In this document: in pieces, positions 1 through 37,127 of the stretch
Layout: each line of letters starts with the position of its first letter
Position numbering within the stretch: the first letter of the stretch is position 1
Assembly (NCBI GenBank): GCA_027484125.1
Contig: JAIXUI010000130.1
Location: 1 to 37,127 of the forward strand
Source: Bacteroidota bacterium
GTDB lineage: Bacteria > Bacteroidota > Bacteroidia > UBA7662 > JAIXUI01
DNA: 37,127 nucleotides
Reading direction: 5' to 3'
Position numbers and translations under genes: made by a program
Notes under the pieces: generated by a model
Database searches by the model: none
Seen by the model: only the letters and a program-made list of their open reading frames with translations
What the model was told of the DNA's origin: nothing

Positions 1-108
1 CCTTCAGATTCCGCTTCACAACGGACACCCTTGCTCTTGGCTAACGGTAAGTACTGCAACTCCCGCTCGGGACTTCCACCCTAGAGCTGATACACATGCC
101 TGACGCAC
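1..108 (-). mobile_element. Group IIC intron, 5' end (partial, runs out of window)
   Basis: Read on the minus strand from base 108, the sequence starts GTGCGTCAGGCATG and continues with CTAGGGTGGAAGTCCC, GTTAGCC, GCAAGGGTGTCCGT and GGAATCTGAAGG. From memory these blocks match, in order, the start of domain I of the Oceanobacillus iheyensis group IIC intron and its relatives. GTGCG is the usual 5' intron terminus (GUGYG). Only about 108 bases of domain I lie in the window; the rest of the ribozyme and any reverse transcriptase ORF would lie to the left. The 5' splice site falls directly after the T-tract of the gdh terminator, the known insertion preference of IIC introns. Confidence is high for group II intron and good for subclass IIC. 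Confidence 0.85.
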
Positions 109-111
109 ATA

Positions 112-144
112 AAAAAGCCCATGATTTTCATCATGGGCCTTTTT
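112..144 (-). terminator. Rho-independent terminator of the glutamate dehydrogenase gene
   Basis: A 9-bp stem (117-125 paired with 130-138, GCCCATGAT on one arm) with a 4-base loop is followed on the minus strand by a run of six T (116-111). It lies 18 bases beyond the gdh stop codon. The T-run ends two bases before the group II intron 5' boundary, so this terminator also appears to be the intron's target hairpin. Confidence 0.9.
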
Positions 145-161
145 GTGATTAACAGTTTAGC

Positions 162-1436
162 TTAGAAGCCACCGCGTAGGCGGGTAGTATTCGCTACTTT
201 ATCGATAGCCACGATGTATGCGGCAATGCGGAGCGATACATTGTGTTGCTGAGCGGTGTTGTACACATTCTCAAACGCTTCTTTCATGTTTCGGTCAGCA
301 CGGCGATTAACACGCTCCTCGGTCCAGTAGTAGCCGAGGCGGTTTTGCACCCACTCGAAGTAAGAAACGGTTACACCACCCGCGTTTGCGAGGATGTCAG
401 GAACCACCACAATGCCTTTGTTGTGGAGAATATCGTCGGCATCTGCTGAAGTAGGGCCATTTGCACCTTCCACGATGAGTTTCGCTTTGATTTGAGCTGC
501 ATTAGAAGCCGTAATTTGGTCTTCCATGGCAGCAGGCACTAAAACATCCACATCCAAAGTAAGGAGTTCTTCGTTGGTGATGGAAGTGGTGTTGGGGAAA
601 CCTGCGAGTGTTCCACCGTTGCTGTCGCGGTAAGCGATGGCCTCGCTGATGTTGATGCCGTTTTCGTTGTAGTAGCCACCGGTCACATCGGAGATGGCCA
701 GCACTTTAAGACCTTGTTGCTCGAGCAACTTAGCGGAGATAGAGCCCACGTTTCCGAAACCTTGCACGGCGCAGGTGCATTTAAACGGATTCAAACCCAT
801 TTTCAACATGGCAGAGCGGGCTGAAACCATTACGCCACGGCCTGTGGCTTCCACACGGCCTTTAGAACCACCCAAAACGAGCGGTTTGCCGGTAACAACT
901 GCAGGAGAAGAATAGCCTACGAGTTTGCTGTACTGATCCATGAACCAAGCCATTTCTTGAGGGCCTGTACCCATATCGGGAGCAGGAATATCCTTTTCAG
1001 GACCGAACACTTCGCTCAAAGCGCGAACGTACTGGCGGGTTAAGCGCTCCAATTCGCCTTTCGACATACTTCTTGGATCGCATTTAATTCCACCTTTTCC
1101 ACCACCAAAAGGGATGTTGGAAACGGCGCACTTCCATGTCATCCAGGCAGCCAGGGCTTTTACTTCATCCAAGTGAACGTCCATGCTATAGCGAATTCCA
1201 CCTTTAGCAGGGCCAAGTTGGTTGTTATGAATTACGCGATATCCTTCAAAAACTTGAATTTGACCATTGTCCATGGTAACCGGAAGGGCTACAATCACCT
1301 GTTTTACAGGGGTTTTCAAGACATTGTACAACTGGTCGTCCAGATTGAGTAGGCGAGCGGCCATATCAAATCGGGACATCATGGAGTCAAACGGGTTGCC
1401 GGAAGGCTTGATGACAGAATTGTTTTGGTCTGGCAT
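162..1436 (-). CDS. gdhA: Glu/Leu/Phe/Val dehydrogenase (glutamate dehydrogenase)
   Basis: Cytosolic enzyme for reversible NAD(P)-dependent oxidative deamination of glutamate to 2-oxoglutarate and ammonia. The 424-aa length fits the RocG/GudB-type hexameric family. Visible motifs are GPAKGGIR (residues 75-82), the catalytic-lysine motif PFGGGKGG (K114), PDMGT with the catalytic Asp (D154), and the Rossmann loop GFGNVG (226-231). The ATG at 1436 is preceded on the minus strand by TAACTTTT, seven bases upstream and one base off the Bacteroidetes -7 box. The gene is transcribed singly, is divergent from the penicillin acylase gene and ends in a strong terminator. Glutamate specificity is inferred from family; a leucine or valine dehydrogenase would normally be shorter (about 360 aa). 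Cofactor preference cannot be read from the sequence. Confidence 0.93.
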   Translation of the reverse strand: MPDQNNSVIKPSGNPFDSMMSRFDMAARLLNLDDQLYNVLKTPVKQVIVALPVTMDNGQIQVFEGYRVIHNNQLGPAKGGIRYSMDVHLDEVKALAAWMTWKCAVSNIPFGGGKGGIKCDPRSMSKGELERLTRQYVRALSEVFGPEKDIPAPDMGTGPQEMAWFMDQYSKLVGYSSPAVVTGKPLVLGGSKGRVEATGRGVMVSARSAMLKMGLNPFKCTCAVQGFGNVGSISAKLLEQQGLKVLAISDVTGGYYNENGINISEAIAYRDSNGGTLAGFPNTTSITNEELLTLDVDVLVPAAMEDQITASNAAQIKAKLIVEGANGPTSADADDILHNKGIVVVPDILANAGGVTVSYFEWVQNRLGYYWTEERVNRRADRNMKEAFENVYNTAQQHNVSLRIAAYIVAIDKVANTTRLRGGF

Positions 1437-1536
1437 GATGCTTAAAAGTTAAACTGATGTGAATTGCGCGGTGAAGTTAAAGAAAGCCAATGAGCATAAA
1501 GCGATACTTTGTGAGAACCTTGTTTTATCTTGTAGA

Positions 1537-3885
1537 ATGATGGTAAAAAAGCTGCTCTTCAGCCTGCTTGCGATTTTACTTTGGGCGGTTTTGCTCATGC
1601 GTATTGGGGATAAACCACGAATGGGAAAGCTCATGCTCTACACCACTTCGCCTTTGCAAGCCGGAAAAGGATTTGATAACGCGAAAAAGTTCAAGGCCGG
1701 AGTTTGGGGAAGCTTAAGCATTGGTTACGACACCCTCGGAGTGCCGTTTATTTTCGCTAAGTCTGATACCGCGCTCGACTTTGGTATGGGCTACGTACAT
1801 GCCCGCGACCGGATGTTTCAGGTTGAGATGATACGTCGTACGGTGAGTGGGCGATTATCCGAAGTTGCCGGCCCAAAAGCACTAAGCTTGGATTTGTTTT
1901 GGCGCAAATTTGGGTTCGAAAGAAAAGCTAAACAGTGGTTTGAAGAAGTAAAACAATTGTATCCGGAGCAAGCAGCGCGTTTAGAAGCGTACGCCGAAGG
2001 CTATAACCACTACTTAAGCACGATGCCTTACCAGGAGTTACCGGCAGAGTTTCATCTTTTAGATATGGCTCCCGGCCAGATGCATCCCGGCGACTGCTAT
2101 TTACTGATTCGCTATATGGATTTCATGCTGAATTATGCAGAAAACAGGCTGAAGCACAGTGAGCTACAAAGCCTCATCGGCGACAGCTTATACCAGTTTT
2201 ATTATCCGGGCATCACCAAAGACGCATTCCCTATGTATCAGGGATTAGCACCAAGACCAGAAACCTGGCAATCGCTACTAAATACCCATAGCCCCCATAC
2301 CCAAGCACGCGCCACCGGATTATTCCCTCATGCGAAAACAGAGCAAGACGCTGCCTCTTCGTTAGGTTCCAACAACTGGGTAGTAGCGGGCTCGAAGAGC
2401 ACCTCAGGATTCCCGATTTTATGCAACGACACCCATCTGGGCATTACTTTACCACCGGTTTGGTATGAAGTGCACCGCAAAAGCAATAGCGGAAAAGTAC
2501 ATGGCCTCAGCATTCCCGGCGCACCATTTATCATTTCCGGCTTCAATGATTCTGTTGCTTGGGGGATTACCAACGCCACTTGGGATTTAGTTCAGTTTTA
2601 TGCGTTAGAAACACGAGGAGCCAACCAGTATGTACTCGATGGCAAAACCGTTGAATATCAATCCAGATACGATACCATTGAAGTAAGAGGGGAAAAGCCT
2701 CAATACTGCCATTTCAAAGAATCTGCATTCGGCATCCTCGACACCTTCGATGGAAAATGGTTGGCAGTAGATTGGGTAGGGATGCGCAATTCTCACGAGG
2801 AAGTAGCCTTTGCGAATCTTATGAAAGCAACCAACCTTGGTGAAATGAAATCGGCCTTGCAACACTTTCATCAACCAGCTCAAAATTTTGTATTGGCGGA
2901 TGCTTCAGGCAATATCGGCATGATGACCTGCGGCTTGGCTTCGCTTCCATCCAAACCAGTTCGAGGAATTATTCAAGCGAAGAATAGCTCCGATAAAATC
3001 CCCTTTATTCCATTACAGTCGATTATTCAACAAACCAATCCTTCCGTTGGCTATCTGGCCTCCGCCAACCAGCATCAAGTGAAAGGTCCGTTAGCCGACT
3101 TGATTTCACTCAGATATGAATCACCGGCGCGAGGACGAAGGATTCACCAATTGTTAGAAAGTAAACCGCAATTGTCACCCAAAGACATGATGCACCTACA
3201 AGGCGACATTGTGGACAGCGAATGGAATATTTTGAAAGCGCCCCTATTGCGCGCTTTGCCAACAGACCTTCAGGAAAAGTTAAAAGATTGGGATGGACGC
3301 TGCGACACCAACAGCGTTGCTGCCACCCTGTTTTATGCGTTTAAACTGAATTTACCACGTGTTGTTGGGCAATTACTACATCCCAAAACGACCTATTACC
3401 CACAGGATGTACACCTTTTTCATCTACTAGAAAAACAAAAAAGCTTACCCGTTGCTAAAGGGCGAATTTCAACGGACAGCTTGATACGATTAACATGGGA
3501 CAGTGCAAAAGCTGAATTGGCACAAAAACTTGGCGACCAACTCAATACTTGGAAGTATGGCCGCTACCATCGATTTGTGGTGAATCACATTGCTAAGCTA
3601 GCTCCATTTTCCTTGCCGGAAGTACCTGCCAACGGCAACAACCGCACGGTAAACGTTTCATCGAGAATGCCGGCCTCACATGGTGCTTCCATGCGAACCA
3701 TCATTGCACTTTCCCCCAAAGGGCCCAAAGCCTGGATGTTGGTGAGTGGTGGCCAAAGCGGCCGCATCAACAGCCGCCACTATGCTGATCAAGTTGACGA
3801 CTATCACGCTGTACGTTACCACGAGGTTCGATATCCGGACGAGTTCAATCCAAAAGTATATTCTACCACCATTCAGTTCCAATGA
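1537..3885 (+). CDS. Penicillin acylase family protein (Ntn hydrolase)
   Basis: Member of the penicillin/cephalosporin/AHL acylase family, amide hydrolases that self-cleave into two chains. From the ATG at 1537 the protein has 782 residues. An N-terminal hydrophobic segment (KKLLFSLLAILLWAVLLM) acts as signal or anchor, so the product should be exported. The alpha-chain motif GYVHARDRMFQ is near residue 85. The mature beta-chain would start at Ser in GSNNWVV (about residue 278), the autocatalytic nucleophile. A longer reading frame opens at 1459, but its first 26 residues look unlike a signal peptide, so 1537 (or the adjacent ATG at 1540) is preferred. The substrate is unknown; beta-lactam, acyl-homoserine lactone or other N-acyl amides are all possible. 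The stop overlaps the next gene by four bases (ATGA), indicating a two-gene operon. Confidence 0.88.
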   Translation: MMVKKLLFSLLAILLWAVLLMRIGDKPRMGKLMLYTTSPLQAGKGFDNAKKFKAGVWGSLSIGYDTLGVPFIFAKSDTALDFGMGYVHARDRMFQVEMIRRTVSGRLSEVAGPKALSLDLFWRKFGFERKAKQWFEEVKQLYPEQAARLEAYAEGYNHYLSTMPYQELPAEFHLLDMAPGQMHPGDCYLLIRYMDFMLNYAENRLKHSELQSLIGDSLYQFYYPGITKDAFPMYQGLAPRPETWQSLLNTHSPHTQARATGLFPHAKTEQDAASSLGSNNWVVAGSKSTSGFPILCNDTHLGITLPPVWYEVHRKSNSGKVHGLSIPGAPFIISGFNDSVAWGITNATWDLVQFYALETRGANQYVLDGKTVEYQSRYDTIEVRGEKPQYCHFKESAFGILDTFDGKWLAVDWVGMRNSHEEVAFANLMKATNLGEMKSALQHFHQPAQNFVLADASGNIGMMTCGLASLPSKPVRGIIQAKNSSDKIPFIPLQSIIQQTNPSVGYLASANQHQVKGPLADLISLRYESPARGRRIHQLLESKPQLSPKDMMHLQGDIVDSEWNILKAPLLRALPTDLQEKLKDWDGRCDTNSVAATLFYAFKLNLPRVVGQLLHPKTTYYPQDVHLFHLLEKQKSLPVAKGRISTDSLIRLTWDSAKAELAQKLGDQLNTWKYGRYHRFVVNHIAKLAPFSLPEVPANGNNRTVNVSSRMPASHGASMRTIIALSPKGPKAWMLVSGGQSGRINSRHYADQVDDYHAVRYHEVRYPDEFNPKVYSTTIQFQ

Positions 3886-4322
3886 AACTAACTCAACGCG
3901 GCCACTGGGCTGCTCTCGCCTTTTTTCTTTTTGTGTTGGTTCACGTTCAGCTCAACTATCACCATACCGGTTATTTTCTAGGTGCTGCTATTTTGGCAGG
4001 ATTATATCCGATAGGTCGGTATGCCTTTCTACGTTATCTGGCATTGGAAGCTGCAGCACTTGGGATTTGCTTGTTGATGAAACAGCCTGATCAGCAGTTG
4101 AGCCAAGCCGTTTCAGCAGTAATTGGTGTTGGGTTTTTCTCCTACACCGCCATCGTCATGGTAGTTTCTATGCTTGCATTCGCACTACCAGCGGCGGCCA
4201 TACAAGCTTGGGTAGGAACAAGCTTAATGAAATTGATGGGGGTAGGAATAACAAGGCCCCCAATGGAATTGGAGGCCGAAGTGTCTGAGATAGAAGAAGA
4301 GGACGAGGACAAAGAAGACTAG
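3882..4322 (+). CDS. Small multi-pass membrane protein with acidic C-terminal tail
   Basis: I do not recognise this 146-aa protein. About four to five hydrophobic segments are visible (roughly residues 8-24, 27-43, 46-66, 77-95 and 96-116). A strongly acidic tail (ELEAEVSEIEEEDEDKED) follows and is probably cytoplasmic. Its ATG overlaps the stop of the penicillin acylase gene by four bases, so translation is likely coupled. Its stop codon lies in the palindrome CTAG (4319-4322), which also carries the stop of the convergent LytTR regulator gene. No function can be assigned. Confidence 0.7.
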   Translation: MKLTQRGHWAALAFFLFVLVHVQLNYHHTGYFLGAAILAGLYPIGRYAFLRYLALEAAALGICLLMKQPDQQLSQAVSAVIGVGFFSYTAIVMVVSMLAFALPAAAIQAWVGTSLMKLMGVGITRPPMELEAEVSEIEEEDEDKED

Positions 4323-5029
4323 TGCATCTTGTCGAAGTAAGGTTGGATTTTGCTTTTGTAAGTGATACCAACCGGAATTTTGTGATCTGCGATGGTTACG
4401 GTATCGCTGGAGAAGGAGGATATATTCTTTACATTGATGATAAAAGAGCGATGAACACGGAGGAATTGTTCTCCGTTGAGCTTGCTTTCGACTCCTTTCA
4501 TGGTAGAATGAATCACATACCGTTTCACTTCACCGCTTATTCTAGCATAAATAGAGACATAGTCTGCTAGCGCTTGCACATAAAGAATGTCTTCGAGCTT
4601 GAGTTTCACCCAATTGGAATCCACTTTTAGGAAGATATAATCCTGTTCACTTTTCTCTTTTACTTTATTGTCCTCCTTGTTCATGATGTAAGCCTTTTGT
4701 ACAGCTTTCAAGAATCTAGGATAAGAAAAAGGTTTGTAGAGATAATCCACCACATCGTTATCAAAAGCATCGACGGCGTATTCCTTTTTACCGGATACGA
4801 GAATGATTTGAGGTTTTTTCTGGAGTATATCTATTAGCTCAAGACCAGTCATACCGGGCATCTCCACATCCAGAAAAATAAGATCTACTTCCTGGTCGAG
4901 TAAAAATTTATTGGCTTCAAGCGCACTTGTGCACTCCTTCACCAACTGGAGATGTTCGGTTTGTTCAATGAAGCGCTGAAGGATTTTCCTTGACAGCGGC
5001 TCATCATCTACGATCATGCACTTCATCAT
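4319..5029 (-). CDS. LytTR-family DNA-binding response regulator
   Basis: A 236-aa two-component response regulator. The receiver domain spans about residues 1-120, with the acidic pair D8/D9, phospho-acceptor D54 in FLDVEMPG, and the conserved lysine K99 in YKPF. A LytTR DNA-binding domain follows (about 135-232: ILYVQALADYVSIY, FLRVHRSFIINV). Such proteins bind promoter repeats after phosphorylation by a LytS- or histidine-kinase-type partner. No kinase gene is adjacent, so it is an orphan here. ATG at 5029 and 5026 both fit. A TAATTTTG -7 box (5076-5069) and a nested palindrome lie directly upstream. The target genes are unknown. Confidence 0.93.
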   Translation of the reverse strand: MMKCMIVDDEPLSRKILQRFIEQTEHLQLVKECTSALEANKFLLDQEVDLIFLDVEMPGMTGLELIDILQKKPQIILVSGKKEYAVDAFDNDVVDYLYKPFSYPRFLKAVQKAYIMNKEDNKVKEKSEQDYIFLKVDSNWVKLKLEDILYVQALADYVSIYARISGEVKRYVIHSTMKGVESKLNGEQFLRVHRSFIINVKNISSFSSDTVTIADHKIPVGITYKSKIQPYFDKMH

Positions 5030-5042
5030 AATTCAAATGGCA

Positions 5043-5083
5043 TTTCGACCAATATTTTGCCAAAATATCAAAATTAGTCGAAA
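5043..5083 (-). promoter_or_regulatory. Promoter -7 box with nested palindrome before the LytTR regulator
   Basis: On the minus strand TAATTTTG (5076-5069) matches TAnnTTTG exactly. A TTG 15 bases upstream is closer than the usual 17-23. Just downstream, over the expected transcription start, lies ATATTTTG-C-CAAAATAT (5052-5068), a perfect 8-bp inverted repeat with one central base. Both are enclosed by TTTCGAC (5043-5049) and GTCGAAA (5077-5083), a perfect 7-bp outer repeat. The position suits an operator, possibly autoregulatory; this is inference. Confidence 0.5.
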
Positions 5084-5109
5084 CAGTTTTACAAAAAGAT
5101 TGAGAATTT

Positions 5110-5517
5110 CTATTTGATTTTTTTAAAGAAAAAAGCAGTAACCAGAAAGAGACCGAAAGAGTTCGCGATAAAATCACCGATATCAGCGGAACGTTGGATA
5201 AAAAACCAACTTTGAAACAACTCAGACAAACCAGCAAGCAAGACTCCTGATAGCACAACGGAGAAGACAGGATGAGCTTTGACGAATCCTGTTAACAGAT
5301 TTCCAGACTTTTTAATTGCTTGAAAAGCTAGAAAAGCTTGAAATCCAAAAATGCAGGCATGAACAAATTTATCGAAGTTGATTAAGTTGAGACCACGAAT
5401 GCTAGGAATGGCATAACCAGGCAGCCCGATGATAACGAAAATCGCTAGTGTCCACAGGTAGTACCAGCGGAAGAAACGATGAGGAAAGTGAGTGGAGGTC
5501 AGTTTCTGATTAAGCAC
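5110..5517 (-). CDS. VanZ-like family membrane protein
   Basis: A 135-aa protein with four predicted membrane segments (about residues 18-36, 48-66, 84-102 and 113-130). It carries the VanZ-type pattern [19 protein letters not shown] and, near the C terminus, [13 protein letters not shown]. VanZ homologues are widespread and mostly uncharacterised; the name comes from teicoplanin resistance in enterococci, and no resistance role should be inferred. The start is GTG at 5517. This overlaps the gcvH stop by eight bases, so the two are probably co-transcribed from the gcvH promoter. Confidence 0.8.
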
Positions 5518-5890
5518 CGATCATGGCTGCGTAAGCAGCTGCGTCCATTAAGCCGTCCACCTCACCTGGGTTAGACATCTTCACTTTCACCATCCAACCA
5601 TCCCCATAAGGGTCGGTATTTACTGCTTCAGGATTACCTTCTAAACCGGCGTTTACTTCCACGATTTCGCCAGAAACAGGCAGATATAAATCTGACACTG
5701 TTTTCACGGCTTCTACGGTACCAAAAACTTCGTCTTGGCCCATGGCTTGGCCAACGGTATTAATTTCCACGAATACGATATCGCCTAATTCACCTTGAGC
5801 GAAGTCGGTAATTCCGATGAATGCGAAATCGCCTTCTACGCGCACCCATTCGTGTTCCTTGGTGTATTTCAGATTTTCTGGAAATTGCAT
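5510..5890 (-). CDS. gcvH: Glycine cleavage system H protein
   Basis: Lipoyl carrier of the glycine cleavage complex; it shuttles the methylamine group between the P and T proteins. The 126-aa product starts [15 protein letters not shown], typical of the family. The lipoylated lysine is K63 in [15 protein letters not shown], and the C-terminal [13 protein letters not shown] block is present. The frame stays open to 5950, but the ATG at 5890 is the true start. It matches the family N terminus, and a canonical promoter (5908-5937) lies between the two positions. The P and T genes are not in the window. VanZ-like overlaps downstream; the AlkB-like gene ends 38 bases upstream. Confidence 0.96.
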
Positions 5891-5907
5891 GCTGAGTATT
5901 GTTTTCC

Positions 5908-5937
5908 CAAAAGTAAGTTTTTCCTTTTTCAGGCCAA
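5908..5937 (-). promoter_or_regulatory. gcvH promoter (TTG-N19-TACTTTTG)
   Basis: On the minus strand TTG (5937-5935), a 19-base spacer, then TACTTTTG (5915-5908) fit the published Bacteroidetes consensus TTG-N17-23-TAnnTTTG. It lies 17 bases before the gcvH ATG and overlaps the 3' end of the upstream AlkB-like gene. It therefore gives gcvH its own transcript. This is the best complete promoter in the window. Confidence 0.7.
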
Positions 5938-6963
5938 GCCTGAATTCCATCTTTTCAGCGCCTTGTCCATTATTTTAAACCAAATTGGCGGAATTAAGGC
6001 CGGGAAAAAGGCACTGGCGTAGCCCAATGGTTGCTTGGGACTATCGGCATGGCTTCTCAATTGATGAAAAGGTCTCGAAGCGCGGTAATGGTGATCGGCA
6101 TGGCGACTCAAATCAAAAAGAAAAAAACGGCTGATGACTTTATCGCTTTGCCAGGAATGTGCTGCCGTTACCTTCTCGTTTTCCTGCCTGGAGAGGCCAT
6201 AATGTTCGATATAATTGGTGTATTCGAGCAATAAACAAGCGAAAACACCTTGAACAAACAGCGCCAATGCGAGAGCCGGAATCCAAGCTGCAATCAGTAG
6301 AAGGAAAACGCCCCAACTCACTTGCATGCGTACCACATAATTAGACCAGCCCCAGGATAAATGACCAGCGGTTCGAAGTCGCAGTGCTTCAAGCTTGTAT
6401 GAAGCGGAAATTTGTCCTGCAATAGAACGACCAATAAAACGGTAGATGCTCTCCCCTCTTTTTGCGGAAGCACTATCTAATGAGGTGGCCACATATTTAT
6501 GATGAATCTTCAGATGGTCGATGTAGAAATAGCTATTGCCCACCGACCAAAGAATGATTTGACCAAGCAAGCGCCATCGAGAGGAAACCCTATGTATGAG
6601 CTCATGCGCGAGGACAATCCCTAAGGAACCGGAACATAAACCAGTAGATAACGCTGCTGAAAAAAGCCAAGAATCGGCAATTGCGCCACTCAATATTCCA
6701 TAAATGAGACTAAACCAGGCAATAAAATGCCCTAGCCATGCGGACATTAACAATCCACTTCCGGATTCTTGCTTCAAGGGCAGTGGAGCTTCTTGATTAT
6801 CAGGAACCACCAATTCCAAAATCCCTAGAAAACCCAATGTATAGGCCAAGTTGAGCAAAGTCCAGGCACCTCCCCAACTATTGCCTATAACTACCGCAAG
6901 TACCGGGGTAAGCGCGAAACTGTAGCGAAACAGATACCTAAACTCTGACATGACTCGCTCCAT
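5929..6963 (-). CDS. AlkB-type alkane 1-monooxygenase / fatty acid desaturase superfamily protein
   Basis: Integral-membrane di-iron enzyme of about 344 aa. All the histidine clusters expected of AlkB hydroxylases are present: AHELIHR (about residue 120), [12 protein letters not shown] (about 149-160), NYIEHYGL (about 250-257) and [18 protein letters not shown] (about 286-303). Six or so hydrophobic segments surround them. The NYIEHYGL motif favours AlkB-like terminal hydroxylation over ordinary acyl-lipid desaturation. No rubredoxin or rubredoxin reductase gene is nearby, so the electron donor must be encoded elsewhere. Possible starts are GTG 6969, ATG 6963 and ATG 6951; 6963 is chosen without strong evidence. 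The substrate (n-alkane, fatty acid or other lipid) is not determinable. Confidence 0.85.
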
Positions 6964-7007
6964 AAGCACTTAATTACATGAAAAAATGAATAACCACAAC
7001 CCTATTG

Positions 7008-7940
7008 TTACTTAGCATGAAAATGAAAAAGGATTTTCTGCGCCAACACCTCTGAAATCTTTCTGTAAGAAGCGGTGGTCCAGCCAGCAATATGTGGTGT
7101 AAAAATGACCTTCTGACTAGCAAATAATCGTTGATAACACGCTTGCTCATGAAAAGCAAGTTGATTCAGCTTTTCGTTAGGCAACACATCGAGTGCAGCA
7201 CCTAAAATCCTGCCTTGCTCAATGGCCTTCAGCAGCGCTTCAGCATCCACCAACTCACCACGTGCCGCATTGATAAGCCAAATCGGTTTTTGAAGCGACT
7301 GAAACCAAGAATTGCTCATCCATTGTTGGGTTTCCTTCGTTAACGGAACATGAAAAGTGACCACATCAGCAGCCTCCATTAAATGCTCATAAGAACAAAC
7401 CTCCGTTTTCCCGAAAGCAAAGTCAGTTTTATATTTATCGTATGCGAGAATTCTACAGCCAAACGGTTGTAAGAGTTGGGCTAAGGCACCTCCAACATGG
7501 CCATGTCCGATTATTCCAACCGTAAGTTCAGACAGTTCAGTGCCGCGGTGTTCTTCGCGCTGCCATAAAAATTGCCTGACGGAAGCATCTGCACTACGAA
7601 ATTGATTGAGCATAGCGAGGAGGAGCATGAGTGTATGTTCGGCAACAGCCTGGGCATTGCCTTCAGGCGCATTGACCAATGCAATAGGACGATTAGGCAA
7701 AGAGACAATGTTATCCATCCCACTGCCGGCACGGGCAATTAACTCCAGTTTGTCGGCCTTTTGTAGCAGCTCAGCAGTGACTTTGATTTTGCTTCTAACT
7801 ACCAAAACAGCTGCATCCGATAAAGCATCGGCAACCGCTGAAGGCGCGATATCGGGCAGATAACTCACCTCAAAACCAGCCAACCGAAGTTGATCCAGCA
7901 ACGCCACATGAACATCGTCGATAATTAAAACCTTACGCAC
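7008..7940 (-). CDS. D-2-hydroxyacid dehydrogenase (phosphoglycerate-dehydrogenase-like)
   Basis: A 310-aa NAD-dependent dehydrogenase of the D-isomer-specific 2-hydroxyacid family. The Rossmann motif GHGHVGGALA lies at 145-154. Catalytic residues appear as R227 (NAARGELVD), E256 (DVLPNE) and H283 (TPHIAGWT). The length matches the short SerA type without a regulatory ACT domain. 3-Phosphoglycerate oxidation (serine synthesis) is likely but other 2-hydroxyacids are possible. The start is GTG at 7940. The -7 box TAACTTTG ends four bases before it, which predicts a leaderless mRNA. No serC gene is adjacent. Confidence 0.85.
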   Translation of the reverse strand: MRKVLIIDDVHVALLDQLRLAGFEVSYLPDIAPSAVADALSDAAVLVVRSKIKVTAELLQKADKLELIARAGSGMDNIVSLPNRPIALVNAPEGNAQAVAEHTLMLLLAMLNQFRSADASVRQFLWQREEHRGTELSELTVGIIGHGHVGGALAQLLQPFGCRILAYDKYKTDFAFGKTEVCSYEHLMEAADVVTFHVPLTKETQQWMSNSWFQSLQKPIWLINAARGELVDAEALLKAIEQGRILGAALDVLPNEKLNQLAFHEQACYQRLFASQKVIFTPHIAGWTTASYRKISEVLAQKILFHFHAK

Positions 7941-7944
7941 AAGG

Positions 7945-7966
7945 CAAAGTTAGCAGCCTATCTTTG
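7945..7966. promoter_or_regulatory. Divergent leaderless-type -7 boxes
   Basis: Two exact TAnnTTTG boxes point outward from a 30-base intergenic region. TAACTTTG (7952-7945, minus strand) is four bases before the GTG of the hydroxyacid dehydrogenase. TATCTTTG (7959-7966, plus strand) is four bases before the ATG at 7971. No clear TTG -33 element was found for either. The geometry leaves almost no 5' untranslated region on either side. Confidence 0.6.
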
Positions 7967-7970
7967 TCGC

Positions 7971-8345
7971 ATGGATGCAGCAAGTTATTTCGCTCAAATT
8001 GAGCAAGATTTACGCTACTACCTCGACTATCTGCAAGGGTTATCGAGGGAAATTCTAGATTCAGGACTTTCCAAATACCCCGTATTCATTGCTTACCAAA
8101 CCAGGGACATCTCCTTAGGGAAGCAGATTTTATCGCATGAAAGCTTGGGAACACGCTGGTCAATCAATATCAGCGTGATGGAAGAATTTGTAAAGCGAAA
8201 TATTCTGACGCTGGACAAATGGCCTGAATTTAAAAAAACCTACAAAGATCCTGAACAATATGCCTGTGTGTTTTTGATGGATGGCCTTGAAGCGCACTTC
8301 CTTTATCTGCCTTTTCATACCGAAGAAGGCGAAGATGAATTTTAA
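7971..8345 (+). CDS. Conserved-type hypothetical protein, 124 aa
   Basis: I do not recognise a named family. The protein is soluble, mixed alpha/beta in appearance, without signal peptide or membrane segment. It resembles short Bacteroidetes hypothetical proteins that begin with an acidic helix followed by a YPVFIAYQ-like strand. Its C terminus is acidic (HTEEGEDEF). An exact TATCTTTG box lies four bases before the ATG, which supports both the start and its being a real gene. It is divergent from the hydroxyacid dehydrogenase. No function is proposed. Confidence 0.7.
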   Translation: MDAASYFAQIEQDLRYYLDYLQGLSREILDSGLSKYPVFIAYQTRDISLGKQILSHESLGTRWSINISVMEEFVKRNILTLDKWPEFKKTYKDPEQYACVFLMDGLEAHFLYLPFHTEEGEDEF

Positions 8346-8413
8346 CTTCACCCAAACCATCTGTTAACACTTTTCGGAACAATCCTTGTAAAACGTGCCA
8401 CAAATTTCAACTT

Positions 8414-9886
8414 ATGAGAATTTTACCCATTACCGCGCTAGTCTTGTTTTCCCAACTAGCCTTTGGCCAAACGAGCCTTTTCACTTCAAAGATTAAAAAG
8501 AATTTGACTGAAACTGCACCCCGAATTGAACGGGTTCAGACCACCTTCAAACCTGATACCATTGTGGTGTTTAACAGAAGTGGCGTTACACCTATGCCTG
8601 ACACCAGAATCATTTATCAATATGATGCTCAGCAAAGACCCACTCGAATTGACATTGAGTCCATAGACACTGGATTTTGGACTATTTTTAAGCGCCTTGA
8701 AGTGCAATACAATGCAGCAGGTTTGCCCAGCCGTTCAGATATATATGAGTTACAAAACGGCATTTTAACCCTTTTAACAAGAAGAGAGCGCAGCTATACT
8801 GCCCAAGGCAGGGTTGTCTTGAACAAGGTTACCGACTTTGTAGCCGGCAGCGGAGCGAATATTTCTGGCGACTCATTGGTTTACAATGGCGCGGGAGCCA
8901 ACCCTACTTCCATTGATGCTTATTATTTTGATTCGAATACCAACAGCTGGACACAAGCCATTCGATTCAGAAACTTCGTATTCAACAATGCCAACCAACT
9001 CACGCAAGCCGCCTATGCCACTCAAGTAGGCGCAGTGTATGTAGATATTCTACGTGCTCAAAACATAGACTGGAAGGCGGGATACCCAGGTTTAGATGCG
9101 GCGGTGTTAGGAGAAGAATTTGACCCTATGATTCCTGATGATTTCCGTTGGGAACCCCGTGTTATCACTTGGTCTGGCCCTTCTAACATCCTTGTACAGG
9201 AAAACAACCTGACCAGTTGGACCAATGTTAATCGATTGACTCAAACCTTAGCAGGAACACAATTAGCCTCAATTACAGAGGAGGACTGGAATGACACCAT
9301 CGCAACTCCGGCTTGGGAATCGTTTAAACGAAACTTCTTCACTTTTACCAGCAATCAACTCACCGAGTTAAGCTCGCAATATTTCATGAACAATAGCTTT
9401 GTCAATGATGTGAAAGAAAATGTTGTTTTAGCGGGTCCTCAAGGATTGCCAACCCGTTATGAAACGTTTACCTGGCTAGTAAACAGCTGGAATCAAGACA
9501 ACCTCAACACCTTCAGCTACAGCCTTGATAACCAAAGCAGGCTTCGCTATATGGCGAAAACCATGTCGGTATTTGGCACCCAAATGCCCGCTGATAGCTT
9601 GGTTTTCCAATACAGAGCCACCACCTCTACCAACGATATCCCCGCGGTAACAGCACAAATCTTCCCTAATCCAAGCACCCAAGGATGGGCGCAGATACGC
9701 TTTGAACAGCCTTTTACCGGTAACCTCATCCTTCGTGATTTAACAGGAAAATTGATGATTCAGCAAGTCGTTCAAGGCGAAACAAACATCAACCTTAATG
9801 TTGCCGGACTTGCAAAAGGATTGTATTTGGTACAATGGACCGACAGCGCCAATCGCTCAAACACCTGTAAATTGTTAATTCAATAA
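8414..9886 (+). CDS. Secreted protein with type IX secretion C-terminal sorting domain
   Basis: A 490-aa protein with an N-terminal Sec signal peptide (MRILPITALVLFSQLAFGQ). The C-terminal domain of about 75 residues begins AQIFPNPSTQGW, continues with LRDLTGKLM and ends GLYLVQW...CKLLIQ, the type A T9SS sorting pattern. The middle has repeated short strands such as IIYQYDAQQRPTRI and VQYNAAGLPSRS. These faintly resemble YD/RHS-like repeats, but no catalytic domain is recognised. It should cross the outer membrane by T9SS and be anchored or released at the surface. SprE/PorW, a T9SS component, is encoded at 21126-23867. The gene is monocistronic with a terminator 19 bases downstream. Confidence 0.88.
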   Translation: MRILPITALVLFSQLAFGQTSLFTSKIKKNLTETAPRIERVQTTFKPDTIVVFNRSGVTPMPDTRIIYQYDAQQRPTRIDIESIDTGFWTIFKRLEVQYNAAGLPSRSDIYELQNGILTLLTRRERSYTAQGRVVLNKVTDFVAGSGANISGDSLVYNGAGANPTSIDAYYFDSNTNSWTQAIRFRNFVFNNANQLTQAAYATQVGAVYVDILRAQNIDWKAGYPGLDAAVLGEEFDPMIPDDFRWEPRVITWSGPSNILVQENNLTSWTNVNRLTQTLAGTQLASITEEDWNDTIATPAWESFKRNFFTFTSNQLTELSSQYFMNNSFVNDVKENVVLAGPQGLPTRYETFTWLVNSWNQDNLNTFSYSLDNQSRLRYMAKTMSVFGTQMPADSLVFQYRATTSTNDIPAVTAQIFPNPSTQGWAQIRFEQPFTGNLILRDLTGKLMIQQVVQGETNINLNVAGLAKGLYLVQWTDSANRSNTCKLLIQ

Positions 9887-9905
9887 TTAGATATTCCCAA
9901 ATTTT

Positions 9906-9935
9906 AAGAGGAGCCCCAAAGGCTCCTCTTTTTTT
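9906..9935 (+). terminator. Rho-independent terminator after the T9SS cargo gene
   Basis: A perfect 10-bp stem (AAGAGGAGCC, 9906-9915, with 9921-9930), loop CCAAA, then a T-run to 9935. It lies 19 bases beyond the stop codon at 9886. Confidence 0.93.
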
Positions 9936-10190
9936 ATAGGGTAAATTTTTATCGCATTTTCACACAAATTATAGCACTCAAGAAGCCTCTCTTCTTAAGA
10001 AGGCATTTATTACCAATTGAAAATGAAAACACTATGCAGGGCTAAATCTGTAAACAATACTTTTTCATGTTTTAACCGCTATTAATTTTTTTATTCTTGA
10101 TTTGAACCATTATTAGCTAGTTTTCAGATTACCAAACCCCTTCGTTTCTTCGTTCCAAACAATAAGAACAAAATGGGTGTTTTGAGGACA
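9936..10190. other. AT-rich intergenic region upstream of the DUF3050 gene
   Basis: No ORF or RNA gene is evident between the terminator and the DUF3050 start. The DNA is markedly AT-rich, as expected for a promoter region. The only signal noted is the promoter candidate at 10097-10125. Confidence 0.5.
10097..10125 (+). promoter_or_regulatory. Candidate promoter for the DUF3050 gene (TTG-N18-TAGTTTTC)
   Basis: TTG (10097-10099), an 18-base spacer and TAGTTTTC (10118-10125, one mismatch to TAnnTTTG) fit the Bacteroidetes promoter form. Transcription would start near 10131 and leave a leader of about 60 bases. Confidence 0.4.
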
Positions 10191-10961
10191 ATGTCTTCTA
10201 ACGGATTAATCAAATTAAGAGAACGCATAGCGCCGCTAAGAGCGGAAATCATTCAGCATCCGGCTTTCCAATCGATGAAAAGCCTGGAAGATTTGCAGCG
10301 TTTCATGGAAATGCATGCTTATGCGGTTTGGGATTTCATGTCGCTGCTCAAGTCACTTCAGCGTAAGTTAACCTGTATAGAAGTGCCTTGGCAACCCGTT
10401 GGAGAGGCTTCTATTCGTTTTTTGATTAATGAAATTGTGACTGGTGAAGAAAGCGATATCGACCCTGAAGGGGACTATATCAGTCATTTCGAGTTGTACA
10501 TGCGAGCGATGAAGCGTGCCGGCGCTGATACCGGATTGATTGAGCGCTTCCTTCATAGAACTTCAGAACAAGGCCTTGATGCCGCTATCGCTCACGATGA
10601 GACACCCGATTCAGCCAAGCAATTTCTAAACACCACCTTTCGGTTTATAGAAGGAGGCAAGCCCCATGTATTGGCAGCTGTATTTACGTTTGGCCGAGAA
10701 GACTTGATTCCAGATATGTTCTTGTCGTTTGTAGATCACCTAAAATCTCAATTCCCGAACGAAGTAGGCACACTACGCTATTACTTGGAGCGCCATATTG
10801 AAGTGGACGGCGACCATCATAGCCACCTGGCATACCAGATGACTGAAAAACTCTGCGGCAACGACCCCATCAAATGGCAAGAAGCCAATGAAGCCGTTAT
10901 GGAAGCTTTAGAGGCCAGAAGGTTGTTGTGGGAAGGGTTGCTTACTGCCGAAGTAAAATAA
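10191..10961 (+). CDS. DUF3050 domain-containing protein (heme-oxygenase-like fold)
   Basis: The 256-aa protein matches DUF3050 along its length: LRERIAPLRAEIIQHPAF near the start, FMEMHAYAVWDFMSLLKSLQ, a central EIVTGEESDIDPEGDYISHFELY and FTFGREDLIPDMF. A late histidine-rich block, HIEVDGDHHSHLA, is also present. The family is predicted to share the helical heme-oxygenase-like fold, and the conserved E/D/H residues suggest a di-metal centre; no activity is established to my knowledge. An ATG at 10173 would add six residues. The ATG at 10191 is preferred because family members begin close to this point and GAGG lies just upstream. The gene is convergent with fhs, 13 bases apart. Confidence 0.85.
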   Translation: MSSNGLIKLRERIAPLRAEIIQHPAFQSMKSLEDLQRFMEMHAYAVWDFMSLLKSLQRKLTCIEVPWQPVGEASIRFLINEIVTGEESDIDPEGDYISHFELYMRAMKRAGADTGLIERFLHRTSEQGLDAAIAHDETPDSAKQFLNTTFRFIEGGKPHVLAAVFTFGREDLIPDMFLSFVDHLKSQFPNEVGTLRYYLERHIEVDGDHHSHLAYQMTEKLCGNDPIKWQEANEAVMEALEARRLLWEGLLTAEVK

Positions 10962-10974
10962 TTGAAACTCGAAA

Positions 10975-12636
10975 TCAAGACAAACCTACAATCTTTCCAT
11001 CTACCACATCAATGCCTAATGCAGCCGGTTGTTTAGGCAGGCCTGGCATTCGCATGATGTCGCCTGCAACCGCTACGATAAACCCTGCACCGGCATTCAC
11101 CAAAAGCTGGCTGAAAGTGATGGTAAAATCGCTGGCAACGCCCACTTTAGAGGCGTCATCGCTGAAGGAGTACTGGGTTTTAGCGATACAGATAGGAAGA
11201 TGACCAAAGCCTTCTTTTTCCAACTTCTTGAGTTGTTGTTTGGCTTTTGCGGTAAAGTCAATGGCTTTTCCGCCGTACACCCCTTGAACTACTTTGAGTA
11301 GCTTGGTAGCGATATCGTCCTCTAGTTCATAGGTAAATTTGAGCGGTAGTGCTTCACCCTCTTCAATGGTTTGAAGCACTACAGCAGCCAACTCGGTTGC
11401 GCCCGCTCCCCCTTTGGTAAATCCTTCGCATAGGGCAAATGGCGCTTTTCTTTCTTCGCACCAAGCGCGAACCAGCGCAATTTCTTCTTCCGTATCGAAG
11501 TGAAAACGATTGAAGGCTATCACTACCTTCTGCCCGAAACCTCTTAGAATATGAAGGTGACGGTCGAGGTTGCGCAAGCCGTTGGTTAAAGCCTGCGAAT
11601 TGGGCTGCTGAATTAATTTTTCATCACAACCCCCGTGTAGTTTGAGGGCTTGGGTGGTGGCTACGAGTACACTTACGGCAGGCTCAAGTCCTGCTTGACG
11701 GCATTTGATATCGAAGAATTTCTCTGCGCCTAAATCGGCTCCAAAACCAGCTTCAGTCACTACGTAATCGCCCAAAGCGAGGGCTGTTTTGGTAGCCATC
11801 ACAGAATTACAACCATGAGCAATGTTGGCAAACGGACCTCCATGTACGAATGCGGGTGTATGCTCGGTAGTTTGAACAAGATTCGGTTTGATAGCGTGAA
11901 GCAATAATGCAGTCAGGGCTCCATCAAACCCCAAATCTCTCACATATACAGGCTTTTGTTCATAAGAATAGCCTACTAAAATATTTCCGAGTCGCGTTTT
12001 CAAATCCTCGAGCCCGTTACTCAAGCAAAGGATGGCCATAATCTCAGACGCCGGAGTTATGTCGAAGCCTGTTTCGGTTGGAATGCCATTGTTCGAGCCT
12101 TGAAGACCGGTGAGCACATAACGCAATGAACGGTCGTTGACATCGAGCACCCGTCTCCAAAGCACTTGTTTTAAGGCAGTAGGCTTACCCTGATTCAGGT
12201 ACTGGTAATTATCTACCAAGGCAGCCAAGGTGTTGTTGGCAGAAGTGATGGCGTGAAAATCGCCGGTAAAATGCAGGTTAATATCTTCCATAGGAAGCAC
12301 CTGGCTGTATCCACCTCCGGCAGCGCCGCCTTTCATCCCGAAACAAGGACCGAGTGAAGGCTCTCGCAAGGCCACAATGGCATTTTTGCCTAACTGCTGC
12401 AAGCCCAGACTTAACCCCACCGAGGTGGTGGTTTTACCTACACCCGCTTTGTTGGGGGTGATGGCGGTAACCAGTATGAGTTTGCCCTTAGCAGGTCTGG
12501 AAGCTATTTCCTCGCTGACTTTGGCTTTGTCGTAGCCAAAAGGCATCAGCTCCTCCGGCTTCAAGCCCAGACTTGCTGCAATTTCATGAATAGGCTTTAG
12601 CTGAATGCTGTGGGCAATCTCGATGTCTGATTTCAT
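10975..12636 (-). CDS. fhs: Formate--tetrahydrofolate ligase
   Basis: ATP-dependent synthesis of 10-formyl-THF from formate and THF, feeding one-carbon pools for purine synthesis. The 553-aa length is normal. The P-loop-type motif TPNKAGVGKTTT spans residues 60-71. The blocks REPSLGPCFGMKGGAAGGG and NLHFTGDFHAITSANN are hallmark family sequences. The ATG overlaps the stop of the upstream acyltransferase gene by four bases, so it is the last gene of the CpeT-like/PlsC/Fhs cluster. There is no obvious terminator before the convergent DUF3050 gene. Confidence 0.97.
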   Translation of the reverse strand: MKSDIEIAHSIQLKPIHEIAASLGLKPEELMPFGYDKAKVSEEIASRPAKGKLILVTAITPNKAGVGKTTTSVGLSLGLQQLGKNAIVALREPSLGPCFGMKGGAAGGGYSQVLPMEDINLHFTGDFHAITSANNTLAALVDNYQYLNQGKPTALKQVLWRRVLDVNDRSLRYVLTGLQGSNNGIPTETGFDITPASEIMAILCLSNGLEDLKTRLGNILVGYSYEQKPVYVRDLGFDGALTALLLHAIKPNLVQTTEHTPAFVHGGPFANIAHGCNSVMATKTALALGDYVVTEAGFGADLGAEKFFDIKCRQAGLEPAVSVLVATTQALKLHGGCDEKLIQQPNSQALTNGLRNLDRHLHILRGFGQKVVIAFNRFHFDTEEEIALVRAWCEERKAPFALCEGFTKGGAGATELAAVVLQTIEEGEALPLKFTYELEDDIATKLLKVVQGVYGGKAIDFTAKAKQQLKKLEKEGFGHLPICIAKTQYSFSDDASKVGVASDFTITFSQLLVNAGAGFIVAVAGDIMRMPGLPKQPAALGIDVVDGKIVGLS

Positions 12637-13391
12637 TTTGTTTGGTAATGCTTGAATTTAAAGCGGTCACTTTGTTCAATGCCATCCATGACTTGCTCCA
12701 GAATATCTTCCGGGCTATCGTCGTAATTGAGGACAAGTGGCGCTTTGATGGTGATGGAAAGTTGAGTTTTGCGTTTTTTAAAGCGCAGTCCTTTTTTGTC
12801 GAAAGCTCTTCGGAATCCGTTGATGACCACCGGAACTACAATGGGCTTTTCTTCTTTGATGAGTAAGGCAGTTCCTTTTCTGCCTGGCGCCCACGGCTTG
12901 GTGGTTCCCTGCGGGAAAGTGATGACCCAACCGTCCTGCAAAGCAAGTTTGATGTTGTTAACCTCCTGAAAATCGACCTCACGTTCTACATCAGTACCGT
13001 TTTTTCGCCAGGTGCGCTTAACTGTTACAGCTCCGGCCAACGCCATAAGTTTAGGCAGAAGGCCACTGTGTTTCATGGTTTCTTCGGCTGCCACAAAACA
13101 AGTGTTGGTGCGAAGCGAAAGCAAGTACAGAGGGTTGATTAACCGTCCTTTAAAGCCCCATTTATGAGAGCCAAAGACGTGGTACATCGCAATTACGTCG
13201 GTGTAATACGTTTGGTGATTAGATACGAAAAGCACCCCGGTATCAGGCAAAGCATCGAGGTGTTCTACCCCTTGAACCTTCAGTTTGTTGGTCCAATTGA
13301 GACCTGGCCATGTGATAAACCCCGCCCAAGTGCAAACGATGCTTCTTAGCCAATAAGGCTTGCCAAAAGGGTCTTTTCTAAAGTACCTCAC
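12633..13391 (-). CDS. 1-acyl-sn-glycerol-3-phosphate acyltransferase family protein (PlsC-type)
   Basis: A 252-aa PlsC-superfamily acyltransferase, probably membrane-associated, acting in phospholipid or aminolipid synthesis. The motif region SNHQTYYTD (H59, D65) has five residues between His and Asp instead of the usual four. Motif III appears as FPQGTTKPWAPGRKG (159-173). The start is GTG at 13391, one base after the stop of the CpeT-like gene. The stop overlaps fhs (ATGA). The acyl acceptor is not determinable; lysophosphatidate is the default for the family, lyso-ornithine or other lysolipids are alternatives. Confidence 0.87.
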   Translation of the reverse strand: MRYFRKDPFGKPYWLRSIVCTWAGFITWPGLNWTNKLKVQGVEHLDALPDTGVLFVSNHQTYYTDVIAMYHVFGSHKWGFKGRLINPLYLLSLRTNTCFVAAEETMKHSGLLPKLMALAGAVTVKRTWRKNGTDVEREVDFQEVNNIKLALQDGWVITFPQGTTKPWAPGRKGTALLIKEEKPIVVPVVINGFRRAFDKKGLRFKKRKTQLSITIKAPLVLNYDDSPEDILEQVMDGIEQSDRFKFKHYQTK

Positions 13392-13392
13392 C

Positions 13393-14037
13393 TCATTTTT
13401 TTCTATTCAGTTCGCGTTTGAACTGATAACCCCCGTTTAATGGCCCCCAAATAACCTTGTTATCGCTGTCGAATCCATTTTCCAGCCATACCACTTTATT
13501 TTCAAAAACCTGAAAATCCTGAAGGATGTAAGAAGCTCTTCTTGACCCGGATTTACAATCGGTTCCACTGGTGTTGCCTTGGTATTTCTGTTCGGTTTTG
13601 CGGGTAAAGATTACCGCGCATTCTTCCACCATGGTAAGTTCATCAGGACGAAGGTTCGCAAATGGCTTTTCCTTTGACAATTCACCTTCGTAGTCTTTGA
13701 TGTTAGAAATGGTATAGATGGTGAGCTCCATTTGCTTGTCATCCAAGTCAGAAAGTTTGTAAAATTTCTGTCCAACAACCGCCTGAGTTCTGGAATCCTT
13801 CCACTCTGCATACATCCAAATGCCATCTGTCACCAAGTTTTCCCAAATCACTTCTTGGCGCATTTCCAGCGGAGCAATCAGAGAATCTCGTTTATGGTGG
13901 TCTTTGGAATTAAACTGTCCACTCATCCATTCGGAGAGTAAGCGCAAGTTTTTGGACCCTTTAGAAGCGGGGCCGGCAAGGGCGGAGGAGCCTAAAAATC
14001 CGGCGAGGAGGAGGCAGGCAAAAGTGAATTTTCTCAT
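13393..14037 (-). CDS. CpeT/CpcT-family secreted protein
   Basis: The 214-aa protein begins with a clear signal peptide (MRKFTFACLLLAGFLGSSALAG), which supports the ATG at 14037 over one 24 bases upstream. The body matches the CpeT/CpcT family: LSEWMSGQFNSKDH near the start, VVGQKFYKLSD, then CAVIFTRKTEQKYQGNTSG, DCKSGSRRASY and DNKVIWGPLNGGYQFKR. In cyanobacteria these proteins attach bilins to phycobiliproteins, and the fold is a small beta-barrel. Here the protein is exported and no bilin genes are present, so a different ligand-binding role is likely. It is the first gene of a tight cluster with the PlsC-type gene and fhs. Confidence 0.85.
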   Translation of the reverse strand: MRKFTFACLLLAGFLGSSALAGPASKGSKNLRLLSEWMSGQFNSKDHHKRDSLIAPLEMRQEVIWENLVTDGIWMYAEWKDSRTQAVVGQKFYKLSDLDDKQMELTIYTISNIKDYEGELSKEKPFANLRPDELTMVEECAVIFTRKTEQKYQGNTSGTDCKSGSRRASYILQDFQVFENKVVWLENGFDSDNKVIWGPLNGGYQFKRELNRKK

Positions 14038-14155
14038 GTATCTGGAAGCTAAATTAAACATTCGAGGGTTTGAAAGTAAAATCCAACGCTTTATTGTGCC
14101 GTCATTCTATCAGATTGAATGCAGGTAATTATCTTCGGGAAATCAGCCATCTATT

Positions 14156-15346
14156 ATGTCGGCAAACTCAGAAGATAAAATTTACTTTGGCGGCCTCAAT
14201 GGGCTAAGATTCTTTGCTGCTACTGCAGTCATCTTTCACCACATTGAACAATACAAGCTATGGGCACGCCGCGATGGCTACAACTACCCTAGCGTATTCG
14301 GTGGAGACAGCGCATGGAGCGTCTTCTTCGATGCGCTTGGCCATAAAGCGGTTTCGCTTTTCTTTGTACTAAGCGGCTTTCTCATCACCTATTTGCTGCT
14401 TGCCGAGGTAAAAAAGACCAATACAGTAAGTCTGGGTAAGTTTTACTTGCGTCGAATCCTTCGTATTTGGCCTGTTTATTACCTGGTTATTCTTTTAACG
14501 TTTTTCGTTATTCCACATTTCTTCGATGTCGGCCAATATGGCCAAGGTTTGCTCCACAATCACTTTTGGGTGTGGTTAGGCCTTTGCATGTTCATGCTTC
14601 CCAACTTAGTGCGTTACAACACGGTTGAGCTGGTAGGTGGAAACCAAACTTGGAGCGTGGGCATTGAAGAGCAGTTCTACCTGATTTGGCCTTGGCTGGT
14701 TCGAACTTTCCATAAAAACTTCGAGCGTATGTTGATTATTTTCATCGTGGTGAAGATGAGTTTGTATGCAATTGGGTTACTGGTTGCCGCCAACACTGCC
14801 GAAGGAACCACCATCCACTTGCTTGCTACTAAGTTTCACTTGCACTGGGCTTTGTTCAAAATCGAACAAATGGCGGTAGGTGCGCTGGTTGCTTACTACT
14901 TATTCAATAAAAACGAACAAGTCCTAAAGCTGCTTTACAACAAAGCTTGGATTTGGGCTTGTGTGATTCTCTTTATCAGCTTTTTCATTACTGAACTTAA
15001 CTTTTTCGGCCACACCATCTTCGAAGCATTGGTGGCTGTGACACTTATTCTCAACGTCTCCACCAATCCAAATTGCTGGATTAAGTTTCGTTGGTCCGGA
15101 TTTACTGTGCTGGGCAACATCAGCTACGGCATTTACATGTACCATACGCTGGTGCTGGCAGTACTTATCAACGTAGCCCAGCATTACAAAATCGACCAAG
15201 ACCACACCACCTTAAACTGGTTCTTGTACATCGGCGGTGTGGCAGGCACTTTACTGATTTCTTGGCTGTCTTACCGCTATTTCGAGAGCTTCTTCCTCAC
15301 CATCAAAGAGCGCTTTATGGTGGTCAAAAGCTCCAGCAAGGGCTAG
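14156..15346 (+). CDS. Acyltransferase 3 family membrane protein (OafA/YrhL type)
   Basis: A 396-aa integral membrane O-acyltransferase with about ten hydrophobic segments. Features are GGLNGLRFFAATAVIFHHIEQY with the conserved His pair, KAVSLFFVLSGFLITYLL, and FYLRRILRIWPVYY. The SVGIEEQFYLIWP motif is near the middle (about residue 166). Such proteins transfer acyl groups, often acetyl, to cell-surface glycans or other envelope molecules; the acceptor is unknown. The gene stands alone, divergent from the CpeT-like cluster and convergent with the S41-like gene (8-base gap). A near-match -7 box, TATCTTCG, lies at 14130-14137. Confidence 0.92.
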   Translation: MSANSEDKIYFGGLNGLRFFAATAVIFHHIEQYKLWARRDGYNYPSVFGGDSAWSVFFDALGHKAVSLFFVLSGFLITYLLLAEVKKTNTVSLGKFYLRRILRIWPVYYLVILLTFFVIPHFFDVGQYGQGLLHNHFWVWLGLCMFMLPNLVRYNTVELVGGNQTWSVGIEEQFYLIWPWLVRTFHKNFERMLIIFIVVKMSLYAIGLLVAANTAEGTTIHLLATKFHLHWALFKIEQMAVGALVAYYLFNKNEQVLKLLYNKAWIWACVILFISFFITELNFFGHTIFEALVAVTLILNVSTNPNCWIKFRWSGFTVLGNISYGIYMYHTLVLAVLINVAQHYKIDQDHTTLNWFLYIGGVAGTLLISWLSYRYFESFFLTIKERFMVVKSSSKG

Positions 15347-15354
15347 TTTTTCAG

Positions 15355-17256
15355 CTACTTGCGCATCGCTTCTTTTTTCAGGGCTTCCCAAGCCACTGAC
15401 TTATTTTGAAGTACATCTTCTAAGGTTTCTATTGTCCGTATTTCTGGGTCGAGGGCCGGTGTTCTAAACCTTGGTTCCTTTCTATCTACCAGCGGAATTT
15501 CTACTACTATTCCTGAGCCGGGCAAGCGCAGTCGGCCTATCGGTGCCTGCGCACGTCCGGTAGTGGGGCCAAGACCGTGGGCTGCAATCATAATTCCTCT
15601 CCCCTGCGACTTCATTCTTCTAACAAACTGATAAACACCGTCGCCTGTAGCGCCGTCGGTTAATAACCATATTCTGCCTTTATACACTGGCACGCGGCGG
15701 CTACTCACTTCTTCTAGTTCTTCTCGAAGAAGAAAAGCCGTGTCTTCTACCGCAGCAATTCTATCCGAAAGATTCAAATCGGCACTATCGTCGGTGGTTA
15801 AATAGGGGCTAAAATCAGAGGAAATCATGCGGTATTTTGCCCGGAATTGATCGGTCGGCTGTGCTTCTTTCAAGACGGTGAAATAGCGAAACAGCGCTTC
15901 TGCAAACCAACGGTCGTTGCCGGTAGCGCCGCGCAAATCGATGACTAATCCATGATGCTTTTTGGTTTCCGCCTGCCGAATGAAAGTGCTCAAATATTTT
16001 TCCCAGTCTTCCGGAATCCATTCACGTTCAAACTTCTTCACTTGAACCACAGCTAAGCTGTCCTTGTCGAGCCATTTCACTTCGAAGGCAGAATCAGGTT
16101 GAAGCATCCAGACGCCGTAGCGGACCAATCTCCTGTCTCTTTCTTGCCGATTTACGCCCCGAACCAACACTTCGTAATTAGTCTTCTGTCCTGCCGGCAA
16201 CACATTCAACAGATGGATTTGATCAGGATTGGGGTACAACAGCGGAAATAACACATCAAACCAGGGATATTCCTGACCTGGTGCCACCGCCAGCAAGGGC
16301 TTTTTATTTCTTTCATCCGTGCCTTCTAATGGAAGCAAAGCGGAAATGCTGTCCAAAATTTTTCTTGTTGGTCTTCCGTCGATTTCGTGCACCACCGTTC
16401 CAGGATCGAGGAGGGAGTTGCCTGTGGCATTGTGGGTTATAACCAGAAAATCTTCCACAATTCGAAAGCAAAACGGGAGCTTATCGGGTTGGTCAAAAAG
16501 GACGCGCTTGGTTAACAACTCCTGAGATTCCGGCTTTAATGAAGTGAGCCCGGAACCTAAAGTTTGAAAAAGCCCGGCAAACCCGAGATAAGCTTTAGCC
16601 AAATCCTTGCCCGTATAAAACTGACGCTCTAAGACTTCGATTTTGCGTTCAATTTGAGCAACGGATTGGTAGCGCTTAGCGGCAGGATGCAATGAAAGTA
16701 AAGCATTTCTAGACAAGCGTAAATCCTTCATTAATCCATCGCTGGAGATTTCCGGTATGAGTATGGGACGTATGGGTTTAAGCAAATTCCAATAATCAGA
16801 CTTGGGCAATCCAACGGTTATTTCCGGATAAATAATACGTTGGTCAATGGTTTCCCACTCTTCATCGTTGATGACATAGGTGTATTTCAACTCGCCGGCG
16901 GCCAAGTCGTTGTCGAATACTACAGCCAGTTCATACAAACCATCGCCTTCGGGATCCGACATTTCCAAACTATAATTCCAGGATAGCGGCGGAATACTTC
17001 CACGAATGCCTATGCGGTCTTCAGGCTTAGGCCAACGACCCTCGCGGTCGAAGCTTAAAGTAAACAGCACCCTGGTTTGGGCAAGAGCCGGTTTCGATAA
17101 AAGCAGACTTAGTCCCAAAAACGCCCAAAGCAGGGATGAAGAAGTAAAAAAGGAAAAAGATTTCAAAAGTTCAGCGAACAGATGGTGTATCGGGTTAGCT
17201 AGCCCAACTTGTTTACATGTTTTGATTTTGAGTAGAAGAAACATCCTTGAGGGCAT
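15355..17256 (-). CDS. S41-peptidase-like secreted protein, catalytic serine position replaced
   Basis: A 633-aa exported protein. A hydrophobic signal (SSSLLWAFLGLSLLLSKPALAQ) ends about residue 60. A beta-rich domain follows (about 60-145; IGIRGSIPPLSWNYSLEM, DPEGDGLYELAVVF, KYTYVINDEEWE) that resembles starch-binding-like/CBM20 folds. A helical section and a C-terminal S41 (tail-specific protease) core complete it, with LVIDLRGATGND near 430. The nucleophile segment, normally T-x-S-A, reads GATGDGVYQF with Asp539 at the serine position. Proteolytic activity is therefore doubtful. The ATG at 17256 gives an unusually long pre-signal region; TTG at 17166 would give a neat signal peptide (MKSFSFFTSS). 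The N-terminal domain assignment is tentative. Confidence 0.75.
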   Translation of the reverse strand: MPSRMFLLLKIKTCKQVGLANPIHHLFAELLKSFSFFTSSSLLWAFLGLSLLLSKPALAQTRVLFTLSFDREGRWPKPEDRIGIRGSIPPLSWNYSLEMSDPEGDGLYELAVVFDNDLAAGELKYTYVINDEEWETIDQRIIYPEITVGLPKSDYWNLLKPIRPILIPEISSDGLMKDLRLSRNALLSLHPAAKRYQSVAQIERKIEVLERQFYTGKDLAKAYLGFAGLFQTLGSGLTSLKPESQELLTKRVLFDQPDKLPFCFRIVEDFLVITHNATGNSLLDPGTVVHEIDGRPTRKILDSISALLPLEGTDERNKKPLLAVAPGQEYPWFDVLFPLLYPNPDQIHLLNVLPAGQKTNYEVLVRGVNRQERDRRLVRYGVWMLQPDSAFEVKWLDKDSLAVVQVKKFEREWIPEDWEKYLSTFIRQAETKKHHGLVIDLRGATGNDRWFAEALFRYFTVLKEAQPTDQFRAKYRMISSDFSPYLTTDDSADLNLSDRIAAVEDTAFLLREELEEVSSRRVPVYKGRIWLLTDGATGDGVYQFVRRMKSQGRGIMIAAHGLGPTTGRAQAPIGRLRLPGSGIVVEIPLVDRKEPRFRTPALDPEIRTIETLEDVLQNKSVAWEALKKEAMRK

Positions 17257-17445
17257 GAGTGCAGCTATATCGTCCTGATTTTGAAATAATTCTGAAGGAA
17301 TTTGTGGCTTATCGCCTTCAATGTGGAGCTAATTCGCAAAAGATTAAATGAATTTCGGTTTACGAGCCTTGAATTCGTTGAAAGCAAGATTCCAAGAAGT
17401 TGCTGGTGGGATGTACTTACAATTCCAACCAATCAAACTAATCAT

Positions 17446-18483
17446 TTAGGATTGCGCCTTGAATGCTTGCCAACCTTGTGCTTCTAAATCAATAAGTTGC
17501 TCACCTTTGGTCATCAGACGGTAGCCTTCGGAGGCGTCAGTCATATGACCAATTACACTGATTTCTGCAATTTGAGCTATAGCTTCGTAGTCTTTCTGAT
17601 TGATGGTAAAGAGCAATTCATAGTCTTCTCCCCCATTGAGTGCACAGATAGCAGGTTCTAGTTTAAACTCACCGGCTTGTTTCCAGGCTTGCTCGCTGAT
17701 AGGTAGTTTTTCTTCGTACAATCGCACACCCAAACCAGAGCGAGTGGCCAAATGCAAACACTCAGAGGCGAGTCCATCCGAAACGTCAATCATGGCTGTT
17801 GGGACCACTCCTGCTTCTGCCAAAAGCGCCACAACATCCATCCTAGCGTCGGGCTTAAGTTGGCGCTGGAGCAGGTAATCTCTGCCTTCAAAATCCGGCT
17901 TGAAGTCCGGATTTTCTTTGAATATCCTTTTCTCTCTTTCAAGTAAATTGAGGCCGAGATACGCAGCTCCTAAATCACCGGAAACACAGAGTAAATCATG
18001 GTTTTTTGCAGTGTGGCGGTAGCAAACCCGATTTTCTTCTACTTCTCCCCAGACAGCAACGTTGAGAATGAGCCCTTGGAGGGAGCTGCTGGTATCGCCT
18101 CCAACGAGTTCTACGCCGTAATACTTACATGCTGCGAGCACTCCGGAAAAAAGCTCTTCTACAGCTTCAACAGTAAACTTGCTGGAAAGCCCCATGCTCA
18201 GGGTGATGTACTGAGCCTGTCCATTCATGGCACAGATGTCGGAAACATTAACAGCTACGGCTTTGTATCCCAAATGTTTGAGTGGCGTATAGGTCAGGTC
18301 GAAGTGGACGCCTTCGAGGAGGAGGTCTGTAGAAACGAGCTGAAGCTTGCCGTTATTCATGCGGATCACTGCAGCATCATCGCCAATTCCAAAAGCCAGG
18401 TTGGGGTTGGATGGCTGAATGTTGCGAGTCAGGTGATGGATGAGACCGAATTCTCCGAGAGCAGCAATAGGGGTTAACGACAT
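17446..18483 (-). CDS. thiL: Thiamine-monophosphate kinase
   Basis: Cytosolic ATP-dependent enzyme making thiamine diphosphate from thiamine monophosphate, the last step of the pathway. The 345-aa product has the PurM/ThiL fold signatures: EFGLIHHL, GIGDDAAVI (32-40), STDLLLEGVHFD, GYKAVAVNVSDICAMN, GGDTSSS, MIDVSDGLASE and a late GGEDYELLFT. An exact -7 box TACCTTTG lies four bases before the ATG, so it has its own start of transcription, separate from the TonB-like gene that ends 22 bases upstream. No other thiamine gene is in the window. Confidence 0.96.
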   Translation of the reverse strand: MSLTPIAALGEFGLIHHLTRNIQPSNPNLAFGIGDDAAVIRMNNGKLQLVSTDLLLEGVHFDLTYTPLKHLGYKAVAVNVSDICAMNGQAQYITLSMGLSSKFTVEAVEELFSGVLAACKYYGVELVGGDTSSSLQGLILNVAVWGEVEENRVCYRHTAKNHDLLCVSGDLGAAYLGLNLLEREKRIFKENPDFKPDFEGRDYLLQRQLKPDARMDVVALLAEAGVVPTAMIDVSDGLASECLHLATRSGLGVRLYEEKLPISEQAWKQAGEFKLEPAICALNGGEDYELLFTINQKDYEAIAQIAEISVIGHMTDASEGYRLMTKGEQLIDLEAQGWQAFKAQS

Positions 18484-18487
18484 GTTG

Positions 18488-18495
18488 CAAAGGTA
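18488..18495 (-). promoter_or_regulatory. -7 box (TACCTTTG) four bases before thiL
   Basis: Exact match to TAnnTTTG on the minus strand in the 22-base gap between the TonB-like stop and the thiL ATG. The predicted transcript starts at or very near the ATG. No convincing -33 TTG was found at 17-23 bases. Confidence 0.55.
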
Positions 18496-18505
18496 GGCAA
18501 CAGCC

Positions 18506-18922
18506 TTAATCGAGGCGGAATGAAACGGGAAGATTCATGCGCACTTTTACGGAACGCCCATTTTGCTTACCAGTAATCCAGGCGGGCATAGCGCTTACCA
18601 CCCGAACCGCTTCTGCATCCAATTCCGGCGACACCGACTTCAACACTTTAGCATCGGTAACTTTGCCAAGTTCATTGACGATAAAAGAAACGATGACTCG
18701 TCCTTGAATCTTTGTTTCAACTGCTGCTTCCGGATAATGAATGTTCTTGACTAAGTAGTCAATCAACTTCTCATTTCCACCGGGGAAGGAGGGCATTTGT
18801 TCCACATATTGAAAAACCTCTGTTTTCGATCCAGTATTACGCAGACTGTCTTGAGCGTAAGTGGTTGAGGAGAGTAGAATGGCCCATGCGGCAACCGAAG
18901 CGAGCGTCAATAGTCTAATCAT
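18506..18922 (-). CDS. Stand-alone TonB C-terminal domain protein
   Basis: A 138-aa protein made of a signal peptide (about 1-23, ending TTYAQ) and one TonB_C domain: VEQMPSFPGGNEKLIDYL, IQGRVIVSFIVNELGKV, ELDAEAVRVVSAMPAW and VKVRMNLPVSFRL. It lacks the uncleaved anchor and proline-rich spacer of a true TonB. The mature domain is therefore probably free in the periplasm, and a role in ExbBD-driven uptake is uncertain. Its ATG overlaps the stop of the class A PBP gene by one base (TAATG), making it the last gene of the sprE-PBP operon. Confidence 0.88.
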   Translation of the reverse strand: MIRLLTLASVAAWAILLSSTTYAQDSLRNTGSKTEVFQYVEQMPSFPGGNEKLIDYLVKNIHYPEAAVETKIQGRVIVSFIVNELGKVTDAKVLKSVSPELDAEAVRVVSAMPAWITGKQNGRSVKVRMNLPVSFRLD

Positions 18923-21126
18923 TATTCGACAGGGATAGAATCTGGAGGTAAAACGGCGTAAGGAGCGCAGGAGATGTCGGTACTGAGCGAAGCTGGAGGC
19001 TGAAACTTACCTGGCTTCCAGTCAACTCGTTTGTCTGCATAAGCTTTCTGAAGGAATATGCCTACCAGCGGGAGTGCGGAATTGGCTCCTCCTCCTAAAT
19101 GGGTGGTGCGGAAGTGAACCGCCCTGTCGTCGGCGCCAGTCCAACAACCGAGCACCATTTCCGGGGTGATGCCCATGAACCAGCCGTCGCTGTTGTTCTG
19201 GGTGGTTCCAGTTTTTCCGCCTATTTCATTGTGCAAGCCATAGCGATAGCGAATCCTACCAGCTGTTCCAATTTTCACAGAACCTTTCAGCAATTGGCTC
19301 ATCACATAAGCGGTCTCTTCGCTGAAAGCTTCTGAGGTTTCGCTATTGAACTGTGCTATGATGTTGCCGCTCTTATCTTCTATCCTACTAATGAAGACAG
19401 GTTTGGCAGCAAGTCCTTTGTTGACGAAGGCCGAATATGCCCCTACCATCTCAAAAAGGGAGATATCGAAGGTGCCTAAGCACAAGGAAGGATAAGGCTC
19501 CATGACACTCTGAATGCCCATTCGTCGGGAGAGTTCCATCACCGATTCCGGACCAACTTGTTTCATGAGGTAAGCCACAATGTTGTTGATAGACTTGGCC
19601 AACCCTTCAAACATGGTCATGCTACCACCATTAACGCCATCGTAGTTTTTGGGAGTCCAATTATTGAAATCCTCGAAGGTGACTGGCTGGTTAGGAATAG
19701 GAGTACAAGGATTGAAGCCGTTATCGATGGCTTGCGCATACACAATTGGCTTGAAAGTGGAACCCACCTGACGTTTCGCGGTAATGTTCACGTGGTCGTA
19801 TTGTGAGTGGTCGATGTTGATACCGCCAACCCAAGCTTTAACATTACCATTTTTAGCATCCATGGCCATAAATCCGGTGTGCAACAAGCGTTTGGCATAC
19901 CGCAGTGAGTCCATCGGGCTGAGCACGGTGTCTCGGAAATAGCCGGGTGTTTTCCAATCGAAGAGCCGCATGGCTACCGGCTGCTTAAACACCTCTTTGA
20001 TTTCAGCCTCTGAAAGCCCTTGCTCCTTCATGTCCATGTAGCGGTCGGTTTGCTTCATGCCTCGAATCAGGAGCGACTCATCTTTCCCCCAAGGCGCTCT
20101 GCCTTTCCAATGCTGGTCAAAGCTGGCTTGGAGCGCAGTCATGTGTTGCACCATGGCAGCTTCGGCATGTTCTTGAAGTCGGGAATCGAGGGTGGTATAA
20201 ATGCGAAGGCCGTCTTTGTAAATGTTGTACTTAGAGCCATCGGGCTTAGGGTTATTCTCGCACCAATCGAGCATGTATTGACGGAGGTATTCACGGAAGT
20301 AAGTGGCTAAACCGGCATCGTGCGTTTGTGGATGCAAGTCGAGCTTGAGTGGTTGAGATTTAAACTTTTCTGCTTCTGCTTCAGGAATCACCTGATACTT
20401 CACCATCTGATCGATAACGGTATTTCTTCGAGCCAAAGCTTTTTCCGGATTTCTTACCGGAGAGTAAACGGTGGTTCCTTTTAGAATACCAACCAGCAAA
20501 GCTGCTTCCGGCAAGGTCAAATCTTTGGTGGATTTATTGAAATACGTTCGGGCTGCTGATTTTATCCCGTAAGCATTGTTTCCAAACTCAACGGTGTTGA
20601 AATACAAGGCAATGATTTCGTCCTTGGTATATCGTTTCTCGATTTTCACCGCGGTAATCCATTCTCTAAGCTTGTAAATCCCGAGTTTAAAGATGTTTGG
20701 GCGGTGAGTTCTTGGGTAAAGGTTTTTCGCTAGCTGCTGGGTAATGGTGGAAGAGCCACGCTTTTTGCCAAACAAGGTATAGAAACCAATCGCGACTGTG
20801 CCCTGAAAATCGATACCGGCATGGCTACGGAATCGGATGTCCTCGGTAGCAATGAGGGCTTGAATCAGGAAAGGACTCAACTCCTCAAATCGGGTATAAG
20901 AACGATTTTGGATGTAATACTTGCCCAGAAGTGCCCCATCTGAGGCATAAATCTCTGTTGCGAGGGCGTTTTTGGGATTTTCTAATTCCTCGAAAGTGGG
21001 CAATTCGCCAAAAACACCAGCGCCGATAAGGCCTAGTAGTCCGAGGAAACACAGCCAGAAGAAGGCAAAAATGCCCCACATCCAGCGTAAATAAGTACGA
21101 TTGTTGGTGTTAGTTGGGTTACTCAT
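18922..21126 (-). CDS. Class A penicillin-binding protein (bifunctional PBP1A-type)
   Basis: A 734-aa inner-membrane enzyme that polymerises and cross-links peptidoglycan. One N-terminal membrane span lies at about residues 13-38. The GT51 glycosyltransferase domain carries the catalytic Glu in ATEDIRFRSH (E95) and STITQQLAKNLYPR. The transpeptidase domain has SxxK in VGSTFKPIV (S456), SxN as SINN, and KTGTTQNNSDGW. The ATG at 21126 overlaps the sprE stop by one base (TGATG); an upstream in-frame TTG at 21129 is less likely. Translation with the flanking genes is probably coupled. Confidence 0.95.
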   Translation of the reverse strand: MSNPTNTNNRTYLRWMWGIFAFFWLCFLGLLGLIGAGVFGELPTFEELENPKNALATEIYASDGALLGKYYIQNRSYTRFEELSPFLIQALIATEDIRFRSHAGIDFQGTVAIGFYTLFGKKRGSSTITQQLAKNLYPRTHRPNIFKLGIYKLREWITAVKIEKRYTKDEIIALYFNTVEFGNNAYGIKSAARTYFNKSTKDLTLPEAALLVGILKGTTVYSPVRNPEKALARRNTVIDQMVKYQVIPEAEAEKFKSQPLKLDLHPQTHDAGLATYFREYLRQYMLDWCENNPKPDGSKYNIYKDGLRIYTTLDSRLQEHAEAAMVQHMTALQASFDQHWKGRAPWGKDESLLIRGMKQTDRYMDMKEQGLSEAEIKEVFKQPVAMRLFDWKTPGYFRDTVLSPMDSLRYAKRLLHTGFMAMDAKNGNVKAWVGGINIDHSQYDHVNITAKRQVGSTFKPIVYAQAIDNGFNPCTPIPNQPVTFEDFNNWTPKNYDGVNGGSMTMFEGLAKSINNIVAYLMKQVGPESVMELSRRMGIQSVMEPYPSLCLGTFDISLFEMVGAYSAFVNKGLAAKPVFISRIEDKSGNIIAQFNSETSEAFSEETAYVMSQLLKGSVKIGTAGRIRYRYGLHNEIGGKTGTTQNNSDGWFMGITPEMVLGCWTGADDRAVHFRTTHLGGGANSALPLVGIFLQKAYADKRVDWKPGKFQPPASLSTDISCAPYAVLPPDSIPVE

Positions 21127-23867
21127 CAATTCTTTTTGAATTGAAACTGATCCTTAAAGTATTGAAGATAAGCAGGTTTGCCCATTTTCTTCCTAAGTGT
21201 TATGAGGTTTTCCGGACTGATTAGCACTGCCTGCCAACTTCCTGGTGCATAAGCCGCCGTGACCGATTTATCTGCGATGAAGGCAGCATAGTAATCCATG
21301 GCTTTATCCTTTTGGGTGAATTGCTTAACAATCACCATCTGGGTGGCCGCGTCGTAAAGCGTTGGCTCAACATCAAAAGTTTGCAGGCTGAAAATCCGGG
21401 AATTGAAATCTACGATTTTAACATCTGGGCTTGCTTTTCGTGCTTCGGTGTCCTGAATCCAGAGGACGAAGAAATACGATTTGGGCGGCTCAGATTTGAA
21501 CATGGCGTAAGCGGCATCCCGAAGTGAGTCTAAAAGCGAATTGCCGGAAGGCGGAGGTTTCACAAAGACTTCCTTATTCACCGCTTGAGAGGAATCCTTT
21601 CCGGCACCTGCCGGCTTGAAGCCTTCTCCTCTCAATACCTTCAACATTTCTTCAGCAGACGCTTTTACCGGATCCTTGGGATACTGCGCAATAATCATTT
21701 CTAGCGCCTGACGCATGGCTGAACTGTCTTTTACTTTACCAAGGCTAACCGCACGAATCAAGTCAAATTTGGGCATCAACTTACCGCCGCTGAAATCCTT
21801 GCGGGCTTTCTCTGCGAGCGCAAATGCTTCCTGATAGTTCTTTCTGGTGTAAGCCCTGTAGGCGTTTTCATATAAATCTTTCTCCGCTTTTCCTACCGGT
21901 CCGGTTAATGCAATAGGCTTTTCCGGATTTTTAATCATCTGGTCGTAAGGCGAATCCTTGAAGTTTTCTTCAATCATTTTCTTGTAGAAGGCGGCCTTTG
22001 TGGCATTTCCATTTTTTGAAAACACTTGCCACAACCCATAAGCGGTTTCCGGCTTCTTCTTGGTTTTTGGAAAACGCTGTATCAAGCCTTCCCACAGATT
22101 GATGGTTTCGTCTTCTTCCTTCAGTTTTTCTTTATAAAGTAGCCCAAGTTGGTACATAGCTTCCGCGATACGTTCATCAGAAGCTGTTTTCTGACTTTCT
22201 GACTTAGGAATTTTAGCCAGCATCCGTTGCTTTTGTATCCGAATTTCTCGCTCCTCTTTGCTGAGCTTTTTACCACTTTCATCCGTGTCTGGAATAGAGG
22301 AAGTATCTACCGGAGGCTCATTGTTGGAAGGTCCGGCGAGGGCTTGTTCTCGTTTGCTTCTTCTCCAGTTATCGGTTAATTCACGATTACCCCAGCGTGT
22401 TAAAAACTCTGTAAATCCGAGGCTGAGGTTGGCTTGGTTGTAGAAGTAAAACAAAGCTCTTCCCGATTGGCCGGGGAGTGAAATTCCTCCACCGCCCGGA
22501 CCTGGCGGAAGCCCGGGTCCTCCGGGTCTGCCCATATCCTGAGGCTGTGGGGTATTATTGGCCTGCGGCTGCTCTTTCTGGAAGCGCTCCCGGTCTTTGG
22601 CTACACGTTCGTCGGAAATAACACGGTCGATAAGTCTGTTGAGTTGTTTGTCAGGCATTCTGGCCAGTCGTTGAAGACTATCTTCTAAGGCGATGATATC
22701 GATTTGCTTGACCAAATCAGCCAGAAACTTCTTCCTATTGCCAGTTTCTTCGTAATCAGGATGTTCTTTAGAGAGAAACGCTAAAGTGGAATCATAATAA
22801 GTATCGGCATCTTTATAGCGGCGGGTGCTGAAATAGATTTTGCTCAAAGCCAAAAAAGCGAGGCCTTTGTTGGCCGGATTCTGACTTGCATTTAAAGCTG
22901 CTTTCTTGAAATTCTCTTCAGCAGATGGAATCTGCTTCATTTTCACATCCAGCTGACCTATTTCGTAGTAGAGGATATCGAGGTTACTTCGGTTTTTATC
23001 GTCCCTGGCCATTCTCACCAATTCCTGGCGGATGCTAGCCGTATTGGCATTTCCTGCTTCTGCGCATCGGGCGATGTTAAGCTTAGCATCGAATTGCATT
23101 TCGTACGACGGATTCATCCCTAGTACTTGATCGTATTGGGTGATGGCTTTTCTACCACTGCCATAACGCTGATTGAGCTGTCCCAGCACAAAGTACATCC
23201 GCCTTCTGGAACTTCTTCTGGATTCGGTTTTTACTGCCTTATCTAAAGACTCGATGGCTTGCTCAAAGCGCTTGTCTTTGATGAAGTAGGCAGCAGCAGC
23301 GGCATGCAATGCCGCTTTTAAGTTGGGAGGAAAGCGCTTGTCGGAAAGACCACGATCAATGGCCGCGCGGGCATTGGCAAGTTGATCGGTTTCCAGGTAG
23401 GCTTTTATCAGCCAAACAAGCGACTCCTTCGCGACCTCTTCATTTTTATACTTACTGAAGACATATTGAAAAGTTTCGATGGCTTCAAAATACTCTCCTT
23501 TAAAGAAGTAGGCTTTTCCAATGAGGAAAAAGGAATCGTCCACCCACTTACTCACCTCGTGGTTGGTAATGACTGCAGAACATTTTTTAATAACCTCATC
23601 GAAGATTTGCGATTTTCCTTTGGCAGCTTGTTTATCACCGTGGTTAAAAACCGGGAGAATTTTCGAGAAATCGTCCTTATTTTGAAGTTCTAACTCCTGA
23701 ACAGCCTCCTCGAATTTGGTTCTGGCATTGAAATATCCGTTGTACTTGGCCGTGATGTTATGGTATTGACGATGCATCCAACTGCCTTTTTTACAGCCGG
23801 AGAGCATGACCAAGGTGAGAAAGCCAAAGATGGTCAGATAGATTCGTGTAGCAGTTCGGAGATTCAC
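21126..23867 (-). CDS. sprE: SprE/PorW-type lipoprotein of gliding motility / type IX secretion
   Basis: A 913-aa TPR-rich lipoprotein. The signal ends in the lipobox LSGC (C25), followed by the family-typical start GSWMHRQYHNITAKYNGYFNA. TPR-like helices span about 90-400. A Pro/Gly-rich linker (PGGPGLPPGPGGGG) near 440-455 is followed by a second TPR-like half and a C-terminal domain ending LQYFKDQFQFKKN. SprE/PorW is needed for T9SS function in Flavobacterium johnsoniae and Porphyromonas gingivalis. The GTG at 23867 is chosen: it gives a proper lipoprotein signal and follows TACTTTTG by five bases, whereas the TTG at 23885 lies upstream of that box. It is the first gene of the operon with the PBP and TonB-like genes. 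Confidence 0.9.
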   Translation of the reverse strand: MNLRTATRIYLTIFGFLTLVMLSGCKKGSWMHRQYHNITAKYNGYFNARTKFEEAVQELELQNKDDFSKILPVFNHGDKQAAKGKSQIFDEVIKKCSAVITNHEVSKWVDDSFFLIGKAYFFKGEYFEAIETFQYVFSKYKNEEVAKESLVWLIKAYLETDQLANARAAIDRGLSDKRFPPNLKAALHAAAAAYFIKDKRFEQAIESLDKAVKTESRRSSRRRMYFVLGQLNQRYGSGRKAITQYDQVLGMNPSYEMQFDAKLNIARCAEAGNANTASIRQELVRMARDDKNRSNLDILYYEIGQLDVKMKQIPSAEENFKKAALNASQNPANKGLAFLALSKIYFSTRRYKDADTYYDSTLAFLSKEHPDYEETGNRKKFLADLVKQIDIIALEDSLQRLARMPDKQLNRLIDRVISDERVAKDRERFQKEQPQANNTPQPQDMGRPGGPGLPPGPGGGGISLPGQSGRALFYFYNQANLSLGFTEFLTRWGNRELTDNWRRSKREQALAGPSNNEPPVDTSSIPDTDESGKKLSKEEREIRIQKQRMLAKIPKSESQKTASDERIAEAMYQLGLLYKEKLKEEDETINLWEGLIQRFPKTKKKPETAYGLWQVFSKNGNATKAAFYKKMIEENFKDSPYDQMIKNPEKPIALTGPVGKAEKDLYENAYRAYTRKNYQEAFALAEKARKDFSGGKLMPKFDLIRAVSLGKVKDSSAMRQALEMIIAQYPKDPVKASAEEMLKVLRGEGFKPAGAGKDSSQAVNKEVFVKPPPSGNSLLDSLRDAAYAMFKSEPPKSYFFVLWIQDTEARKASPDVKIVDFNSRIFSLQTFDVEPTLYDAATQMVIVKQFTQKDKAMDYYAAFIADKSVTAAYAPGSWQAVLISPENLITLRKKMGKPAYLQYFKDQFQFKKN

Positions 23868-23872
23868 CGGCG

Positions 23873-23880
23873 CAAAAGTA
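23873..23880 (-). promoter_or_regulatory. -7 box (TACTTTTG) of the sprE operon
   Basis: Exact TAnnTTTG on the minus strand, five bases before the GTG at 23867. It supports that start and predicts a near-leaderless transcript for the sprE-PBP-TonB operon. A related box, TATAATTG (23920-23927, plus strand, one mismatch), sits four bases before the divergent transporter ATG at 23932. Confidence 0.55.
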
Positions 23881-23931
23881 ACCAATAGGACGGATTAACG
23901 GCGGAAATGCCTTTATGCGTATAATTGTCTT

Positions 23932-25551
23932 ATGCGTAAACATCCCCAGGGCTTACCCTACCTTTTTTTCACCGAAATGTGGGAACGTTTCGGCTACTAT
24001 CTGATGATAGGAATCTTCTTTTTATACATGACAGACACCGAAAAAGGCGGTTTAGGCTTGGATAAAAAGGAAGCTGCCGACATCTTCGGAACCTTCATCG
24101 CACTTGTATTTCTCACACCTTTTCTCGGTGGGCTGCTTGCCGACCGAGTATTGGGTTATCGAAAAGCCATTAACCTTGGCGGCGCCATGATGGGATTGGG
24201 CTATATGGCCTTAGCAATTCCTCAAACCTGGGCGTTTTATGTGGCCATGACCTTGATTATTTTCGGTAATGGCTTCTTCAAGCCCAATATTTCAACCCTT
24301 TTAGGCAATTTATATAACGAAGACGCTTACAAACCCAATAAAGACTCCGGCTACAACATCTTCTACATGGGGATTAATATCGGAGCTTTCATTTGCAACT
24401 TCTTCGCCGCTTATCTCCGAAACAACTTCGGATGGGGCTATGCCTTTTTTGCCGCGGGTGTAGGCATGTTTCTAGGATTAATTGTGTTTTGGCTTGGCGA
24501 CAAACACTATCGTTCGGCCGATGTGATGAAGCCTGCAAAAGCGGAAGACATGCCACTGGCGAAGATTTTCAGCGTGGTTTTGCTTCCTGCCTTGGTTGCC
24601 GGAGTTTTAGGTTGGATAGCCATTCCCGGAAACGTTTTCGGTTCAGACTCTACCGACGCATTCATCTTCGGTGCATTGCCCATAGCGATTTATTATGTAT
24701 CCCTGATTTTCTCCGCACCCAAAGAAGACAAAGCACCACTTTCAGCATTGATGACCATCTTCGGGGTGGTAATTATTTTCTGGGCCGTATTTAAGCAAAA
24801 CGGAACCGCCCTCACCACCTGGGCCGACAGTTACACCAACAGGGAAATTCCGGAGACCATGGTTCCAGCAGCAAAGACCTTGGGAATGGTACAAACTATC
24901 ACCTTGGAAAAAGACTCGTTCCCTGATTACGACCCCGATTTCCGTGCAAGAAAAGATGAGCAAGGAAAAGTGATTAAAGTGCTTACCCATCACCCCTACC
25001 TCAACAATTTACCACAAGAGCGCTGGCCTCAGGAAGACAAAAGCCTGAGCTTGGTGTCCACAGAGTTATTCCAAAGCATCAATCCATTTTTCGTAGTGAT
25101 ACTCACTCCCGTGGTGGTTGGCTTCTTCGCTTGGTTAAGACGACGCAAGAAAGAGCCCTCTACCCCGGCTAAAATCGGTTGGGGTTTGATGATTACAGCA
25201 GCCTCCACCACCCTGATGATGGCTGCCGTAGCCCTCAACGGGAACGACAAATCCTCCGCCGGTTGGCTCATTGCCACCTACGGAGTCATCACCATTGGGG
25301 AGCTTTTCCTCAGTCCGATGGGGCTATCGCTGGTTTCCAAAGTTAGTCCTCCCCGACTAACCGCCTTGATGATGGGCGGTTGGTTTTTATCTACTTCTAT
25401 AGGCAACAAGCTAAGTGGCGTGCTCGCCAGCCTTTGGGATGGCTATGATAACAAAGTTTACTTCTTCCTAGTGAACTGTATTGCCGCTGCCACCGCGGCC
25501 TTGGTAACCTTCTCATTGCTGGGCTGGTTGAAAAAGCGAATAGGCAGTTAG
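23932..25551 (+). CDS. POT-family peptide MFS transporter
   Basis: A 539-aa proton-coupled oligopeptide transporter of the PTR2/POT family. The ExxERF motif is in FTEMWERFGYYLM (E15-F20). The family signature FYMGINIGAFICNFFAAYL lies near residue 145. About 14 hydrophobic segments are visible, plus an extended loop around residues 300-375 rich in charged residues (DYDPDFRARKDEQGK), a longer insert than in DtpA-like proteins. Di- and tripeptides are the expected substrates. The gene is divergent from sprE, and a TATAATTG box is four bases before the ATG. A bidirectional terminator follows. Confidence 0.92.
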   Translation: MRKHPQGLPYLFFTEMWERFGYYLMIGIFFLYMTDTEKGGLGLDKKEAADIFGTFIALVFLTPFLGGLLADRVLGYRKAINLGGAMMGLGYMALAIPQTWAFYVAMTLIIFGNGFFKPNISTLLGNLYNEDAYKPNKDSGYNIFYMGINIGAFICNFFAAYLRNNFGWGYAFFAAGVGMFLGLIVFWLGDKHYRSADVMKPAKAEDMPLAKIFSVVLLPALVAGVLGWIAIPGNVFGSDSTDAFIFGALPIAIYYVSLIFSAPKEDKAPLSALMTIFGVVIIFWAVFKQNGTALTTWADSYTNREIPETMVPAAKTLGMVQTITLEKDSFPDYDPDFRARKDEQGKVIKVLTHHPYLNNLPQERWPQEDKSLSLVSTELFQSINPFFVVILTPVVVGFFAWLRRRKKEPSTPAKIGWGLMITAASTTLMMAAVALNGNDKSSAGWLIATYGVITIGELFLSPMGLSLVSKVSPPRLTALMMGGWFLSTSIGNKLSGVLASLWDGYDNKVYFFLVNCIAAATAALVTFSLLGWLKKRIGS

Positions 25552-25555
25552 CATC

Positions 25556-25604
25556 ACACACAAAAAAGGGGAAACGATCTAATCGCTTCCCCTTTTTTGT
25601 GTGT
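25556..25604. terminator. Bidirectional terminator between the POT transporter and ytxJ
   Basis: A perfect 18-bp stem (25556-25573 with 25587-25604) contains GGGGAA and six A on one arm and TTCCCC and six T on the other. A further 4-bp inner stem closes on loop CTA. A-tract and T-tract symmetry allows termination from both sides of these convergent genes. Confidence 0.93.
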
Positions 25605-25617
25605 AGGTATCAGAGAG

Positions 25618-25968
25618 CTAGATGGATGCAGCATCCCGGCAGGCATCCAAAATTTCGGAAGGTTGAATTTCCATGTGGGAGCCGTGCCAGATAACTTTTC
25701 CGCCGGAAATAAGCAGCACCTGTGGACTTTCGTGTTGAATTTGATAACGCTCCGCAAGTGCGTTGGAAATAGGGCGATAAGCCAATAAATCGAGGTAAAC
25801 CGGTTGACATACTGCTTCCAAAGCTTCTGCCTGTCGTTCTAGACGAGCCAAAGCAGCACTGCTGATAGAACAGCGGGTGCTGTGTTTAAGAAACATCACT
25901 GGCTTACGTTGAGAATCCTGAGAGAGTATATCCAACTGCTCCACCGTAATCAGCGGCGTCCAAGTCAT
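25618..25968 (-). CDS. ytxJ: Bacillithiol-system redox protein YtxJ (monothiol bacilliredoxin)
   Basis: A 116-aa thioredoxin-fold protein. The active-site segment is FLKHSTRCSISSAAL with a single Cys (C33) where relatives have CPIS. The typical C-terminal part HESPQVLLISGGKVIWHGSH follows the cis-proline region. YtxJ (BrxC) acts in the de-bacillithiolation cycle, so it implies bacillithiol use in this organism. The ATG overlaps the stop of a 40-aa lipoprotein gene by four bases, so they are co-transcribed. A strong terminator lies downstream. Confidence 0.92.
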   Translation of the reverse strand: MTWTPLITVEQLDILSQDSQRKPVMFLKHSTRCSISSAALARLERQAEALEAVCQPVYLDLLAYRPISNALAERYQIQHESPQVLLISGGKVIWHGSHMEIQPSEILDACRDAASI

Positions 25969-26087
25969 CCGTTGTGCTGCTGTTGGTTCACTTTAGCTTG
26001 GCTGAAGGCAGGACAAGGATTGCGATTGCTGGCGCAAGATGCCATTAACAACGACCCTAAGGCGAATAAAACGAGTAACTTTTTCAT
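25965..26087 (-). CDS. Micro-lipoprotein, 40 aa
   Basis: The short frame encodes a perfect lipoprotein signal (MKKLLVLFALGSLLMASC, lipobox MASC with C18), then ASNRNPCPAFSQAKVNQQQHNG. The mature peptide would be only about 23 residues and carries a second Cys in NPCPAF. It overlaps ytxJ by four bases and follows a similar 52-aa lipoprotein by nine bases. TAAATTTA (26099-26092), one mismatch from a -7 box, lies four bases before the ATG. The clear signal, overlap and paralogous neighbour support it as a real gene; its function is unknown. Confidence 0.72.
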   Translation of the reverse strand: MKKLLVLFALGSLLMASCASNRNPCPAFSQAKVNQQQHNG

Positions 26088-26096
26088 GGTTTAAAT

Positions 26097-26255
26097 TTAG
26101 CGCATCTTTTTTGGAAAGAGATTAGAACGTGGTTTTCCTGGTTTTCCTGGTTTAGAATGCAAATCCTTATAGGCAGGACAATCGGCTTTCTTCCCACTTT
26201 TGCAAGCAGGAAGTATCAGAATCAAACCTAGTAGGAAAACAATTCCTTTCTTCAT
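26097..26255 (-). CDS. Small lipoprotein, 52 aa, with KPG repeats
   Basis: Starting at ATG 26255 the product has the signal MKKGIVFLLGLILILPAC (C18 lipidated). The mature part is about 35 residues: a second Cys in ADCPAY, then SKPGKPGKPRS encoded by a short tandem repeat of GGTTTTCCT, and a basic end (FPKKMR). TACTTTTG is five bases upstream of this ATG, which rules against the longer frame opening at 26306. The Cys-x6-CPAY pattern parallels the 40-aa lipoprotein just downstream. The function is unknown. Confidence 0.72.
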   Translation of the reverse strand: MKKGIVFLLGLILILPACKSGKKADCPAYKDLHSKPGKPGKPRSNLFPKKMR

Positions 26256-26260
26256 CTTCG

Positions 26261-26268
26261 CAAAAGTA
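26261..26268 (-). promoter_or_regulatory. -7 box (TACTTTTG) of the lipoprotein-ytxJ operon
   Basis: Exact TAnnTTTG on the minus strand, five bases before the ATG of the 52-aa lipoprotein gene. It probably drives both lipoprotein genes and ytxJ. Confidence 0.55.
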
Positions 26269-26309
26269 TTGAATTCGGTAACGCGAATTACCGGGCTTTG
26301 TTTCAAACC

Positions 26310-27515
26310 ATGAATCTATCGCTTTTTAACCTTCCGGAAGTCCGGGAATTTCTCAAAGCCAACCAACATGAATCACCGGAAAAGTTGGCTATCAAGTTTC
26401 ATGGTAAGACGGGTTTCCCATTGGCTGATGTTCTGCTTCAACTCAGCCTAGCAGCGAAAGCGGAAGAAAAGCTACCTACATGGAAAGCGTGTGGCTGTGT
26501 TTTTACCCGCCAAGCATTAGAACAAGCTACATCGGAAACCTTAGCCATTTGGAAAGCACAAACCTTCCAACCCGCAGCCTATGTGGATCTTACTGCAGGG
26601 TTGGGCGTAGATGCCTGGGCGATGAGTCGTCATCTCCTCTCTAGCAAGGTTGTGGTGTTTGAGCGGGATGAAGCTAGAGCGAAAATGCTGGAATGGAACT
26701 TTAAGCAGCTTGGCATCGCGTGTGAAGTTCATCAACAGGAAGCCACCATGGCCAACATCGATGGCTGGCCTGAAAATGCTTTGATTTACATCGACCCGGA
26801 TCGAAGAGTTTCGGGGCAACGCAGTTTGTCAGTGAAAGATTGGAGCCCTGATTTATCCATATGGATTCCGGAAATCCTTTCACGGAACCGTCAGCTTCTC
26901 ATCAAGTTTAGCCCTATGATAGATATAACCTGGATTGAGCACAATTTTCCGGGAAGAAAACAGGTTTACGTATTGGGCAAAGAGCGCGAAGTGAAAGAAG
27001 TATTGGTTCATTTTGAAGGATCCTTTGCGGATGTTAACTCTACTTACCTGCCAAAAACTGCCGTTATCTTCCAAAAAGGGGAAACATATTACTGGAGTAA
27101 CAATGCTGGTGATGAAAAACAGGTTCCTCTAGCGGAACCTATCACTGAGCAGTGGTTATTCGACCCACATGGCGCTCTTATAAAAGCTGGGCTGACCAGT
27201 GAAGTTGCGGCTCATTATCAGCTTTCCAGATTGAGTAAAAACAACCCTTATTTACTGGGAAATGCCTTTGTCGATAACTTTCCAGGAAGGCAATTTAAAA
27301 TTTTATCTGTGATGGAATTCAAGCCTGAATTATTAAAAAGCTACTTGAAATCAAAAGACATACGAGGAGCGGGAGTTGGATGCCGAGACTTTCCGGAGAC
27401 TGCTGAAAAATTAAAACAACGTTTTAAATTGGGTGAAAGTCATTCGCATTATTTGGCATTCACCAAGACATTCAGTGGAAAGCTAATAACCATTCATGGC
27501 CAAACAGAAAACTAA
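26310..27515 (+). CDS. Class I SAM-dependent methyltransferase with THUMP-like domain
   Basis: A 401-aa protein. A helical N-terminal region (1-85) precedes the SAM-binding motif VDLTAGLGVDAWAMS (92-106), the acidic loop FERDE (117-121) and the catalytic-type motif IDPDRR (161-166), a variant of DPP. The C-terminal part (about 300-401; KSYLKSKDIRGAGVGCRDF) fits the THUMP-like domain annotated on this Bacteroidetes family. It probably methylates RNA or another nucleic-acid substrate, but no target is established. ATG 26310 is chosen over an in-frame TTG at 26298. The stop codon lies inside the following terminator. Confidence 0.87.
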   Translation: MNLSLFNLPEVREFLKANQHESPEKLAIKFHGKTGFPLADVLLQLSLAAKAEEKLPTWKACGCVFTRQALEQATSETLAIWKAQTFQPAAYVDLTAGLGVDAWAMSRHLLSSKVVVFERDEARAKMLEWNFKQLGIACEVHQQEATMANIDGWPENALIYIDPDRRVSGQRSLSVKDWSPDLSIWIPEILSRNRQLLIKFSPMIDITWIEHNFPGRKQVYVLGKEREVKEVLVHFEGSFADVNSTYLPKTAVIFQKGETYYWSNNAGDEKQVPLAEPITEQWLFDPHGALIKAGLTSEVAAHYQLSRLSKNNPYLLGNAFVDNFPGRQFKILSVMEFKPELLKSYLKSKDIRGAGVGCRDFPETAEKLKQRFKLGESHSHYLAFTKTFSGKLITIHGQTEN

Positions 27516-27554
27516 AAAAGCCGCATAACTTAAGGTTATGCGGCTTTTTTAGTT
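27510..27554. terminator. Bidirectional terminator between methyltransferase and lipoprotein genes
   Basis: A perfect 20-bp stem (27510-27529 with 27535-27554; core GCCGCATAAC) and loop TTAAG, with A- and T-tracts on opposite arms. It includes the methyltransferase stop codon (27513-27515) and lies ten bases beyond the stop of the convergent gene. Confidence 0.93.
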
Positions 27555-27563
27555 GTGATGAAG

Positions 27564-29228
27564 TTATCTCAATCCGCTACAATACTTGAAAGACATCAAG
27601 AAAGTATTCACGTAGTCGAGGGTATTGATGTTAGGTATTGTTATTCTGAACTCGTGCATTTTTCCATCATGGAATGCCATAACAATGTAGGTAGCACCAC
27701 GTTCTGCACTTCCTTTAAATACACCGTCACGCATCCATCCGGCAGATTGCCATTCTTTCTCGCCTTCTTTAAGGTACCAAATTTCGGTAGTTGGATAAAC
27801 CCTGATTCTTGGATTTTCAGTACAAGTACCCATGAGTTGCACTCGAATGTCCACCTCACCAGGCTCTATTGGAGGAGGTTGCAAGTTATAAGTAGAAGTT
27901 TCTCCACATTGGAAAGAGGTTGATTTTCCTGGGTCTTTTTCATATTGCCAATTGAAGAAATTCATGTATTCAGCAACAAAATGATAACGACCAGAAGCGG
28001 GGCCATTGTAAAAAGTCACTTTAGGACTTAATGCGAATGAATTACCATTGACACCCACCGTTTTGACCAAATTTCCTGTTCTGTCATCATACATTTTAAG
28101 ATTGATGATTGGATAAGCCTTGAGCACATCAAGATCACCTGAGACATTCAAAACGAAAGGCTGATTGCAACGTTCACCATACCAGTCGAGGTTATAAGAA
28201 GAGAGGTGGGTAATTCCAAAGCGTGCTTCTAGCTTACCTGTGGTAGTATTCCGAATAAACGCTAGGGTATCTTCCAAAGTCCACACACCGGTATCATCAT
28301 CCAAAGACCATAAAGGCACTTGATCGCCCGCCTGTACTGGTTGCCCGGTAGCAGGGTTAACCAAAGCGTCATTAACCTCCATGGTTACGTCAACAGGTTG
28401 AGAAAATGACTTAACCGTTTTGGAACTGGAAGTCATTTTTATATTAAGTAAACCTGCGGTAACGAAATAAATAGGCCCTATGGGTTGCCCATTGGTATTC
28501 AGGGCAGTATGGGGCTGCAAACCACCAGGAAAAGCTGCGAGCGAATTTTCATTTCTTGCATCAAACTGAGTGACGTTTACATTCACAGCTCCACTAACCA
28601 CGTTATTGGCTGCATCATACATCACCGTTCCTGATGGAATGTTGAGTCGTGCTTTTTCAGGCTTATCAGTTGTAGAAGAAGTTTGAAGGGTAACCGGAAG
28701 AATGGTACCACCGGAACCCTGATTAGTTGAACCCGTAACTACCCCAATACCTTGAGGAGGACTTGCCAACTCAACCATAGGAACATCAAAACGAAAGAAT
28801 CCCGTGTCGGGTATTTCTACAGCCAAGCTAGTGGTCACGAAACCAGGAGCTTTAGCAATCACCGTAAAGCGAATAGGCTTAGCCGGGGTTGGGGTAATGC
28901 TTCGATTGAAGCCCAAAGCAACGGCTTTTAACGGAGAAGCCGGATCAGGCTGCGGTGCGCTAGAACCGCTCACATCCTGTATCCAAGAAGGTGTTCTCCC
29001 GGTGGGTAACGCAGGTTCCCAGTAATTGTCGCTTCCTACGTAAGTAATGGTAAGGCCTTGAGGATAAAGATTGTTGGATGCCTTATTGGCGTTAACAAAA
29101 TTGAGTGTGGCAATAGCTTTTGAAGTAGGTACAATGTAATTCACATTGATATCCTTCAAAGGATCGGTGCAGGCATTCAATACCACACCCATGCTAAGCA
29201 CAAAAAGCGTCTGTAGAAGTCTTCTCAT
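27564..29228 (-). CDS. Large secreted lipoprotein with beta-sandwich domains, function unknown
   Basis: A 554-aa lipoprotein; the signal MRRLLQTLFVLSMGVVLNAC gives lipidated C20. The first part (about 30-165) looks like an Ig/carboxypeptidase-regulatory-type fold (FTVIAKAPGFVTTSLAVEI). Residues about 190-350 contain IPSGTVMYDAANNVVSGAVNVNVTQ, FPGGLQP and LWSLDDDTGVWTLEDT. This is reminiscent of the beta-domains of CILP/FAM171-type proteins; the resemblance is from memory and tentative. The rest is beta-rich with scattered Cys. It starts three bases after the outer-membrane barrel gene, so the two are an operon and may act together at the outer membrane. Confidence 0.72.
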   Translation of the reverse strand: MRRLLQTLFVLSMGVVLNACTDPLKDINVNYIVPTSKAIATLNFVNANKASNNLYPQGLTITYVGSDNYWEPALPTGRTPSWIQDVSGSSAPQPDPASPLKAVALGFNRSITPTPAKPIRFTVIAKAPGFVTTSLAVEIPDTGFFRFDVPMVELASPPQGIGVVTGSTNQGSGGTILPVTLQTSSTTDKPEKARLNIPSGTVMYDAANNVVSGAVNVNVTQFDARNENSLAAFPGGLQPHTALNTNGQPIGPIYFVTAGLLNIKMTSSSKTVKSFSQPVDVTMEVNDALVNPATGQPVQAGDQVPLWSLDDDTGVWTLEDTLAFIRNTTTGKLEARFGITHLSSYNLDWYGERCNQPFVLNVSGDLDVLKAYPIINLKMYDDRTGNLVKTVGVNGNSFALSPKVTFYNGPASGRYHFVAEYMNFFNWQYEKDPGKSTSFQCGETSTYNLQPPPIEPGEVDIRVQLMGTCTENPRIRVYPTTEIWYLKEGEKEWQSAGWMRDGVFKGSAERGATYIVMAFHDGKMHEFRITIPNINTLDYVNTFLMSFKYCSGLR

Positions 29229-29231
29229 TTC

Positions 29232-29963
29232 TTACAGTTTACAACGAATTTGAAAATTGATTTGGGGAAGTACCCTATAAGTCGAAAAATTCTCTTGAAG
29301 CTTTTGCTCTTCCAAGTTAATGGCACTACTAAATCCTGTGCCAGTAGCCGTAATATGCAAACCGTTGGTATAAAAAAAGCCTAAATCCATTGCCATGGAA
29401 ACCCTGGTTTTTGGATTTGCCCTTCCAAGATGAATACCGAGATAAGGCACAACTGACCAACTATTTGACGAATTCAATTTGGCACGCCCGAGCTCTTCCA
29501 CTGAAAATTCAACATTCCCTAATTTTAAAGCATTGGCATTGGCAACACCATATTCCATGTTCCAATCCATCCAGGTTAAGCCAGCTGAAATGTTAAATCT
29601 GCCGTTGGGTTTTATACTAAATCTTCCGGAAGCTGATACCGTTTGTGCCTTGAGATAAGGACTGTTGACAAATCTAAAGCCCATCAGGTCAGCCGAAAAC
29701 TCTGCCCCGGCTTCCATGTAGGTATAATCTAACGCCACACTCCAGTGCTGACTGATTGACTTGGAAAGACCCAAACCTACACCATGTAAGCCTGTATGAA
29801 GCGATAAAATCGGTCTTTTAATCGTCTGATTAGAAGCAATTTGGTCTTGTGCTTGTAGGGAAGACATCCCTATTAACATCATGACCATCATCAACAAATT
29901 CCGGTTTTTTACTATTTCTCGGAACTTTAATTGATTGGTTAAAAAAGTATTTTTCTCTGCCAT
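29232..29963 (-). CDS. Outer-membrane beta-barrel protein
   Basis: A 243-aa protein with a signal ending GMSSLQAQ and a mature part of alternating amphipathic strands (VALDYTYMEAGAEF, VSASGRFSIKPNGRFNISAGLTWMDW). The last strand ends in an aromatic/basic segment, YRVLPQINFQIRCKL. The size suits an 8-10-stranded barrel. The ATG at 29963 gives a long n-region of 24 residues; internal ATGs around 29891-29888 would give a shorter conventional signal. It is first in a two-gene operon with the 554-aa lipoprotein. The ligand is unknown. Confidence 0.72.
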   Translation of the reverse strand: MAEKNTFLTNQLKFREIVKNRNLLMMVMMLIGMSSLQAQDQIASNQTIKRPILSLHTGLHGVGLGLSKSISQHWSVALDYTYMEAGAEFSADLMGFRFVNSPYLKAQTVSASGRFSIKPNGRFNISAGLTWMDWNMEYGVANANALKLGNVEFSVEELGRAKLNSSNSWSVVPYLGIHLGRANPKTRVSMAMDLGFFYTNGLHITATGTGFSSAINLEEQKLQENFSTYRVLPQINFQIRCKL

Positions 29964-30078
29964 ATGAATGGTTTATACGGCAAGTTACAGAAAGTGTTAA
30001 TACGACAACGTCAACTGTTTCAATATTTTGTTATTTTCTGACAAAAATCTCTTTTTATAAATATTTCGTTGGCAAATC

Positions 30079-31890
30079 CTATTTATCTTCAACCTGAAGT
30101 AATTTCAAATTACGGTAGAGTCCTCCTTCAATTTCCATCAATTCCGCATGGGTTCCGCTTTCGGCAACTATCCCTTGATCTAACACCACAATTTGGTCTG
30201 CGTCGCGGACCGTGGAAAGCCGGTGAGCGATGATGATAGAGGTTCTTCCTTCCATCAATACATTCAACGCATCTTGAACCTGGCGTTCAGATTCGGAGTC
30301 TAACGAGGAAGTGGCTTCGTCTAATATCAGCAAACGTGGATTACGCAAAATAGCGCGAGCTATGGCAACTCTTTGACGTTGTCCCCCGCTGAGTTTAATT
30401 CCACGCTCTCCAACCAAAGTTTGGTAGCTATCTGGTAAAGCTTGGATGAATTCGTGTGCATTGGCTTTTCGAGCGGCTTCTTCCACTTCTTCTTGAGTAG
30501 AACCCGGTTTACCATAAGCGATGTTGTCGAAAATACTTCCTCCAAATAAGGTAATATCTTGTGGCACCAAAGCGGTTTGTTTGCGCCATTCGTGGAGGTC
30601 TAGAGACTGAATGTCTTCACCACCAGCCAAAATCTGGCCGCTCTCCGGGGCATAGAATCGAAGGAGCAATCCTGCCAGTGTCGATTTTCCGGCACCGCTT
30701 GGCCCTACCAAAGCCAGTTTTTTCCCGGCTTCCAACCTGAAGCTGACTTCTTTAATGGCCGGCGCATCCGGGCGCGAAGGATAGGCAAACTTGACGTTTT
30801 TAAACTCCAAGCTAGTCTCCTTTATCTCCCATGGTTCTGAACTTTCTGATTCGTTAACGGGCACGGGCTCTGCCTTCTCATCCAAAATTTCAAACACACG
30901 CTCTGTTGCGCCCACTGCTTTTTGGATTTGCGCATAGAATTCCGCAAAACTACCCATGGCAGCTCCTACGAAGGTGGAGTATAAAATGAACGACGTAAGA
31001 TCACCAACACTCATCTGCCCTTCTGCCACCAAGCGCGAGCCGTACCAAATCACCGCTACAATGGCTCCAAACAAACACAAAATGATAAACGAAGCAAAAG
31101 CCCCCCGCAATCCGGCTCCTTTTAGCGCCAAGGCCACGGTTTCGTAAATACCCTTGCTATACCGGGCTACTTCCCAGCGCTCATTGGTGTACGATTTTAC
31201 ACTGCCAATTGCTTGTAAGGTTTCTTCTACCACCACATTGGTTTCAGCCAATTTATCTTGTGTTTTACGGGACAAGGTGCGAATACGCTTTCCAAAAACT
31301 ACCGCCACTACAATCAGTACCGGCAAAACAGCCAGCATAAAGAGTGTGAGCTTGCCGGAAGTATTGGCCAGCAGCGCAATACCTCCAATCAAAACAATGA
31401 CCTGACGAATCGCCTCAGCCAAAGTAGTGGTCATGGTATCTTGGATTTGAGTGATGTCAGCCGAAAGACGAGAATGAATTTCCCCCACCCGATTCCGAAC
31501 AAAAAAGTCCATTGGAAAAGCGATAAGCTTTTTGTAAACATCCGTTCTTAAATCAGCTAATGCTCGCTCGCTAACCTGCACAAACAGTAAAATGCGGAAA
31601 AATGAAAAGGCCGCTTGAACGAGTAAAACACCCATAAGAAGCACTGCAATTTGATCAATTCCAGTATCGGGCAAGCCCTTTGCCGCTTTAGTCCCCGCAT
31701 CAATCAATTCACCCATCAACTTAGGAAACATCAACGACAAACCGGAGCTTCCTGCCAGGCAGAACATGCCAATGGTGAAGCGGGTGCGATGCGGTTTGAG
31801 GTAGCTCAAAAACCGGGACGCTTTGATTAAGTGTTCGCGGTTGAGTTTAACCTTGGGGAGATCTTCAGTTTCTGAACGTCGTCGGGCCAT
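30079..31890 (-). CDS. ABC exporter, fused permease and ATPase (MsbA/BmrA-like)
   Basis: A 603-aa half-transporter that would work as a homodimer. Six membrane segments lie in the first 320 residues. The ATPase has Walker A GPSGAGKST (about 393-401), signature LSGGQRQR, Walker B LLILDEATSSLD and the H-loop IIAHRLSTV. ATG 31890 (MARRRSETEDLPKVKL) is preferred over one at 31935, because the extra 15 residues are atypical for the family. The substrate (lipid or drug) cannot be told from the sequence. It is divergent from the aminopeptidase operon. Confidence 0.92.
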   Translation of the reverse strand: MARRRSETEDLPKVKLNREHLIKASRFLSYLKPHRTRFTIGMFCLAGSSGLSLMFPKLMGELIDAGTKAAKGLPDTGIDQIAVLLMGVLLVQAAFSFFRILLFVQVSERALADLRTDVYKKLIAFPMDFFVRNRVGEIHSRLSADITQIQDTMTTTLAEAIRQVIVLIGGIALLANTSGKLTLFMLAVLPVLIVVAVVFGKRIRTLSRKTQDKLAETNVVVEETLQAIGSVKSYTNERWEVARYSKGIYETVALALKGAGLRGAFASFIILCLFGAIVAVIWYGSRLVAEGQMSVGDLTSFILYSTFVGAAMGSFAEFYAQIQKAVGATERVFEILDEKAEPVPVNESESSEPWEIKETSLEFKNVKFAYPSRPDAPAIKEVSFRLEAGKKLALVGPSGAGKSTLAGLLLRFYAPESGQILAGGEDIQSLDLHEWRKQTALVPQDITLFGGSIFDNIAYGKPGSTQEEVEEAARKANAHEFIQALPDSYQTLVGERGIKLSGGQRQRVAIARAILRNPRLLILDEATSSLDSESERQVQDALNVLMEGRTSIIIAHRLSTVRDADQIVVLDQGIVAESGTHAELMEIEGGLYRNLKLLQVEDK

Positions 31891-32015
31891 AAAGGAAATG
31901 TGCTTGGAGCAAGCGGCTGCAAAGAACGGCAGCATTAGTCGAAATCCGATGCTTTAACACTATAGCCTCAATCTAACAGATGCGTTGTATTTTGGGCGTT
32001 CAATCTTCGATAAAC

Positions 32016-34541
32016 ATGCTTAGAGCGCTACCCATATACGTTTTTGCTGCAGGCCTACTTGTGTCATGTGCAGGTAAAAAAGACGAAACCAAGTCGCTAA
32101 CACCACCAGCAACGGTTCGCAAAGAAGCTTTTTCAGAACGTGACTCCATACTTGCATACCAAGGGGCTCACCCACTCGACTTCAAACTGGTGCATACCGA
32201 GTTAGATTTGCGTCCGGATTGGGCTAAAAGCCGCATGAATGGAACCGCCATCATCACCCTCAAAGTTGGTGCATACGCTCAAGACAGCCTGACGCTCGAT
32301 GCGAAAGGAATGGACATTGAACGGGTAGAGCATGTAGGCAGTGACTTCTTCGCCCCGCTTCAGTATAGGTATAATGGCATGCAGCTGCATATTGCCTTGC
32401 CCTACAACATGAGCCCCGGCCAAAGTTTCAAAATTTTGGTAGCTTATGTTGCTAAGCCGGAAGAAAGAAAAACAGCAGGTGGTAGAGCCATTAATGACTC
32501 AAAGGGCTTGTACTTCATCAATCCAACCGGCGACGACCCCGGCAAGCCTACCCAATTGTGGACGCAAGGCGAACCCGAATCCAACTCCAACTGGTTCCCC
32601 ACCATCGACAAGCCTAACCAGAAAATGACCCAATCGGTTAGGCTAACCGTTGACAAGAAGTACAAAACCTTGTGCAACGGCGAACTCGACTTCAGCTATG
32701 AAAATCCAGATGGTACACGCACCGATGTTTGGGTGATGGAAAAGCCTCATGCGCCTTATCTTAGCATGTTAGCGGTTGGAGAGTTTTATGTAGAAAAAGG
32801 CAAATGGCGTGACAAAGACCTCTTTTATTACGTAGAACCTGACTATGCACCCTGGGCAAAGCAAATCTTCAACAACACCCCGGAGATGTTGGAGTTTTTC
32901 TCCAAGCGCCTCGGCGTAGATTATCCTTGGGACAAATACGGCCAAGTAGCCGTTCGCGACTACGTTTCCGGAGCTATGGAAAATACCGGTGCGGTAATCT
33001 TCGGAGAATTTGTCCAGAAAAATGGCCGCCAACTCGCCGATGATGACAACGACGGTATTGTAGCCCATGAAATGTTCCACCATTGGTTTGGCGACTTAAT
33101 TACTTGTGAAAGCTGGTCTGACCTTACCGTCAATGAGTCCTTTGCCACCTACTCAGAAATCCTTTGGAACGAACACCACGAAGGGCAGGCCTCAAAAGAA
33201 TATGCCATGAGCCGCCAAAACCTCTCCCTAACGGCTACCGCACAACGAGGAGAAGTGCCCATCGTCAGACACTTTTATACCGACCCCGACCAGATGTTCG
33301 ATGGAAACACCTACGCCAAAGGCGCTAGAGTGCTACATACCTTACGTAAACTGCTCGGCGACGACATTTTCTTTTCCAGCCTCACCAGCTTCCTCAAACG
33401 CTACGCCCACCAAGCGGTAGAAATCGACCACTTTAGATTGGTGTGTGAAGAAATTAGCGGCAGAGACCTGAAGCTCTTCTTCAATCAATGGTGGCACCGC
33501 GAAGGAACCCCTTCTCTCTCCACCGATTGGAACTGGAACGATTCCACAAAAACACTCACCGTAAACATCCGCCAAAAGCAACTACACCTCTTCGATCTTT
33601 ATCCTACCTTAGAAATCCAAGTAGGCAACAACCTCCTTCGATACCCCATCCGAATCACCGGACGCCAACACCAATTACGTTACCAACTGCCATCCTCACC
33701 CAACTTCGTGGTATTAGACCCAAACAAGGAGTTGTTAATGGAGATAGAAGAGAAAGCAAGCCTCAACGAATGGATGGCACGTTTCAATCATTATAAAAAC
33801 GGGTATAACGAAAGAGAGAGAGCGCTTAGACAAATCATGAAAATGGGCGATGACACCCAGCGACAGTCCATTGTGCTTAACGCCCTCAATGACCCATTCT
33901 GGGCCATTAGACTGCTCGCTATTCGTCAGCTCAAACAATCCATTGTTAACCCAACTGTAACCGAACAGTTAACTCTCTTGGCTCAAAAAGACGCCAACTC
34001 CACCGTAAGAGCCGCAGCTTGGGAGAGCCTGGCACTTTGGAACACCCCTGGCATCACCGAATTGATGAAAAAAGCCATGGCAACCGACAGCTCTTACCTT
34101 GTAGCTCGTGAAATCTATGAACAAATGGCAGGAAGAGATTCCCTTTGGATGGTTAACCGAGCTCGTACCGACATCAGTGATAAACCGCTCATGAGCATTG
34201 CTTCAAGAGAGTTGGCCAAAAACGGAAGTTTTCTCGATTCTATTCGATTTGAACAAGCCTTTTGGAAATCCGGAAACATGGCCCGAATGGCTGTACTCGG
34301 AAACTACGCCAACTGGGGCAAACGACTTGGCCTGCAAGCCAGCAGCCGAGTCGTAGATTTTGCTGAAAAAGTATTGACACGCTACCCGCGTTCAACCCGT
34401 TTGAAAGAAGCCATCAAATCGAATGTGTTGAAAAAGTTAGAGGAGCACGCCGATACACAGGTTAAAGGCCTACCGGCAAATAGCTCGGAACAGCAGGCTT
34501 GGTCCACTTTGTTAAATAAAATCAAAACGATGGGCTCCTGA
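32016..34541 (+). CDS. M1-family metallopeptidase (aminopeptidase N-like) lipoprotein
   Basis: An 841-aa zinc aminopeptidase. The lipoprotein signal MLRALPIYVFAAGLLVSC supports ATG 32016 over the ATG at 31980. The substrate-binding motif GAMEN lies at 319-323. Zinc ligands are H351, H355 (HEMFHH) and E374, with E352 as catalytic base and the normal 18-residue spacing. The C-terminal third (about 600-840) is helical with HEAT-like repeats (NDPFWAIRLLAIRQLKQS, DANSTVRAAAWESLALW). It should trim peptides in the periplasm or at the cell surface. Its stop overlaps the LD-carboxypeptidase ATG by one base (TGATG). Confidence 0.94.
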   Translation: MLRALPIYVFAAGLLVSCAGKKDETKSLTPPATVRKEAFSERDSILAYQGAHPLDFKLVHTELDLRPDWAKSRMNGTAIITLKVGAYAQDSLTLDAKGMDIERVEHVGSDFFAPLQYRYNGMQLHIALPYNMSPGQSFKILVAYVAKPEERKTAGGRAINDSKGLYFINPTGDDPGKPTQLWTQGEPESNSNWFPTIDKPNQKMTQSVRLTVDKKYKTLCNGELDFSYENPDGTRTDVWVMEKPHAPYLSMLAVGEFYVEKGKWRDKDLFYYVEPDYAPWAKQIFNNTPEMLEFFSKRLGVDYPWDKYGQVAVRDYVSGAMENTGAVIFGEFVQKNGRQLADDDNDGIVAHEMFHHWFGDLITCESWSDLTVNESFATYSEILWNEHHEGQASKEYAMSRQNLSLTATAQRGEVPIVRHFYTDPDQMFDGNTYAKGARVLHTLRKLLGDDIFFSSLTSFLKRYAHQAVEIDHFRLVCEEISGRDLKLFFNQWWHREGTPSLSTDWNWNDSTKTLTVNIRQKQLHLFDLYPTLEIQVGNNLLRYPIRITGRQHQLRYQLPSSPNFVVLDPNKELLMEIEEKASLNEWMARFNHYKNGYNERERALRQIMKMGDDTQRQSIVLNALNDPFWAIRLLAIRQLKQSIVNPTVTEQLTLLAQKDANSTVRAAAWESLALWNTPGITELMKKAMATDSSYLVAREIYEQMAGRDSLWMVNRARTDISDKPLMSIASRELAKNGSFLDSIRFEQAFWKSGNMARMAVLGNYANWGKRLGLQASSRVVDFAEKVLTRYPRSTRLKEAIKSNVLKKLEEHADTQVKGLPANSSEQQAWSTLLNKIKTMGS

Positions 34542-35398
34542 TGGCAATGCTACCTCGTGGACTGAAACCTGGCGGCACTGTAGGCATTGCTGCCACTGCT
34601 CGTGCCGTTTCAACAGAAGAATTACAACCTGCCATCCATTTGTTGCAAGCCAGTGGATTCCAAGTCAAACTTGCATCTAACATTGGCTTACGCCATCATC
34701 AATTTGCCGGCAACGATTTGGAACGCGCTGCCGGCCTGCAAGGCCTCATCAACGATTCCTCGGTAGATGCCATATGGTGTGCGCGAGGCGGCTATGGAAC
34801 AGTCCGGATACTTCGTCACCTGAACCTCAAGCCCTTGTTGGAACAACCGCGCTGGGTATGCGGTTACTCCGACGTCACCGCCCTTCATGCGGCCCTCAAT
34901 CGTTTAGGGCTTCCAACTTTACATAGTGATATGGCCTGGCAAGCTGCTGACAAACCGGAAGCCACCAACGCTTTCCTGAATGTAATCACATCTGCAAGCC
35001 TTGAGGAAGCTCATAGCCACACCGCATTAGTCCGTAATGGACACCTTTTCCCCCCAGGTACTAAAGTCATCGGCGGAAACATGAGCGTACTCTTTAGCCT
35101 GCTTGGCTCCAATGACTTGCCCTCGGCCCAAGGCAAATGGGTATTTCTGGAAGACCTCGACGAATACCTCTATCACATAGACCGCATGGCGCAAGGACTC
35201 CTTCGATCTTCCCTGTTTTACCGAAGCAAAGGAATCCTCCTCGGCGCCATGACCGACATGAAAGACAATCCCACCCCTTTCGGTCAAGACGCGAATAGCA
35301 TCATTCAAAATATGGCTTTGGAAGCAGGATTGCCACTTATCAAGCCGGTTTCCGCCGGACACATCCCTCTCAACTACCCCATCATCTTAGGACTCTGA
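34541..35398 (+). CDS. ldcA: LD-carboxypeptidase (peptidase family S66)
   Basis: Removes the terminal D-Ala from the tetrapeptide of recycled or periplasmic peptidoglycan (L,D-bond). A triad is visible: S110 in GYSDVTALH, E204 in FLEDLDEYLYHIDRM and H274 in SAGHIPLNYP. The CARGGYGT motif is at 80-87. Only 11 residues follow the His, roughly 20 fewer than in typical homologues, so the C-terminal strand region is short. No signal peptide is seen, which suggests a cytoplasmic recycling role. It lies in an operon between the M1 peptidase (1-base overlap) and cdsA (2-base gap). Confidence 0.92.
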   Translation: MAMLPRGLKPGGTVGIAATARAVSTEELQPAIHLLQASGFQVKLASNIGLRHHQFAGNDLERAAGLQGLINDSSVDAIWCARGGYGTVRILRHLNLKPLLEQPRWVCGYSDVTALHAALNRLGLPTLHSDMAWQAADKPEATNAFLNVITSASLEEAHSHTALVRNGHLFPPGTKVIGGNMSVLFSLLGSNDLPSAQGKWVFLEDLDEYLYHIDRMAQGLLRSSLFYRSKGILLGAMTDMKDNPTPFGQDANSIIQNMALEAGLPLIKPVSAGHIPLNYPIILGL

Positions 35399-35400
35399 GC

Positions 35401-36225
35401 ATGAACAACTTTTGGCAGCGTGCCCTCACTGGTGCTTTTCTGGTTTCTGCTATCATCGGTGCCATTTTAGGCGGATTCTGGACCTTTTCCGGCCTTTTCT
35501 TTATCATTTCCTTGATGGGTCTTGTGGAGTTTTACCGAATGGCCTCCCCCAAGCAAAAAAAATACGATTACGTTCCCGCCCTCATCAGCGCTTCTGCTAT
35601 ATACTTGCTCTGCGGTCTCACCGCTTCAAGGGTGCTAGAGTTTAAATGGCTAGAAATGATCATTCCGGTGGTCGCCTATTTCTTCCTGATTGAACTTTAT
35701 AGAAACCACGGCCAAACCAAACCATTTGAGAAGATTGCCATCACCTTCATGGGCTTCATTTACGTGACCATGCCCTTCTCTCTGCTTAACAACCTCTACT
35801 TCCTTCCCGACGATGTGGCCAATTACGAGATAGTCTTAGGAATTTTCGTCTTTCTCTGGACTTCCGATACCGGAGCCTATTTAGTAGGTCGAAGCATGGG
35901 AAAACGAAAGCTCTTTGAACGCATCAGTCCCAACAAAACCATAGAAGGAAGCATGGGAGGAGCTATTTTGGCCATGAGCGTAGCATGGTTCGGCATTAGC
36001 CCACAGTTTAGCAGCCTTAGCCGTATCGACTGGATGTTTGTAGCCTTGATTGTTTCAGTAAGTGGCATTTATGGCGATTTGCTGGAATCATTGCTCAAGC
36101 GAAGCAACGAAGTGAAAGATTCCGGCACCATTCTTCCCGGCCATGGCGGCATCCTCGACCGCTTCGATAGTTTGCTCTTCTCAGCGCCTTTGGTATATGC
36201 CTACGTCAGAATTGTGAGCGTATAA
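35401..36225 (+). CDS. cdsA: Phosphatidate cytidylyltransferase
   Basis: Makes CDP-diacylglycerol from phosphatidate and CTP in the inner membrane, the branch point to phosphatidylethanolamine and phosphatidylglycerol. The 274-aa product has about eight hydrophobic segments. The family signature is complete: SLLKRSNEVKDSGTILPGHG followed by GILDRFD. SDTGAYLVGRSMGKRK and SPNKTIEGS are also typical. It is the last gene of the M1-peptidase/ldcA/cdsA operon, with a short hairpin and T-run just after the stop. Confidence 0.96.
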   Translation: MNNFWQRALTGAFLVSAIIGAILGGFWTFSGLFFIISLMGLVEFYRMASPKQKKYDYVPALISASAIYLLCGLTASRVLEFKWLEMIIPVVAYFFLIELYRNHGQTKPFEKIAITFMGFIYVTMPFSLLNNLYFLPDDVANYEIVLGIFVFLWTSDTGAYLVGRSMGKRKLFERISPNKTIEGSMGGAILAMSVAWFGISPQFSSLSRIDWMFVALIVSVSGIYGDLLESLLKRSNEVKDSGTILPGHGGILDRFDSLLFSAPLVYAYVRIVSV

Positions 36226-36233
36226 GGCATCTA

Positions 36234-36255
36234 CTCCGTGAAACGGAGCATTTTT
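36234..36255 (+). terminator. Short rho-independent terminator after cdsA
   Basis: A 6-bp stem (CTCCGT, 36234-36239, with ACGGAG, 36243-36248), a 3-base loop, then CA and five T. It starts nine bases after the cdsA stop codon. The stem is short, so termination strength is uncertain. Confidence 0.65.
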
Positions 36256-36517
36256 ACCTCAATCTCCAAACGCATTAAGCCATCATCACTTGTTTCAAAG
36301 CGCAAGGGTAAAAGTGGTAAGGATTACTCATGCTGGCACTCAGCAGAATAACTCAAATATTGAATGAATGGCTGCAATAGCTAATTATGCAAAAAGCAGC
36401 AGCACCTATTTTTTAGCAAGAATTTATCCGGCTTCAAATCAGCCAATTTTCTATGTCAATATTAAAATTGGTGCTAAAAACTTCATTTTCGGGATAAAAA
36501 ACACGATTAATACTTCC
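36256..36517. other. AT-rich spacer between cdsA and the RhuM-family gene
   Basis: No gene, RNA or repeat was recognised. The second half (from about 36350) is clearly richer in A and T than the flanking operons, which is compatible with acquired DNA or a promoter region. No TTG-N17-23-TAnnTTTG promoter was found. Confidence 0.5.
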
Positions 36518-36547
36518 TCTGATAAAACCTAAATTGGTTCTATCAGA
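36518..36547 (+). promoter_or_regulatory. Inverted repeat just before the RhuM-family start codon
   Basis: TCTGATAAAACC (36518-36529) and GGTTCTATCAGA (36536-36547) form a 12-bp inverted repeat with one mismatch around a 6-base centre, TAAATT. It ends 13 bases before the ATG. The centre plus GG reads TAAATTGG, one mismatch from a -7 box, so an operator overlapping a promoter is possible. An mRNA hairpin is the alternative. Confidence 0.5.
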
Positions 36548-36560
36548 ACATTTATTGATC

Positions 36561-37127
36561 ATGAAAAATGAAATCATCCTTTACCAACCCGATGGATTAT
36601 CTGAACACATTGAGGTAAGGTTGGACACAGTCGCTGAAACGCTATGGCTTACCCAAGAGCAAATAGCGCATCTCTTCGGCAGAGACAGGACCGTTATTTC
36701 AAAACATCTGAGTAAAATTTTTCAAGAAGCAGAATTAGAAGAGAAGGTGGTATGTGCATTTTTTGCACATACCACTCAACATGGAGCTATAAAAGGAAAA
36801 AGCCAAGTTAAACCTGTTAAGCATTTCAACCTGGATGCTATTTTATCTGTCGGATATAGGGTCAATTCAAAAAAAGGGACTCAATTCCGAATTTGGGCAA
36901 ATCGAGTATTGAAAGACTACCTGCTTAAAGGCTTTGCACTCAACAACCGGATGAATCGGGTGGAAGACCAAGTTCAAACAATCGCGGATCAAGTCAATCA
37001 AATTGAACTCTTCATCAGCACCCACCAGCTCCCCACCCAAGGCGTGTTCTTCAACGGCCAAGTATTCGACGCTTACGAACTCGCTTCACGCATCATCCGC
37101 TCCGCTCAAAAAACCATTATCCTCATC
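36561..37127 (+). CDS. RhuM-family protein (partial, cut by window end)
   Basis: An open frame of 189 codons starts at ATG 36561 and runs off the window. Residues 1-125 match the RhuM virulence-protein family: WLTQEQIAHLFGRDRTVISK (helix-turn-helix-like), VVCAFFAHTT, then FNLDAILSVGYRVNSKKGTQ and FRIWANRVLKDYLLKGFALN. A short coiled-coil-like linker follows (VEDQVQTIADQVNQIELF). A second conserved block, GVFFNGQVFDAYELASRIIR, then begins; it is seen in Bacteroidetes RhuM/ORF6N-type proteins with an extra C-terminal domain. RhuM was named from Salmonella pathogenicity island 3, its biochemical role is unknown, and homologues are common in mobile islands. Two inverted repeats lie at and inside its 5' end. 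Confidence 0.85.
   Translation, partial: MKNEIILYQPDGLSEHIEVRLDTVAETLWLTQEQIAHLFGRDRTVISKHLSKIFQEAELEEKVVCAFFAHTTQHGAIKGKSQVKPVKHFNLDAILSVGYRVNSKKGTQFRIWANRVLKDYLLKGFALNNRMNRVEDQVQTIADQVNQIELFISTHQLPTQGVFFNGQVFDAYELASRIIRSAQKTIILI
36747..36775. repeat. Perfect inverted repeat inside the RhuM-family coding region
   Basis: GTGGTATGTGCA (36747-36758) and TGCACATACCAC (36764-36775) are perfect 12-bp reverse complements around TTTTT. On mRNA this is a strong hairpin about 190 bases into the gene. It encodes VVCAFFAHTT, a conserved part of the family, so codon constraint may explain part of it. Confidence 0.75.

Follow-up and report, generated by a model that had tools for sequence, protein, structure and literature searches.

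The gdh locus

The window analysed here, a stretch of 37,127 nucleotides, is contig C51 of a 3.33-Mb, 167-contig Bacteroidota genome, and its base 1 is a contig edge that lies inside a repeat. Toward that edge the minus strand holds, in order, gdh, a hairpin with a T-run, the dinucleotide AT and the sequence GTGCGTCAGGCATGTG..., which runs off the contig at base 1. The gdh gene (162..1436, minus strand), recognized as an open reading frame with the domains PF00208 and PF02812, encodes a glutamate dehydrogenase of 424 amino acids, and its terminator is the one used by the intron described below. This intrinsic terminator (111..144, minus strand) is a near-perfect hairpin with a T-run, regarded as the insertion target from its fold and the background frequency of such structures; the hairpin reads directly from the sequence at 144-111, with the T-run at 116-111, and the 45 nt preceding the intron junction fold with −21.3 kcal/mol. 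The AT at 110-109 (109..110, minus strand) gives AU, the last two 5′ exon bases between T-run and intron, after which the first 108 nt of the group IIC intron, i.e., the start of domain I (1..108, minus strand), begin with GTGCG at 108-104, the remainder lying beyond the contig edge. The original prediction had a group IIC intron starting at base 108 on the minus strand, with two bases separating it from the T-run of the gdh terminator, and both the boundary, to the base, and the spacing proved correct. Its description of conserved domain I blocks was fair, but had to be limited to the first part of domain I (D1), which is what 108 nt can hold.

An Rfam search with the 108 bases alone returned no group II match, because the D1 model RF02001 begins near intron base 84. 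In window positions 1-3000 no other Rfam family reached its gathering score, and the matches to Thr_leader, trpB and TEG147 at the window edge, far below their gathering scores, reflected only the terminator hairpin. At the opposite end of the window (36228-37127), the right edge lies inside an open frame that resembles RhuM-type proteins, as judged by eye only.

A repeated intron start behind terminators

Since the contig of the window ends at base 1, sister copies elsewhere in the genome were used for the checks. The first 108 nt of the intron are present at seven places (contigs C51, C7, C64, C126, C5, C107, and C156), never farther than about 310 bases from a contig end, and are identical in six of them, with a single substitution in C5. 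The upstream flanks are all different and unrelated, and the shared sequence starts at the same GTGCG each time; the junction TTTTTTAT|GTGCG of the window is common to the copies on C7 and C64.

A strong hairpin with T-run precedes the intron at 6/7 of these 5′ junctions, with folding energies of −21 to −27 kcal/mol and the last base pair 0-2 nt before the intron, as expected from the earlier claim that IIC introns target terminator hairpins. The exception is C126, where a weak 7-bp hairpin (−4.5 kcal/mol) ends 8 nt before the intron. By comparison, a hairpin with T-run of this kind, defined as a 45-nt upstream fold of ≤ −18 kcal/mol that ends within 9 nt and is accompanied by at least seven T in the last 12 nt, was found at 19 of 36,938 sampled window positions (0.05%). 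Given 6/7 junctions against this background, the terminator hairpin at the gdh junction is not there by chance, and terminator-linked insertion is a property of the whole intron family in this genome.

The full-length intron and its protein

The longest 5′ end, on C156, carries 298 nt of intron, and its overlap with the start of C8 is exactly 119 bp. Joined, the two contigs give an intron of 1,945 nt from GTGCG to CTCGAT, a join that depends on a 119-bp overlap within a repeat, and positions 1..108 (minus strand) of the window are 100% identical to its first 108 nt. The covariance matches to group II domains come from these sister copies, the 108 nt of the window showing none: D1 on C156 matches RF02001 with 145.4 bits, and C8 matches RF01998, a further domain I-IV model, with 54.2 bits and RF00029 (domain V) with 45 bits. 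The anticipated domain V, class C reverse transcriptase and AY 3′ end were thus all located, each in sister copies, which match the group II families as foreseen.

Intron positions 415-1866 encode a protein of 483 amino acids with a reverse transcriptase domain (RVT_1, PF00078), in which YADD is kept, and a GIIM maturase domain (PF08388); it matches TIGR04416 with 395 bits. No Pfam domain beyond these two, and hence no endonuclease domain, was found in it. Its closest solved relative is the GsI-IIC reverse transcriptase, with 414 bits vs 117 for LtrA, and its sequence marks it as a class C protein that combines reverse transcriptase and maturase without endonuclease. Domain V (D5) reads AACCGCCGUG, in which CGC, present as AACCGCCGUGUACCGAACGGUACGCACGGUGGU, stands in place of the canonical AGC triad; a CGC triad in D5 is linked to group IIC. 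D6 folds with a bulged A. The boundaries of group II introns are 5′ GUGYG and 3′ AY, and here we found GTGCG at window positions 108-104 and a CGAT 3′ end in six sister copies. The assignment to group IIC follows from the D1 and domain V matches, the class C protein, the CGC triad and the bulged-A D6.

As for exon recognition, the first 3′ exon base is a constant T, compatible with an A at EBS3. A search of the intron for an EBS1 partner of the T-rich 5′ exon led to no assignment; the candidate GUAAAG, near intron base 213, could pair with TTTTAT but was rejected because the Rfam D1 structure has it in a stem. Directly after the 3′ end of the C8 copy lies a terminator-like hairpin in a 5′ leader (AATCGGC...GCCGATTTTTT, L026:1767-1810), followed immediately by the ATG of a likely typA (by eye).

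Relatives and the empty site

Four of 60 genomes, own genome included, had a protein match at 1e-60, and the proteins of the other three (G004, G027, and G050) are 42-44% identical to the 483-aa protein, which shares no more than about 50% identity with any relative from the genomes and plasmids searched. No genome of the same family was among the relatives searched, and a protein-pattern scan of genome contigs with the intron protein confirmed no relatives. The single match in G004, a member of the same order, is a complete relative within one contig (L046:948-2848) that shows a terminator, then TTTTTTTTAT|GTGTG, an RF02001 match of 138 bits, the protein, RF00029, and CTACTCGAT|T. Like the intron studied here it stands behind a terminator and has a nearly identical D5-D6, whereas its protein is 44% identical and its 5′ start is GTGTG rather than GTGCG. 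This intron independently supports the model joined from C156 and C8.

Among 100 gdh loci of relatives, a terminator-like hairpin was present behind gdh in 37 and an intron-like start in none. We also tried to pair 5′ and 3′ flanks by synteny; the proteins of eight 3′ flanks found no match in the 100 gdh loci, and a search of the same loci from the window side returned only one weak response-regulator match. No intron-free strain was found, and the empty site could not be recovered from these loci because gene order is not conserved and the neighbours are unrelated.

Interpretation of the copy behind gdh

We put the probability at roughly 96% that positions 1..108 (minus strand) are the 5′ end of a multi-copy group IIC (bacterial class C) intron that was reverse-spliced behind the gdh terminator. 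That these bases instead belong to another structured RNA or to the end of an insertion sequence merely resembling domain I would accord with the lack of an Rfam group II match on the 108 bases themselves, but the same sequence runs on C156 into the 145-bit group II D1 and on C8 into the reverse transcriptase and domain V, and the absence of any other Rfam family at gathering score in positions 1-3000 adds to making this reading highly improbable. Far less remote, although still unlikely, is that the window copy is a dead 5′ fragment, left by later deletion after a IIC intron had inserted. It could be truncated, as degraded 5′ fragments do occur on contig C167 (L017), namely an isolated 5′ end that follows a terminator (12724-12782) and a mini copy with an internal deletion, also behind a terminator, its 5′ end joined to D5/D6 (about 13640-13880), and the seven 5′ ends of the intron family compare with only six 3′ ends. 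Against this, the window copy agrees with intact-looking copies at all 108 nt, in contrast to the C167 remnants, which are diverged (82-88%). Furthermore, a 119-bp overlap is common to C156 and C8, to C51 and C7, and to C81 and C89, which indicates that contigs were broken at repeat branch points, and C51 breaks exactly at the start of the 119-bp repeat shared with C7, as expected for a repeat that continues. A continuing copy behind gdh is therefore favoured, and we infer that it extends as an intact intron. The two diverged 5′ remnants on C167 likewise stand behind strong terminators.

Mechanism and known systems

Introns of group IIC have no endonuclease, and the DNA of intrinsic terminators serves as their insertion site (PMC4424553, PMC8919778); insertion behind an intrinsic terminator or an attC site characterizes the group. 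Exon recognition via the terminator stem-loop together with IBS-EBS elements, IEP-dependent lariat splicing and retrohoming assays into a terminator target have been described (PMC7161350). As read from sequence, the anatomy found here matches this published insertion mechanism: the intron RNA with its reverse transcriptase/maturase would have reverse-spliced into the DNA just behind the stem of the gdh terminator, and the reverse transcriptase would then have copied the inserted RNA into DNA. The host gene would be left unharmed, because the site lies behind the transcription stop.

The introns B.h.I1, O.i.I1, and GsI-IIC insert after intrinsic terminators (Robart et al. 2007, cited in PMC4424553 and PMC8919778) and have in common with the present intron the GUGYG...AY ends, the CGC triad in D5, a class C protein without endonuclease and insertion directly behind a terminator hairpin; the host differs in belonging to a Bacteroidota lineage. 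The kind of element and its insertion at terminators are thus already known, and the intron itself is a new member of group IIC, providing a well-supported terminator-targeted case from a little-sampled Bacteroidota lineage.

ORF-less copies

Six 3′ ends of this intron family were found (C8, C27, C30, C81, C89, and C25), each reading CGAT, then T, then diverging. Only the one on C8 is associated with a protein gene, and the whole assembly contains a single reverse transcriptase gene. On C81 and C89 a perfect hairpin, GAGCTGGTG-TACTT-CACCAGCTC, lies upstream of D5; C30 begins inside the same hairpin end, and on C27 the hairpin contains a single mismatch in a sequence that otherwise equals that of C8 (CACCAACTCAAATTATTC). 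A short domain IV hairpin hence replaces the protein gene in at least three copies and probably in four, "ORF-less" referring here to domain IV alone, as domains I-III of C81, C89, C30, and C27 fall outside the assembly. The missing 5′ parts of these copies are presumably a short collapsed repeat. In the simplest reading, the ORF was deleted from a C8-like intron and the hairpin mismatch was later repaired in C81, C89, and C30.

The short domain IV hairpins and the single reverse transcriptase gene suggest that the ORF-less copies moved in trans, most likely spreading by means of the one encoded protein. There is about an even chance that most copies, perhaps including that of the window, are non-autonomous ORF-less IIC introns of ~0.5 kb that outnumber their helper and take their protein from the single coding copy. 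ORF-less bacterial group II introns served in trans have been described that likewise carry domain IV as a short hairpin and share the genome with one related protein-coding copy (PMC4424553). Such introns are rare in bacteria (PMC4424553), whereas here the ORF-less copies seem to be more numerous than the coding copy. This set is the sole part of the findings above routine interest and, if confirmed, would offer a natural system in which to study how a class C protein mobilizes small RNAs in trans.

Other group II sequences in the genome

Two further contigs, C50 (L027:42-117) and C104 (L028:42-117), each carry the 3′ end of a group II intron of a second kind, with an AGC triad, an RF00029 score of 60.3 bits and the end CCCGAT|T; the assembly lacks its interior and whatever protein gene it may have. 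It was considered for the role of the missing 3′ partner and rejected on account of the AGC triad in its D5 and its different sequence.

Contig C167 (L017) also contains an internal/3′ piece of a degraded IIC remnant (6571-6714). On this contig only, the palindrome TGCCACAGCCTTGTGGCA occurs seven times with a 56-bp period, in two clusters (L017:6829-6958 and 12492-12677) that each adjoin a degraded IIC remnant.
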